64,000 nucleotides of DNA from the NCBI GenBank assembly GCA_946811185.2, contig OX328102.1, positions 48,585,619 to 48,649,618 of the forward strand, read 5' to 3'. The position numbers were made by a program, and so were the translations under genes. Origin of the DNA: Hippopus hippopus (lineage: Eukaryota > Mollusca > Bivalvia > Cardiida > Cardiidae). The stretch's first letter is position 1. Each line of letters opens with the position of its first letter. The notes under the pieces are model-generated. The model was given only the letters and a program-made list of their open reading frames with translations, was not told the origin of the DNA and did no database searches. This document shows positions 1 to 64,000 of this stretch, in pieces.

Positions 1-98
1 AAGCCAATCAGAAATTGCGTTATTTTGAAATGTAGAAAATTCTTGTTAAGTTTAAGCTTGAAGCGTATTCTAGAAAGGATGAGGGAAAGAAATTTACC
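1..98. repeat. Fragment of an AATCAG...GTT repeat
   Basis: The opening CCAATCAGAA..GTT segment resembles the stretches near 18493 and, in reverse, near 52472 (TTTCTGATTGGCTAAACC). It is probably the edge of a dispersed repeat cut by the window start. No coding sense is seen. Confidence 0.3.
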
Positions 99-328
99 CT
101 TTACTGGACAACAAAATTTTAAACTTATCCAAATTATCCAAAGTATTTCTTGGCGTTAAATTCAGTATGGTTCAAAAGATTAGTTTTGTATTCGCCATGG
201 TAGAAAGCAGTGTGGGAGAAGGAGAAAATGCTGGTTACCGGCAATTTCTCCTTATTCCCACAATGTATTCAAAAGCTTTCCATTTTAGGATTGTTAAACC
301 TCCGGATTGTGTGGTAAAGGGTAATGCT
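99..328. mobile_element. Family D palindromic MITE
   Basis: Non-coding hairpin element whose hallmark is GGAGAAAATGCTGGT followed by its reverse complement, flanked by TTTACCAnACnA-type ends related to the TGTGGTAAAGGG end. This copy has a diverged core (GGTTACCGGCAATTTC). The best copy is at 51147-51374, where the family is described more fully. A 99-residue open frame across it is chance. Confidence 0.6.
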
Positions 329-746
329 TGAAAAGATTGAGAGAGCTTTCTGGTTAAAAAATTGAGGGGAAATTTAATATTTGAGTGAGAAGGCAAACAC
401 ATAGGATTGCACCATGGCATGATTTTACCAATAGTTCCTTTAGTCTGACACACGTTTTTAATGGACAGTGCTTTTTCTGATTCTTTTTCTGTTAATTCAG
501 TTTCAGCTTGATAAATACTTTTGTTCATGCTCAAGTCGGTTCATTTTTGAACTTATGTACAGTTTCATTCATGTTTCGGGAAGTATTACAAATGTGCGTC
601 TTTGACATGAACAATTGAAGAAAAGTTCACAACTTTCTTAGCGATTTTATTTTGTTAACGAGGTCTTTGTTTTTTGCACGAAATATAAGTAAACCAAACT
701 GATTTTATGACAACAGCATTATGGGATCAAAGACTGAAAAACAATC
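329..746. other. Intergenic, nothing recognised
   Basis: AT-rich sequence without a convincing exon, repeat or RNA gene. Confidence 0.5.
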
Positions 747-1007
747 GAGTTATGCTCTGTAGAAAAACGGATTTAATGCATTGATAAAAGTATCGATCAA
801 TTTCAGCTTGCGCAGACTGCAGCCTGACCTGGGTGGAAACTTTTTGCCATTTGTAAATTCTCTGCATGTCCAAAGACCACACTACCCCCAGACTCAGTCG
901 ATTGTTAGATTAAGTGGATTTTATGGATCCATGATTATGTGACGACTTGCTTAGTATCATGCATCACGGAGAAGTATTGAATCCCCTTTTTCCAGTGCAT
1001 GACTCAG
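747..1007 (+). mobile_element. Family A MITE
   Basis: Order of blocks matches the family: GCTCTG-AAAA, TTTAATGCATTG, a hairpin core (here degraded to GCTTGCGCAGACTGCAGCCTG), GCATGTCCAAAGACCAC, GGATCCATGATTATGTGACG, then ATGCATCACGGAGAA and a CCCCTTTTTCCAG-GCATGACTC end. Non-coding. The family is described at 39640. Confidence 0.7.
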
Positions 1008-1036
1008 TTTTGGTTTCGATAAGCATTACGTAATTG

Positions 1037-1294
1037 GCATGCAATACGCAAAAAAGGGCATTCAGACATTTGAGTTAAGGGTCCTCTCGGATCAGCCTGC
1101 GCAGTCCGCGCAGGCTAATCCGAGACGACACATTCCGTTCTTATGTAATTTTCTGTTTTGTGCAAGTCTGCTATAGGACAAAATCTAATGTAGTCGTAAA
1201 GTGCCGTCTCGGATCTGCCTGCGCGAACTGCGCAGGCTGATCCGAGACGACACTTTACGCAAATGTCCGAATGCCCCTTTTTGCGTGTTGCAGG
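1037..1294. mobile_element. Family B MITE (two-hairpin)
   Basis: About 255 bp with inverted ends (GCAATACGCAAAAAAGGGCA at left, TTTTTGCGTGTTGCAGGCC at right) and two internal hairpins centred on GCCTGCGCAGTCCGCGCAGGC and GCCTGCGCGAACTGCGCAGGC. Between them lies the family spacer TTCTGTTTTGTGCAAGTC. Family described at 46898. Confidence 0.75.
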
Positions 1295-1419
1295 CCAGAT
1301 TATAGCTTACATAGAACGCCATACTCAGAACGGGTACAGTATATTAGTCTTAATTTTCTTGTCATGTATCATCTCGGTGCTGGTATGTGTCACGGTCCAA
1401 GCTCTTGTTTATCTTTATG

Positions 1420-1660
1420 AGTGGTGCAAAGGGGGTTTAAGGATGTATATACCACGCAAGTCATCACATACTTATTGAACAATAAAATCCATTTTGTCTA
1501 ACAACTGACTGAAACCTGAGGTAGAATGGCCCTTGGGTATGCAGAAAATTTACCCATAGCAAAAAGTTTCGACTCTTGTCAGCCTGCGCGGACTGCGCAG
1601 GCTGACAAGAGTCGATACTTTTTGTAGATACATTAAACCCCCTTTTCACAGAGCATGGCT
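1420..1660 (-). mobile_element. Family A MITE, inverted copy
   Basis: Reverse-orientation copy with an intact core hairpin (GTCAGCCTGCGCGGACTGCGCAGGCTGAC inside a longer GACTCTTG.. stem) and the CCCCCTTTTCACAGAGCATGG end at right. Confidence 0.7.
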
Positions 1661-3206
1661 TATATGTATAGCTTATATTTCAAATGTAATCGAATGCGTT
1701 CAACCGGTGCAGAGTGTTAGTGGATAATTATGAGTGTGAGTAAAAGTTTTTCAGCGTGAGAAATCGCATTGTATTTGCTTTTATTCACTTGACAGAAAAA
1801 TGGTGGAATTTTGACGAAATGCAAACGTAAATGGATTTTTTTTTTTCGTCTTTTGTGCTAATTTTATCGATTTTTATATTCATCATATATAGGTCAAGGA
1901 TTGTTGGAGATCATAACGTTACTATAGTTGGGTGATAAGACTAATCTCTTCGCGAACACCTTGTGCTTTTTTTTTTTCGCTCAGACACTAATGGGGGGGC
2001 GTCACTCGTCAGTTATTTCCCTTGATTCCTCTCCAGTACTACATGTGGTCTTGATAAAGGGATCACTTGGTTTTTACCTTGATTCTCTTGCACTACACAG
2101 TTATGTTCCAAGGATGATATCTCAGCTATATCTTGACAGACTGTTTTATAAATTAGTTATACACATTTCTCTCATGATTTTGAAAATAATTGCTTTAAAA
2201 TTACATGGAGTCCTCAAATATATATTTATCACAAATTGAATTATGTTTATCGGAACATCCCTCAGGGAAAAAAGGACAAAAACAAAGGAATACAGGTAAA
2301 AAGACCATTCGGCATACCCCGGGTGATGGGGTCATCAAGTCCCTCGGCTGTATCACGTAGCTTGATATGCACCTACGCGGTACATTTTTTCGCCGGAAAT
2401 ACGCCGGTTTACCGTTTTGAAAATTGTAAGGTTCCTCTTGAAAAAGAAAACTTGAGTCTCAATTTTCTATCGAAATCTTACTAACTATATTTCAGTTGAC
2501 AAACAGTTCGTACATTCATTTTTAAAGGTAGGTTATTAATTCCGATTGAAGTTTTCACCGACAGATAGATAGATGTGAATAACTTCATCGAGCTTGTTTA
2601 CGTCGTTGCTAAACGACTTACAGTGGCGCCGCCATGTACAAGATTACGTGATTGGCAGTTCAAATGGAAACGACCGTTATACAGACGAGGTTAGATGTAG
2701 GTACGGAATCGGCCGAGTTATGACGAGTGGTAAAAGGACCAATCTGTTATTTGGAAACCTTTAGTCTTTATCAAGCAGGGGAGATAGTTTGCCAAACAAG
2801 AATGGTCCCCATTGCTTATAAATGATTTCATGATAAAGTGTCAAAAGTTCGCAGGAATATTAAGCGTAGATCGGTCGATGAAATTTAGCACAAAAGACAA
2901 AAAGCATCTGGTTAAACTTGCACCAATTTTTCCGTGCAGTGCATTGAAAGAAAGTCTAGGGGATTTCCCACTCTGCTGTTGGTTGCAGTCCATTTCTGAA
3001 AGGAATGTCTGATATGGTTTATTGATTAATGTGTTATCTTTTGTATTTAATGAAATGTCGTAACATGTTTTGAACAGTGCCATATTTTGTATTTTAATCA
3101 GTGCTGAATAAAGTTTTATAAACGTAATTTATATTCTTTGTCAACTATATCAATCTATGCACCAAAAAAAGTGTATGTTTCCCTTCTAAACAGAAGTTTA
3201 CCCTAG

Positions 3207-3208
<2 letters not shown>
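1661..3208. other. Intergenic, nothing recognised
   Basis: Several open frames of 66-103 codons occur here on both strands. They lack family resemblance and overlap each other, so I treat them as chance. A GGCGCCGCCATGTACAAG stretch at 2624-2642 looks start-like but meets a stop after four codons. Confidence 0.5.
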
Positions 3209-3273
<65 letters not shown>

Positions 3274-3282
3274 AAGAGGAGA
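3209..3282. repeat. (GA)n microsatellite
   Basis: About 74 bp of almost pure GA dinucleotides, slightly interrupted near its 3' end. The Ser/Leu-rich open frame on the minus strand is produced by this repeat. Confidence 0.95.
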
Positions 3283-3615
3283 GAGAGAGACGCGACATGT
3301 AGAGCAAGGCTTCTTTGTATACACGTAGAAGTAATATTTTTTAAATGCCTCTTTTACTGGCATACCTTTTGCAAAGACCACCATACCATGAATAAGTGTT
3401 GAGTTGTACTTTTAAGTACCATTTTGGCACGTAAAGAGGCTTTTGTAGATCGAAATCAGATCGCGCAGAACGTGCAGTTTGACCTTGAATCTACTGCATC
3501 TGCTACATCATACCAGTGACGCTGAAAATAAGAAGTGTACCAATGTCACTATCGGAACGGATGTGCACATACTCGTATGTAACCAATGACAGAGTTGTAT
3601 ACAAATGTACCTTTG

Positions 3616-3718
3616 GAAGTTGAAAATTTTTGTTACAATAAGCCGTTTTATTACAAAAGTGGTTCGATAGAACCACTTTTGTAATAAAACGGCTTTTTGT
3701 AACAAAATTTTCAACTTC
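3616..3718. repeat. Long perfect-type hairpin, ~49-bp arms
   Basis: The arms beginning GAAGTTGAAAATTTTTGTTA pair with the segment ending AACAAAATTTTCAACTTC around a loop of about 4 nt (GATA) near 3666. Only a few mismatches separate the arms, so it would extrude a stable hairpin. It directly abuts a second inverted repeat. Confidence 0.85.
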
Positions 3719-3842
3719 GCTATATTCCTTTAGTATTCACACATGTACTTCAAAATGGATACATGTATACATATATATCTACATTATATATACATATATA
3801 TCCATTTTAAAGTACATGGGTGAATATTAAAGGAATATAGCT
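3719..3842. repeat. Second adjoining inverted repeat
   Basis: TATATTCCTTTAGTATTCAC at left is matched in reverse by GTGAATATTAAAGGAATATA at right, around an ATGTATATACATATATAT centre. Downstream (3845-3890) part of the first hairpin sequence (GTTGAAAATTTTGTTACGAA) appears again, so the units are nested. Confidence 0.8.
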
Positions 3843-4074
3843 TAGTTGAAAATTTTGTTACGAAAATCCGTATTATTACAAAATTGGTTCTAACAGATGA
3901 TCTATGCCAAAATGTAGTAACGACAGATGATCAAAATATGAAGTTATCAACATAAACCTGATGAGTAGGGCTAACCGTTGGAAACACCCATATCATGGTT
4001 TGAATACTAGAAAGCAGCGATCGGGAGCGGTTGACAGAAATTGTACTAACATGTTGCACAACAGTGGTGCAAAA

Positions 4075-4288
4075 AAATCTGAGCCATGCTGACGTTGGTC
4101 GAAACTTTTTGTAACTTGTAAATTTTCTGCGTGCCCAAGGACTAATCTACCTCATGATTTGTCAGCTGTTGTTAGAAAACGTGGATTTGACGGACCCATA
4201 ATTATGTAATCACATGTTTAATATAATGCAGCACGGAGTTGCATTGACCCCCCCCCCCCCCCCCACCTTTGCCAGAGCATAGTTCATC
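4075..4288 (+). mobile_element. Family A MITE, 5'-diverged, with poly-C tract
   Basis: The right two thirds follow the family order. The terminal CCCCCTTTTGCCAGAGCA block is expanded here to a run of 16 C at 4249-4264. The core hairpin is lost. Confidence 0.6.
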
Positions 4289-4549
4289 TCTGTAACAGTA
4301 TTCACAATACCGACACTATAGCAATAGAAACGTCATTTGGCCAATTAAAACATACCGCTATTTCCATTATCCATTTAATGATTTCCTTCATATAAGTAAG
4401 CTTTCAACAGATACGATACCGAAGCATTGTGCCGTTTGGGAAAACTTTGCATAAGTATGAAGAGAAGTGATAAATTCTGAAGACGTTGAAGTAACTGAAA
4501 AAATTCCTCGTTAGAAATTTTATGAATGTGTTAACAAAAAAAAAACTAC

Positions 4550-4756
4550 TTTCCCAAACGACTAAATTTCAGATATGTCAAGATTGAACGCAAATAAAAC
4601 GTATGCTAACTGAAAAGATATGTCTCTAAAAGTGTAGAAGACATTGCGGGAAAAGGAGAAAATGCTGTTTACCAGCATTTTCTCCTTTTTCCACGATTTT
4701 TTCATAAGCCCTATTCATCAGGATTGAAAAAAGTCTGAACTGTGTGGTAAAGGCTC
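4550..4756 (-). mobile_element. Family D palindromic MITE
   Basis: Carries ACATTGCGGGAAAAGGAGAA followed by the mirrored TTCTCCTTTTTCCACG, and ends with TGTGTGGTAAAGG. The stem has several mismatches. Confidence 0.65.
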
Positions 4757-4774
4757 AATGCGCCTGTCACAACC

Positions 4775-4862
4775 CTACGCTGCCTTGATGGGCAGTGTAG
4801 ATCAAGATCAAACTGCACAAAATATACAGTCTAATCTTTGATCTGCACTGTCCTTTTTGCTG
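4775..4862. repeat. Family C fragment
   Basis: GGCAGTGTAGATCAAGATC...ATACAGTCTAATCTTTGATC is the inverted-repeat core of family C (see 38468), without its outer parts. Confidence 0.5.
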
Positions 4863-4979
4863 AAACTTTGCGGATAAAAAAAATAAAGTTTTAACTTTTC
4901 TAGTCTCATTTCTAAACTGGAAATGACTTTTGTGCTTTTTCTGTGGTTTAACTCTCAGCAACACAAGCCCGAATTAAAA

Positions 4980-5178
4980 CGACCCGGAGCAAGAAGGAAT
5001 TTGAAAACATTGCGGGAAAAGGAGAAAATGCTGGTATCCAGCATTTTCTCCTTTTCCCGCAATGTTTTCAATCTTTTCTATCTTTTCAAAGACAACAGTC
5101 AGCTATTGAGTCACATTAAATCTGATGTCTGAAAATGATTTCAATTTGGTATAGTCCAAAATTTTGTCTTTTGGTAAA
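4980..5178 (+). mobile_element. Family D palindromic MITE
   Basis: Core stem ACATTGCGGGAAAAGGAGAA / TTCTCCTTTTCCCGCAATGT is perfectly complementary, which keeps the compensatory C/G pair (TGCGGG with CCCGCA) that differs from the TGTGGG of other copies. Ends with TTTTGTCTTTTGGTAAAG. Confidence 0.75.
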
Positions 5179-5324
5179 GAACTAGAGATACTGCTGTTTT
5201 ACGGAACACGTGACTAAAATAGTTCGCAGATGTCAGTTTAAAAGCCACGTTTACATTAGAATGTGTATTATGGCTTGTTCAGAGGTAAGACTCGTTCCAA
5301 ACTTTTCTCTGTTCTTTCGTTTGT

Positions 5325-5576
5325 TTTGATGTTTAACACCGTTTTAAAAACTTAGGTCGTATCACGGCAGCCATTGAACCTACGCATGTTTTTCCTGGCT
5401 TTCTGACACCAGTACAAACACAACTTTCTTTCCAAGCCACTGACTACTTTTCTCACATGTATCAGAGGTGAGAGGCAAAAATTCGCAGGAAAGAAGGTTT
5501 GCCACAACCGGGTACCGAACCCGCAACCACCAGGTCTCGAATCAGATAGGCTACCACTGAGCTATCCGCCCGGGAT
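5325..5576 (-). mobile_element. tRNA-derived SINE, inverted
   Basis: On the minus strand it begins with a tRNA-like head: box A-like GATAGCTCAGTGGTAGCC and box B-like GGGTTCGGTACCCGG. A conserved body follows (AAGAAAGTTGTGTTTGTACT) with an AAAACGGTGTTAAAC tail. The same architecture recurs at 18981, 47447 and 57711. Transcription would be by RNA polymerase III; mobility would need a partner LINE, not seen here. Confidence 0.8.
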
Positions 5577-5807
5577 TTTTACACTGAATGTTCTATTTAT
5601 TTCAATTCTCTTTGAAATCATATTTAAAATACTATTTTAGATATATTTTCTTTGAACTACGTATTCTTTCTATGATTTTTAAAGGATATACCTAAACTTG
5701 TTCTTAAAAACGCAGTGTCATTGTCTTGTAATTTACAAATCATGAGATATAGTTTCCTATAGGTATACTACCCAATATTTGAGAGATGTTTGGACTCTTT
5801 GTTGTTT

Positions 5808-5868
5808 TTGCTTATGGTTGCTGTTGTTGTTCTTGCTGCTACTGCTGCTACTACTGCTGCTGCGTCTG
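5808..5868. repeat. TTG/CTGCTA trinucleotide-rich tract
   Basis: Imperfect TTGTTG / CTGCTACTG run. It accounts for the poly-Ser stretch of a minus-strand open frame. Confidence 0.8.
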
Positions 5869-6126
5869 TCGACTTTTTCGGTTAAATAGATCTTTAAAGA
5901 CCAATGGTACATTCTGCTTGAGTCCAACCTGTTTGTTATTCTGATTTTTTTACCTAGAATAGTCTTTAAAGTACAATCTGTCATATTATCTGTGTATATA
6001 TTCCTTTGTTCTGTATGGACGAAAAGCATCTTATGGCTTTGATATCAGAAGACATTAAGACTTTTACGTCAAAACATTTGAAATGCAAAATTTATATATT
6101 TCGGTTTCTTTCCTGTCCTTTGGATA

Positions 6127-6380
6127 TGAGCCATTCTCTATTAAAAGGAAGATTCAATGCATCTGCAGAAAGTATCGACCAATGTCGGCCTGCGCTGTCC
6201 GCTCAGGCTGACTTGCATCGAAACTTTTTTGCTTTTGGAAAATTTCCTGCACATCCAAGGACCATTCTACCTCAGGATTCAGCCGGTTGTTAAACAAAAT
6301 GGATTTTAAAGATCCATGATTATACGATGACTTGCTTGGTATAATGCATTAAACTCCATTTTGTCAGAGTATACTTCATG
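6127..6380 (+). mobile_element. Family A MITE
   Basis: Follows family order with a core altered to GTCGGCCTGCGCTGTCCGCTCAGGCTGAC; the stem partly decayed. A 95-residue open frame through it is not a gene. Confidence 0.7.
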
Positions 6381-6383
6381 TAT

Positions 6384-6753
6384 TAAAGGCCCAGTAAAGG
6401 CCAAAATATCAAAGCAGGTCTCATAATACATTTAAATTTAAATCATACCATTTAAAAGTATGGAAAGTATTGTGGAGATGACAGTCTGTTATCGTGTGGT
6501 CGGGCCAAATATTAGTCGCTGGTAGAAAAAAAAATTGAAATCAGACAAAAAGTAAACAAAAGACACAGCTACCTGGCAGGTTTTAACCTAGTTTTGAAAT
6601 TAATTTCTCTGTCAGCGACTAACACTTGGAACGACCGTACAATGACAGATTATCATGTTCACAATAATTCCCATAATTTTAAATGGTATGATATAAATTC
6701 AAATGAATTTAAACACCCGATTTATTTACTTTTGGCCTTTATTGTCACTTTAA
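6384..6753. mobile_element. Family E long-TIR MITE
   Basis: About 370 bp, ends TTAAAGGCCCAGTAAAGGCC and GGCCTTTATTGTCACTTTAA, which are inverted to each other. The palindromy extends inward through ATCATACCATTTAAAAGTAT / AAATGGTATGATATAAATTC. Near-homologous copies lie at 41918-42286 and, cut by the window edge, at 63926-64000. Non-coding. Confidence 0.75.
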
Positions 6754-6851
6754 GTCTACATGACAGAAGCGACCGTCTGCTTATTTCTCTGTATGAGAGT
6801 TATGAAAGTTACAACTGATTGTGTGAATCCAAGGTCAGACTGAGCATTTAT

Positions 6852-7110
6852 ATGAGCCATGCTCTGGCAAAAGGGGGCTTAATGCATCTCTTTTTATCAA
6901 TTATGCCAAACAAGTCATCACATGATTAAGTATCCATAAAATTCACTTAGTTTAACGAATGACTGAATCTAAAAGAAGAGTGGTCCCAGAAAATTTACCA
7001 ATAGCGAAAAGTTTCGGCCCAGGTCAGCCTGCGCGGATTGCGCAGGCTGACCTGGGTCGATACTTTTTGCAGATTCATTAAGCCCCCTTTTTCACAGAGC
7101 ATCACTCATA
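6852..7110 (-). mobile_element. Family A MITE, inverted copy
   Basis: Well preserved: outer GAGCCATGCTCTGGCAAAAG at left, hairpin core GGTCAGCCTGCGCGG..CAGGCTGACC, and CCCCCTTTTTCACAGAGCAT at right. Confidence 0.8.
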
Positions 7111-7189
7111 TATATAAATTCACCACTGTCTTACAGTTCATCGAAATTTTCGTATCTTTTTTACAACTTGGATCGACGTCGTAATGATC

Positions 7190-7447
7190 TGGTAAAGTGG
7201 GGTTTAATGCATCTCCATAATGCATTACACCAAGAAAGTAATATCATTATTATGAATCTTCAGAATACATTATATCTGAAAAACGACTGAAACATGAGGT
7301 AGAATGGTCATTAGGCATGCAGAAAATAGTTCAAAAGCAAAAACTTTCGAACAGGTCAGCCAGCGCGGACTTCGCAGACTTACCTGTGTCGTTACTTTTT
7401 TGCAGATACAGTACATGCAATTCCCTTTTCACATGGTATGGCTCATT
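7190..7447 (-). mobile_element. Family A MITE, inverted, degraded
   Basis: Same block order as the preceding copy, with a broken core (GGTCAGCCAGCGCGGACTTCGCAGACTTACC). Confidence 0.65.
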
Positions 7448-7911
7448 GATGCTATGACCGGATCATTTACGTCGTGTATATTCTTTTTAGTTTCTACGAT
7501 CCATTTACCAGCTCATACCGCTCGCCGTAATAGTTATCATACATCAAACGCTTGCTAAGGACGGGCATCAAGATGACGATGGGATGCAACATGTTACAAG
7601 TATGCCACACCATCAGCATATGTCAAGTACGCCTTATGTTCAATACACGTCTGCTGTTCACCATGGTGATTCGTCTTGCCGAGTAACTTTAAAGCAACAT
7701 ACGGGACCTTCAAAGTAAGTAAAAGGCTGTTATGCTCGGCAGAGCTCGGCACCTTTCGTAATCTGATATTATTCAACACTGTGAGTATTCTTTTCTTTTC
7801 TTTTGCCTGTAGCAAAAATCAGTCACACTCACGCTAGCACGATGATTCCAGTTCAAGATTGGACGTTCAATCATTCAATGTTCTCTACAAAATTATACTG
7901 CAAAGTTTATT
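7448..7911. other. Intergenic, nothing recognised
   Basis: No exon, RNA gene or clear repeat identified. Confidence 0.45.
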
Positions 7912-7999
7912 GGTCGATCGATCGATCGATCGATTGATGGATGGATGGATGGATGGATCGGACGGTCGGTTGGTCGGTCGATCGGTCGGTCGGTCTGTC
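7912..7999. repeat. Compound tetranucleotide microsatellite
   Basis: Three abutting tetramer runs: TCGA, then TGGA, then TCGG with point changes between neighbours. The gradual drift from one tetramer to the next is typical of slippage plus mutation. Confidence 0.9.
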
Positions 8000-8059
8000 G
8001 ATTGATTGTATTTTTCCCATACCCCATTATTTCAGTCAAATCACGGCTACAGCTTATTA

Positions 8060-8190
8060 CTAGTATATGTCCTTGGCTTCACCAGTACTAGGCTAGGGCT
8101 CTGAAGTGTCTTGCCCAAGGACACTTCAACTAAACACCTTGCGCTTAGAGTAAAGAACGAACTTCCCTACACCATCAGTATTTAGCCATG
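8060..8190. repeat. Retroposon-like tail fragment
   Basis: GTGTCTTGCCCAAGGACACT with its flanks recurs, mutated, at 48440-48475. This short motif is common in 3' parts of metazoan SINEs/LINEs (recalled, not searched). Confidence 0.4.
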
Positions 8191-8207
8191 CAGGAGCCGA
8201 CTGCAAA

Positions 8208-8648
8208 GTGTACAGTACAATTTTGACCTATGTGCAGATCTCCTTATGGTTCAGCGGACAAGTGTTGCTGTCATTTTTAGTTAGTAGGATTTTCTACTTT
8301 TACAATGTTTTTCGAAGGGGCTTCTTCCTCAGGATCGTTAAAACAAGCAATTATTTTCATAAAGTGTTAAATATTGTTCAATTCATTCCTCCAAATTACG
8401 GACACAGATCTACCTCATTCCATAAATTAGAGTTTTGCCCCAGGCAAACTTTCGTTTTCGAAAATTTGAGAGCACGATTTTCGTTGACTGACAAACAGGT
8501 CAACAGAAATAATCCTCAAGAAACTGACCTAAAATCCGCAAGGAGAGGAGAGCGAATGTTCAAGAGAATTTCACGAACAGCAAGTTGCGGCAATAAAAAG
8601 GAATTGGTGCAGACAGATACAGCGAAGGTGCTTTGCTGGGGTACTTAA
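8208..8648 (+). other. Unassigned 146-codon open frame
   Basis: It is the longest open frame in the left 10 kb outside repeats, but its first third crosses a family D fragment (GGGGCTTCTTCCTCAGGATC). The C-terminal part is Arg/Lys-rich with no motif I recognise. It could be a chance frame or a fragment of an exon; no flanking splice pair was convincing. Confidence 0.15.
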
Positions 8649-8649
8649 C

Positions 8650-8760
8650 CCTTTACCGAACAATCCCGGCTTTTAACGACTCCGGGAGCAAAGCTTTTGA
8701 AATATTCTGGAAAAAAGGAAAAAATGCTGGTATCAAGAAAAAATCTCAAGTTTTTATTTT
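8650..8760 (+). mobile_element. Family D fragment
   Basis: Starts ACCCTTTACCGAACAATCCC and keeps AAAAATGCTGGTATC, then breaks off before the second stem half. Confidence 0.5.
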
Positions 8761-8837
8761 GCTCAAATCCGCCAACAGACTCAGTTTCTGACTAACGTTG
8801 AATTACTCGTAGTTATTTGAGACGTGATTCACAAACT

Positions 8838-9042
8838 TTAACCCTTTTTCCTGCTAAATAACTAAAATGAATATTTCAGTTCGATAGTACAAAACCAAAT
8901 ATAGCTATTTCAAAGTTATGTTTTGGTGAATAATGTCTCCCTATCGGACAGTGTATATCCAACATCAGACTGCACAAACGTGCAGTCTGATCTTGATCTA
9001 CACTGTCCGGAAAAGGTCGCGCTTAGTAGCCTAAGGGTTAAA
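8838..9042 (+). mobile_element. Family C MITE
   Basis: Contains TCTCCCTATCGGACAGTGTA and the inverted core CAGACTGCACAAACGTGCAGTCTG, ending GCTTAGTAGCCTAAGGGTTA. Family described at 38468. Confidence 0.7.
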
Positions 9043-9049
9043 AGACTTG

Positions 9050-9405
9050 AGCAACATTCTCAGATCCTGAGTTGACGCAACATTTCCGACTCAAATCAGC
9101 AAAATAAACAGACTTTACTCAGTTAAGGATAGGGCACCCTAACGGGATTCGTGTAACATCGCCTTTCATCGTATGGATTCGGCTAAGGCTCGGGTAGTCC
9201 GCAATCGATGCGGGGAACCAGCATCTATCGGCCGATCGATTACGGAGTACCCGAGTCTTAGCCGAACCCGCACGTTTTACGACGATGAAAGGCGATGTCA
9301 CAGGAATCTGCATTAGTGTGCCCTATCCTTAACAGACTTTAGTCAATTATTTTGCTGCGGTGAATCTGAAACGTTTGGTCAACTCAGGATTTGAGAACTT
9401 TACTA
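9050..9405. mobile_element. Outer palindromic element split by an insertion
   Basis: CTCAGATCCTGAGTTGACGC on the left is mirrored on the right by GGTCAACTCAGGATTTGAG (9377-9396). The two halves are symmetrical around the unit inserted at 9122-9333. Confidence 0.6.
9122..9333. mobile_element. 212-bp palindromic MITE nested in the outer element
   Basis: Inverted ends GTTAAGGATAGGGCAC and GTGCCCTATCCTTAAC are exact, and palindromy continues inside through CATCGCCTTTCATCGT and CTAAGrCTCGGGTA. It is flanked by AGACTTTACTCA (9110-9121) and AGACTTTAGTCA (9334-9345), an 11/12 direct repeat that may be a target-site duplication. The symmetric TTAA inside each end could instead indicate a TTAA target. 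Non-coding. Confidence 0.75.
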
Positions 9406-9766
9406 ATGTTAATATTAATATTAGAGGAATGCTTCTAAAATAACAAACTTATCGTAAGTAGGAAACTGATTCCGTTAGCGAACTTGAGCAAAATATGAAA
9501 CTTAGAAAATGGGCCCATCATGTTTACCTGTTCCCACGATGTTTTCTGGCCTTTCGAGACTATCTGTATTATTTGAGACACTTTTATTTGTTGTCTGCTA
9601 ATGTTTTCGGATGGATGAGCCTGAAATTTCTTCGTACGGTAAAGAGGAAATGCAGACAAACAAACCGAGGCATCCGGTATTAAGTTATAAATATAAAACA
9701 TGTCTGACTCAGCTTAAGTACCTAAAAAGCAACTCAACATTTTTGGGCTTAATTCGTGTGATCCAG
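9406..9766. other. Intergenic, nothing recognised
   Basis: Two overlapping antiparallel frames of 62 and 88 codons cover it. Neither looks like a protein family. Confidence 0.45.
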
Positions 9767-10020
9767 GCTCCGTGAAAAGGAGGTTTAATGCATTTGCAAA
9801 AGGTATCGATTCATATCAGCCTGCACATTCCGCGCAGGCTGACCTGGGTCGAAACTATTTGCTATCGGTCAATCTTCTGCGGGTCAAAGGACCGTCTACC
9901 GAATGGCTTAGTCGGTTGTGACAAAAAGGATTTTATGGATCCATAATCATTGGATGACTTGCTTGTTATAATGCATCACGGAGATGCGTTAAACCCCCTT
10001 TTGCCAGATCGTAGCTCATT
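9767..10020 (+). mobile_element. Family A MITE
   Basis: Full-length copy with GTTATAATGCATCACGGAGA and a CCCCCTTTTGCCAG end, lying about 100 bp upstream of the first symporter exon found. Confidence 0.75.
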
Positions 10021-10120
10021 TTGCATTTACTATCCTGGGGGGAGAGGGGGGTAATTATGCAAGTTATAAAAAGATTGTTTATCGGCCTTTTATACGTTTT
10101 GATAAATTTCCTCTTTCTAG

Positions 10121-10364
10121 CGTCCGGCCACCATTTGAAAAATACGAAGTAGCCTTACTGTTAATGCTTGGCCTCGGTGGATTGTCTTTGGCGATTGCAT
10201 TCGGCTATCGGGCTTTACGGAAGTATGTTTTTCACGATGAACACAACTTTGACACTGTGTTTGACGCTGGAGGTCGTGTTAGCGTCAGTCTTACTGCTGT
10301 CACCGTGACGTCACAGATGCTATGGCCGGCGGACTTCCTGCAAACTCAGACACTGAACAGCAAA
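10121..10364 (+). CDS. DUR3-like: DUR3-like urea/solute symporter, first exon found (5' end missing)
   Basis: The seven exons from here to 21249 splice in phase into about 724 residues matching the DUR3 urea-proton symporter branch of the sodium:solute symporter (SSS/SLC5) family: multipass plasma-membrane carriers that import urea or related solutes using an ion gradient. This exon has a pyrimidine-rich acceptor ending CTTTCTAG; coding begins on the last base of a split codon and is read from 10122. It encodes about 81 residues: a first membrane segment (YEVALLLMLGLGGLSLAIAF), a short loop with HNFDTVFDAGGRVSV, and a second segment leading to LWPADFLQTQTLNSK, equivalent to the family's conserved WAATLLQSSNVAWK region. 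The donor is AAA|GTGAGG. Known DUR3 proteins have only a short extension before this point, so the missing upstream exon is probably small; I could not place it. Substrate is inferred from family only. Confidence 0.88.
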
Positions 10365-10430
10365 GTGAGGTCAAATTATGAACTAGTCTTTGATTTCCTT
10401 TTTTTTTTCAAATACAAGGGAGTTATAACA

Positions 10431-10693
10431 TGGTCTGCAACACGTGAAAAGGGGCATTCGGACATTTGCGTAAAGTGTCGGTTCGGATTAGCCTGCGCAG
10501 TCCGCGCAGGCTAATCCGAAACGATACTTTCCGTTTTTATGTAATTTTCTGTTTTTCGCAAGTCACACTTAGCACAAAATATAATGAAATCGTAAAGTGC
10601 CGTCTCAGATTAGCCTGCGCGAAATGCGCAGGCTGATCCGAGACGACACTTTACGCAAATGTCCGAATGCCCCTTTTCGCGTGTTGCATGCCA
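10431..10693. mobile_element. Family B MITE in symporter intron 1
   Basis: Complete, from TGGTCTGCAACACGTGAAAA to TTCGCGTGTTGCATGCCA, inserted 66 bp after exon end. Both internal hairpins are intact (GCCTGCGCAGTCCGCGCAGGC, and GCCTGCGCGAAATGCGCAGGC with one weak pair). Confidence 0.85.
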
Positions 10694-10959
10694 TTATTTC
10701 GTAACCTTATTTGTTACTCTATGGGCTGATCAGAGAATTTCTTTAACCGTTCATTTCACGACCGAGAAATTGTGCAGTAAAACGACTTCAAAGACTTTTA
10801 ATACCTTAACCAAAAGGGTACTATAGAAATTGACATTTCCATTGGGTAGGATACTTGTTGCAAATTCATGGATTCATTTTGACCCGATTGCCTCGCACTC
10901 ACAAAAAGTACACGTTTATCTAGTTTTTGAATAAAAGTGACGTGTTACTAAATGTAGCT

Positions 10960-11325
10960 AATACCCTCATTTTACTGGGCAGCGATTCTACTGCCCTCAT
11001 GGCGATCATGGCGCTTCTTCAAAATTTCCGAATCGCCGCAGAATCGCCGACATGTGCAACATTTTGGGACTCAAGCGTTTCCAGTACGCTTATATCACGC
11101 TTCAATCACGATCCCGCTGCCCTGGTCACGATCCTGCCGCGCTGTTGTTGCCTTTCTATGGCGCTTGAGGTCTCTCCAAGACGCTTCCACTGCGCTTCAA
11201 CTACGGAATGGAATTTGAGGCTTACTACGTTGCTGCTGCGACTTTGCTGCGGTTCTGTTGCGCTTTTGGAACGTTTCGATACAGAATCGGCGCTTTGGCA
11301 GTAGTTGACCATCGGCCTTCGAAGA
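10960..11325 (+). mobile_element. Family F element (GGCGATCATGGCGCTTC type), copy 1
   Basis: Repetitive GC-richer block starting ACCCTCATTTTACTGGGCAG, rich in GCCGC, CGCTTC and GCTGCG motifs. It is mirrored by the block at 12590-12965, whose right end reads ATCGCCGCCCAGTGGAATGG. The overlapping open frames on both strands (68-125 codons) come from this biased sequence. Confidence 0.55.
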
Positions 11326-11344
11326 AAATGGGTCGAATTGCTGC

Positions 11345-11770
11345 AGTAGCTTATACCCCCGTTCCACTGGAGGCGATTCCGCTACGCTTCGAAATTTCGG
11401 TCAAAACGCCGTGAATCGTAGAAGAAACGGCAACAGCGCTGTAGAAACGCCTTGATCGTATCGGAAGCTTCATGATCGCCACTTTAAACTCCCATTCCAC
11501 TGAACGGAGATTCCGTTACGCTTCAAAATTTTGGTCAAAACGCCGCGAAGCGTGGCAGGAACGGCAACAGCGCAGTAGAAACGCTTTGATCGTAGTAAAA
11601 GCGTATCGAAAGCTTCATGATCGCCACTTCACGGCGCTTGTTTTGACCTTGATTAAAATTTACGTAGCGGGATCGCCGTGGGCTCGAAGCGCTACAAAAA
11701 ACGTAGCAAGAAATTTGTGAACGCAGCAGTATCGTAGCGGCAGCGCGAGTAACGTAGCGAAAAAGCAGTG
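11345..11770 (+). mobile_element. Family F element, two tandem partial copies
   Basis: TACCCCCGTTCCACTGGAGG and ACTCCCATTCCACTGAACGG start two adjacent units, each followed by TTCCG(C/T)TACGCTTC and GGTCAAAACGCCG. The inner part (CGTAGTAAAAGCGTATCGAA, GCTTCATGATCGCCACTT) is repeated in reverse at 13690-13925. Confidence 0.55.
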
Positions 11771-11937
11771 CATCGAAACAAAATTAATCTTAAATCTCAG
11801 ACAAGTACGTCACTGTGCCAAATCTTAGAAAAACCTTGTGTGCAGTCTAGAGACACATTTTCAGTCAGATACTCATGAAACGTCATCAGAATGTACATCT
11901 GGATGTAGCCTGGGTTCCAGTCGGCCTGGGGACATTC

Positions 11938-12020
11938 GAAAACCGATCGTAGCGACATCTAGTTTACCCCATCTCACAGTGGGGTAAAGTAGATGTCGTT
12001 GCAATCGGTTTTCGAATGTA
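11938..12020. repeat. Palindrome, ~38-bp arms
   Basis: ACATTCGAAAACCGATCGTA pairs with GCAATCGGTTTTCGAATGTA; the inner stem GACATCTAGTTTACCCCA pairs with TGGGGTAAAGTAGATGTC around a short CTCACAG loop. Probably a solo MITE or hairpin remnant in intron 1. Confidence 0.8.
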
Positions 12021-12589
12021 ACGGACAAAAAATAGATACCGAAATTCCAATAGCCTTGGTTTGATCACTTCCTGCTTGCGAGCCATCTTTGAAAATATCT
12101 TAACGAAATTTCAAACAAGTTATTCACAAAGACTTTTGAGGATAGTTAGAAAGTCTTAATGTATTTTTGATGGCACCGACTGGTCAGAAAAGTCACTAGT
12201 ATATGAAATCACCCCGTTGTACCTGAATAAGTCGAAAAATACGCGAATCCATAGTTATCCACATTGTGACGTCACGCGATAAACAACTCTATAATTAGAT
12301 TATCGGCGCAAATAATAATCATGGAGAGACCCTTGAATGTCCCCAGGCGGTAATAATAACGGAAGCAATAGAATAAATAAGATAGAATAAATAAGAATAG
12401 AATAAATACGATAGCTTGATATGGAGTAATTTTTTAATCATTACCGCCTGGACCCTCGCTAGTCTGGATGACAAGTTCAAAAGTAGGTCAAGTTGGTCAA
12501 AAAGTAGGTCACTTACATATGAGTTTTACATCATTAAAACCAGGATCTCTTCAGCTTTATCAACCATAGATGACTTTACTTTTACTCAG
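12021..12589. other. Intron 1, no exon recognised
   Basis: Includes an AATAAATAAGATAGAATAAA tract near 12370-12410 and a pair of inverted GGCGGTAAT / ATTACCGCC blocks at 12345 and 12439. No symporter-like peptide. Confidence 0.5.
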
Positions 12590-12965
12590 GTGAGCGCTTT
12601 AGGGCCAATGGCCCTCTTGCCTTCGAAAACCGATGTTCAACTGCTGCTATACAGAAACGTTCCAAAAGCGCAATAGAAGCGCAGCTCCTGCGCATTGGTC
12701 GTAGCAAGGTCGCAGCAGCAACGTAGTAAGCCTGAAATCCCGTGCCGTAGTTGGAGCGTAGTTGAAGCGTCTTGAAAGCACCGTAGAAGCACAAAAACGG
12801 CGTGACAGGATCGTGACCAGCGCAGCGAGATCGTAATTGAAGCGTTCGATAAGCATACTGGAAATGATGAGTCCCATAATTTGGCAATTTGGAAGATTTT
12901 GGAGAAGCGCCATGATCGCCATAAGCGCAGTGGGATCGCCGCCCAGTGGAATGGGGGTATTACTT
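12590..12965 (-). mobile_element. Family F element, inverted copy
   Basis: Reverse-oriented relative to 10960-11325, sharing GGCGATCATGGCGCTTCTCC and CGTTGCTGCTGCGACC on the minus strand. Spurious 86-116 codon frames run through it. Confidence 0.55.
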
Positions 12966-13594
12966 CCGCTTGCGGTTATGAACAATACACTCAGCAAAAC
13001 TTATAAGCCGCAACTTTTACGCTGAAATTACCCGTAGACCTGTTTTTTTGCATCACTGTCCAGAAAAAAGACATTTCATTTGGTTAGATTTTTGGCAGAA
13101 CGATTGACCAGTGTAAAAGCATACCTCAGCCAAAGTCTGAAAAGAATTCATTGACTTGTTCTTGTTAAAGGAGCTTATCTAACGTCATTGTACTCAAAAC
13201 TGGAAGTCATTTTTTTTCAAAACTTCATCGTTTGCTCTGATTATATGTTGGTGCTCAAAACAATTTTTATGTTTGTTTTTTTTTTTAATCGCTGACAAAA
13301 TTTCAGTAATTCAAGCTTCTCTTTTTAACCTGTTCTGGCTCATGGACACGATGCATCCGCAACCGATATGTTTCCCTCTCTTTAAAAAGACATGCCTTCT
13401 GTTGGCAGAATCGTTAATCTTTTCATTACAATGCAAAGCCTAACGTCAAGAAATATGTTACAATTTGTTTCCATTCACCTGTCTATTACTTGGTCAAATT
13501 TGCAGGAGAAACAAAAGTGGAGGTTTATAAGTTTTGCTGAGTGTAGATTAACAGAGTTGGATGTTGCTTTTGTTAAGATGCGTTGCACTTACGC

Positions 13595-13925
13595 TACGGC
13601 TACGATATCTGATGCGTTCAAGAATATCTTGCTACGCTTTTACTACTTTTTTTTTGGCGCTTCGAGACCACTGCGATTCCTCTACGTACATTTTGAGAAA
13701 TGTCAAAACAAGCGCCGTGAAGTGGCGATCATGAAGCTTTCGATACGCTTCTACTACGATCACGGCGTTTCTACAGCGCTGTTGCCGTTCCTCCTACGAT
13801 TCGGGGCCTTTATACCAAAACTTCGAAGCGTAGCGGAATCGTCACATAAATGGACGTTTTAAGTGGCGATCATGAAGCTTCCTATACGCTTTTACTACGA
13901 TCAAGGCGTTTCTACTGCGCCTGAG
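13595..13925 (-). mobile_element. Family F element, inverted copy
   Basis: GTGGCGATCATGAAGCTTTC and CGCTTCTACTACGATCACGG repeat, inverted, the segments at 11570-11640. The unit itself is partly tandem (GTGGCGATCATGAAGCTT occurs at 13723 and 13863). Confidence 0.55.
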
Positions 13926-14048
13926 TATCTCATGATTCAGTCGGTTGTCGGACAAAATGGATTTTATGGAGCTATAAATATGTGATCACACGCTTGGTAG
14001 AACCATCACGGAGATGCATTAAAACACCCTTTGCTAGATCTTGGCTCA
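13919..14048 (+). mobile_element. Family A MITE, 3' half only
   Basis: Keeps CATGATTCAGTCGGTTGT through ATCACGGAGATGCATTAAAA and a CCCTTTGCTAGATC end. The 5' half with the hairpin is replaced by family F sequence, so one element broke the other. Confidence 0.6.
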
Positions 14049-14165
14049 AAATAATAGAAAAAAAACGCTTTATATTTTACCGAATGGCAACAATCCGAGA
14101 TTTGACTTAATTGAAGGTATTTGCTTACATTTATAGTGTAGCTTAAATTCCCTTTGATCTTGTTT

Positions 14166-14456
14166 GTTTGGCGTTTAACGCAATTTTTGACATCATTTCA
14201 GTTATATCCCGGTGGCCAGTGCACAAATTCATGCTTTCCTAGAATTTCTGTTACCAGCACTTCGTACAATATTCTTCCATGCCACCGGCTGCTTTCCTAC
14301 ACGATCATCGTAGAAATAACGATCAGCGATGAGAGAGGAATGAATCCTGTCGCGATGGAATTCATCAAACCTCGGAAAGAAATTCGCAGTGCAAGGGATT
14401 CAGCAACCGTTAAACTCCTCCAAGTTTCAAGTCCTGCACGATAGCAACTGCGCTAC
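14166..14456 (-). mobile_element. SINE, inverted (AGCGCAGTTGCTATC head)
   Basis: On the minus strand it starts AGCCCGGTAGCGCAGTTGCT, then a GGACTTGAAACTTGGAGGAG box B-like region, the body (CATCGCTGATCGTTATTTCT), and a tail equivalent to GCGTTAAACGCC. Related in body to the copies at 38952, 46424 and 59866. Confidence 0.6.
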
Positions 14457-14986
14457 CGGGCTAAGCGATTTTCTCTTTCAAAAATAGAAAATGCTGGTTT
14501 TCAAGAATGTTCTCCAAATTCTTCTTTTTCAAGATCGTGAAAACACTGGAAAGTTCAGTAACATGTACTCCATTCACTGCAAGGAAACTTCAAATTAAGA
14601 ACCAATGGCTATGATAAGAAAATGTTGTGTTGGTCTTTCGGCTCCGAAATTATCGCCAAAAACGACTCAAGAAACAGGTACGCCCTTCACTCTTTGTACT
14701 TGTTTGTTCATATGTCTTTGAATTGCAATAAAAAAAAAAGAGAAGAATTTCATGCAATACTCTGGTATTTCAACGTGTTTTCGACACTACATAAAAGTTT
14801 TAGCATGTGTACAGTATTATCTGAATCATTTGTATCGTGGGTTGACAGTAACCGTTTAATACCGATAATTTCGGAGCTGGAAGACCAACACACAATTTTC
14901 TTATCAGAGCCATTGGCTCCCAATATGAAGTTTCCTATACGTGCATTTAAACTGCTCATCTTTCACCATTATTTTTACACTTGCAG

Positions 14987-15103
14987 GCCGGCGTTGCTGG
15001 AACTCTGTGGATGGCAGTTGGCGTATTTGTTAATATCTTGGTGTTTCCAATTTTATCCTTATATCTCAAAACTAGTGCACCAGGTGCAAAGACTTTCCCG
15101 CAA
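14987..15103 (+). CDS. DUR3-like: DUR3-like symporter, exon 2
   Basis: Acceptor TTTTTACACTTGCAG, donor CAA|GTATGT, 39 codons, phase 0 at both ends. Encodes one membrane segment, AGVAGTLWMAVGVFVNILV, followed by a loop LKTSAPGAKTFPQ. It aligns with the family's YGISGPFWYAAGA..KRKAPNAHTFLE region, so the junction with the first exon (..LNSK/AGVAG..) is natural. Longer frames on either strand across it (141 and 185 codons) are shadows. Confidence 0.88.
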
Positions 15104-15374
15104 GTATGTATTTTCTTGTACAAGTATAGTCCATTCGGTTGGTATAAAACTAAAATTTGGCTCAAAATCATCTTTCTAAAATTTGTTTTTGGAGATGTCT
15201 TTGTACCTACTCGAACCCGATTAATTATTACACAAAAATACGGCCTACCACTATTTAGATGCAAGGGATAGAAGGCTAAATTGCTGAAATATACATAAAA
15301 CAAACCTAAATATAAATGGCTAGAAAAATATGAATAACTTTGATGGAATCTTCTATGTATGTATCTCTTTACAG

Positions 15375-16011
15375 ATTGCATACGCTCGATTTGGAAAGGT
15401 AGCCCATGTGGTATTCTGCATTCTCGCCCTCTGTATCAACCTAGCGGTTTCAATGAGTACACTGCTGGCTGGTAGAACAGCAATCAAGGTTCTTTGTAAA
15501 GATGCAAACAATGAGTTCATCTACATGATGTTAGCATTTTTGTTCGGGTCGTACTGCTTGGTTGGAGGCCTTGGCACCGCGTTCTATATGTCTTATATCA
15601 ACACTGCTTTGACCTTCATCTGCTTATCTGTATATGTTCTGTACACGAGCTTCTACCCCTCACCGGGAATTGGAGATATATCGACCGTTGAAAATCTGTA
15701 TAAACACATGTCCTGCCTTAGTGGACCCGACGGTAACTATGACAACAGCTTTTTGACCTTCAGATCAAGGTCAGGTGTGATATACGGAGTGGTCGGCCTA
15801 CTTTTGGCAACGTCAATTAGTTTCTGTGACCAAGCGAACTGGCAAAGTAGGATAGCAGCCAAACCGTCTCAAGGTATCCTAGGCTACCACTTGGCGGCTT
15901 ACCTTTGGTTTGTCCTGCCGGCTACTATGGCCTTCACCTCTACGATGTCCTACATGTCAAAGAGTGTTATAAATGGGACGCACATGCTTAGCGAGGAGGA
16001 GATAGACAACG
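15375..16011 (+). CDS. DUR3-like: DUR3-like symporter, exon 3 (core of the transporter)
   Basis: Largest exon, 212 codons plus one base; acceptor TCTCTTTACAG, donor AACG|GTAAAT (phase 1). It begins IAYARFGKVAHVVFCILALC, matching the family's ARYG..AHIVFLFFALL. At least four hydrophobic segments follow, including LAVSMSTLLAGRTAIKVL, AFLFGSYCLVGGLGTAFYMS and GVIYGVVGLLLATSISF. The conserved family stretch FCDQANWQSRIAAKPSQGI, corresponding to the (D)Q.YWQRA.A motif, lies about two thirds in. The frame runs on past the donor for ten codons to a stop, so splicing is required. Confidence 0.92.
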
Positions 16012-16048
16012 GTAAATCAATTTTTGACATACGTAAATAAGTCATCTA

Positions 16049-16074
16049 CCTATCTATCTATCTATCTATCTATT
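16049..16074. repeat. (CTAT)n microsatellite in intron 3
   Basis: About six CTAT units, 38 bp after the donor. Confidence 0.85.
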
Positions 16075-16566
16075 TTATTGGTGATTAAAAGACTTGAATT
16101 ACTTTTTGTCAGCTCTTAAAAATTTATCACATTTAGGGAATTTTTCGAAAACCACGATTTTGTATTTGTTTGTCATTGTTATATACATGTAAATAATTAT
16201 CGTTCGATATATTTTGTTCAGACGCCCAACAAGCATGACAGCGTGACAGTGGATTATTTTCAGTATTATGATCTACGTGAAGCACTGTGCAATTTTTAAG
16301 AATCTTCATTTCAAAATATTTTCAGTCAAAATTAATCAATATTTCACCCGAATTAATTATTTCCATTTCAAAGATTATCCAATACTGCATATTATTTAGA
16401 GGCACGGTTCTTTTAAAATTCGATTTTATTTTCAAACTTAAACCCTCATGATAAAAGAACATGCCCACAAAGACATACCATTTTCTGTCGTTGTTACGAA
16501 GATAGTAGGGGATATGTATTGTTGACTACGTTGTTAGTGGGAAAAATCTTCCATCGCTGGTTTCAG

Positions 16567-16732
16567 GATATATAGCCCCCTACATACTACAGACGTTACT
16601 GGGACGTACCTGAGGCTATTTGTTCTTGATTATGTTGATGATGGCGCTCATGTCAACGGGCTCGGGGGAAGTGATGTCGGTTTCGTCCATCATCGTATAT
16701 GACATCTATAAAACTGACATAAACCCTTTCAG
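16567..16732 (+). CDS. DUR3-like: DUR3-like symporter, exon 4, with an in-frame TGA
   Basis: Acceptor CTGGTTTCAG, donor TTCAG|GTAAAC (phase 2). Joined to exon 3 it reads GYIAPYILQTLLGRT, then TGA at 16611-16613, then GYLFLIMLMMALMSTGSGEV and MSVSSIIVYDIYKTDINPFR. This is the signature segment of DUR3 proteins (APYAAQALLG..., TSTGSAELIAVSS, YDIYKTYINP). The alignment needs no gap, so the stop sits where the family has a residue, usually Gly. The other two frames also contain stops, and no GT/AG pair would remove the TGA. Either a nonsense allele/pseudogene, a sequencing error, or read-through. Confidence 0.85.
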
Positions 16733-17123
16733 GTAAACATTAAATTTTTATCTACTTTTCACGCTCGTATCCCCTTTATGAGAAAGTTGTCATATTCAAA
16801 TTGCTTAAACCGGCACAGTGTCAGAAATGTGGGGATTTGGAAAAGAGCTGAACCCTGAAAAGGGGTAAGAAAATAAGGCAACCGACATTCGAAAGTTCAA
16901 GTAAACCCTCGATCAAGATAGCTTGTGATATTCAAGATAGGTCAATAAAATCAACAAAAACGAGTGTTCTGGATAGATGGTCAACTGTAATAACCGCTGT
17001 TGAAACAATCGATCAGGTATAACAGAGCAGGACAGAGAGCTGAGCGTAGACAATAGAGTTAGTTGGACAGGAAATATTCAGATAGATGTAATTTCTAAGC
17101 TCTTTCTGTCTGTCTCATTGCAG

Positions 17124-17355
17124 AAAGAACCTCACACCCACTAGCTGTATTCTATGTGGAAAAGAAAGGATAACTCGCATGTCCGAGGAGGATCAGATGA
17201 CAGAATTCTGTAGCTGTCCATCTTCGATTGGCTGTACGAGATGCGAAAATGATATTGCCTCTCGGACGACAAATGACAAAAAAATTAATGTCGAATACAG
17301 CTGTCCGTATCATGGAAAATATAGACGGTACGAAGACAAACTTATGAGATATAAG
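17124..17355 (+). CDS. DUR3-like: DUR3-like symporter, exon 5 (Cys-rich cytoplasmic insert)
   Basis: Acceptor CTGTCTCATTGCAG, donor AAG|GTACCG. 77 codons after the split Arg codon. Unlike its neighbours it is hydrophilic and cysteine-rich: NLTPTSCILCGKE, then FCSCPSSIGCTRCEND, then YSCPYHGKYRRYEDKLMRYK. The spacing is CxxC-x17-CxC-x5-CxxC-x19-CxxH, which could bind a metal ion. It falls in the loop between the INPFR segment and the next membrane helix. Bacterial and plant DUR3 have a much shorter link here; I recall similar inserts in invertebrate homologues but cannot verify it. Confidence 0.85.
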
Positions 17356-17509
17356 GTACCGACAGCCGTTTTTTTTTTTTGTTTGGGTTCCAGAATGAAG
17401 TTTTACCGTTCAGTAAATATTTCTGTCTTTTAATCTTTGAGTGCAAGTATTTCGTAAAATATTTTACATCTTTCTTTTGGTGGAATTAATTATACTATAT
17501 TTACTGGTC

Positions 17510-17774
17510 CAAACTTGCAACACGCGAAAAGGTGCATTCGGACATTTGCGTAAAGTGTCGTCTCGGATTAGCCTGCGCAGTCCGCGCAGGCTAATCCGAG
17601 ACGGCACTTTACGACTACATTAGATTTTGTCCTTTAGTAGACATGTGCAAAACAGAACATTACATAAAAACGGAAAGTATCGTTTCGGATTAGCCTGCGC
17701 GGATTGCGCAGGCTGATCCGAGACGACACCTTACGCAAATGTCCGAATGCCCCTTTTCACGTGTTGCAAGCCAT
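17510..17774. mobile_element. Family B MITE in intron 5
   Basis: Complete copy, 155 bp downstream of exon 5, from ACTTGCAACACGCGAAAAGG to CCTTTTCACGTGTTGCAAGC (inverted ends). Both hairpins intact. Confidence 0.85.
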
Positions 17775-17775
17775 A

Positions 17776-17993
17776 TAAGCCATGTTCTAGGAAGAGGAGT
17801 ATAATACGTCACCGTGATGCATTATACCGAGTAGGTCATCATATTATTATTGTTGATCCATGAAATCCATTACGTCTAACAACCTACTGAGTTATGAGGT
17901 AGACTGGTCCCTCGACATAAAAAAATAATTGACGAACATCAAAAAGTTTCGGCCTAGGTCAGCCTGCACGGACTGCGCACAATGCATAACTCA
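17776..17993 (-). mobile_element. Family A MITE, inverted, abutting the family B copy
   Basis: Starts ATAAGCCATGTTCTAGGAAG and runs to a truncated core GGTCAGCCTGCACGGACTGCGCA, where it stops inside the hairpin. It directly touches the family B element, so one inserted beside the other. Confidence 0.65.
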
Positions 17994-17999
17994 AATTTT

Positions 18000-18480
18000 A
18001 CTTCTTTTTGGACGCAAATATCTAACAAAATATGAAGCAAACTTTACCTCTAAGGCTTTAACGAATTTCGCGAATGTTTTTTTCATGTCACCGTAATTTG
18101 TACCCCTTTATGGTGTAGAGCAAATATTCAACAACTTTGCACATAAGATGATTAATCACATTGTTCCTCAGTGCAAACATTTTTTTTTTTGCATTAAATG
18201 TGACATTGTTAAATCGTAAAACCAGGATATGTATAGTATATGTGCATGAATATTACGACCCGATAGGATAACTATAACAGAAAAATATAGATGAACCTCT
18301 GACTAGCTAATATGCAAATACTTTAGCACAAATCTCGATGTTCCAATTGGTGATTATAACTCATGACAATCATGTTTCTGTCTAAATAAGACCAGCATAT
18401 TATTATTATTATCATTATTATTATTATTATTATCATTATTATCTCTTAAAGATTTGATATGGTAAAACAAATGATAATAA
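18000..18480. other. Intron 5, AT-rich, with (ATT)n
   Basis: Contains a TATTATTATTATCATTATTA tract at 18401-18441 and no exon-like peptide. Confidence 0.6.
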
Positions 18481-18805
18481 ACCAAATGGTTTAGCCAATC
18501 AGAAGTTGTGTTACTTTCAGAAAATCTTGGAGGGAGAATAAGTCAAAGAATATTCTTAAGAATGGTGTGTAAATAGGGGCGCTGAACTGTTTGAAACATG
18601 TAACTGTAAAAAAGAAATACTTTGTCATCATAAAAAACTGTTTCATTGTCATGATAAAGAGATTCAGTTTTTTTCCAAAACAACTTGTTTGCATTTTTGT
18701 TGGCTATGGCTCCCTACAATACAGTAAAACATACTGACCAATTACTGCAGTATCTGAAGCTATAAATAAAAAAGTCCCTTACATCTTCCTGGGGTCATCA
18801 GTGAC

Positions 18806-18876
18806 CCTGCACATTGGATTATACTTTCCACAAGCAATAGCCCTGCACATTGGATTATACTTTCCACAAGGACTGA
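18806..18876. repeat. Two-copy 36-bp tandem duplication
   Basis: CCCTGCACATTGGATTATAC with its downstream TTTCCACAAG occurs at 18806 and again at 18842, without mismatch over 30 bp. The identity points to a recent duplication. Confidence 0.85.
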
Positions 18877-18980
18877 CAGAATAAATGTTCAGAAACAAGA
18901 ACAGGATAAATAGGTTGACAAAATCATGACGGGAAACTTATTCTGATTCAAATTAGAGATGTGGTGAACAATTGTTTGTA

Positions 18981-19174
18981 CTGGAGTTCAATTCCGTTTT
19001 AACAGCTTAGATTATATCACGCCGGTCAGTGCACTTACACATGTGTTTCCTCTCTCACACCAGTACTGACGCAACTTTCTTTCCAAGCCACTGACTGCTT
19101 TCGCAACCGGGTATCAAACCAGCAACAGCATGTAACGATTCAGATACGCTAACCACTGAGCTAACCGGCCGGAT
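18981..19174 (-). mobile_element. tRNA-derived SINE, inverted
   Basis: Minus strand head: GGTTAGCTCAGTGGTTAGCG and box B-like GGTTTGATACCCGG, then a shortened body with CCAGTACTGACGCAACTTTC on the plus strand. It lacks the TCGCCTCTCAC middle block of the copy at 57711. Confidence 0.75.
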
Positions 19175-19575
19175 CTTAAATGTGTGTTATCGAATTTCAT
19201 CCAAATTTGGTATTATGCACTTATGTCATTTAAATGCCGGTTGGTGTCGTTTACGGTTCAAGACCATAACCTTCGATATCTACGAGTATGAAGAGATCTA
19301 AATTTGATTTTTTTCTACTTTTTTATCGAAGGTTATGGCGTTTAAAAAAATCAAAACGTCATTAGCACTGTCATTCTGCCTTACTAGTCTTTACTCTGTT
19401 GCTGTACTACTTGTCTAAACAAAAAGTTGAAGGTTTTCAGCATTCACGATTGGCTGCTATTTGGCGGCAGATTGTTTCTCAAACACATTTTGTTTCACCT
19501 GTAGTTACATTGTACATGTATGTATTACACCATAATTCATGTTGATTATTATTATTTTACAAGGATGTCTTTAAG

Positions 19576-19802
19576 ATTGAGCCGTACTCTGTGAAAAAGG
19601 GTTAAAATTCATCTGCGAATAGTATCGACCTGTGTCGAAACCTTTTCCTTTTGGTCAATTTTCTGTTTGTCCAAGGACCATTCTACCTCAGGAATCAGCT
19701 GATGAGACAAAATGAGTTAAATGGATCCATAGTTATGTGAAGAAGTTCTTACTATAATGCATTACGGAGATGAATTAAGCCCTCCTTTCAGAGCGTGGCT
19801 CA
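19576..19802 (+). mobile_element. Family A MITE, hairpin deleted
   Basis: The usual core is reduced to CGACCTGTGTCGAAACC, so the GC hairpin has been removed precisely while the flanks remain. It ends 68 bp before exon 6. Confidence 0.7.
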
Positions 19803-19870
19803 ATAGTAAGTTGTTCTAGAGTTAACTAGAAGAATAACCAAAATTATTACTACGTGTGTAAATTTCAAAG

Positions 19871-20048
19871 ACTTGGTGTATGGTATGGGTAGTTGTATCT
19901 ATAGTGCCATTTGGACTGCTCATCTCGGAAACACCAGTCAACGTCAACTGGACCAATATGGGTATACCTGTATGGTCCGGCTCATTCCTGATACCATTGT
20001 TCCTCACGATATCTTGGACCAAAGCCACCTCACAAGGTGTCATCTCAG
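19871..20048 (+). CDS. DUR3-like: DUR3-like symporter, exon 6
   Basis: Acceptor AATTTCAAAG (weak pyrimidine tract), donor CAG|GTAAAA (phase 1), 59 codons. Encodes TWCMVWVVVSIVPFGLLI, a membrane segment, then an external-looking loop ETPVNVNWTNMG, then IPVWSGSFLIPLFLTISW and KATSQGVIS. It aligns with the family region GWLYLFMGVLIGSAVVPI..W.+ATT.GAI.G. The antiparallel 73-codon frame is a shadow. Confidence 0.88.
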
Positions 20049-20140
20049 GTAAAACATCATCTCAATGTTTCTGTCTTTTTCACCGAATTTACCGACTCAG
20101 TGACTGTGTGTTGTTCTAAGAAATCAGACCTCCTTTACGT

Positions 20141-20395
20141 GTGGATCTAAGGATGCCTTAAGGGTTACGACCCATAACTCGTCGGTAAATATCGTGTAAC
20201 ATCGACATTTTCGTAAAGGCTATTCGGCCAATCTCGGCAGCTTCCGTCTTTTAATATGAGAGTTAGGGGCCGTAGACTCACTAACTCATCGGTAAATATC
20301 GTGTAACATCGACGTTTTCGTAAAGGCTATTCGGACAATCTCGGCAGCTTCCGTCTTTAAATATGAAAGTGAGGGGCCGTAGACCTTAAACAAAG
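20141..20395. mobile_element. Family G element, two tandem units, in intron 6
   Basis: Each ~115-bp unit carries AACTC(A/G)TCGGTAAATATC, GTGTAACATCGACrTTTTCG and CTCGGCAGCTTCCGTCTTT, closing with GGGGCCGTAGAC. The second unit ends in CTTAAAC. A single unit at 61798-61912 is bounded by TTAAGGTCTGCGGCCCC and GGGGCCGTAGACCTTAA, which shows the inverted termini of the element. Confidence 0.75.
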
Positions 20396-20647
20396 TTATA
20401 GTCTGTTGCATTTTCTCGCAGCCGTTCATAATCGAAATCTAATATTAAAAGGGAAAGTTGACATACGGAAACGTGTATGATTTCACTATTCCATAGCGTT
20501 GTATAATTAAACACTAGCGCTCTCGAAGTTATAATGACCTATTTCTTCCCCTTGACTCAATCATTTCAAAAGTGGTCTGCAGCAAGATGCAAATAGGCTC
20601 CACTCCAGGCTACATTATTTTTTTTTTTGCTTTATCACTGATTTCAG

Positions 20648-21249
20648 GTGGTCTTGTAGGTCTTACATGCTCCCTTGCCACGATGTTTATAGGTGCCACG
20701 ATGTATGAAGGCGGACTCACAAGGTTCTTTATCAACACTGTACAAGATTACGTTCTTCTTGCTGCAATGCTAAGTGGCTGTCTAACCAGCGGACTGATAA
20801 CTGTAATTGTATCACTGTGCACCCATAATATAAGGACCAAAGCCGACGAAGACAGAGAATGGGCAAAAACTTTCAATATAGATAACCCAATTAATCCCTT
20901 TCGTCTGGTTTATCAGGAAGAATTAGAAGAAATAGGTGCCACAACGGGTATTATCACCGCTAAAACAATGGAAATGATCTTCGCGAAGGCGAAACGAGTA
21001 GCCATCATAGGAGGAGGAGCCAGCCTCGTTTTCTTTCTTGTCATACTTCCGGTTGTCGTTTTGAATATCGGAGTTCTAAGCATTAAACAATTTACAGTTA
21101 TGATTCGATTATTTCAGTACTGCTGCTTTTTCGACACAGTGGTTGTGGTTATAGTTCCCCCTATCGAGGAGGGATACCAGATATGGCGGCGCTATAAGGA
21201 AAATAAAAGTCCCGAGCCTGTCTCAACTATTGGCCTGATATCTTTATAA
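20648..21249 (+). CDS. DUR3-like: DUR3-like symporter, last exon (C-terminus)
   Basis: Acceptor ACTGATTTCAG; the first two bases complete a Gly codon, and the frame continues 199 more codons to TAA at 21247-21249. Membrane segments: GLVGLTCSLATMFIGATM, DYVLLAAMLSGCLTSGLITV, then IIGGGASLVFFLVILPVVVL and a final segment ending VVVVIVPPIEEGYQIWRR. Between them lies a charged stretch with WAKTFNIDNPINPFRLVYQE, the typical DUR3 IDNPLNPW-like motif after the transport core. The tail YKENKSPEPVSTIGLISL is cytoplasmic by prediction. The stretch 20572-20647 is open but intronic. Confidence 0.9.
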
Positions 21250-21283
21250 AAAAAAATCAAAGATATTAAAGAAACCAAAGTAA

Positions 21284-21289
21284 AATAAA
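21284..21289 (+). promoter_or_regulatory. Polyadenylation signal of the symporter
   Basis: AATAAA 35 bp after the stop codon, in the AAGTAAAATAAACTTTC context. It precedes the left target-site duplication of the 15.5-kb element by 108 bp, so the normal 3' end probably lies just outside the element. Confidence 0.65.
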
Positions 21290-21397
21290 CTTTCAAAGTT
21301 GTGTTTTAAATGGAGTTTAAACTTACATTGTGTCACTGGTAATTCATTTGCTCAGTATTGATTGATCGGGATTACCGACCTTTTTGAAAACATTGAA

Positions 21398-21406
21398 CTA
21401 CTAATA
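21398..21406. repeat. Target-site duplication, left copy
   Basis: CTACTAATA directly precedes the terminal GGGTGTGTGAAG. The same nine bases follow the element's other end at 36862-36870. Confidence 0.88.
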
Positions 21407-21551
21407 GGGTGTGTGAAGTTGGCAGTAAGTTCGATAATCGGAGTTCGATATTCAATATCGAAATGAATATGCGGATGAGTTGAATTTCCTGCTGCAGTAA
21501 ATTCGCTTTTTTTTCCAAACTCAAGGGATAGTTACGAAAGTTAATGAATCA
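21407..21551 (+). repeat. Unique outer terminus, left arm
   Basis: Non-tandem cap of the element, matching 36717-36861 in reverse with very few differences (for example TTCCTGCTGCAG here against TTCATGCCGCAG). It includes ATATTCAATATCGAAATGAA, which already resembles the 89-bp unit, so the array may have grown from the cap. Confidence 0.85.
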
Positions 21552-24500
21552 TGATTTGAATATCAAAATAAATTTCATGCTAGCAGCAGATTCGCGGTTT
21601 TTTATGTATGAGCATAAGGATGTTGTATGAAATCGAATGTCGATTTGAATATTGAAATGAATTTCATGCCAGCAGCAGATTCGCGTTTTTTTATGTATGG
21701 GCATAAGGATGGTGTATGAAATCGAATGTCGATTTGAATATCGAAATGAATATCATGCCAGCAGCAGATTCGCGTTTTTTCCTGTATGGGCATATGGATG
21801 GTGTATGAAATGGAATGTCGATTTGAATATCGAAATGAATTTCATGCCAGTAGCAGATTCGCGTTTTTTTATGTATGGGCATATGGATGGTGTATGACAT
21901 CGAATGTCAATTTGAATATCGAAATGAATATCATTCCAGCAGCAGATTCGCGTTTTTTTTCTGTACGGGCATATGGATGGTGTATGACATCGAATGTCGA
22001 TTTGAATATCGAACTGAATTTCATGCCGGCAGCAGATTCGCGTTTTTTTATGTATGGGCACAAGGATGGTGTATAAAATCGAATGTCGATTTGAATATCG
22101 AAATGAATATCATGGCAGCAGCAGATTCGCGCTTTGTCTTGTATGGGCATCAGGTTGATGTATGAAATCGAATGTCGATTTGAATATCGAAATGAATATC
22201 ATGCTAGCAGCAGATTCGCGTTTTTTCCTGTATGGGCATAAGGATGGTGTATGAAAGCGAATGTCGATTTGAATATCGAAATGAATATCATGCCACCAGC
22301 AGATTCGCGTTTTTTCCTCAATAGGCATATGGATGGTGTGGGAAATCGAATGTCGTTTTGAATATTGAAACGAATATCATGCCAGCAGCAGATTCGCGTT
22401 TTTTCCTGTATGGGCATATGGATGGTGTATGAAATCGAATATCGATTTCAATATCGAAATCAATATCATGCCAGCATCGGATTCGCGTTTTTTCCTGTAT
22501 GGGCATCAGGTTGGTGTATGAAATGGAATGTCGATTTGAATATCGAAATGAATATCATGCTAGCAGCAAATTCGCATTTTTTCATGTATGGGCATAAGGA
22601 TGGTGTATGAAACCGAATGTCGATTTGAATATCGAAATGAATATCATGCCAGCAGCAGATTCGCGTTTTTTTTTTTTGTATGGGCATATGGATGGTGTAT
22701 GACATCGAATGTCGATTTGAATATCGAAATGAATATCATGCCAGCAGCAGATTCGCGTTTTTTTCTGTATGGGCATATGGATGGTGTATGAAGTCCAATG
22801 TCGATTTGAATATCGAAATGAATATCATGCCAGCAGCAGATTCGCGTTTTTTTATGTATGGACATATATAGGTTGTATAAAATGGAATGTCGATTTGAAT
22901 ATCGAAATGAATATCATGCCAGCAGCAGATTCGCGTTTTTTTCTGTACGGGCATATGGATGGTGTATGACATCGAATGTCGATTTGAATATCGAAATGAA
23001 TTTCATGCCTGCAGCAGATTCGCGTTTTTTTATGTACGGCCATAAGGATGATGTATAAAATCGAATGTCGATTGGAATATCGAAATGAATATCATGCCAG
23101 CAGCACATTCGCTTTTTTTTCTGTATGGGCATATGGATGGTGTATGCAATCGAATGTCGATTTGAATATCGAAATGAATTTCATGCCAGCAGAAGATTCG
23201 CGTTTTTTCCTGTATGGGCATATGGATGGTGTATGAAACCGAATGTCGATTTGAATATCGAAATGAATATCATGCCAGCAGCAGATTCGCGTTTTTTCCT
23301 GTATAGGCATAAGGATGGTGTATGACATCGAATGTCGATTTGAATATCGAAATGAATATCATGCCAGCAGCAGATTCGCGTTTTTTTATGTATGGGCATA
23401 AGGATGGTGTATGAAGTCGAATGTCGATTTGAATATCGAAATCAAGATCATGCTTGTAGCAGATTCGCGTTTTTTTATGTATGGCATAAGGATTGTGTAT
23501 GAAATGGAATGTCGATTTGAATATCGAAATGAATATCATGCCAGCAGCAGATTCGCGTTTTTTATGTTTTGGCATAAGTATGGTGTATGAAATCGTATGT
23601 CGATTTGAATATCGAAATGAATTTCATGCCAGCAGCAGATTCGCCTGTTTTAATGTATAGGCATATGCATGTTGTATGAAATCGAATGTCGATTTGAATA
23701 TCGAAATGAATATCATGCAGCAGCAGATTCGCGTTTTTTCCTTTATGGGCAGCAGGTTGGCGTATGAAATCGAATATCGATTTGAATATCGAAATGAATT
23801 TCCTGCCAGCAGCAAATTCGCATTTTTTCCTGTATGGGCATATGCATGGTGTATGAAATCAAATGTCGATTTGAATATCTAAATGAATATCATGCCAGCA
23901 GCAAATTCGCCTGTTTTAATGTATAGGCATATGCATGGTGTATGAAATCGAATGCCGATTTGAATATCGAAATCAATATCATGCCAGCAGCAGATTCGCA
24001 TCTTTTCTATGTATAGGCATCAGGATGGTATATGAAATCGAATGTCGATTTGAATATCGAAATGAATTTTGATGCTAGCAATAGATTCGCGTTTTTTTAT
24101 GTATGGGCATAAGGATGGTGTATGAAATGGAATGTCGATTTGAATATCGAAATTAATATCATGCCAGCAGCAGATTCGCGTTTTTTTATGTATGGCATAA
24201 GGATGTTGTATGAAACCGAATGTAGATTTGAAAGTCGAAATGAATATCATGCCAGCAGCAGATTCACCTGTTTTTATGTATGAGCATATCGATGGTGTGT
24301 GAAATCGAATTTGAAATCGAATACCGAAATGAATATCATGCCAGCAGCAGATTCGCGTATTTTTATGTAGGGGCATACGCAGGATATGTGAAAATTTAAT
24401 GTCGGTTTGAATATCGAACTGAATTTCATGCTAGCAGCAGATTCCCGTATTTTCATGTGTTGGCATTTCTTTTGTATATGAAATCAAATGTAGATTTGAA

Positions 24501-24812
24501 AATCGAACTGAATTTCACGCTAGCAGCACATTCGTTTAAATTTCTGTACTAGCATAACGACTGTGTATGTTATCGAATGTAGGGTTGAATATCGAACTGA
24601 ATTTCATGCTAGCAGCAGAATCGCTAAAATTTCTTTACTAGCAATAGATGATGCATGACATCGAATGTAGGTATGACTATCGAACTGAAATTCATGCTAG
24701 CAGCAAATTTGCTAAAATATATGTACGGGCATAAAGACTGTGCATGCAATATAAAGTAGATTTGAATAAGGAACCGATTTTCATGCTAGCAGCATGGTCG
24801 AGGAAAAGCGGC
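21552..24812 (+). repeat. 89-bp tandem array, left arm (~36 units)
   Basis: Unit reads, in pieces: CGAATGTCGATTTGAATATC, GAAATGAATATCATGCCAGC, AGCAGATTCGCGTTTTTT, CCTGTATGGGCATATGGATG, GTGTATGAAAT. Units are highly alike from about 21600 to 24200, then diverge steadily: GCTAGCAGCA and TTCGTTTAAATTT replace GCCAGCAGCA and TTCGCGTTTTTT by 24500. Because 89 is not a multiple of three, every open frame across it changes meaning at each unit; none is a gene. There are no spacers, so it is not a CRISPR array. Confidence 0.93.
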
Positions 24813-24825
24813 ATTGCATAAAATG

Positions 24826-24826
24826 T

Positions 24827-24873
<47 letters not shown>
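24826..24873. repeat. (TC)n microsatellite at the inner edge of the left arm
   Basis: About 48 bp of TC, immediately inside the last degenerate 89-bp unit. Confidence 0.92.
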
Positions 24874-24877
<4 letters not shown>

Positions 24878-25394
24878 CGCATCTGTTCTGTTCGGTTATA
24901 AAATTTTAACAGTATAAATTGCTAACAATTGTAAAAAAGAATTAGTCGACAAAAAAAAAAAGAAAACACGATTTCAGAACTGACACTTTGCATTTATAAG
25001 AACTAAAATTAACTCATGTTTGAACTTCCTCCATACTTATCAATGGTGATTGTCACTTGTGTGATTCTTAGTTCAGTCAAATTCTTTCCAAGGAATGATT
25101 GATGTTATTGCGACAATATTCATTGATTGCTCACTACGTTGTTTCGCACGTATTTATTTAAAAATAGCCAGGAGCTTTGAAGAAATGTGGTGCAAAATTA
25201 AATTACAAGCTGCAAGCAAGCATCGATATGTGCACTGGCCGATTCAATGCAAGTAACATACTTTTTGTCGCGGCGTGGGCTTTTTTGGCCCTTCTATCGC
25301 AAAACTTAACTTAGTAAGCGTCGCTAACGAGTATTTTTTACTGTTTACATACACTATTTTATAGACTTCTGTTTCAGTACTTCACAGTATCACT
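24874..25394. other. Element interior, nothing recognised
   Basis: AT-rich sequence with no exon-like peptide on either strand. Confidence 0.45.
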
Positions 25395-25482
25395 TTTGAT
25401 CGTTATATATGCAACCAATATGACCTTCGCTGTCCACGGGCCGTTAAATCCCATTCATTCATTCATTCATTCATTCATTCAC
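25395..25482 (+). repeat. Retroposon 3' tail with (ATTC)n
   Basis: GACCTTCGCTGTCCACGGGC, CGTTAAATCCC, then seven to eight ATTC units. A GTTAAA plus simple repeat ending is typical of SINE/RTE-like tails in molluscs (recalled). Confidence 0.55.
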
Positions 25483-25887
25483 TTGTAATGGCATAAAAAA
25501 GAAAAGAAAACATCAAACAAAATCATTCCCCTTTTTTTTGATTAGAGAAATTATAACTTTTCAAGTCTAGTTATGCAAATCAGTTCTAGCTCATAAACAA
25601 AAAATAAGGAACTCTGTAGCAATTATTTTTTATTAATTTAAGAAGATGTCTGCGGTGAATGTGGATTCGAATTCTAAATTGCTGGACAAAATCAGGTAAA
25701 TGAAATTAGAAACAAAGTAACTGTGGATTACAGTATAAGGTAACCTTCCGGGAAAATATGCTACACCATATTAAACACATCATAATAACTCAAAAATGAA
25801 TAACTGCAACGATAAACATGTTCCACATTTAAAAACACCAACACTGGATAAAAGACAATGGACAAAAGATGAATGAAAACAAAAGAA

Positions 25888-27428
25888 AAGAGGGCCATAA
25901 TGGCATCGAAGTCGCTCACCTAGCATTTTGACCATACATGACCCATTTCCAATCTCTTCCGAGACAAACAGTCTGACAATTTTTTATTAGTTAGGGACTG
26001 TTGTCTACACAAGCGTTTTCTAGAATTTGTCTCAATGACCTAATTTAAAGCTCAACTTTGTTTTTTTAAAACTTGTAGAAATTATCCAGAGAAACATTCT
26101 GACCACCTCTTATGAGTATTTGAGAGAAATATGGCCCGTAGAGTGTACACAATTTTTTTTTCGAGATTGACCAGGTAACCTAGTTTTTTAACCCAACATG
26201 ACGCCTTTTCAAACTCGTCTAGGTTATCATCAAGGCAAACATTCTGACCAAATTTCAAGATTACCGGACTGAAAATGAGGCCTCTTGAGCCTACACAAGG
26301 TTTTCAAAGATTAAAACTGGTTACCTATTTTTTGACCCAATGTGACTAATATCAAACTCATTCAAGATATCATCAAGACAAATTTCCAAACCAATTTTCA
26401 AGAGTATTGTACCGAAAGCGTACACAATGTTTTTCAAAGATTTGACGTAGTGACTTAGTTTTTGACCCGACATAACCTATTTTCAAAGTTGTCAAAGATA
26501 TTACAAAGACAAACATTTTGACCATTTTTCAAGACTATTCTACAGAAAATGTGGCCTACAGAGTGTATTTTTTTTTAATGAAATTTGACCTAGTGACCTA
26601 GTTTTTGACCCAACGTGACCAATTTTCAAGCTCGTCCAAGATATCACCAAGACAAAGATCCTAACCAACTTTCATTTGTTATGGTCTGAAAATATGCCCT
26701 CTGTTGATCAAAGATTTGACGTAGTGACCTAGTTTCTGACTCAATATAATCCATTTTCGAACTTGTCAAAGATATTATGAAGAAAACATTCTGACAAATT
26801 TTTCAGAGAATTCTATAGAAAATGTGGCCTATGTATGGAGTGAACAAAGGGTTTTTCAAGATTTGACCTGGGTACCTTTTTTGGCCCGATGTGACCCTTT
26901 TCGAACTCGTCCGAGATACCATCAAGACGCACAAGTGTTAGTGACATTCTTTTTGTCCGAGATATCATTGAGACAGACATTCTTAACATTTACAATGAGT
27001 ATCAGACTGAAAATGTGGCCTCTACAGTGCACACAAAGTTTTTCTAAGATTGGGCGGAGTGATCTATCTTTTGACTGTTATTGACCCAATTTCAAACTCG
27101 TCCGAGATACCAACAAAACCAACATTCTGATAAGGTAAAAAGAGTATCAGACTGAAAATGAGACCTCTAGAGTACGGTATAGTGTAATCAAGGTTTTTCG
27201 AAGTTTTGCACCAGTGACCTACTTTTCTTCCCAACATGATCTAATTTTGAAATTGTCCGAGATATTGTCAAGACAAGCATTCGTATTAAGTTTCATGAGT
27301 ATAGTACTGAAAATGTTGCTTCTAGACTGCACACAAGGAAACTTTTGACACGTAGGCGACGCTCGACAGACGACGGACAGAGCACGATCACATAAGGTCA
27401 TATTGAGCAGTTCGTGCTCATAGAGCTA
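25888..27428 (+). mobile_element. GCTCACCTGAG-class repeat, copy 1
   Basis: Begins AGAGGGCCATAATGGCATCG and GTCGCTCACCTAGC; ends AGTTCGTGCTCATAGAGCTA, which is roughly its inverted counterpart. The body is a ladder of ~140-180 bp diverged repeats, each with GTGACCTAGTTTTTGACCC, CAAACTCGTCCGAGATATC and CAAGACAAACATTCTGACCA. Non-coding; stop codons occur in all frames of each rung. Confidence 0.7.
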
Positions 27429-27628
27429 AAAATAATGATAATAATGAAACATTAAAATGGCATCCATTGCTAACTACTTTGAACGAATATAATGATTTCT
27501 CTCGCTGATATTGCTGGCTGAAAAGCAGACAGTAACTTTCCAACTTAAAGACGGAGTTCATGGAAATAAAAGGAAATTGTAAAGGCAATGAGTTTTGCAA
27601 AAGTCATGTTTTCTAATTTTTACTCCCC

Positions 27629-27849
27629 TTAACTCTTTACCAGTCAGCAAAGTTTTATACTGGCCCAAATTCAAATTATTTGACGACATAAATCAACGGT
27701 GGCCCAACTGACGAAATATGACCTTGATAGGGTAGAAAAGATTGTGGTGAAGGAGAAAATGCAGATTACCACCATTTTCTCCTTTTCCCACAATATTTTC
27801 AAAAAGCTTTCTTCCTCAGGGTCATTGTGATTGTGTTGTAAAGGGTTAA
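27629..27849 (-). mobile_element. Family D palindromic MITE
   Basis: Opens with ACTCTTTACCAGTCAGCAAA and closes with GTTGTAAAGGGTTAA. Core stem AAGGAGAAAATG..CATTTTCTCCTT, with loop CAGATTACCAC less symmetric than usual. Confidence 0.7.
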
Positions 27850-28133
27850 CTCTTCGAGTGCTGAATAACCCAGAGGTCAGTCTAGGAATTATAGCAATAT
27901 ACATGTAATTTCACGGTTGATTTTGATCAGATTGCAGGTCTGGCTTTTCTGATCTTGATCTACACTAGCCGCAAAGTAATCTACAGCTGTGAGAGGCACT
28001 CTAAGGGTTCTAGGACCATTATTGTATTGTAACTTGTAAAAATCAGAGAAATCAGAGAGATGTTAGTGCTGAATTGCTTCCTTAAACTGAACCTGAAACG
28101 GTCCCAATTTTTACTGAGAATGTCTCTCTCATT
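27850..28133. other. Element interior with a family C remnant
   Basis: TCAGATTGCAGGTCTGGC and TTGATCTACACTAGCCGCAA at 27928-27975 are the mirrored core of family C; the rest is unassigned. Confidence 0.4.
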
Positions 28134-28396
28134 TGAACCATGTCCTGGACAAAGGCGACTTAATGCAGCTGCAAAAAGTATCAACCGGTGTTAGCCCACA
28201 CAGTCTGCGCAGGTTGAAATGTGTTGGAACCGTTTGCAATTGGTAAATTTCCTGCATGACAAAGGACCATTCTATCTCCAGATCCAGTCATTTGTTAGAC
28301 ACGGTGTATTTTATAGGTCCATAATTATATGACAACTTGCTTGGTATTATGCATCACAGAAATGCATCAAGCCCCCTTATGGCAGAACTCAGCTCC
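28134..28396 (+). mobile_element. Family A MITE
   Basis: Full length but diverged, core GTTAGCCCACACAGTCTGCGCAGG no longer forms a good stem. Confidence 0.65.
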
Positions 28397-28644
28397 TTTA
28401 TGGTAATTCTGTGAGAAAAGCCCGTTCTGTAAAGTAAATGAATGAATATAGAAAATAAAACAAGTGTGACCAAACAATATATAAACTGACCAATACTTTA
28501 ACAGCAGAATGAAGTACCAGTTACCTTCAGTACAACAATAAGTTAAAATAAAGATAACCAAACTGCTAATAAGAAATAAACAGGAGAAAAGTTCCATTAC
28601 CGAAAGTAAAAAAAGACATGAGTACGACTACAAATAAAGCATAA

Positions 28645-30374
28645 ACAAGAGGGCCAAGATGGCCCTGGATCGCTCACCTGAACTTTCGAGAGGACCATAG
28701 CCAATTTTTTTTGAACTATTGAAATTTTGGAAACAAATCATTATTTTACCAAGCAATTTTGAAAACATCACCTGTAAAAATCATTTCAAAATCTGTCACC
28801 ACCCCTACAATCATCACCAAAGCCATGTTTTTGACGAATGAGAATTCTGCAAATAAATTTTGGGATAGGTCACCCAAGGACCGTTTCTTGAACAAGAGCA
28901 CATGCCCGGTAGTGGCTAAAAATATTAAGTCGAACAAGAGCACCGTATGCGGGTACGAACGATTTGCTGTTGGGTACTGGATAATAAGTTAAAATTCTAA
29001 CTCGAAAAAGGGGCATAATTTGGACAAAATGATTTTAGAGTTATCTGTTCGTGTTGTATGGGTTGCTCTTTTACTAGTGAACAATTATTCCAAGCTTCAA
29101 GTACATGTGTTGAGTGGAAGCCGAGATATAACAAACTGTCAAAGTTTTTGCACAGCGACAACGACAACAACGCAGACGACGACAACAGGGCTATGAGAAT
29201 ACCTCGATTTTTTCTTAAAAAAACAGCCGATCTAAAAAAGGGGCATAATATAAGGATAATTTCTGTGAAATTATTTCAAAATCTGAACAGTGGTTTCAGA
29301 GAAGAAGAATATTTAAGAATTTCTTCATGTCCGTATAGTGCAAATAGCCCCCCCCCCAGCCATGTTTCTTGACGGATCAAAATTTCGCGCAAATTTTTCA
29401 AAAGGGGCACCCAAGGAACATATCTGTGAAATTATTTCAAAATCTGAGGAGTGGTTTAAGAGAAGAAGAATTTCAAAGAATTTCTTAAAGTCCATACAGT
29501 GCAGAGAGCCATTCCCCCACGGCCATGTTTTTTGACGGATCAAAATTTCGTGAACAATTTTTGAAAAGGGTTACCCAAGGAACATTCTGTGAAATTATTT
29601 CAAAATCTGACCAGCGGTTTCAACAGAGAAGATTTTTTAAGAATTTCTTAGAAAATTCCATTTGGTTGCCATTGCAACCAGAGTTTTTGATCGAATCAAA
29701 TTCTGTGAACAATTTTAAAGAGGACTTCCCGAGGAATATTCCAGCCAAGTTTGGCCTAAATTGGCCCAGCGGTTAAGGAGGAAAAAATGTTTAAAGAATT
29801 GTTTACACCGCACGACCCACTGCAAATAGCCCCCCATCACCACAGCAATGTTTCTTGACGGATCAAAATTTCGCGAACAAGTTTTCATAAGGAACACCCA
29901 AGGAACATTTCTGTGAGAATATTCAAAATCTGATGAGTGGTTTAAGAGAAGAAGAATTTCAAAGAATTTCTTTAAGTCCATACAGTGCAAAGAGCCCCCT
30001 TCCCCCACGGCCATGTTTTTCGACGGATCAAAATTTCGCGATCAAGATTTGAAAAGGGTCACCCAAAGAACATTTCTGTGAAATTATTTCAAAATCTGAC
30101 CAGCGGTTTCATCAGAGAAAATTTTTAAAGAATTTCTTATAAAATTCCATTTGGTTGCCATAGCAACCAGAGTTTTTGATGGAATCAAATTCTGTGAACA
30201 AATGTTATAGAAGACTTCCGAAGGAACATTCCAGCCAAGTTTGGTCCAAATTTGCCAAGCGGTTTAGGAGAAGATGTATAAAGAATTGTTGACGCCTCAC
30301 GACGGACGACGCACGACGGACCCAACGTGATCCTAAAAGCTACCCTTGAGCACGTTCTGCTCAGGTGAGCTAAA
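28645..30374 (+). mobile_element. GCTCACCTGAG-class repeat, copy 2, with a nested element
   Basis: Left end AGAGGGCCAAGATGGCCCTG and GATCGCTCACCTGAAC; right end CGTTCTGCTCAGGTGAGCTA. The body differs from copy 1: rungs contain TTTCTTGACGGATCAAAATT, TCGCGAACAA, AAGGAACATTTCTGTGAAAT and GGTTGCCATAGCAACCAGAG. Related rungs recur at 56560-56720. Several 65-104 codon frames are by-products. Confidence 0.7.
28893..29238 (+). mobile_element. Nested AACAAGAGCACCG-type repeat
   Basis: Starts AACAAGAGCACATGCCCGGT (and again AACAAGAGCACCGTATGCGG at 28934) and ends CTCGATTTTTTCTTAAAAAA, CAGCCGATCTAAAAAA. Homologous to 50463-50772, whose end reads CTCGACTTTTTCTTCG, AAAAAAGCCGAGCTAAAAA. It interrupts copy 2. 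Confidence 0.6.
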
Positions 30375-30376
30375 AA

Positions 30377-31628
30377 ACAAGAGGGTAATCGGCCCTAAAG
30401 CGCTCACCTGAGTAAAGTCGTGTAGGATTGATAAAGCTGAAGAAATCCTGGTCGTGAGAATGTAAAACGCATGAATGTAAGTGACCTATTTTTTGACCGA
30501 CTTTACCTATTTTTGAACTTGCCAGAGATATCATCAATACCAACATTCTGACAATGTTTTATAAGTATCAGACTGAAAATATGGTCTTTAGAGTGCACAC
30601 AAGGTTTTACCTAAGATTTCGATGAGTCACTTACTTTATCAGCCAAGGTAACCTAATATGGAATTCATCTGATATATCAGCAAGACAAACATTCTGACAA
30701 AGTTTCATGAGTACCAGGCTCCAAACAAGGGTTTCTCTAAGATTTGTTCCAATGACCTACATTTCAATCCGATATGACCCCATTCCAAACTTGTCCAAGA
30801 TATCATCAAGACAATGATTTATAGTGAGTTACATGATTTTAGGACTAAAAATGTGGCCTAAAGAGAGCAAAAAAGTTTGGTGTTTTTTTTTTTTGGGAGG
30901 GGGGGGGAGGGGATTTGGTCAGTAATCTACTTTTTTTACCCGATGTGATCCTCTTGGGAGTGCACAAAAGATTTGGCTCTCTGACGTACTTTTTGATCCA
31001 AGTTGAACTAATTTCATACTTGGCATAAGTTTTATCAAGACAAGCATTTTGACCAAGTTTAATAAGTATCTGGCTGGAAATGTTGTCTTAAGAATGCACA
31101 CAAGGTTTTTCTAACATTTGAACGAGTCACGTAGTTTTTGACCAGAAGTAACCCAATTTCACAGTTGCCCGAGATATCATGATCAAGACAAACATTCAAT
31201 AATGGTCCATGAGTTAAGGGCTGAAATGTGGCGTTCAGAGTGCACACAAGATTGTTCTTAAATTTATTAAACTGACCTCTTTTTCGACTTGGTGTTTCCT
31301 GATTTCAAATTGGTCCGAGATATCACCAAGACAAAAATTCTGACCAAGATTCATCAGTCTAAGGCAAAATATATGGCCTGTATGGTGCAAACAAGGTTTT
31401 TTACAAGATTTTGCCCAGTGACCTACTTTTTGACCTAATTCGACCCAATTTCGAACAAGTTCGAATTTTTATCAAGACAAAGATTCTAATTAAATTTCAT
31501 GAGTATTTGGCTGAAATTGTGGCCTTTAGAGTGCACACAAGGTAAATGTTTCACGAAGATGACACACGACGGACACAGCACGATCACAAAAGCTGACCTT
31601 GAGCACTTTGTGTTCAGTTGAGCTACAA
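30377..31628 (+). mobile_element. GCTCACCTGAG-class repeat, copy 3
   Basis: Directly follows copy 2, start AGAGGGTAATCGGCCCTAAA and GCGCTCACCTGAGT, end CACTTTGTGTTCAGTTGAGC. The rungs are of the copy 1 kind, with a GT9-GGGAGGGGGGGGGAGG tract at 30882-30912. Confidence 0.68.
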
Positions 31629-31691
31629 ATGGTTTACTTTTGAATGCCACAGTATTCACTAAAATGTAAACATTAGTGCCTACACATACAA

Positions 31692-31955
31692 ATGAGCCAT
31701 GCTATGAAAAGGAGGCTTAATGCATCTGCGAAAAGTATCGACTCAGGTCAGCCTGTGCAGTCAGCGCAGGCTGACCTTGGCCGAAACTTTTCGCTATCGG
31801 CCAATTTCCTGTACGTCCAAGAACCACTTCTTCCTCAAGATTCAGTCATTCACTAGACTAAGTGGATTTTATGCATCCCTTATTATGTGATGACTTGCTT
31901 GGTACAATGGATCACGGACATGCATTAAGCCCCCTTTTGCCAGAGCACGGCTCAA
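31692..31955 (+). mobile_element. Family A MITE
   Basis: Well preserved; core GGTCAGCCTGTGCAGTCAGCGCAGGCTGACC has lost one stem pair. Ends CCCCCTTTTGCCAGAGCACG. Confidence 0.78.
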
Positions 31956-32209
31956 TTAATTCTTATTTGTTATTTCTTAAATAACAAACACTGACATTTG
32001 ATGATCACCGTAGCTTACCACAGCGACTTGTGCTAAGGTTAGCTTACAACGCCAAAGTGCACTTTCAAATCGAAAATGAATACACCAGCAGTGATTTAAG
32101 GTAGCAAAGATATTAATTTTTTCAATTAGGAATCCTAATTTGGTGTTGAAAGTCCATCGTTCAAATAAATGGGAAACTTAGATCATCCACGGAATAGCAG
32201 AAGTAACAC

Positions 32210-32561
32210 TCACAGCGGTGATGGTAATCTACCAACTTCACAGAATAATGCGTGGCATGGGAACCAAGTGTCCACATCGGATGGAATTCTGTCCAGGTTA
32301 CCCTTAAGACCGTCGTACCAAATATTTCCAAACTTTTTCGAAGTAACAATAGCAGTAAAATGCTCATTTCTGAACATTGTTACTCCGCCCAAGGCATATT
32401 TAGCTGTACCAACAGTAACTTCTTGCTTTGAAAGTATACCATTGAGGGAAATACGACTGTACAAGAAATGTTCATAAACACGAACCGCTAGAATAGGCGA
32501 TTTTGTCACTATATTCCTTTCTGTTCGCCTCAATCCGGAACATGGTAAGACAGTCATTGTC
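32210..32561 (-). CDS. Cysteine-protease-like exon inside the 15.5-kb element (C-terminal part)
   Basis: On the minus strand an acceptor (ATTTATTTCAG) opens an exon of about 117 codons ending at TGA (32210-32212). It reads from SPILAVRVYEHFLYSRISL through AKYALGGVTMFRN to EHFTAIVTSKK and GNIWYDGLKG. The order (hydrophobic strand, small loop, Y.L.GV strand, H-aromatic-T-A, then W-aromatic-D) resembles the His/Asp half of C19-type ubiquitin peptidases (GHYTAYV..W..FDD), and similar proteases are carried by some eukaryotic DNA transposons. The Cys-bearing N-terminal half is not visible upstream, where a family D copy sits. It may be a cargo gene remnant or an older host fragment. The sense-strand frame at 32169 is a shadow. 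Function is inferred from pattern only. Confidence 0.42.
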
Positions 32562-32587
32562 CTGAAATAAATGTAGTTTTGCATTTA

Positions 32588-32770
32588 GCTCTTTACCTGA
32601 CAGTGAAAAAACGACGAGGAAGCATTTTCAGACGCCAAATAAAGCTTTCATTAATGGAGGATTGTTTTTGAAAGGTTAGAAACATTGTGAGAAAGTAGAA
32701 ATGCTCATTTTCTCCTTTTCTACAGTGTTATCACAATCTATTTCCCTCCAGTTCGCTAAACAATGAAATG
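32588..32770 (-). mobile_element. Family D MITE, partial
   Basis: GCTCTTTACCTGACAGTG at left, stem AACATTGTGAGAAAGTAGAA / TTTTCTCCTTTTCTACAGTG, then lost. It lies just upstream of the protease-like exon on the minus strand and may have displaced the preceding exon. Confidence 0.55.
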
Positions 32771-33177
32771 GCTTGGAAAAGTATATGGAAGAATCAGGTT
32801 TCATAAGTAAATCGTATTTCTTGTACTAGCTCGTCTGCATTTTCGAGGATTTGACAATCCGTAAAAAGTGCTGTTGAAAATATGCCCATTAAATATTTGA
32901 ACGTTAATGGCTTAATAGATGTGTAATATACAACCACGAAATCTCTGTTGAAACAACAGCAAATTTTCTAAAAAAGATTTGTGGTGATCAATTTTCTTAT
33001 TTCATTGTGTTGATGTCTTAATTTTTGTTGCAATAACCAAAAGTCATTCAGGGACTAATTACATATGCGATTTCTCAGACAGAATACTGAATGCTTGACA
33101 TCCGACATTTTAGATAAAATTAAAAACAGATAACATTTCAAAATCTGCAGCAAAAATAAGACAAACTCCACAAACCA
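32771..33177. other. Element interior, nothing recognised
   Basis: No exon-like peptide. The last 40 bp (AAAATCTGCAGCAAAAATAA) may be a decayed piece of the 89-bp unit. Confidence 0.4.
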
Positions 33178-36100
33178 TATGCCCATACAGAAAAAAACGC
33201 GAATCTGCTGCTGGCATGATATTCATTTCGGTATTCAAATCGACATTCGATTTCATACACCATCCGTATGCCTATACAGGAAAAAACGCGAATCTGCTGC
33301 TGACATGATATTCATTTCGATATTCAAATCGACATTCGGTTTCATACACCATCCTTATGCTCATACAAGAAAAAATCCGAATTTGCTGCTAGCATGATAT
33401 TCATTTTGATATTCAAATCGACATTCCATTTCATACACCAACCTGATGCCCATACAGGAAAAAACGCGACTCTACTGCTGGTATGAAATTCATTCCGATA
33501 TTCAAATCGACATTCGATGTCATACACCATCCATATGCCCATACAGGAAAAAACGCGAATCTGCTGCTGGCATGAAATTCATTTCGATATTCAAATCGAC
33601 ATTCGATTTCATACACCATCGAAATGCCTATACAGAAAAAAAACGCGAATCTGCTGGTGGCATGATATTCATTTCGATATTCAAATTCACATTCGACTTC
33701 ATACACCATCCTTATGCCCATACAGAAAAAAACGCGAATCTGCTACTGGCATGAAATTCATTTCGATATTCCAATCGACATTCGATTTCATACACCATCC
33801 ATATGCCCATAGGTAAAAAAACGCGAATCTGCTGCTGGCATGATATTCATTTCGATATTCAAATCGACATTCCATTTCATACACCATCCTTATGCCCATA
33901 CATAAAAAAACGCGAAGCTGCTGCTGGCATGAAATTCATTTCGATATTCAAATCGACATTCGATTTCAGACACCAACCATATGCCCATACATAAAAAAAC
34001 GCGAATCTGCTGCTGGCATGAAATTCATTTCGATATTCAAATCGACATTCGATTTCAGACACCAACCATATGCCTATACAGAAAAAAAACGCGAATCTGC
34101 TGCTGGCATGATATTCATTTCGATATTCAAATTCACATTCGACTTCATACACCATCCTTATGCCCATACAGAAAAAAACGCGAATCTGCTACTGGCATGA
34201 AATTCATTTCGATATTCCAATCGACATTCGATTTCATACACCATCCATATGCCCATAGGTAAAAAAACGCGAATCTGCTGCTGGCATGATATTCATTTCG
34301 ATATTCAAATCGACATTCAACTTCATACACCATCCTTATGCCCATACATAAAAAAACGCGAATCTGCTGCTGGCATGAAATTCATTTCGATATTCAAATC
34401 GACATTCGATTTCAGACACCAACCATATGCCCATACATAAAAAAACGCGAATCTGCTGCTGGCATGAAATTTATTTCGATATTCAAATCGACATTCGATT
34501 TCAGACACCAACCATATGCCCATACAGAAAAAAACGCGAATCTTCTGCTGGCATGAAATTCATTTCGATATTCAAATCGACATTCGATTTCATACACCAA
34601 CCATATACCCATACAGAAAAAAACGCGAATCTGCTGCTGGCACGATATTCATTTCGATATTCAAATCGACATTCAATTTCATACACCATCCATATGCCTA
34701 TACAGGAAAAAACGCGAATCTGCTGCTGGCATGAAATTCATTTCGATATTCAAATCGACATTCGGTTTCATACACCATCCTTATGCCCATACATGAAAAA
34801 ATGCGAATTTGCTGCTAGCATGATATTCTTTTCGATATTCAAATCGACATTCCATTTCATACACCAACCTGATGCACATAAAGCAAAAAACGGGAATCTG
34901 CTGCTGGCATGATATTAATTTCGATATTCAAATCGACATTCCATTTCATACACCATCCTTATGCCCATACATAAAAAAAACGCGAATCTGCTGCTGGCAT
35001 GAAATTCATTTCGATATTCAAATCGACATTCGATTTCATACACCAACCATATGCCCATACAAGAAAAAACGCGAATCTGCTGCTGCCATGATACCCATTT
35101 CGATATTCAAATCGACATTCGATTTCATACACCATCCATATGCCAATACAGAAAAAAACGCGAATCTGCTGCTGGCATGATATTCATTTCGATATTCAAA
35201 TCGACATTCGATTTCATACACCATCCATATGCCCATACAAGAAAAAACGCGAATCTGCTGCTGGCATGATATTCATTTCGATATTCAAATTGACATTCGA
35301 TTTCATACACCATCCTTATGCCCATACATAAAAAAACGCGAATCTCCTGCTGGCATGAAATTCATTTCGATATTCAAATCGACATTCCATTTCATACAGC
35401 ATCCATATGCCCATACATAAAAAAACGCGAATCTGCTGCTGGCATGAAATTCATTTCGATATTCAAATCGACATTCGATTTCATACACCATCCTTATGCC
35501 CATACAAAAAAAAACGCGAATCTGCCGCTGGCATGAAATTCATTTCGATATTCAAATCGACATTCCATTTCATACACCATCCATATGCCCATACATAAAA
35601 AAACGCGAATCTGCTGCTGGCATGATATTCATTTCCATATTCAAATCGACATTCGACTTCATGCACCATCCTTATGCCCATACAAAAAAAAAAGCGAATC
35701 TGCTGCTAGCATGAAATTCATTTCGATATTCAAATCGACATTCGATTTGAGACACCAACCATATGCCCTTACAGAAAAAAACGCGAATCTCTGCTGGCAT
35801 AATATTGATTTTGATATTCAAATCGACATTCCATTTCATACACCATCCATATGCCTATACAGGAAAAAACGCGAATCTACTGCTAGCATGATATTCATTT
35901 CGATATTCAAATCGAGTATCGGTTTCATACACCATCCTTATGCCCATACATGAAAAAATGCGAATTTGGTGCTAGCATGATATTGATTTCGATATTCAAA
36001 TCGACATTCGATTTCATACACTAACGTGATGTACATAAAGGAAAAAACGCGAATCTGCTGCTGGCATGATACTCATTTCGATATTCAAATCGACATTCGA

Positions 36101-36716
36101 TTTCATACACCATCCATATGCCAATACAGGAAAAAACGCGAATCTGCTGCTGGCATGATATTCATTTCGATATTCAAATCGACATTCGGTTTCATACACC
36201 ATCCTTATGCCCATACATGAAAAAATGCGAATTTGCTGCTAGCATGATATTCATTTCGATATTCAAATCGACATTCCATTTCATACACCAACCTGATGCA
36301 CATGAAGGAAAAAACGCGAATCTGCTGCTGGCATGATATTAATTTCGATATTCAAATCGACATTCCATTTCATACACCATCCTTATGCCCATACATAAAA
36401 AAAACGCGAATCTGCTGCTGGCATGAAATTCATTTCGATATTCCAATCGACATTCGATTTCATACACCATCCATATGCCCATACAAGAAAAAACGCGAAT
36501 CTGCTGCTGGCATGTTATTCATTTCGATATTCAAATCGACATTCGATTTCATAGACCATCCTTATGGCCGTACGTAAAAAAACTCGAATCTCCTGCTGGC
36601 ATGAAATTCATTTCGATATTCAAATCGACATTCGATTTCATACAACATCCTTATGCCCATACATAAAAAAACGCTAATCTGCTGCTAGCATGAAATTCAT
36701 TTCGATATTCAAATCG
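33178..36716 (-). repeat. 89-bp tandem array, right arm (~40 units)
   Basis: Mirror image of the left array: ATTTCGATATTCAAATCGAC, ATTCGATTTCATACACCATC, CATATGCCCATACAG, AAAAAAACGCGAATCTGCTG, CTGGCATGAAATTC. Some multi-unit blocks are repeated: the run holding ATTCAAATTCACATTCGACT followed by ATTCCAATCGACATTCGA and CCCATAGGTAAAAAAACG is present at 33625-33840 and again at 34071-34286, 446 bp or five units apart. Overlapping frames of 62-161 codons arise from the periodic sequence and are not genes. Confidence 0.93.
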
Positions 36717-36861
36717 GGATTCATTAATTTTCGTAACTATCCCTTGAGTTTGGAAAAAAAAGCGAATTTACTGCGGCATGAAATTCAACTCATCCGCATA
36801 TTCATTTCGATATTGAATATCGAACTCCGATTATCGAACTTACTGCCAACTTCACACACCC
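36717..36861 (-). repeat. Unique outer terminus, right arm
   Basis: Inverted match to 21407-21551; last bases CAACTTCACACACCC mirror GGGTGTGTGAAGTTG. Confidence 0.85.
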
Positions 36862-36870
36862 CTACTAATA
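36862..36870. repeat. Target-site duplication, right copy
   Basis: CTACTAATA, identical to 21398-21406. Confidence 0.88.
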
Positions 36871-37389
36871 AACAAAACATATCAAAATCGGAACACATGT
36901 CAAAGTATTTCCGTTTCGACTTTGTGTGGAAAGTAGCTAATGACTTGCAAAGAGTGTTGAGCATAATGAACTGACCGCCATGATGAAACTGATATCCTGT
37001 TCAAAATCGCGCTAAATAAACAAAAAGATTTACATCTCTACAGCCAGAAAGAAAAAACGCAGTTAAAACTTCTAGTGTGTAAAATGGTTTAGATATTGGT
37101 CAGCTTTGTAAACATTGGTAAATAATCGATAAATATGGTGTACGGCATAAGGAAACTGAAGGGATTTGTCCTCATTTAAAATCGGAAACGACAACAGGAA
37201 TAGTTTGGAAGGCCTCCAAAGCATGATATGTATTTTCTATCCGTCGTAATCTGAGCAACCTTGCAGCCTTTAGGGGCAACATTTGGCATAAAGATACAAG
37301 AATGATTATAGTTTCATAAAATTAAAGATGAATTGGGTTAAAACTGGCTGAAAACAGGCTGAAAAGGAGTATAGATGTATCTTTAACTT
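36871..37389. other. Intergenic, nothing recognised
   Basis: No exon or repeat recognised in about 0.5 kb of AT-rich DNA. Confidence 0.45.
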
Positions 37390-37590
37390 AACCCTTTCCC
37401 CAAATAATTGCAAGTTTTGACGACCCTGACGGAGAAGACTTTTGAAAACATGAGAAAATAGAAAATGCTCGTAACCAGCATTTTCCTCTTTTCTCACAAT
37501 ATTTTCCAGTTAGTTTTCAGTTATATTAAATTTGTCGGCTACACATGCTTTAATTTTGGACTAGTCCAAGATTTTGTCGTCTGCTAAAGT
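37390..37590 (+). mobile_element. Family D palindromic MITE
   Basis: ACCCTTTCCCCAAATAATTG start, stem ACATGAGAAAATAGAAAATG..CATTTTCCTCTTTTCTCAC, end GATTTTGTCGTCTGCTAAAG. Confidence 0.65.
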
Positions 37591-37660
37591 GCCGCTTATA
37601 TCCTGCCTTCGCGGCAAATAGTGAAGTAACTCGAGAGTGCAGAGCCCGCCAAAAACATGG

Positions 37661-37928
37661 GAATCATGCTCTGTGAAAAGGAGGTACAATGTATCTGTAA
37701 AAAGGTTTTGACCCAGGTCAGCCTGCGCAGTCCGCGCCGGCTGACCGGGGTCAAAACCTTTGTGCTATATATGTATTTTCTGCGTGTCAAAGGGTCATTC
37801 TACTTCCATGATTCAGTCGGTTGTTGAACAAAAGGGATTTTATGGATCTAAAATTATGTAATGACTCGCTTTGGTCCAATACATCACGGAGATGCATTAA
37901 GCACCCTTTTGCCAGAGCGCCACTCATG
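37661..37928 (+). mobile_element. Family A MITE
   Basis: Full length; the stem is extended: GTTTTGACCCAGGTCAGCCT pairs with GGCTGACCGGGGTCAAAAC. Confidence 0.78.
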
Positions 37929-37941
37929 TACTTTATTAATA

Positions 37942-38079
37942 GTACGGTCAAGTGGCAGGAGACTTGGAAACTTGTTCACGGCTGTGGTGAATCATGTCGC
38001 CCCGAGCCGAAGGCGGGGTGGCGACATGATTCACCACAGCCGTGAACAAGTTTCCAAGTCCCCTGCCACCTGACCGTAC
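37942..38079. mobile_element. 138-bp palindromic element, ~60-bp arms
   Basis: GTACGGTCAAGTGGCAGGAG at left and CCCCTGCCACCTGACCGTAC at right begin arms that match in reverse with about two differences, around a loop CCCGAGCCGAAGGCGGGG. No other copy is seen in the window. It sits 14 bp from a family A copy. Both strands have an open frame of similar peptide because the sequence mirrors itself. Confidence 0.85.
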
Positions 38080-38467
38080 AACGCATTTATTATACTGCAA
38101 AGTTTTACCATTCCAACGTGTGTTAGGCAAAATTTGCCTGTCTTTTGGTTTCAAAAATTGAGTACGCTGACGAAGTAGAATTTCCCTTCTGAGTGCCTCA
38201 ATTCAATGAAAACTGACGTCACTGGGAACTGACGTCACTGAAACCTTGGTAAAACGTGCAGTTTGGTGCTTAATCTTGATGTTAATCTTGATCGACGCCT
38301 CCATTTTGGATGTTGTGTTGAAAGTGTATTCATGTATACGGGGCTCCCGAAAGGGAAACTGTTTTTACGTTGGTTTTGCCAGTGTACATGATATATATGT
38401 TCGGGGCAGATTATCCAATCAGATCACGAGAAATTTCTTTGCAGTATAATAAAGTCTTTGGAATCTT
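38080..38467. other. Intergenic, nothing recognised
   Basis: Contains a direct repeat of AACTGACGTCACTG at 38210 and 38227 (palindromic CRE-like TGACGTCA) whose role, if any, is unknown. Confidence 0.4.
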
Positions 38468-38678
38468 AACCGTTAACCTGCTAAATAAGTGAAATGAATT
38501 TTTCAAGCCGATAGTTTAAACACGAATGATACTATTTTAAACTTATTTATTTGGAGAAAAATATCTCCTTATCGGACAGTGTAGATCAAAGATCAGACTG
38601 CACGTTCTGTGCAGTCTGACCTTTGATATATACTGTCCGCAAAAGGTCAGTGCGTCGCGCTTGGCAGCCTAAAGGTTA
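38468..38678 (+). mobile_element. Family C MITE (reference copy)
   Basis: About 210 bp: TTAACCTGCTAAATAAGTGA start, ATATCTCCTTATCGGACAGT, then the hairpin whose halves are GTGTAGATCAAAGATCAGAC and GTCTGACCTTTGATATATAC around TGCACGTTCTGTGCA, then CCGCAAAAGGTCAGTG and a GCAGCCTAAAGGTTAA end. Start and end are inverted TTAACC/GGTTAA. Non-coding. Confidence 0.78.
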
Positions 38679-38951
38679 AATAGAGAGTGATAAGTAAGCA
38701 GAAAGGGCCCAAGTACTGCAAGGTTAAAATCGGTTTGGTTATCAGCCATTTTTCTCCATTTCTATTTTTTTTTTTCCCCTCAAGAGCCTTCTTCTTGGTA
38801 TTGATTTGGTAAAGGAATACTTAAGTAGATTTCTAATCACATCGATGTTTCTTCTGCATTAGACGACATATTATGTGCATTCTGATGCCCATCTACACTG
38901 TTTTCTTTTCAAGGGACGTTAAGCTGCCCTAATCTACATGTATTGATCTAG

Positions 38952-39255
38952 GGCTTAGCCCTGGTAGCACAGTCGGTAACATACAAGAATTAAGAACAGG
39001 TATTCGCTTATTCGAATGCCCAGCTCGGCCATGTCTTTCCAAGGATTTGATGATAGTCAGTGCGACAGGATTCATTCCTCTCTCTGATCATTGTTCGACG
39101 ATAGCTACGTGGAAAAGCAATCAGTGACTTTGAAAGAATAATACTGGTAATATTACTGGTAAAAGAAACTCCAGGAGAACAAGGATATGTGCACTTGCCG
39201 CCATTATATGACTGAAATGATAGTTGAAAACGGCGTTAAACACATACAATCAATC
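38952..39255 (+). mobile_element. SINE (GGTAGCACAGTCGGTAAC head)
   Basis: Box A-like TAGCACAGTCGGTAACATAC, box B region TTCGAATGCCCAGCTCG, body with GGATTCATTCCTCTCTCTGA and ATCAGTGACTTTG, tail GTTGAAAACGGCGTTAAACA followed by a CAATC-type run. Same subfamily as 46424 and 59866. Confidence 0.7.
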
Positions 39256-39639
39256 TATCAATATTCTAGCTAGGTTTTGAACGTCCTATAAGAAGAACAT
39301 CAAAGCATGGTTATGATGGATCTACCTTTATTCACAACATAGATATTGATCTTCATACATCAGATGCATACAACAAAGAATATTGAAACATAGTGTCAAA
39401 GTTTCATGTTGATCGAGTTCAGTCTCGGCCATTTTCAGGGTCATTTTATTAATAGAATGAATAAAAAAATCCATGGTTGATCATTTGTTGCTTCTTTTAC
39501 AATGGGTATATGATAATTTAAAGAACAACCAAAGGGACTAAATGGGAGGCTTCTAGAAATTGATCATTAATAGCTTAGTACGACACTGAGCATGGCCCTC
39601 TACTTCTTAATAAAACAAATGAATGAATGAAAATATAGA

Positions 39640-39901
39640 TGAGCTCCGCTCTGTGAAAAGGGGCTTTAATGCATTTGCAAAAAGTTTCGACCCAGATCAG
39701 CCTGCGCAGTCCGCGCAGGCTGACCTGGGTCGAAACGTTTTGCTATTGTTAAATTTTCTGCATGTCAAAGGACCGTTCTAGCTGTAGTTTTTGTCCGTTT
39801 TTTAGACAAAATGGATTTTTAGGATCCATAATAATATGACTTGCTTTGTATAATGCATCAAGGAAATGCGTTAAACCGCTTTTGCCCGAGTATGACTCAT
39901 A
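39640..39901 (+). mobile_element. Family A MITE (reference copy)
   Basis: Gives the family layout clearly: GCTCTGTGAAAAGGGG, CTTTAATGCATTTGCAAAAA, a long stem (GTTTCGACCCAGATCAGCCT with AGGCTGACCTGGGTCGAAAC around GCGCAGTCCGCGC), TTTTCTGCATGTCAAAGGAC, TTTTTAGGATCCATAATAAT, ATGCATCAAGGAAATGCG, and AACCGCTTTTGCCCGAG-ATGACTC. Outer ends GAGC..GCTC are imperfectly inverted. About 260 bp, no coding capacity; at least 20 copies or fragments occur in this window in both orientations. Confidence 0.82.
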
Positions 39902-39902
39902 T

Positions 39903-39965
39903 GTAAATAAATTATTAGTAAATAAATACATAAATAAATAAATAAATAAAAAGATAATAAATAAA
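39903..39965. repeat. AAATA-rich simple repeat
   Basis: TAAATAAATAAATAAATAAA with flanking degenerate copies; produces the Ile/Phe/Tyr-rich minus-strand frame. Confidence 0.85.
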
Positions 39966-40028
39966 TATGCTAGTGATATGAACTTGTAAATTATTGTGCG
40001 ATATTAAAATGTATACATGTGGTTCTTT

Positions 40029-40256
40029 TAACTCCTTACCAGACGACGAAATTTTAGACTTATCCAAATTGTAAGCATTGGTAGACGAAAAATTAAATAT
40101 GGTTTTAAATGATAGTATTTGTCTTCGAAATGGTAGAAAAACATTGTGGGAAAAGGGGAAAATGCTGGTTACCAGCATTTTCTCCTTTTCCCAAAATGTT
40201 TTCAAAGTGCTTTTTTCCGAAGTGTCGTTAGAAAGTGGAATTGTGTGGTAAAGGAA
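40029..40256 (-). mobile_element. Family D palindromic MITE
   Basis: Stem ACATTGTGGGAAAAGGGGAA / TTCTCCTTTTCCCAAAATGT with centre TGCTGGTTACCAGCA; ends AACTCCTTACCAGACGACGA and TTGTGTGGTAAAGG. Confidence 0.75.
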
Positions 40257-40499
40257 ATAGGCATTTAAAAATCCATTCTAAAGAAATCAGAATCGAAAGA
40301 TATAATTTGCCTTTGATCGTTGGCATGCCCAAATCAACTTCAGTTGCATTCGTGGACGTTAAAGAAGTATATCAAGATCAGATGGAATAAAAAGTGCAGT
40401 CTGATCTTGCTTGAACGCTATCCAACAGCATATGAAATATTTGGACCAAAAGAAATATTACAATACTTACAAATTATTTGCAATGTTAAAATTTTACAA

Positions 40500-40620
40500 A
40501 TTAAAATAAATACATTCCTCATAAAGAGCATTTTCTCCTATTCCCACAATGTTTTCTATCCTTTTAAAGACAGATTTCATCATGCGAGACACTTTTTTTT
40601 TTCATTCTGGTCTGCAAAGG
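40500..40620 (+). mobile_element. Family D fragment (half stem)
   Basis: GAGCATTTTCTCCTATTCCC, ACAATGTTTTCTATCCTTTT only; the first stem half is missing. Confidence 0.5.
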
Positions 40621-40667
40621 CGCTAATATTGACATTCTAAAATTCTATTGATTCTATTAATTCTTAT

Positions 40668-40933
40668 TATGGGCAATGCTCTGTGAAATGGGGGCTTAAT
40701 ACATCTGCAAAAAATATCGGCCCAGTTCAGCCTGCGCAATTCGCGCAGGCTGACCTGGGCCGAAACCTTTTGCTATGGGGGTCAATTTTCTGCATGTCCA
40801 AGGACCATTCTACGTCATGGTTCAGTTAGTTGTGAGACAAAAAGGATTTCATGGATCCATAATTTTGTGATGACTTTCTTGGTACAATGGATCGGGGAGA
40901 TGCATTAAATCCCATTTCCCCAGAACACTCATA
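40668..40933 (+). mobile_element. Family A MITE
   Basis: Core stem ATCGGCCCAGTTCAGCCTGC / GCAGGCTGACCTGGGCCGA, with compensating GCC changes relative to the reference copy. Confidence 0.78.
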
Positions 40934-40939
40934 CATACG

Positions 40940-41500
40940 CCGTGTCAGTTTCATGGTCTTTGTGCTGTGCTAGTAGACATTGCTAGAAACATGTGTCTGG
41001 ACCAAGATATTCCGTCCCACATTGCATTCCCAGAGTGCTTCAGAACTTTAATGTTTGACAGCAAAGAAGATTCCTTCTCATTTACTTCCTCGATTCACTT
41101 AAGAAGCGCCTACAACAGAACTGAAAAATACTCTTACACGCTAGATACAATTACGTTATTTTCACTTGGCAAAACTTCGAATTGGTCACCCTACATGTAT
41201 GAGTAATTCGAAAACGGCCAAAGGGAAAAACTTGCAACTTAGTTACGTTATTATCACGTGTCAACTTGTATATTTCACCTTGTTTGGTCCTACAAGTTCA
41301 CTTCCGGTTTTTGAGCTCGTGAACAATCGTTGCGATTTTTGTTTTGAATGGATGTTTATGTTGAGTGTGCAAAACAACAATCAAGTCGAAAACTCTATAA
41401 CGTAATATTTCTAAAAAAAAACAATAACCACACGAATGACGATATAACAGCGACGTCGGGTAGTTAATGTGATAGAGACGGGCACTTATCTCAAGCAGGT
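40940..41500. other. Intergenic, nothing recognised
   Basis: A 79-codon plus-strand frame (40967-41206) has ordinary composition and a start and stop but no family resemblance or splice context. I leave it unassigned. Confidence 0.35.
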
Positions 41501-41509
41501 AAGAACCAA

Positions 41510-41776
41510 TTTGAGTCATGCTCTGTGAAAAGGGGGTTTAATGCATCTGCAAAAAGTATCGACCCAGGTCAGCCTGCGCAGTCTGCGCAGGCTGACCTTG
41601 GTCGAAACTTTTTGCTATTAGTCAATTTTCTGCATGTCCAGGGACCATTCTACCTTACGATTCAGTCGGCGGTTTGACAAAATGGATTTGATAGATACAT
41701 AATTATGTGACGACTCTCTCGGTATAGATACGTCACGGAGATGCATTTAACCCTCTTTCGCCAGAGCACCGCTCTT
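41510..41776 (+). mobile_element. Family A MITE
   Basis: Close to the reference copy: TATCGACCCAGGTCAGCCTG / CAGGCTGACCTTGGTCGA stem and CCCTCTTTCGCCAGAGCACC end. Confidence 0.8.
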
Positions 41777-41917
41777 TACGATGTGTGATCTTTTTATGAA
41801 ACTGAATCTAAATGTCGTGATCCTGTCATTTAATTTCTCATTTACGTCTCTACATCAGTAAACATGTATACATGTTTACGTAAAACGTTGCATCTCTTTA
41901 TCCTTAGTCGCTTTATT

Positions 41918-42286
41918 TAAAGGTCTAGTAGCGACCAAAAGTAAACAATGCGGCTGTAACACTGCATTTCAATTGAAATCATACCACCGAAAGGTATGGA
42001 AATTTTTCTTAGGATGACAATATATCAGTGTATTTTTGGTCCAAGTGTTAGAAGCTGGTAATAAAAAAAATGCATTTTCAAATCAGGTAAAAAGTAAACA
42101 AAAAATAGAGGGACTTGGCAACTTTTTACGTAGTTTAAATATTCATTCTTCTGCCAGCCACTTACACTTGGACTGACTGTCCAGTAATATTCACAATAAT
42201 GTCCATACTTAAATGGTATGATATAATTTTAAACGCACTTAAACACCAGCATTATTTACAATGGCAGTTACTGGGCCTTTTAAATA
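41918..42286. mobile_element. Family E long-TIR MITE
   Basis: ATTTAAAGGTCTAGTAGCGA start and CAGTTACTGGGCCTTTTAAA end are inverted. Internal mirrored blocks are AAATCATACCACCGAAAGGT and TTAAATGGTATGATATAATT, and TTGGTCCAAGTGTTAGAAGC with CCACTTACACTTGGACTGA. It ends about 70 bp beyond the last exon of the stress-protein gene. Confidence 0.75.
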
Positions 42287-42317
42287 CTTCATACATGTCG
42301 AATGACCAATTAGAAGT

Positions 42318-42323
42318 TTTATT
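42318..42323 (-). promoter_or_regulatory. Polyadenylation signal of the universal stress protein gene
   Basis: AATAAA on the minus strand, 37 bp past the TAA stop. Confidence 0.6.
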
Positions 42324-42359
42324 TACTATAGTATTGGTCTATAGACTTAAAGTTCTCTG

Positions 42360-42611
42360 TTAGTGCTTCTCATGCTTGTCTTTTTCTTGCTTGTCTTTCT
42401 CCTTTTCCTTATGACGACACACCAACACGGGACAGGGTGCATGGTGGACAATATAGTCGCTTACGCTGCCCATGACCGTGCGCCGGAACTTTCCCATCCC
42501 CCTGGTACCCGTCACTATGAACGCCGCCTTGGATTTCTCCGCGTAATCTATCACCGCTTGGCCCGGCTTCACGTCGCTGTCTAGTCCGATGACTTCAAAA
42601 TTTCCGGGTAC
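42360..42611 (-). CDS. Universal stress protein (USP family), last exon
   Basis: Minus-strand exon with acceptor TATCTGTTCTAG and 83 codons before TAA at 42360-42362. It encodes VPGNFEVIGLDSDVKPGQAV, IDYAEKSKAAFIVTGTRG and MGKFRRTVMGSVSDYIVHHA, then PCPVLVCRH and a lysine-rich tail (KEKEKDKQEKDKHEKH). The glycine signature G-x2-G-x9-G-S that contacts ATP phosphates in UspA-type proteins is complete (GTRG..MGS), so this should be the nucleotide-binding class. USP domains are soluble and dimerise; in animals they respond to stress, but the exact role is unknown. The bounds are exon bounds, not a start codon; a GTG at 42572-42570 is internal Val. With the exons at 44934 and 62141 it gives one nearly complete ~140-residue domain. 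Confidence 0.9.
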   Translation of the reverse strand, partial: VPGNFEVIGLDSDVKPGQAVIDYAEKSKAAFIVTGTRGMGKFRRTVMGSVSDYIVHHAPCPVLVCRHKEKEKDKQEKDKHEKH

Positions 42612-42614
42612 CTA

Positions 42615-43641
42615 GAACAGATAACGTGTGGCTAGTGTTTATACATGTATGATATAACTCTTATTATATACCAGTAACTTTTCTGGCTCAAATACAAGCG
42701 CCGGAAGCGGATGAAATAACACATACGACAGAAATCCATATCTTCACACTGTAAAATAGGTTTCCAAATTAGGTATGATGACGTAACTGGCGCACGGACT
42801 AAGAATGCATTGATTTGCGATTTGATTCGTCAAAATAATACGTTATAATAATCATCCGCCATTTATAAAAAAAAAAATACTACCCTCCACATCACTAAAC
42901 GTCTTATTTGTTTTACCTTTTTCGAATAAAATGTCAACAATTGCAACATTTTGTCGTTGAAAGTCGTTGGTATATATCTATAAAAAAAAAAGGAATATTA
43001 TGTCATAATAACTTTCCTAGTGCCTGTATTTCGTTGTCTGCGCATGTCATATTCTTTGAAGATTCGACCTATCTGCTATGACGCATCACCCTTCCCCGTA
43101 TACCTGGGAAAAGTAGGGCTTATACCGAAGCTATTAGCCTATTGCCCAAGCATGTAGGGGCTGTTTTAATAAATGGCCGGTGCATAGGTTACATGCTAGC
43201 CAATCATAGCTGAATGAATCGCACCAGGTAGCGTTTTATTGAGTAAACGTTTATTTCATTTTGAAATTCAAAGTAACGGTTGTTGTTTTGAAAAGTAGTC
43301 CGGTTCTGTACCCAGAAGGCCCATATTAGATAGATGTGTATTTGTAGAATGCCATCTAGCGGGAGATAACGGCCTGTATTTGTTTCTTGCTGTGTAGGAA
43401 GATTTTGACATCTTGCCCGACCTTCGGTCTCGCGTGATATCTAATTCTCTCACGCTGCTCGAATCAAATTCATGCACCAGGAAAGTTACTACAACATAAT
43501 ATTCCGTATTTATGAACCATTTATGACGCAAATTGAGATGGAATGATACCTTTTGAAGCAGTATATTGTCAGTTATTGTTTCATGTTCAATATGCCAGCG
43601 ATAAGATTTAAGAGCAAAGAATAATACAGTTGTCTAAATCA
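42615..43641. other. USP intron, nothing recognised
   Basis: AT-rich with two poly-A runs (42867, 42979). An 87-codon minus-strand frame at 43268-43531 shows no USP or other family resemblance. Confidence 0.45.
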
Positions 43642-43882
43642 CAGGCTCTGCGAAAAGAGGGTTTAATTCATTTGCAAAAATCATCGGCCTAGATCATCCT
43701 GCACAATTCAAACAGGCTACCCTAGGATGTAACCTTTTACTTAAAATAAATATTCTGCATGTTAAAGGACCGATCTACCTCATGATTCAGCCAGTTGTTA
43801 GACAAACTGGAACCATAAATATATGATGACTTGCTTGGATCACGGAGATGCATTTAACCCCCTTTTGCCAGAGTGCTTCTCA
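43642..43882 (+). mobile_element. Family A MITE, degraded
   Basis: Order of blocks preserved; core is ATCATCCTGCACAATTCAAACAGGCTACC, stem mostly lost. Confidence 0.65.
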
Positions 43883-43931
43883 AATATAAATCACTCTTCA
43901 GGACGATGTAGGTCAAGTTCCTATAATAATT

Positions 43932-44192
43932 GGCTTGCAACACGCGAAAAGGGGCATTCGGACATTTGCGTAAAGTGTCGTCCCGGATCAGCCTGCGCAG
44001 TCCGCGCAGGCTAATCCGAGACAGCACTTTACGACTACATTAGATTTTGTGATACAGTAGACTTGCGCAAAACAGAAAATTACATAAAAACGGAAAGTGT
44101 CGTTTCGGATTAGCCTGCGCGGACTGCGCAGGCTGATCCGAGACGACACTTTACGCAAATGTCCGAATGCCCTTTTTCGCGTGTTGCAGGCC
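43932..44192. mobile_element. Family B MITE
   Basis: Complete, GGCTTGCAACACGCGAAAAG to TTTTTCGCGTGTTGCAGGCC, with flanks AATAATT/AATTAT continuing the symmetry by a few bases. Hairpins GCCTGCGCAGTCCGCGCAGGC and GCCTGCGCGGACTGCGCAGGC are both perfect. Confidence 0.85.
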
Positions 44193-44271
44193 AATTATGT
44201 AGATCTATTTCGCGTATTTGGTTTTGAATGGGTTAAGTATATGTTTGTATTGGCGAATCGAGATCGAGTCA

Positions 44272-44354
44272 ATATGAGCCCTTCTTTGTGAAAAGACACT
44301 ATATTGCATCTGCCAAATCTATCGACCGGTGTCAGCCTGCGCAGTCCGCGCTCG
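44272..44354 (+). mobile_element. Family A MITE, 5' fragment
   Basis: ATGAGCCCTTCTTTGTGAAA to CAGCCTGCGCAGTCCGCG, breaking off within the hairpin, where family C-like tandem sequence begins. Confidence 0.55.
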
Positions 44355-44393
44355 GTGAACTAGTTTTCTCCTCGCATTATTTAGAATAAATTA

Positions 44394-44880
44394 ACGGATA
44401 GTGTAGAGCAAAGAGCAGACTGTTCGTTCTGTTCACTGTATTCAGTCTAATCTTAATCTATGCCGTCCCCAAAAATGACATTTTTCGCTAAAAGAACATA
44501 AATGAGGTGAAGATAATGAGAAATGAATTGCACGGTTTTCATTGAGATAGGTCATGTATTTTGCGCTCGGTGAATCCATTTTCTCCTTGAATCATTTTGA
44601 ATCAATTCTCGGACTGCGCATATCAAAGACCAGACGTTCTGTTCAGTCTGGTTTTGATCTTTGCCGTCCGAAAAATTGCTTTTGTCGCTAACAGTTCCGA
44701 AAGAAAGGAGAAGGTATGAATCGAATTGTTTTCATTTAGATATGCTGAGTATTTTACGCTCAGTGAACCAGTCTTTTTCCTTGCATAATTTGGAATGAAA
44801 TAACGGACAGTGTAGATCAAAGACCAGATTGCACGTTCTGTGCAGTCTGGTCTTGATCTTCACCGTTCGCAAAAATCAAT
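44394..44880. repeat. Three tandem ~200-bp family C-derived units
   Basis: ACGGATAGTGTAGAGCAAAG (44396), TCGGACTGCGCATATCAAAG (44611) and ACGGACAGTGTAGATCAAAG (44803) start three units, each followed by an AGAC..GTTCTGT..CAGTCT hairpin, TTGATCTTTGCCGTCCG-like closing and TTTGTCGCTAA. Spacing about 213 and 192 bp. The array ends 54 bp before the USP exon's donor (in transcript sense, just inside the intron). Confidence 0.75.
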
Positions 44881-44933
44881 TTTGTCGCTCATTGTGCTAA
44901 AAATAAGAACAATATGTTATGAAATACTCTTAC

Positions 44934-45025
44934 GTTATTCTCATTTAGATGCGTGGTGTATTTTGCCCGCAGTGAATCCAGTTTCTCATTGCATTCTTTG
45001 ATCAGCTCACTCACACGTCCTGGAC
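44934..45025 (-). CDS. Universal stress protein, middle exon
   Basis: Acceptor CTATCTTTCCAG, donor AAC|GTAAGA. Two bases complete a Ser codon with the upstream exon, then 30 codons: PGRVSELIKECNEKLDSLRA and KYTTHLNENN, a helical, charged segment as expected between beta strands 2 and 3 of a USP domain. Reading on into the next exon gives ..LNENN/VPGNFEVI.., a natural join. Confidence 0.88.
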
Positions 45026-45090
45026 CTGGAAAGATAGACAAACGGTATTTGCATTATTGAACGGTGAAAAGTTCATTTGCGCTCATTAAA

Positions 45091-45316
45091 GTTGAGCCAT
45101 GCTCTGGCAAAAAGGGGCTTAATCTATCTCCGTGATACATGATACTAGCCCAAGTCATTACTTAATTATGGGTCCATAAGAGCCACTTTTTTAAACGACC
45201 GACTTAATCATGAGGTAGACTGGTCCTTTGACATACAGAAAATTGACTGCGCAGGCTGAGCTGAGTCGATAATTTTCGCAGATGCATTAAGCCCCCTTTT
45301 CACAGAACACGGCTCA
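45091..45316 (-). mobile_element. Family A MITE, inverted, core deleted
   Basis: TTGAGCCATGCTCTGGCAAA to TTTTCACAGAACACGGCTCA; only TGACTGCGCAGGCTGAGCTGA remains of the hairpin. Confidence 0.7.
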
Positions 45317-45540
45317 TTTTTTTTTTTTTCGTGATGCCCTGATAAGTGTGTTTCATCTTTACCGTAGCTGTTTTCGAAGAAAATTATCTCATATCGAATT
45401 ATTTTCATAGCCCTGTTACCATTGTCTTTGTGCGAAAACTTTGACATGTTCTCATATCTCTATTTTATCACATACTGTAACCTCCCATGTTTTCAGTGTA
45501 ATGTACCCATTACAAATTTTATCTTATACACGTTTAATAA

Positions 45541-45716
45541 TATGGCCTGCAACACGCGAAAAGGGACAATCGGACATTTGCGTAAAGTGTCGTCTCGGAT
45601 CAGCCTGCGCAGTCCTAGCAGGCTAATCCGAAACGACACTTTCCTGCCCAGGCTGATCCGAGACGACACTTTACTCAAATGTCCGAATGCCCCCTTTCGC
45701 TTGTTGCAAGCCATAT
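45541..45716. mobile_element. Family B MITE with a ~85-bp central deletion
   Basis: ATGGCCTGCAACACGCGAAA to CTTGTTGCAAGCCAT with intact ends, but the spacer and half of the second hairpin are missing (joins ACTTTCC to TGCCCAGGCTGATCC). Confidence 0.8.
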
Positions 45717-45861
45717 CACAATTGTGAGACTTCATTTTTGACGTCATTTTGTACATATTTCATAGAAGTGAATGGGTTTTATAGATATTACCGCGGGTGC
45801 ATCTATAGATGGTTTTGCATCTTCTGATCTATAATTTGTGAAATATCGTTATGTGATAAAA

Positions 45862-46015
45862 AGAATTTGACATTCGTTGGTGTTTGTGTTAAAATTTTAT
45901 TAAACTCGTCAAGAAAAAAATGTTATTAAGCTCGCCAAAGGCTCGCTTAATAACATCTTCCCTAGACTCGTTTAATAAAATTTTATCTTAAACACCAATT
46001 CATGTCAGATCCTAT
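45862..46015. mobile_element. Family H palindromic MITE
   Basis: TGACATTCGTTGGTGTTTGT at left mirrors AACACCAATTCATGTCA at right; inner AAAATTTTATTAAACTCG mirrors CGTTTAATAAAATTTTAT, and TGTTATTAAGCTCGCC mirrors GGCTCGCTTAATAACA. About 150 bp. Further copies at 49205 and 51374. Confidence 0.78.
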
Positions 46016-46423
46016 ATAATTATCACTGAAGATATTTACTTCAAATTTTGGGCAGTTGTTCACTATCAAATTGGGAATCCATACAGAGAGGAAGGTAACT
46101 CTAAACACATTTTGACACAGTTACACGTCCTTTTCACTTAGCATTTCGCTGAAGAAGCACCTGTCGAGCGTAGGCACCAGCATGCCACGTTCTTGTTTAA
46201 TTCTTTAAAATTATAGAAATAAATCGATGTTGGGCAACCTTCCCTAAATGTTTTTACTGTGCAAAAAGGGAAGAAAACGAGGATAGTCCATTATTGATAC
46301 CAAAACGAAGTGGTTCCATTATGTGTTATTTATGAATTAATCTTCTTTCTTATTCCTTACGTGGTTTGTCGTTAAATAAACCACGGTTGTGAGGTATAAT
46401 GCACACGAAATAAACCACGATGG
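46016..46423. other. USP intron, nothing recognised
   Basis: Contains a doubled AAATAAACCACG motif at 46374 and 46408; no exon-like peptide. Confidence 0.4.
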
Positions 46424-46730
46424 CGATAGCTCAATCGTTTACGTACATGACTTGAAACCAAGGGGGGGGTTGTTAGTTCGAGTCCCTGACTCGGCCATTC
46501 TTTTTCCGACGATTTATGATAGGCATTGCATCAGGATTCATTCTCTCTCAATGCTGATTGTTACTTGACGATGGTTATGTGGTAAACCAGCCACTGACTT
46601 TGGAAGAATATTGCGTAAAGCACTGGTTATGGAAACTCAAGCAAAACATGAATAGGTGCGAAGGCAAGACTAGTGCGATAAAACTAGCATAATGTGTAAA
46701 ACGACGTTAAACACAACACAAACAAGCAAA
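46424..46730 (+). mobile_element. SINE (GATAGCTCAATCG head)
   Basis: GGCGATAGCTCAATCGTTTA box A-like head, TAGTTCGAGTCCCTGACTCG box B-like, body CAGGATTCATTCTCTCTCAA, tail GTAAAACGACGTTAAACACA. Same subfamily as 38952. Confidence 0.7.
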
Positions 46731-46897
46731 GCATTATTTGGATACACAAGTCTGCCAAATGTAAATTAAGACGGCTTGATGTATGAGTATTGTAATACAG
46801 AACCACGAAAGGCCAAGACGGGCTTTAATGGGTTTCTGGCATGTTATAATGTCGTGTGTCATAGTTCTTACATAAATATTCAATGCCGGATATTGTA

Positions 46898-47160
46898 TGG
46901 CCTGCAACACTCGAAAAGGGGCATTCGGACATTTGCGTAAAGTGTCGTCCCGGATCAGCCTGTGCAGTCCGCGCAGGCTAATCCGAAACGGCACTTTCCG
47001 TTTTTATGTAATTTTCTGTTTTACGCAAGTCTCCTGAAGAATAAAATCTAATGTAGACGTTAAGTGCCGTCTTGGATTAGCCTGCGCGGACTGCGCAGGC
47101 TGATCCGAGACGACACTTTACGCAAATGTCCGAATGCCCCTTTTCGCGTGTTGCAAGCGA
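46898..47160. mobile_element. Family B MITE (reference copy)
   Basis: Layout of the family: ~70-bp inverted ends (GGCCTGCAACACTCGAAAAG, GGGCATTCGGACATTTGCGT, AAAGTGTCGTCCCGGATC at left; GATCCGAGACGACACTTTAC, GCAAATGTCCGAATGCCCCT, TTTCGCGTGTTGCAAGC at right), each end carrying a hairpin, with a spacer TTTTATGTAATTTTCTGTTT that separates them. About 260 bp, no coding capacity. Eight copies or partial copies lie in the window. Confidence 0.87.
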
Positions 47161-47245
47161 TATAGTGGTTTCTCTCTTAACTCGTAATGTAACCTCGGGT
47201 GTGCCTTACGAAGATTTTATCCGTTTATTTGTGTGGTGGTGTGTA

Positions 47246-47405
47246 ACGTCTTGTTCAACATTTCAGTTATATCGTGGAGGCCAGTGCTTCAATTCATGTT
47301 TCCTCAGTTTTCGATTTACCGGTACTTCACACAACATTCTTTCTAAGCCATTGGCTGCTTTCACACACCAAAATTGTCAAAACAATTTCCGTGGATCAAA
47401 AAAAA
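47246..47405 (-). mobile_element. SINE fragment, inverted
   Basis: TCAGTTATATCGTGGAGGCC and ACACAACATTCTTTCTAAGC and CATTGGCTGCTTTCACACAC match the tail half of the SINE at 14166; the tRNA-like head is absent. Confidence 0.6.
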
Positions 47406-47446
47406 AAATCTTGTCACAATGACTATCACCACTGCTCGGAAAGGTG

Positions 47447-47697
47447 TTTGGGGTTTAACGCCGTTTAAACAGCTTAGGTCATACCACGGCGGTCAGTGTA
47501 ACTACGCATGTTTTTCTTGGCATTCTCACACCAGCACTGACACAACTTTTTTTCAATGCCACTGACTACATTTCTCATATACATTAGAGGATAGAGACGA
47601 AAACTCGTCGGAAAGAAGGTTTGCCTCTACCGGATATCCAGCCTGCAGCCACCAGGTCACTAGTCGGATACACTAACCACTGAGCTACCCGGATGGG
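47447..47697 (-). mobile_element. tRNA-derived SINE, inverted
   Basis: Head on the minus strand (GGTAGCTCAGTGGTTAGTGT and a box B-like CTGGATATCCGG), body blocks as at 5325, tail GTTTAAACGGCGTTAAACCC. It follows another SINE fragment directly. Confidence 0.78.
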
Positions 47698-47976
47698 TCC
47701 TAAATTCATAGGCCGACCAAGAATGCAATATAGAATGGTTAATGAATACGAAATCAGTAAAAAAGAGATCGTATCGAAGAATATCCGACTTTTGTTACAC
47801 TGCGTCTTATATGCGAGTTATTTGACACTCGTAGACATATAAGTCATCCTTAATAGAATAAAGCCTAACCAAAGATATGCAAATGAATAGAATTACTCGG
47901 AGATCAATGGTCGGCGGGAGACGCGTTGTCGGAATATGAAGATTTGGGTGAAATCTTGAGAGTCCGGATTTACCCT

Positions 47977-48182
47977 TAACCTGATAAACAAGTGAAATGA
48001 AACGTTCAAGCCAATAGTGTAAAAGAAACAAGTTTTGCTTTTTCAAAGTAATTCTTAGGAAAAAACATCTCCTTATCGGACAGCATAGATCCTAGACCAG
48101 GCTGTACGTTCTACTCAGTCTGATCTTAGATCTAAACTGTCTGCAAAAGGTCCTTGAGTCGCGTTTAGCTACCAAAGGGTTT
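47977..48182 (+). mobile_element. Family C MITE
   Basis: TTAACCTGATAAACAAGTGA start, ACATCTCCTTATCGGACAGC, diverged hairpin AGACCAGGCTGTACG..CAGTCTGATCTTAG, end TAGCTACCAAAGGGTT. Confidence 0.7.
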
Positions 48183-48214
48183 TCTATTTTACTGCCAATA
48201 GTGACTTTAATAGA

Positions 48215-48480
48215 TTTTGCGGAAGGTGTAGATCGAGATCAGACTGCACTGGATCCACATCGTCCGCTACCTGAGGCTAAACTTTGGACAAATATCATCT
48301 TAAATTGCCGTGGAAATCTAGTTTTACACCTGTTGATTTTAAAAAAATGGAATTCTATTAGTTGGCAGCCAAAACTTTTCTCGGCATTTGCTCGCTTATT
48401 CATGTTTGTTTTGGGATTTACCAGAACAAAGCTAGGGCTTTGAAGTGTCTTGCCCAAAGATACGCCAAGTAAATGAATAA
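48215..48480. other. Mixed repeat remnants
   Basis: GAAGGTGTAGATCGAGATCA (48223) is a family C piece, and GCTTTGAAGTGTCTTGCCCA (48437) is the retroposon-like motif also at 8100. Nothing else recognised. Confidence 0.4.
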
Positions 48481-48703
48481 GCTGTCACTGAAAATATCTG
48501 TCTTTAAAATACTTTTGAATGTGTCTTAAATAACAGCGTAATGAAGTAAATCATCGTACTTCCTCTGCAGTCTGATCTTGACTTATCGTTGCTGTTGCAA
48601 TTATCATTTGAACAATTTTGAAGTATTACTGATACTCATTTAAGACCACCCTTATTTTCGACGTAATACAGACATTACAAAATTCCCTTTCTTACACATA
48701 TTT

Positions 48704-48930
48704 AACCCTTTACCAAACAATCCCTGGTTTTCACGACCCTGAGGAATAAGCCTTTTGAAAACATTCAGGGAAAAGAGAAAATGCTGGTAACCAGCATTTT
48801 CTTCTTTTCCCACAATGTTTTCTACCCTTCCCAAAACAAACTTCAATTTTTGAGTCACATGAATTTTGTCCTCTGCAAATGCTTTCAATTTGGACAAGTC
48901 TACATTTTCGTCGTGTGGTAAAGAGTTAAG
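48704..48930 (+). mobile_element. Family D palindromic MITE
   Basis: ACCCTTTACCAAACAATCCC to TTTCGTCGTGTGGTAAAGAG; stem ACATTCAGGGAAAAGAGAAA / TTCTTCTTTTCCCACAATGT with symmetric centre TGCTGGTAACCAGCA. Confidence 0.75.
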
Positions 48931-49204
48931 ATAAGCAAACAATGCCGTATTTGGTCAAAGCTCTGTAACCATACGACTTACATTTAAGACATAGCTGACC
49001 TAGATTTCTCTGTACGCTGCAAATTTTATAACCTTCAGAATCAAGACAAAAGCATCAGATGCAAGTTTCTTTGGAACTATTTTCGTCCATGGTGTAAGCT
49101 ACACACCTGTCAAAAAAGCGAATAGGATTATGTAAATTTCAGCACACATGTAGATTTAACACATCATGTTCTAATGTTCTGGAGGCACAGTTTTCTGGAA
49201 AGAA

Positions 49205-49352
49205 TCTGACATTCGTTGGCTTTAGCGGTACAAATTTATGAAACCCGTTCACAAAAGAATTTTATCTAGCTAGCCAAAAGCATACTTAACGACATTTTTT
49301 CCTAAACTCGTTTAAAATTTTATCTGAAATGCAAACACATGTCACATCCTAT
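49205..49352. mobile_element. Family H palindromic MITE, diverged
   Basis: TCTGACATTCGTTGGCTTTA to AAACACATGTCACATCC; inner TTTAAAATTTTATCTGAAAT block conserved, symmetry reduced. Confidence 0.65.
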
Positions 49353-50025
49353 ACATGTATGTCTATGCGAACTTTTCATTCCCTCTGAGCCCTTGTTCTG
49401 AATCTGAAGTTGTCCGTGTTTTCTCACCTATGTAAAGCACTTGCGATCACGTATGTCATAAGAACTTTAGAATTATTTTAACAGGTTTTTTTTAACTGAT
49501 AATGTATATCAAACATGACCAGCAATTAGACGGGCGGATAAGGTGCTAAGCCGAACATCATAATAGTTTCCCTCAAGAACGAAGGATTATGAACTCTACT
49601 CATAAACATGTATATCACCTCGGATATTTGCTGGAGCTTAATTAATCTATTGGGATTAATACAACTCTTTATACAACTCTTTTCAATCGATTTTGTACAT
49701 CATTCCAGTGTGTAGTGGACCTCACCTCAGCCTTTTTCTCCCCTCGTATCTTACACAAAAAGTCATAGTTACCAGTTTAACAAGAATACGACATTTTTCC
49801 CAATCGACAGCCGCATGCTGTTTTAAGCTTTTTCGGTTCCTTCACCCGTTCAGCACCACAATCGAAAAATGCTGACGACATAGTTCAAGATCAGATTGCA
49901 GGGAATGTGCAGTTTGAGCCTGAATGGTTACTCGCTTGTTTACACAAAACCTTTACGAGTATGATAACAAACCTTTCTGGATTTCGGTGGATTGTATTTT
50001 TAGCAGTCGAAAGAAGTCGAGTTTA
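49353..50025. other. USP intron, nothing recognised
   Basis: Short plus-strand frames at 49693 and 49907 lack any family resemblance; the second runs into a family A copy. Confidence 0.4.
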
Positions 50026-50262
50026 TATGAGCCATGCTATGGCAAAAGGGGGTTTAATGCATCTGCGTAATGCATTTTTCCAAACAAGTCATCACGCAGT
50101 TGTGAGTCTATAAAATCCATTTTGTCAAACAACCAACTAAAACCTGTGGATGAATGGTCCTTGGACATGCAGAAAATTTACCCTTTGTAAAAAGTTTCGA
50201 CGAATGACATGGGTTGATGCTTTTTGCAGATACATTAAGCCTCCTTTTCACACAGCGTGAAA
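50026..50262 (-). mobile_element. Family A MITE, inverted, core deleted
   Basis: ATGAGCCATGCTATGGCAAA to TCCTTTTCACACAGCGTGA; the hairpin is replaced by CGACGAATGACATGGGTTGA. Confidence 0.7.
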
Positions 50263-50462
50263 GTTTTACATTTGGCTCTGAAAGAGTTCTACAAGGTATT
50301 TCAATCACTCTTGACTGTCAATCACTGGTTCCTGAAATCTGTTAGAGAACTCGTGCAATCACGTAGACAGTGATAGTTTTATTCCAGTCATCACTGGACT
50401 CGAAAACTTTGAAGTGATGTGCCTACGCTCTGCCTTCGTATGTGCTTGATACCCAGAGACCA

Positions 50463-50772
50463 AACAAGAGTACTGCATACGGGTGCCAACGCTCAGCTGC
50501 AGGTGTTTTTAGTGTAAATTCCAGGTCGAAAAAGGGACATAACTGTATCAAAAATAGTTCGATGGTTACCTGCCCGTGTTATATGAGTTCCCGTTTTGAT
50601 AGATAACAGCTTGTCCGAGTTTAAAGTAAATATCTTAATTTATAATAGAGATATCATGAAATGTCAAGGTTTTAGAAACGACAGCAACGCAGACCACAAC
50701 GACGACTTACACAACGCCAGGACTGCGACAATACCTCGACTTTTTCTTCGAAAAAAGCCGAGCTAAAAATGT
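50463..50772 (+). mobile_element. AACAAGAGTACTG-type repeat
   Basis: AACAAGAGTACTGCATACGG start; GGTCGAAAAAGGGACATAAC, GATATCATGAAATGTCAAGG and ACGACAGCAACGCAGACCAC inside; end TCTTCGAAAAAAGCCGAGCT plus AAAAA. Matches the nested copy at 28893-29238. Non-coding. Confidence 0.65.
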
Positions 50773-51146
50773 TTCAGAGATGTTCCACCCAATCGATCTG
50801 TTGCAGGCGAGTTAGTCTCTAGAGAGGGAAGTACCGCTAATGGATCCTTGAAAATATGTCACGATCGTAGTTAAAAGGCTCTGTGATATTAGTTGTGACA
50901 AATTTGCCCGTCAGTCTCAAAAAACCATCCATAAATCAGATTAGGATTGTCATACAAGAAATATTAAAGACATGAACGCTGTTTTATGGACAATGATTGA
51001 TGTCAAATTATTTTATATCGAGCTCCGCAAGGGGAAACAATGACGCCATGGCCTTTTTGTGGAGGAACAGTGTATGATAGTAACTGACTTACATTCGGTC
51101 TGTCGGAACATCAAAGGCTGTAACTACCATTCATTCTAAACAGACT
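50773..51146. other. USP intron, nothing recognised
   Basis: AGAGAGGGAAGTACCGCTAA..GGATCCTTGAA..ATGTCACGATCGTAGTTAAA at 50820-50876 recurs, altered, at 61112-61164, so a small unnamed repeat is present. Confidence 0.45.
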
Positions 51147-51374
51147 TTTAACCCTTTATCACACAATCCCGAGTTTTTATGATGATGAGGAAAACACCTT
51201 TTGAAAACATTGTGGGAAAAGGAGAAAATGCTGGTAACCAGCATTTTCTCCTTTTCCCACAATGTTTTCTGTCCCTTCAAAATCAAATATAAACATAATT
51301 TGAGACACATTCAATTTCAAAGACTTCCAATTTGGACTCGTCGAAAATCTTGTCTTCGGGAAAAGGGTTGAGGA
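51147..51374 (+). mobile_element. Family D palindromic MITE (reference copy)
   Basis: ACCCTTTATCACACAATCCC at left and TCTTCGGGAAAAGGGTTGA at right. At 51203-51269 lies a 67-bp palindrome without a mismatch except for its single central base: GAAAACATTGTGGGAAAAGG, AGAAAATGCTGGT, A, then the exact reverse complement. About 225 bp, no coding capacity. Transcribed, it would fold into a long perfect stem with almost no loop. Confidence 0.85.
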
Positions 51375-51490
51375 AAAATATTAAATTTGCCCAGAGGAAA
51401 AAATGTCATTTAGCTCGGAAAAGACTCGCTTAATAGCATTTTTTTCCATATTCGTTTCGTAAAATGCTACCTCACAAAACTAATGTAAGT
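51375..51490. mobile_element. Family H fragment
   Basis: AAAATGTCATTTAGCTCGGA, AAAGACTCGCTTAATAGCAT and TTTTCCATATTCGTTTCGTA correspond to the inner half of family H at 45900-45990. Confidence 0.5.
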
Positions 51491-51580
51491 ATATCTTCAG
51501 TGAACTTTAATTCATTTATTATTATGAAACACTTCCATGTTGTCCGAAGCATTTGGATATTCTCATAAAATGTCAAATTT

Positions 51581-51847
51581 ATATGAGCCATGCTCTGTGA
51601 AAATAGGGCTTAATGCATCGCTATAAAGCATGATACCAAGAAAGTCATCGCGTTATTAGAAATCCCAAAATCCGTTTTGTATAACAACAACTTACTTAAT
51701 CATGAGGTACATTAGTCTTTTGACATGTAGAAAATTTACCAGCAATCAGTTTCGGTCCAGGTCACCTTGCGCGGATGGCGCAGACTGGCCTGGGTCAATA
51801 TTTTTTCTAAATGCATAAAGCCCCCTTTTCACAGAGCACGGCTCATA
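51581..51847 (-). mobile_element. Family A MITE, inverted
   Basis: TATGAGCCATGCTCTGTGAA to CCCCCTTTTCACAGAGCACG; core GGTCACCTTGCGCGGATGGCGCAGACTGGCC with a partly broken stem. Both outer ends carry GCTCTGTGAAAA-like sequence, so the terminal inverted repeat is well seen here. Confidence 0.75.
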
Positions 51848-51895
51848 CGTTTATATCAGTATCTTGTTGGTGGTTAATCATTGGTTTCTGGTTGT

Positions 51896-52060
51896 ATATT
51901 GGTTGTTCAACGCCATTTTCAGCAAATTAGAGTTAAATCATTGCGACACACGCGCCTATCTCTGCAGTCCAGACGTTTTCATTATCAGTATTGCACACCA
52001 ACAACTTTCTAACTTTCTAAGGCATGAGCTGCTTTCCCACATTATTAAAGTTAGGTAAAC
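51896..52060 (-). mobile_element. SINE-like fragment, inverted
   Basis: GTTGTTCAACGCCATTTTCA followed by CACACCAACAACTTTCTAAC and GCATGAGCTGCTTTCCCACA parallels the tail half of the SINEs at 14166 and 47246. Confidence 0.45.
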
Positions 52061-52205
52061 TGGAAAAGAAGGGAGAAATGTTTTTTACCAATCCTCAACA
52101 ATAGTTTTGTCCAGCAGGAATTTCATCTCAATACGTGTGTTAACTTTTCTTCTGTGTTAACACAGAGCTTATATGATCGGCTTTGTTTCCTTAGACTTTA
52201 ATCAA

Positions 52206-52206
52206 C

Positions 52207-52263
<57 letters not shown>

Positions 52264-52297
52264 AAGAGAGACAGAGACAGACAGACAGACAGAGGGG
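52206..52297. repeat. (GA)n then (ACAG)n microsatellite
   Basis: About 65 bp of GA with single G interruptions passing into ACAG repeats. Both strand frames (Arg/Glu-rich and Ser/Leu-rich) are artefacts. Confidence 0.93.
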
Positions 52298-52831
52298 AGA
52301 TCGGGGAGAACAACACATAATTGCTATGACTAACCTTTTTTTTTTTGTCACTTTATATTTGACATTAGATGCTAGGCCATCAGAATAAGGGCCTGTATTC
52401 ATCAACCATTGTTAATGAAATTCTATGACTTATTCTTAAGTAATATAAATATTCAAAAGTAACACAATTTCTGATTGGCTAAACCAATTGGTTTTAGCAT
52501 ATCAGACGTTACTTTACTCTCTAAGTCAGGAATAATATATCAGAAAGCAACTCAGAATGGTAGATGAATACAGACCAGGAACCCAAATTAAGATGAACCC
52601 TTGCGTCGCCGAGCCAAACTTATTCAAAGCTTTAAGCAGATAGTGTAGATGAAGACCAAACTGCACAAATCGTATAGTTTGAAATTGACTCTATACTATT
52701 TGGTATTTTAATAGAAAGTGTTGCCAGAAAATACCTTCCAAATTTGAAATATCTGTGACGGTTGTAATAGCCAAAATGTTCTTTATTTTTTAATTCATGG
52801 CTTGCTCTATGAGAAATATATAGAGGATATT
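52298..52831. other. USP intron, repeat remnants only
   Basis: TTTCTGATTGGCTAAACCAA at 52470 relates to the repeats at 1 and 18493 in reverse. AGATAGTGTAGATGAAGACC (52638) is a family C remnant. Confidence 0.45.
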
Positions 52832-52978
52832 GTTTTTTACGGCGAAAGATCGAAATTTATTTCATCGAGTGAACATCATCCAGTAATATTTTCACGAGTG
52901 GCGCAGCCACTCGTGAAAATATTACCGATGATGTTCATGAGATGAAATAAATTTCGATCTTTTACCGAAAAAGAAAAA
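52832..52978. mobile_element. ~147-bp palindromic element
   Basis: TTTTTTACGGCGAAAGATCG and AAATTTATTTCATCGAGTGA pair with TGAGATGAAATAAATTTCGA and TCTTTTACCGAAAAAGAAAA; centre AATATTTTCACGAGTGGC / GCCACTCGTGAAAATATT is perfect around CA-G. Single copy in the window. Confidence 0.82.
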
Positions 52979-53607
52979 ACCAAACATTCTATTAATTTCA
53001 TGCTTTTAACCCTTTTTGGGGGGAACTTACATCAAAATCCAGCACGGTTCTTTTCTGCAATTCCCCGTGGCGTACCCCTTCCGCATAACAACGCATTACA
53101 ATATTACGTCAAGCGCGGGAAATGTTGGGTAAATTACGTCATTTTTCCATCTGGTCGAGAGGCACGCGCATTTTACCAAGGTAACTAGTGCGCGGGAACA
53201 ACTGTTTCCGCCTTCAATTGAGGAGTACGAGTATAAAAATCGGTATTCTTCACTGGTCGTAACCATGAAATATCGAAAAATATTTCACCGTTATTTCTCG
53301 ATAACCTACCGGAAAGCATGAAATAAAGTCTCTTCTCATACAAGAAATGCCAAAAAGGCAAATGCCATTTATGACAGTTTAACGTCAAACTGTTTTAGGC
53401 CACAAAACCACGTTGGACAACAGATTGATTCGAGGCATTACCCCTTAGACCCACAGTTAAATGAAGTTTGTATTTCCAGTCAGTTGAAAGCTTTTTAATG
53501 CTGCAGTTCCATTCCATCTTGGTTCAGAATATTTGGCAAAAGAATCAGACATTGTAGATTTAAGCTTTGCCTCTGGATCTTCATGGTCGATCAAAGCACT
53601 ACTGCTT
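52979..53607. other. USP intron, nothing recognised
   Basis: No exon-like peptide; two short frames (62 and 67 codons) unsupported. Confidence 0.4.
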
Positions 53608-54137
53608 AGCCCCCTTCACACCAAACTAGATCTTATAACGTCTTACCCTGTCCTGACATAATTGGAAAACGGGTTGCGGTCTGGGTAGAACGCGTAAATT
53701 TGGCCTGATAATGCCTGAAGCCCCTGTCTCACAAAACCTGTTCTTAGAAATATTTACCCCGGACAAAATAATCGTAAAACGGGTTGCGGTCGGGATAGGA
53801 CGTGTAATTTCTGTCGGTAAAATGCATGCTCCCTGCCAATTGATGCCCGACGGCACCGCCTCTCTATTAGGATCGAAGTACGGCAGTTCCGTTTGTAGTA
53901 CATCCATCTCGTTTTAAGTACGTTGTCACTCCGTCGAATTACAGGACGGGATGGACGGCAAAAAATTTTGAGCAGGCTCAAAGTTCTGGAGCACCCTTCC
54001 CGTCCTAACCCGTCCATTAAGTTCATAAACAGGTCGTAAAAGGTTGCTTATACGTCCACTCCGTCCGATCACAGTTTAAGTCCGTTTGGCAACAATTTTC
54101 GGTACGGAGTGAGAACGAGTTTGGTGTGACAGGGGTA
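53608..54137. mobile_element. ~530-bp TIR element (CACACCAAACT ends)
   Basis: Left end CCCCCTTCACACCAAACTAG, right end GAGTTTGGTGTGACAGGGG. Inside, a left-end-like unit is repeated: CCCTGTCTCACAAAACCTG at 53719, with AAAACGGGTTGCGGTC(T/G)GG at both 53668 and 53776. The right half has mirror elements GACGGGATGGACGGCAAA and CCCGTCCTAACCCGTCC. Three frames of 68-93 codons cross it; none resembles a transposase, so it is likely non-autonomous. Confidence 0.7.
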
Positions 54138-54139
54138 TT

Positions 54140-54326
54140 AATAAATGAAATGAAACTTTCAAGCCGATATTAAAAACCTAAACGTTCTAAGTTACTTTTT
54201 GGAGAAAAAATTCTCCGTATCGGACAGTGTAAATCCGAGATTAGACTGCACGTTCTGTGCAGTCTGATCTTGATCTACACTGTCCACAACTGGTCTTTGA
54301 TTCGCGCTTAGCAGCCTTACGGTTAA
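54140..54326 (+). mobile_element. Family C MITE
   Basis: ATTCTCCGTATCGGACAGTG, hairpin AGATTAGACTGCACG..GTGCAGTCTGATCTTGAT, end GCTTAGCAGCCTTACGGTTA. Confidence 0.75.
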
Positions 54327-54397
54327 CGATTGCGGACTGCGCCGGCTGACCTGGGACAATACATTTTGCAGATACATGTAACCCCTTTTTCACAGAG
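54327..54397 (-). mobile_element. Family A MITE, end fragment
   Basis: GATTGCGGACTGCGCCGGCT to CCCCTTTTTCACAGAGGAAT; only half of the hairpin and one end remain, joined to the family C copy. Confidence 0.6.
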
Positions 54398-54453
54398 GAA
54401 TGTTCAAATAGATGTATCCATAATGCTGTGTTTCTTGCGAGATGTAGTGGTAT

Positions 54454-54716
54454 ATGGCTTGCGTCACGCGAAAAGGGACATTCGGACATTTGTGTAAAGT
54501 GTCGTCTCGGATCAGCCTGCGCAGTCAGCGCAGGCTAATCCGAGACGGCACTTTACGACTACATTAGAATTTGTTCTTCAGTATACTTGTGCAAAACAGA
54601 AAATTACATAAAAACGGAAAGTGTCGTTCCGGATCAGCCTGCGCGGACTGCGCAGGCTGATCCGAGACGACACTTTACGCAAATGTCCGAATGCCCCTTT
54701 TCGCGTGTTGCAGGCC
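54454..54716. mobile_element. Family B MITE
   Basis: ATGGCTTGCGTCACGCGAAA to CCCCTTTTCGCGTGTTGCAG, both hairpins present (first stem GCCTGCGCAGTCAGCGCAGGC has one mismatch). Confidence 0.85.
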
Positions 54717-54763
54717 AATTATATTCATCATCGATCGAGAGAAAGTCTGCGTAGATCCCGTAG

Positions 54764-54997
54764 GACCACTTAAACCTTTCCAACACGACAAATTTGGACT
54801 AGTCGAAATTCAAAATATCTGCAAATCTCAAATTAAAAATTGGTACAAGCATGCATAAGTTCTCTTACGGGATTGAAAACACTGTTAGAAAAGGAGAAAA
54901 TGCTGGTTGCCACCATTTTCTCCTTTTCTAACAATGTTTTCAAAAGTTTTCTCCTTAGGGTCGTTAAAAAACTACGGATAGTTTGGTAAAGGGTTAA
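54764..54997 (-). mobile_element. Family D palindromic MITE
   Basis: ACTTAAACCTTTCCAACACG start; stem AACACTGTTAGAAAAGGAGA / TCTCCTTTTCTAACAATGTT with centre TGCTGGTTGCCACCA; end GATAGTTTGGTAAAGGGTTA. Confidence 0.75.
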
Positions 54998-55193
54998 AGA
55001 CCGAGAAATAGGGAAGAGGCAAAGTGATGGTCTCTTTGCGTAGAACTTTAGAAATCAATCGTAACTTGTTTATCATATTGGGCAACTATGGATACAAACG
55101 AGAATCAATGGTTTCAATGTTTGATTTTCAATACAGTTTTGTACGGTACTTCAGTTCTGGTGCTGCGGACGGTGCACTTATCTATCGAGTCCC

Positions 55194-55385
55194 TCAACCT
55201 GGGTCGAAACATTTTTCCTGTTGTTAATTTTTCTGCATGTCCAAGGACCATTTTATCTAATGATTAACTCGGTTCTTAGACGAAATGAATCTATAATTTT
55301 ATGGATCCATAATCATTTGATGACTTGCTTGGTCTAATGCATTACGTAGATTCATTAAACCCCCATTCGCAAGAGCTCGGTTTAT
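55194..55385 (+). mobile_element. Family A MITE, 5'-truncated
   Basis: Begins within the stem (CAACCTGGGTCGAAACATTT) and runs to AAACCCCCATTCGCAAGAGC. Confidence 0.65.
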
Positions 55386-55506
55386 TTTCATTTTGAGCAG
55401 ACAACCTTTCGCCTCTTGCAGCAGAACGTTCTTTAAATCAAAGCGTTGAGAACGCTGATGTGGCATTTGTCAAGGAAGCCACTGTGTAGAATTAATAATT
55501 TGAAAA

Positions 55507-56022
55507 CAGGAGGGCCATGATGGCCCTGGATCGCTCACCTGAGTCAATAGGCGAAATTCACTCCACGTGCGTAATTCAATTTCTGACCAATTGTCTGGTC
55601 AATTGAGCTTAAAATGTGGCCTTTGGAGCGTCCACAAGGAATTTCCTGAAGTTGACCTAGTGACCTAATTTATCACCCGATGTGACCCAATTTAGAACTC
55701 GTCAAAACATTTATCAAGACAAACATTCTGAACAGTTTTCAAGTTAATTCAGCAATAAATGTGGCCTCTAGAGTTCCCACAAGGTATTTCTTAAATTTGA
55801 CCAAGTGACCTAGTTCATGACCCCAGATGACCCTATTCCAAACTCACCCAATATTTCATCAAGACAAACATTCTGACCAATTTTCAAGTCAATTGAGCAA
55901 AAAATATGGCCTCTAGAGTGCCCACAAAGTATTAGTTTAATTTAACCTTGAGACCTAGTTTATGACCCCAGGTGAACCAATTTTGAACTGACTGAACACG
56001 TTGTGCTCAGGTGGGCTAACAA
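55507..56022 (+). mobile_element. GCTCACCTGAG-class repeat, copy 4 (first type)
   Basis: GGGCCATGATGGCCCTGGAT, CGCTCACCTGAGTCAATAGG start; rungs AAGACAAACATTCTGAACAG and ATGTGGCCTCTAGAGTTCCC as in copy 1; end CACGTTGTGCTCAGGTGGGC. Confidence 0.75.
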
Positions 56023-56840
56023 ACTTAGAACAGGTTCACTACATACCAAATAACAAAGCTCTATGCTTTCCAGTTTTAGAAAAGAAGAATTTTAAAGTTT
56101 TCCTTCTTTGTTCCTTTGTTCGAACTTGTGACCCCCGGGGCAGGGCCAGTTTTGACCCCAGCGGCATCATTGAACAAACTTGGTAGAGGTCCACTAGGAA
56201 TTGCTACATACCAAATATCAAAGCTCCACACCTTCCAGTTTTAGGGAAGAAGAATTTTAAAGTTTTCCTTCTTTGTTCCTATGTTCGAAATTGTGACCCC
56301 TGGCGCGGGGCCAGTTTTGACCCCAGGGGCATCATATGAACAAAACTGGTAGAGGTCCACTAGGAGATGCTAGATGCCAAATATCACAGCTCCATGCCTT
56401 CCAGTTTCAGAGAAGAAGAATTTTGAAGTTTTCTTTCTTTGTTCCTATGTTCGAACCTTGTGACCCCCGGGGCGGGGCCAGTTTTAACCCCAGGGGCATC
56501 ATATGAACAAACTTGGTAGAGGTCCACTAGGAGATGCTACATATCAAATATCAAAGCTGTACGCCTTCTAATGTCAGAGAAGAAGATTTTCAAAGATTTT
56601 GCTATTTTTTTCCTTTCTGTTGCTATAGCAACCAGAGTTAAGGGTGGAATTCAATCTCTTGAACAACTTTGGTAGAGCTTCACCCAAGGAACATCCCTGC
56701 CAAATTTCACCAAGATTGGCCCAGCGGTTTAGGAGGAGAAGATGTTTAAAGGAATTGTGGACAGACGGACAGATGGACGCCGGACAATGACCGATCACAA
56801 TACCTCACCTTAGCACTTCGTGCTCAGGTGAGCTAAAAAA
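56023..56840 (+). mobile_element. GCTCACCTGAG-class repeat, copy 5 (ladder of GGTAGAGGTCCACTAGG rungs)
   Basis: Three ~180-bp tandem rungs, each with GGTAGAGGTCCACTAGGA, ATCAAAGCTCCA-type and TTTTAGAGAAGAAGAATTTT-type blocks and GTGACCCCYGGSGCGGGGCC. The last part has GTTGCTATAGCAACCAGAGT, and the end reads GCACTTCGTGCTCAGGTGAG. It continues directly from copy 4. Confidence 0.72.
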
Positions 56841-57710
56841 AAAAAAAGAAATATTATTTAAATATTAACTTGGAAATCAACCTCCTAAGCAAATTAATAC
56901 GTCTCTTTGGTTAAAGGGAGATTACTGGTGCCTAAGTTTGCGTTATTTGTGTATTGGTGGTCTCCCTTTGATCTTTCAAGAGGAGTCAGGAGTAACGTCC
57001 CTTGACGGAAGGATGCACGATGGGTAGAGAGAGAAGCCATGTAAATATATTGAATTCAATTAAGTTTATACCTGAATACTATGATTTTGAGATATCTTTG
57101 GCCGTCAGGACCTAATTCCCAACATTACAATAAAGTTTTCTTCCTGTAAATATTCATGCACAATCAAATGAGTAGCGTGCAATCATGGGACGAACAAGCC
57201 CAGGGACGAGCTGGTTTTGGAACGAACAACCCCCGGAAGCAAAGCGGTCAGAAGACAAATTTTGTGCATATCATTGCGCCAATAGAAGGCTATGAAGAGG
57301 AGAAGCTATTTTTACTCAAAAAGAAGTATTTCCACGATCGATAGCCTTTTGCAGTTTATTTCAATACGCCATTTCCAATTATATACCTGAGTGCTATTGA
57401 AAAACTCATTTGTCTTGAAAAATTGAGTTTAATTGGGTTTACTTCCTTCGGTTTTGGACAAAATACCATACATGGTCTTCAAAATTCAATATTGAACATT
57501 TATTATTGATCTCATAGTGGCATTGTCTTCGACAAATGCCACAAAAATGGCAAAAATAGAAATTGCTCGGTATGAACAATTTCTTATCTTGCACATTGTT
57601 CCAATGGTTTTCATTCAGTAAACCTTTCTTGTATTGGCATTTCATATCTAAGAATTAATTTATGATTGTCTCTGCCGGGAATATCATTTAGAAGATCACT
57701 TGTTGTGGGC
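56841..57710. other. USP intron, nothing recognised
   Basis: A 62-codon frame at 57156-57344 is polar and lacks a family match or clear splice sites. Confidence 0.4.
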
Positions 57711-57978
57711 ACCCGGCCTTGTAGCTCAGTGGTTAGTGTATCTGATTCCTGAGCTGGTAGTTGCGGGCTCGATACCCGGTTGTGGCAAACTTTCTTTCCA
57801 GCGATTTATCGCCTCTCACCCCTGATCCATGTGACAAAAGTAGTTAGTGAATTGGAAGGAAAGTTGCGTCAGCACTGGCGTGAGAAAACCAGGATACACA
57901 AAAAGCGTAGGTGCGCCGACCGCCGTGATATGACCTAAGCTTTCAAAACGGCGTTAAACTCCAATGAAAAAAAAAAGC
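57711..57978 (+). mobile_element. tRNA-derived SINE, full length
   Basis: Head GGCCTTGTAGCTCAGTGGTT (box A-like) and GTTGCGGGCTCGATACCCGG (box B), then AAACTTTCTTTCCAGCGATT, TCGCCTCTCACCCCTGATCC, AAGGAAAGTTGCGTCAGCAC, CGACCGCCGTGATATGACC, tail AAAACGGCGTTAAACTCC plus A-rich run. The head lacks a pairing acceptor stem and CCA-proximal end, so it is a SINE and not a tRNA gene. It is the best reference for the inverted copies at 5325, 18981 and 47447. Confidence 0.85.
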
Positions 57979-59303
57979 AAAGGGTTTTACCAGTTATGTA
58001 ATTCGTGAACGGAGGAATAGCTTTTAGCCCTTGCGATAGATGGCTTTTTATAATATTGAGGAAAAATGATTATTTCTTTTCATTGGAAAAAAAAAAAAAA
58101 CTGACTAAAGATGCAAATTTCTTCACGTGTAGCAGTCGTAAATTTGAAAGCATTGATAATAGAACTTTATTGGCGATGATCATGATTGGCTACAAGAATT
58201 ACGAATGAATCTGTACTATTTCTGTTGAAGACTTGACCCTTTGGGTAGCAATTTAGCGAAACGGGTATAATAAGTCAGAGAAAAATCAAAGTACTGAAGG
58301 TACTGACAGACTAACGAATGTATAATAAGTGGCCTTGGTAAAGATAAAACTTAGTTGCTCCAAACAAATTTGAAGAAAAATGGTCTAATTCAGTTGTCAA
58401 TTCCGATTCGGCAAAATCCGATTGTCAAGTCCGATCCGGATTTGGCTCGATCCGATCCGCTTATTAAGTCCTACCCGATTCGATCCGGTGAAATTACCCA
58501 CTGGTCATATATCCATTCACTTGTCAAAACAGGAAATACCATTTTTTGTTGTTGTTGATCTTTAATTGGGAAAAACAGCAAATTAAGAACATAACAATTT
58601 GATGATTTTTTATTTGAAAAATTTCAAAAATTCACTTTTAGATGAACTTTCCATGTATCTTTATCACTTTCTAATCGATTGGACGAACTCGTAGCTAGAC
58701 GAGACCTATAACACTCGCGAAAACTCGAGGATGAAAACGGTTGCGTGGGGATTAGTAAAGTTGAGCCTGACTTGCATAGGTCACAGATTAATTTACATAT
58801 GTTATCGATGACATCTTATTCAGTCTATGAATTTGTAATGAGAAATCGTTCAAACTGGAGTGGTAGAGATTTTAAGTTCATGCCAACATTGTCATATTTA
58901 GCAGAATTACGATTTGTAACATAAAGAATTATTTTCTATCGGGCAGTATGTGGTGACTGTGTTTTTATTTGTTTGCATTTGAATCAGGGTGACTCTCGAT
59001 AGCAAAAGACTAGCTTTAGCTGATCTTAAAACGAGATGTTCCAAATTCAAAGATTTCTCCACTATAAAATGTCTAAAAAAAAAAAAACATACGGCAGCGT
59101 AGGGTAATAAGGCCATATGGCGCGCTCTGTATAATCTTTTCATACTAACTGCAAAAGTGACTTTAAATGCAATATGACCCAACAACATCCTTACAAGTAA
59201 CAATCCGATTTTCTACAAAAGTAGTACAAGTATACAAGCTATTATAATACAAAAAATGAAGTTGCAAGTCCCTATGATTCTACAAATAGAAATCCTATGT
59301 CTC
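57979..59303. other. USP intron, nothing recognised
   Basis: Holds a TCCGATCCGGATTTGGCTCG tract (58430-58485) of short repeated CCGAT(T/C)CG words and two poly-A runs. No exon-like peptide. Confidence 0.45.
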
Positions 59304-59525
59304 TTTACCAAACGACTAATTTTAGTCGAGTCCGAATTGAAAGTATTTGCAGACGACAAATACAAAGTGCCTGAAATGATGGAATGTGTCGGTAAAGGAA
59401 AAGAAAACATTGTGGGAAACGGAGAAAATGCTGGTTACCAGCATTTTCTCCTTTTCCCACTATGTTTTCAAAAGCCCTCTTCTTCTGGGTCGTTAAAACT
59501 CGGGACTGTTTGGTACAGGATTAAA
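59304..59525 (-). mobile_element. Family D palindromic MITE
   Basis: CTTTACCAAACGACTAATTT start; stem AACATTGTGGGAAACGGAGA / TCTCCTTTTCCCACTATGTT, centre TGCTGGTTACCAGCA; end GGACTGTTTGGTACAGGATT. Confidence 0.75.
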
Positions 59526-59865
59526 AACATCGAAAAAAGAAACTAAGCGATGCTTGTCTTGAAGCAACATGTAATGGCGTCATTTGAACCCTATTTGACG
59601 AAAGCCACTATCTCGTAGATTTGAAATTCTCTTGGATTTGATAACCTTTTTTACAGAAATAAAATCAGAGTGGCCATCCATGGAGGCGCTTCGTAGTGAT
59701 GTCCTTTGGCAAGATATTTCAGAGCACCAGCCTTTATAGCTGAATGTGTGAGCCTCTACCGTGATATGACCAAATAATTTAAAAAAGTGAAAAACACCTT
59801 TCAATCAGTCATTCAACCAATCAACCGAAAAATACATTTAGCTTATAAACAAAACGGATCGAGCT

Positions 59866-60178
59866 CCGGAAGCGCATTCGGTAGCGTACAGGACTTGAGA
59901 ACAGGGCGTCGCTGGTTCAAACTCCAAGCTTGGCCAATTTCTTTTCAAGGACTGGTGTTAGTCAATGCGACAGAATTCATATCTCTCTCATTGCTGATCA
60001 TTGTTTTGACGACAGTTATGTGAGAAAGCAGCAAGTGACATGGGAAAAGTATGGTTCGAAATTCTTGTTTAAAAAAAAAAAAAAAAAAAACTCCAGGAAA
60101 ACACGGATAGGTGCACTGAGCACCCCGATATACCTGATATAATGTTGAAAACGGCGTTAAACACCGTACAATCAAACC
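59866..60178 (+). mobile_element. SINE (GAAGCGCATTCGGTAGCG head)
   Basis: Box A-like head, CGTCGCTGGTTCAAACTCCA box B-like, body GACAGAATTCATATCTCTCT and ATTGTTTTGACGACAGTTAT, a 20-bp poly-A insertion at 60071-60090, tail TTGAAAACGGCGTTAAACAC. Same subfamily as 38952 and 46424. Confidence 0.72.
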
Positions 60179-60769
60179 CATAGGCTAAAAAAGCTGGGAC
60201 ACTACACTCGGCAAAACTTCTAACCGGCCACTTTTTTTCTCCTGTAAATTTGACTGAGTAATAGACAGGTAAATAAAAACAACTTATGACACATGTCTGG
60301 ACGATAGACATGGTATTGTAATGAAAAGATTCTCGATTTTGTCCACAGAAGGCATCTCTTTTTCAAAAAAAGGAAAACATGGTTTGCGCATGCGTGGTGT
60401 CTATCAGACAAACCAGGTTAAAAAGATAAGCATAATTATATTACTGAAATTTTGTCAGCAATAAGGAAAAACATGGAAACTATTTTCTTCACAAAAATAT
60501 AAACCGAAACAAGGAGCGTGAAATTTAAGAAAAAAATGATTTTTCAATTTTCAATGTTAAGTGAATGAATGTTATATAACTTCATTTCAATCTAACAAGT
60601 CAACATATTCTTTTCAGACATGGGGTGGGGTATGCTTTTACACTGGTCAATTATTCTGCAAAACATCAAACTAAATGAACTGCCTCTTTTCTAGATAGCA
60701 GATGCCAGATGAGGTCTACGGGGAATTCCGGCTTAAAAGTGGCCGTTTAAAAGTTTTGTTTAGTGTATA
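60179..60769. other. USP intron, nothing recognised
   Basis: GGGGTATGCTTTTACACTGG, TCAATTATTCTGCAAAA (60628-60664) recurs in reverse near 13092-13135, an unnamed small repeat. Confidence 0.45.
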
Positions 60770-61034
60770 TGGTCTGCAAAATGCGAAAAGGGGCTTTAGG
60801 ACATTTGCAAAAAGTGTCGTCTCGGATCAGCCTGCGCAGTCCGCGCAGGCTGATCCGAGACGGCACTTTGCGTCTATATTAGATTTTGTCCTACAGTAGG
60901 CTTTCGTGAAACAGAAAATCACACACGATCAGGAAGTGACGTCCCGGATTAGCCTACGCGGGCTGCACAGGCTGATCCGGGCCGAGACTTTACGCAAATG
61001 TCCGAATGTCCCTTTTCGCCTGTTGCAGACCATA
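60770..61034. mobile_element. Family B MITE
   Basis: ATGGTCTGCAAAATGCGAAA to CCCTTTTCGCCTGTTGCAGA, then CCAT; second hairpin weakened (GCCTACGCGGGCTGCACAGGC). Confidence 0.8.
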
Positions 61035-61797
61035 TTATACAGACAATATACTGAGGTACCCAGCATTTTAAAAATTACAAGCTTTAATCAAATCTATATA
61101 ATCTATTTTCGTGGGAGAAATGGCTCTCTAATGGATTCTTGAACATGTTATGTCTGTAGTTAAAAGGCCCAGTGATATTGGATTTGACATGTACCACCGC
61201 CAGGCTCACAAAACAACCAAAAATTTGATTAATACTTCGAGAGAAGGTTGTATTTCTTGGTTCGTTACGCCGTCTCAACATTTTTTACAGTTATATCGCA
61301 GCGGCCAGGATAGGACTTTGACGCTTTTTTTACAAAAAAGATAAAACAAGCCAAGCTAAAAATGTCGCCCACAGTACTTCTGCTTCTGATTCTGTCACGT
61401 AGTGTAAAAAAATAATTATTTATTTTACATCGACTGAGAAACAAGGTCCGCAACTTATACTAATCTCTCGCGATTCTGTTTCCTGATAACTACACCGGTA
61501 CATTCGCCGAATCTGCACACCTGGGTCAATGAGAAGTCTCAAAATTGACACCCGCTCCCGGGTATCGAAATAAGGACCTTACGGTTACGAGACCGACGCT
61601 CTACCTCACAACCATGGACACCACAAGTAATATGCCATGTAATATAAAATGTAATATGTGTTAGAACACTATGACATGTAATAATCACAATCATCATATT
61701 TACTATAATTATGTCATGACTATGCTGGTGCACAAGTAAAAACTTGGATAAAAGCAGGGTAGGCAACAGGTTCAAACGACAAAAGGACAAAAAAAAT
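61035..61797. other. USP intron with a tRNA-like fragment
   Basis: On the minus strand at 61545-61615, GAGGTAGAGCGTCGGTCTCG, TAACCGTAAGGTCC and TTTCGATACCCGG look like box A, anticodon arm and box B, but the terminal stem does not pair. Probably a SINE head fragment. Confidence 0.4.
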
Positions 61798-61912
61798 TAA
61801 GGTCTGCGGCCCCTAACTCATCGGTTAACATCGACGTTTGCGTAAAGGCTATTCGGCCAATCTCGGCAGCTTCCGTCTTTTAATATGAGAGTTTGGGGCC
61901 GTAGACCTTAAG
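61798..61912. mobile_element. Family G element, single unit
   Basis: TTAAGGTCTGCGGCCCCTAA and TTGGGGCCGTAGACCTTAA are inverted ends; CTATTCGGCCAATCTCGGCA and GCTTCCGTCTTTTAATATGA inside match the tandem pair at 20141-20395. Confidence 0.78.
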
Positions 61913-62117
61913 ACTTGTCCAAATTGAAAGCCATTGCAGACGATAAATCAAATGTCTTATAAATTAAGAAATCTGTCTTTGAAAAAGTAAAGAAACATTG
62001 TTGGAAAAGGAGTAAATGCTGGTTTCCAGCATTTTCTCCTTTTCCCACAATGTTTTCAAAAGTCCTTTTCCTTGGGGGTCGTTTAAAAACTCGGGATTGT
62101 GTGATAAAGGGTTAAAA
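61907..62117 (-). mobile_element. Family D palindromic MITE
   Basis: AAGACTTGTCCAAATTGAAA start; stem AACATTGTTGGAAAAGGAGT / TTCTCCTTTTCCCACAATGT, centre TGCTGGTTTCCAGCA; end GATTGTGTGATAAAGGGTTA. It ends 24 bp from the USP exon donor. Confidence 0.75.
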
Positions 62118-62140
62118 GTCACTAAAGAAACATAACTTAC

Positions 62141-62224
62141 TCATCATGGTCACATTTGTGAAGGTTTCTGGACAGTGTACGGCCAGCACATAGTGGTCCG
62201 GGCGGTGAAAGTTCTTTGCGTACC
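62141..62224 (-). CDS. Universal stress protein, upstream exon found
   Basis: Acceptor TGCTTTATTTCAG, donor ATGATGA|GTAAGT, an excellent match to consensus. Two bases (GG) would complete a Trp codon from the missing upstream exon, then 27 codons: YAKNFHRPDHYVLAVHCPET and FTNVTMM, plus the first base of a Ser codon finished in the exon at 45025. This is the WY.KNF+.P.+.V.LVH.PE segment typical of animal USP proteins (end of helix 1, strand 2). The preceding exon, expected to hold the start codon and a V.IA.DGSE-like strand, was not found in 62225-64000. Confidence 0.87.
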
Positions 62225-62850
62225 CTGAAATAAAGCAGACAAAAAGATTTAAAGTTTCCCTTCAGAATTGTCTGCCAATGACGGTTTAGATCAAGATCAT
62301 ATTCAGTTGCTTTTCAGGACGGTGTAGATCGAGATCAGATTTCACAGAATTGTGTAACATGTTTTATTGAGTGCCCTAAAGCAAAACAGACAAAGAGACT
62401 TAAAGTTTGCTTTTCAAATTTCTCTGCAAAAGGTGGCTTCAATTGCTTTTGCGGACGGTGTAGATCAGGATCAGACTACACAGATTGTGCAGTCTGGTCT
62501 AAAATCAATACCGTCGGCCCTCTGTTCTTTGCGTACCCTGAAGCAACACAGACAAACAGACAAAGAGACTTAAAGTTTGCTTCCAGATTTCTCTGCCAAT
62601 GGTGGCTTCCGTTGCTTTTGCAGATAGTGTAGATCAAGATCAGGCTGCACAGAAAAGCAGTCCGATCTCTTATATACATCGTCTTCTACCTGTTGCTGCG
62701 TACCCTGAAATAACACAGACAATGACATTTATTGTTTTTCTCTTACTACCAATGACGGATTCGGTAGTTTTTAAAGACGGCGTAGGTTAAGATAAGACTG
62801 CACAGAACATGCAGTCTGACCTTTGATCTACACCGTCCGCTACCTGGATG
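62211..62850. repeat. Four-copy ~155-170 bp tandem array overlapping the USP exon boundary
   Basis: Units start near 62212, 62371, 62525 and 62695. Each has a version of TTCTTTGCGTACCCTGAA (which holds the USP exon start and acceptor), AGCAGACAAAGAGACTTAAA, GTTTGC(T)TTCCAGATTTC, TCTGCCAATGGTGGCTT and a family C-like AGTGTAGATCAAGATCAGAC. Only the first unit continues into a real coding stretch. Confidence 0.75.
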
Positions 62851-63744
62851 CTCACCTCCGACCAAAATCACCTTTGATCCCACGAGAAGTCTTATTCTAG
62901 ACCTCGTAAAAAAGTCGAATATCATTTATTAAGACTAAAATCTGTTCATTAAAAAATCGATTGTGAAACAAGATCTGGCATTTAGATGTAGATCTATCAC
63001 TCTGGATGACTGGTTCCCTGGTACTCAAGTACCCCTCGTGCCATGATGTGGTAAGTTTGCTCTCACGGGATCAAATCCCAAAGACAACGTACATGTATTG
63101 ATATCGTGAGTGTGTTTCCTTGGTGCCAAAGCACTACTTTCGCTAGTTCTACAGGTTGACTTTGTTCGTCAGAGCGATCAAAACCCGGAACCCGCGTATT
63201 CGGATGCTGCTTGTGTTATTTCTTCCCCGAGGACAAATTCCACAATTAAAACTGTTGATATTAGGGTTTTAATTAAATTGTAATAAAGCATTGAATAGAT
63301 AACTATCAAAATCGCTAGATTCATCTTTTTAAACACTATGTTGGTCTGTGCTGAGTTAATCCTACAGGGAATAGATGTGATTTATTTAGACGGTAAACAT
63401 TAAATAACAAGTTCTATCATCTCGCGGAATACCGGATATTCAAGCACAGTCTAGATTCAAACTAGACTGTACTGAGCGTATAACCTGATCTTAGACCTGC
63501 ACCATTCGATATGTTTTAAGGTAATACTGGTAAAAGTAATACCCGGGTTGTAATATAGATGCCCTCTTTCCTGAGAAAGAAGTCTATATAAATGTCATTT
63601 GAAAGTTCTCTTTTTTCAACGATGCTTTCATAATGCATCTATGAATTGTATTGGACATCTTTTTGTTTTAATTATCCGAATTTTACACGGAATTGTATGA
63701 AAGTCGCCATCTTGAAATGTTTTCCAGCGTCATGAATTACATTA
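62851..63744. other. Right flank, nothing recognised
   Basis: Searched on the minus strand for the missing USP first exon without success. TCTAGATTCAAACTAGACTG..TAACCTGATCTTAGACCTGC at 63450-63500 may be a family C remnant. Confidence 0.4.
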
Positions 63745-63926
63745 ACTCTTTACCAAACGACAAGATTCTGGACTAGACGAAATTCAAAGCATTTGCAGAG
63801 GACAAAAATAAATGTAACTCAAATGATAATTTCTGTTTTGGAATTGGTAGTAAACGTAGTGGGAAAAAGGAGAAAATGTTGGTTAGCAGTATTTTCTCCT
63901 TTTCTTACGATGTTTTCTGATAGCCC
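63745..63926 (-). mobile_element. Family D palindromic MITE, partial
   Basis: ACTCTTTACCAAACGACAAG start; stem GTGGGAAAAAGGAGAAAATG / ATTTTCTCCTTTTCTTACG; the right end is cut by the family E element. Confidence 0.65.
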
Positions 63927-64000
63927 TAGAGGCCCTATATTTGCCAAAAGTAAACAATGTGGGTGTTAAAATGCATTTAAATTTAAATAAAATAGTTTAA
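63927..64000. mobile_element. Family E MITE, cut by the window edge
   Basis: TAGAGGCCCTATATTTGCCA, AAAGTAAACAATGTGGGTGT and GCATTTAAATTTAAATAAAA match the left ends of the copies at 6384 and 41918. Confidence 0.65.

Follow-up and report, generated by a model that had tools for sequence, protein, structure and literature searches.

A large foldback-type transposon family with 89-bp satellite arms in the genome of the bivalve Hippopus hippopus

Foldback (FB) elements of Drosophila show a 9-bp duplication and carry repeats in or near their inverted ends. The element Tetris of Drosophila virilis has inverted ends of up to 1,735 bp that contain a variable number of TIR-220 tandem repeats (unit about 220 bp), and it is flanked by duplications of 8-10 bp. 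In the available text of PMC4079207, Tetris is apparently non-autonomous, no autonomous copy having been found; it is known from three structurally complete copies, its non-coding middle varies in size, a 37-bp stretch is common to the flanking terminal domain and the repeat unit, and free satellite arrays are reported. Excerpts of PMC3169594 describe Tm1 of the root-knot nematodes (Mutator/Foldback family, Phantom-type MULE), which has composite inverted ends with a variable number of tandem units of about 14 bp, asymmetric motifs of 7 bp beyond the inverted repeat, and both MITE-like and transposase-encoding members; 45 of its 53 complete elements are flanked by duplications of 8-10 bp, mostly of 9 bp. 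Rehavkus combines a 9-bp target-site duplication (TSD) with a minisatellite (PMC6446971, in excerpt). Galileo, of the P superfamily, has a P-type transposase, 7-bp duplications and foldback-like ends of up to about 1.26 kb, and the tandem repeats of one of its subfamilies expand and contract unequally at the two ends (PMC3573991, in excerpt). In the literature searched, which was largely non-subscription, none of the titles found dealt with a foldback family from molluscs; the word "foldback" is absent from the accessible parts of two bivalve repeat papers (PMC8905726, PMC10294476) and appears in those of a third (PMC8268682) in the reference list only.

Structure of the element and its satellite arms

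The window (the whole 64,000-nucleotide stretch of DNA that was analysed) contains a 15,455-bp element at 21407-36861, bounded by exact 9-bp copies of CTACTAATA (Table 1). Of the match lengths from 1 to 14 compared, the flanks agree at 9 bases only, and no unmatched bases separate the inverted repeat from the TSD. The two termini are identical over the first 82 bp, with 220 of 230 matches in the alignment (counted by hand). Tandem Repeats Finder reported a period of 89 on both sides, with 34.5 copies (21553-24624) and 39.8 copies (33175-36716), and wrap-around alignment extends these arrays to arms of 3.4 kb and 3.7 kb. The initial annotation, made from the window alone, had claimed a perfect 9-bp duplication, near-identical inverted copies of the outer ~145 bp, and mirror arms of ~36 and ~40 head-to-tail units around ~8.3 kb, all of which these data confirm, with 39 and 42 units when partial units are counted and an interior of about 8.4 kb. 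Long inverted ends consisting largely of tandem repeats, the mark of the foldback structural class, occur in the window copy as well as in other copies.

Table 1. Features of the foldback element in the window
Feature	Position	Strand	Basis or remark
Left target-site duplication, CTACTAATA	21398..21406	.	Flank comparison and family-wide TSD check
Left terminus, starts GGGTGTGTGAAG	21407..21552	+	Alignment of both ends; unit-like sequence from base 34
Left arm, 39 units (89 bp each, incomplete ones at the ends included); decay of the inner units	21440..24794	+	Tandem Repeats Finder and wrap-around alignment
Interior, core type B	24795..33168	.	Common to other copies at about 93-97%
Open frame of 124 aa, a possible captured exon	32210..32584	-	Acceptor-like TTTATTTCAG before, donor-like GTAGAT after, by eye
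Right arm, 42 units (89 bp each, incomplete ones at the ends included) in mirror orientation	33169..36828	-	Tandem Repeats Finder and wrap-around alignment
Right terminus, inverted copy of left terminus	36716..36861	-	Alignment of both ends
Right target-site duplication, CTACTAATA	36862..36870	.	Flank comparison and family-wide TSD check

The outer ~146 bp of each end already hold a diverged 89-bp unit (64/89 and 66/89 matches, with 9 inserted bases), and in the wrap-around alignment the last units of the left arm decay stepwise. This diverged unit within the terminus suggests that the 89-bp satellite may have originated by tandem duplication of subterminal sequence. Type-B copies (see below) have their outer and inner units in register and differ in unit number in between, a pattern that could reflect growth and shrinkage in mid-arm through unequal exchange or slippage, while units at the edges would escape homogenisation and decay. 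The founder-like unit at the terminus, the decayed inner-edge units and the differences in number between them thus make the growth of the array traceable step by step. The family shows clearly that a transposon can carry satellite DNA, and probably that it can enlarge it. The birth and spread of satellite DNA is an old question, and here a single family has inserted the same array dozens of times in one genome. Its kilobase-scale mirror arms would also be likely sites of inversion and deletion.

The window had no Rfam matches, and no exact match of the foldback terminus was present in viral contigs. A DUR3-like gene neighbours the element; the sole named match among its seven was that of Mya arenaria, at 53%, which supports a mollusc host.

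The family across the genome

The terminus has 311 matches (157 + 154) in the 1.07-Gb genome, against none on either strand (0 + 0) for a reversed-pattern control. Among the 100 termini listed of these 311, 64 form 32 pairs less than 30 kb apart, all of them facing, where 0.26 pairs would be expected by chance; other orientations do not occur, and the remaining 36 have no partner with an intact 23-mer within 30 kb. The paired inverted termini at kilobase spacing that had been anticipated are therefore present in the same genome. One listed pair spans 115 bp and the other 31 span 7.8-26.3 kb. The description "unusually large" holds for the family, in which the 32 listed pairs have a median span of 12.7 kb. 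The window copy is no outlier among them, since six of the 32 exceed it.

TSDs were checked in 34 copies: 25 have an exact 9-bp duplication, seven have one with a single mismatch, one has an exact 8-bp duplication and one, the paired copy at C3:48914503, has none. Mis-paired flanks matched at one mismatch or fewer in 0 of 1122 controls, so chance is excluded for the 33 of 34 copies with a TSD. Different 9-bp duplications at other copies had been predicted, as had an empty insertion site. When the two flanks of another copy are joined, they align through the junction to continuous sequence elsewhere (4 inspected), and these empty sites are precise but paralogous, not allelic. Facing pairs, 9-bp TSDs and paralogous empty sites in the same genome support the reading as a foldback-type transposon. 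We consider it highly probable that the family consists of non-autonomous DNA transposons with a foldback structure, served by a MULE-type transposase in trans, with growth of the satellite within the element and replacement of its core.

Two other explanations bear on the arms. Assemblies of long tandem arrays are prone to error, and a single array might have been placed twice in opposite orientation, as the initial annotation had itself considered. It is hardly credible that this happened here: the two arms of the window copy are unlike in unit number (39 and 42) and in unit sequence, another type-B copy, 15,145 bp long, is flanked by a TSD of its own, and empty sites exist. An artefact fits neither the differences between the arms nor the facing arrays of other copies. 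Transposons can also pick up satellite arrays, and a pre-existing satellite could have been captured, or two separate elements could have come to flank ordinary DNA, with the arms lying outside the transposing unit. We regard this as very improbable, given that a single TSD encloses the whole 15.5 kb, that the terminus runs straight into the array in each of the 20 adjoining regions retrieved, and that unit homology begins at element base 34 in 23 of the 24 arms aligned (for the exception, L009_2, the program gave an inner segment only). Furthermore, the arms are in register between copies, a 115-bp copy exists without arms, and among the copies read none has termini and core with unrelated sequence in place of the arms.

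The arms may also serve the element, in line with the distribution of TTCGATATT, one of five strings tried: it occurs 22.5 times per kb in the left terminus (2 copies), 8.6-9.9 times in the arms, 0 times in the core and 0.02 times outside. A speculative reading, to which we give rather little weight, is that the units repeat TTCGATATT as a candidate transposase-binding site and that a longer array would recruit more transposase. The arms would then be the means by which elements of mostly 10-16 kb reach roughly 100-150 copies, and the family would act as a satellite factory in which selection favours longer arrays. If true, it would transpose even at lengths for which DNA transposition is described as weaker. 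A size of 7 kb is named, with the date 2004, in PMC6431247 (in excerpt).

Interior cores

Five copies, called type A, follow the left arm of the window copy to base 24789-24791 and then stop, whereas three type-B copies run on. The same left arm is thus joined to unrelated cores, the switch falling at one breakpoint. Core A measures about 2.2 kb and core B, that of the window copy, 8.4 kb. A further copy (L014) has an interior different from both. The centres of five long copies were read; core A was found in two, core B in two, and a Maverick/Polinton-like gene set in C4:63450534, which we read as a nested insertion. At the other extreme, the 115-bp copy C3:65016741 is scarcely more than two ends with a perfect TSD. 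The ends are common to all of these while the interior varies. Replacement of the core at the inner edge of the arm could have proceeded by template switching during gap repair, or by recombination, and would have given rise to at least two amplified subfamilies, A and B.

The 124-aa frame in core B had no Pfam, protein-database or PDB match, none of four protein candidates reaching E 0.01. Its eight matches in the genome (10 candidates scored) are confined to type-B sequence: six belong to known B copies, and the other two have 300-bp flanks that align to type B. A parent gene of the putative captured exon was not found elsewhere in the genome. Across the eight copies the frame is open and free of gaps, with a divergence of 1.3% as compared with 1.5% and 2.0% in the flanks, which could hint at constraint. 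The changes, 5 silent and 12 replacing against 254 and 808 possible, appear close to neutral and give no clear sign of protein constraint. With database matches absent and substitutions near neutral, the frame was rejected for now as a protein of the element.

The transposase and the comparison with known systems

The interiors that were read contained no recognisable transposase, and the open frames of L020, L014 and core A (6 proteins) gave no Pfam match above cut-off. The family looks non-autonomous. It would move by a cut-and-paste mechanism that depends on a trans-acting transposase; this enzyme would bind the ends and most likely belong to the Mutator-like (MULE, Phantom/Rehavkus/FB-related) superfamily. 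A Mutator-type helper is our best guess, with Merlin as the rival. The related copy encoding a MuDR/FB-type transposase that the initial annotation had suggested looking for did not turn up among the interiors read, so that we can only infer membership of the Mutator/FB superfamily. The duplications of the family fall within the 8-11 bp given for MULEs (PMC6446971, in excerpt).

The genome contains at least 117 MULE-domain matches (150 of 160 candidates scored), most of them without a stop in the domain. Compared with 119 termini (about 200 of the 311 are without listed coordinates), none of the 117 lies inside a known element span, a weak test both ways with only 49 of the 117 on a stretch with listed termini. 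Two matches, C4:5464308 (about 1.4 kb away) and C3:8750643 (about 2.6 kb), lie close to an element, on its outer side, and are oriented away from it, where 0.08 would be expected so near by chance. Both were rejected as autonomous partners and are read as neighbours, since beyond the foldback end BLAST found only 68 bp in common. The foldback terminus (first 12 bases, up to 2 mismatches) is absent from three MULE family representatives of the genome (L076-L078). One of these, L076, is 2,848 bp long, encodes FLYWCH and MULE domains, and has inverted ends of about 196 bp built of short tandem repeats. Two identical 9-bp sequences, one on either side, lie 7 bp beyond its inverted repeats; this duplication was found in a scan of 200 x 200 positions in which about 0.15 exact matches would be expected anywhere. 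The architecture of L076 counts in favour of the MULE reading, but L076 itself was rejected as the helper because its termini differ.

A transposase of the Merlin (IS1595-like) superfamily is an improbable alternative to the MULE type. In the sections of PMC8101967 consulted, Merlin ends begin with GG, duplications are of 8 or 9 bp and some families carry tandem repeats; the present ends start with GGG, with 9-bp TSDs (8 bp in 1 of 34). The genome has only four Merlin (DDE_Tnp_IS1595) matches (6 candidates scored), none spanning the full 153-position model and two with an internal stop, compared with the 117 for MULEs. The position of these four is uninformative, as they lie on contigs (C13, C14, C17) without listed terminus pairs.

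The family is a new and unusually large one of the known foldback kind. It shares with FB and Rehavkus, to which it is likened by description, the 9-bp duplication and the repeats in or near the inverted ends, whereas neither transposase was found here. Foldback-like ends and a tandem repeat number that varies between arms recall Galileo, from which the 9-bp TSD and the arms of 3.4 and 3.7 kb in the window copy distinguish it. As in Tm1, the inverted ends are composite with tandem repeats and the TSD is mostly of 9 bp, but the unit is of 89 bp, a transposase-encoding form such as that of Tm1 is lacking among the copies read, and the TSD adjoins the inverted repeat; in this respect L076, with its 7 unmatched bases, resembles Tm1 and the foldback family does not. 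Judged by architecture, Tetris appears to be the closest known system, with its non-autonomous look, inverted ends of tandem repeats, TSD of 8-10 bp, variable middle and a terminus resembling the unit. The present family differs from it in the 89-bp unit, in the length of the arms of the window copy, which exceed the inverted ends of Tetris, and in its abundance, with 32 paired copies among the first 100 of 311 termini in place of three complete copies.

The element, its family and its target sites

A perfect 9-bp target-site duplication and mirror-oriented arms of 89-bp units had been claimed for the element in the initial annotation, and both hold. CTACTAATA borders it exactly on both sides; of all lengths from 1 to 14, only 9 bases give identical flanks. 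Both ends start with GGGTGTGTGAAG; their initial 82 bp are identical, and 220 of 230 positions match (counted in the alignment) when the two termini are compared end to end. The arrays, with 34.5 and 39.8 copies of the unit according to Tandem Repeats Finder, lie in mirror orientation and are separated by an interior of about 8.4 kb. The element is found some 160 bp past the end of a DUR3-like open frame (the only named one of seven protein matches is from Mya arenaria, at 53%), perhaps within the 3' untranslated region of that gene.

Features of the window element and its surroundings
Feature	Position	Strand	Basis or remark
Last open frame of DUR3-like (urea transporter) gene	20518-21249	+	protein match
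Element	21407-36861		15,455 bp between copies of CTACTAATA
Left arm	21440-24794		39 units, partial end units counted; wrap-around alignment
Three internally repetitive stretches	about 25880-27435, 28645-30375, 30378-31630		boundaries by eye
124-aa open frame	32210-32584	-	splice-like borders, by eye
Right arm	33169-36828		42 units, partial end units counted; wrap-around alignment

The genome assembly searched has 34 contigs totalling 1.068 Gb. The left end, used as a DNA query, gave 324 candidates; the 40 that were scored showed 94-100% identity, and the 23-base terminus was found with at most two mismatches at 157 forward and 154 reverse places, as opposed to none for the reversed pattern in the same genome. 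Facing pairs of termini, expected for such a family, were indeed recovered: among the 100 places listed (contigs C1 to C5) of the 311, 32 pairs lie less than 30 kb apart, all facing and none in another orientation, where random placement would give 0.26. One pair spans 115 bp and the other 31 span 7.8-26.3 kb (median of all 32, 12.7 kb; six exceed the window copy), and 36 of the 100 termini have no partner under 30 kb. All 20 regions retrieved from the inner side of scored ends contain the array. Counting one 12.7-kb element for every two of the 311 termini, a rough assumption as not all termini are paired, the family would amount to 0.2% of the genome (about 2 Mb).

Target duplications were surveyed in 34 copies, namely the 32 listed pairs, the window copy and the complete copy L014. 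The flanks of these copies bear out the 9-bp duplication, which is exact in 25 and has one mismatch in seven; one copy has an exact 8-bp match and one has none, and mis-paired flanks gave 0 of 1122 at one mismatch or fewer. When the flanks were joined with one duplication, 13 of the 34 copies aligned across the junction to sequence elsewhere, one of them (C3:23867762) to its own flank only. Four high-identity alignments were inspected. That of C1:11521944 covers 260 bp at 88% without a gap; identity is 86% for L047/L048, with 41 bp aligned to one side of the junction, 87% for L081/L082, and 91% for L039/L040, where one side contributes 31 bp. All four contain the 9-base target a single time, as an exact match in two cases and with one mismatch in the others. 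The anticipated empty site is thereby found in part: these are related, paralogous sites in repeats, not alleles. The smallest copy, C3:65016741, has 115 bp, little beyond the two ends, and is flanked by the perfect duplication ATAACCATC; therefore, unless this copy lost its arms only after it had inserted, the ends may be all that movement requires.

Arms and cores

Unit homology sets in at element base 34 in 23 of 24 aligned arms, the exception being the second arm of L009, for which the program gave an inner segment only. In the first full unit of the window copy, 64 of 89 positions on the left and 66 on the right agree with the consensus, with 9 inserted bases; the family terminus is itself a diverged 89-bp unit. 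At the inner edge of the left arm the last five full units drop from 84% to 72%, and such decay also ends the type-B copies L009, L011 and L013 and the type-A copies L012, L015, L016, L018, L026 and L027; the unit alignment gave no comparable decay in the right arm of the window copy. This pattern would be expected of an array that grows in the middle and whose edge units escape homogenisation. Compared with three other B copies, the outermost 2 to 8 and the innermost 8 to 16 left-arm units of the window element are in register, whereas the number of full units varies in mid-arm (37 versus 51, 28 and 34), with left arms of 2.6 to 4.6 kb in the four copies. Unit identity in ten arms, once units below 85% to the consensus were removed, is 0.88-0.92 both within an arm and between arms of different copies. 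Most unit diversity would therefore be older than the spread of the copies, which carried the arrays along before their unit numbers changed.

The same arms enclose two types of core. Type A measures about 2.2 kb, and nine such cores are 96-99% identical pairwise, gaps left out; further copies exist. Type B, the window interior, recurs at about 93-97% in L009, L011, L013, L072 and L074, and a 2.4-kb part of it in L028. The 4.3-kb interior of L014 matches neither core, and L020 has 486 bp in common with type-A copies but is otherwise unmatched. Aligned to the left arm of the window, five type-A arms stop at base 24789-24791, whereas three type-B copies run on; judged from these alignments, one core would thus have replaced another where the arm ends on its inner side, presumably by template switching or recombination.

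Some 500 bp of the window (53639-54140) show 87% identity to part of core A, which therefore itself holds another dispersed repeat. The three repetitive stretches of core B, common to other type-B copies, start near GAGGGCC or GAGGGTA and GCTCACCT, end near a GAGCAC...GTGCTC-like hairpin preceding GAGCTA, and have relatives at 55.6-56.0 kb of the window. Within the 26.3-kb copy C4:63450534, region L071 (C4:63459700-63466700) carries genes for a Pox_A32-like ATPase and a double jelly roll-like domain, apparently a nested Maverick/Polinton-like element.

The 124-aa frame of core B had no match in Pfam, the protein database or PDB. Its residues NEHFTAIV may resemble the histidine box of ubiquitin-specific proteases. 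The frame occurs eight times in the genome, in six known B copies (the window included) and at C15:6694311 and C3:62712543, where the 300-bp flanks align with type B, and is open and ungapped in all eight. Divergence among these loci is 1.3% in the frame versus 1.5% and 2.0% in the flanks, with 5 silent and 12 replacing changes versus 254 and 808 possible; such sequence counts give no clear sign of protein constraint. We read the frame as a captured exon; all its genome matches lie in type-B sequence, and no parent gene was found among them.

Candidate transposases

The anticipated related copy encoding a Mutator- or Foldback-type transposase was not found: no transposase was recognised among the frames scanned in the family interiors read. 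Mutator-like elements (MULEs) do exist in the genome; none of the 117 MULE-domain matches lies inside known family spans, only 49 of them being on the part of the genome with listed termini. The MULE L076 encodes a 515-aa protein (FLYWCH 46.3 bits, MULE 37.9 bits) and has inverted ends of about 196 bp, built of short tandem repeats and different from those of the foldback family. Beyond each inverted repeat, at a distance of 7 bp, stands one copy of an exact 9-bp duplication, ATTTCACAC (about 0.15 exact matches expected anywhere in the scan of 200 x 200 positions). This structure indicates the presence in the genome of MULEs that combine tandem-repeat ends with 9-bp duplications. Another MULE, L077 (C2:34811500-34815500; 432-aa frame), is flanked by short, degenerate tandem repeats in inverted orientation, which suggests that foldback-like ends are no rarity in the MULEs of this genome. 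Two different MULE genes, at C4:5464308 and C3:8750643, are situated about 1.4 and 2.6 kb, respectively, beyond foldback ends and point away from them, the latter with FLYWCH. By chance 0.08 such cases are expected, so the family may preferentially insert near other MULEs.

A Merlin transposase as helper also fits, since GG ends and an 8-9 bp duplication, as given in PMC8101967, agree with the family, but the genome holds only four Merlin-domain matches, all partial and two with an internal stop. A MULE is the better guess for the helper superfamily.

Relation to known foldback systems

The kind of element to which the family belongs is defined by Tetris (PMC4079207), Tm1 (PMC3169594), Galileo (PMC3573991), Rehavkus (PMC6446971) and Foldback (FB). 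The longest inverted ends are given as 1,735 bp for Tetris and about 1.26 kb for Galileo, whereas the arms of the window copy measure 3.4 and 3.7 kb. On this larger scale the elements therefore form a new family, remarkable for its size, of a foldback kind that is already known.
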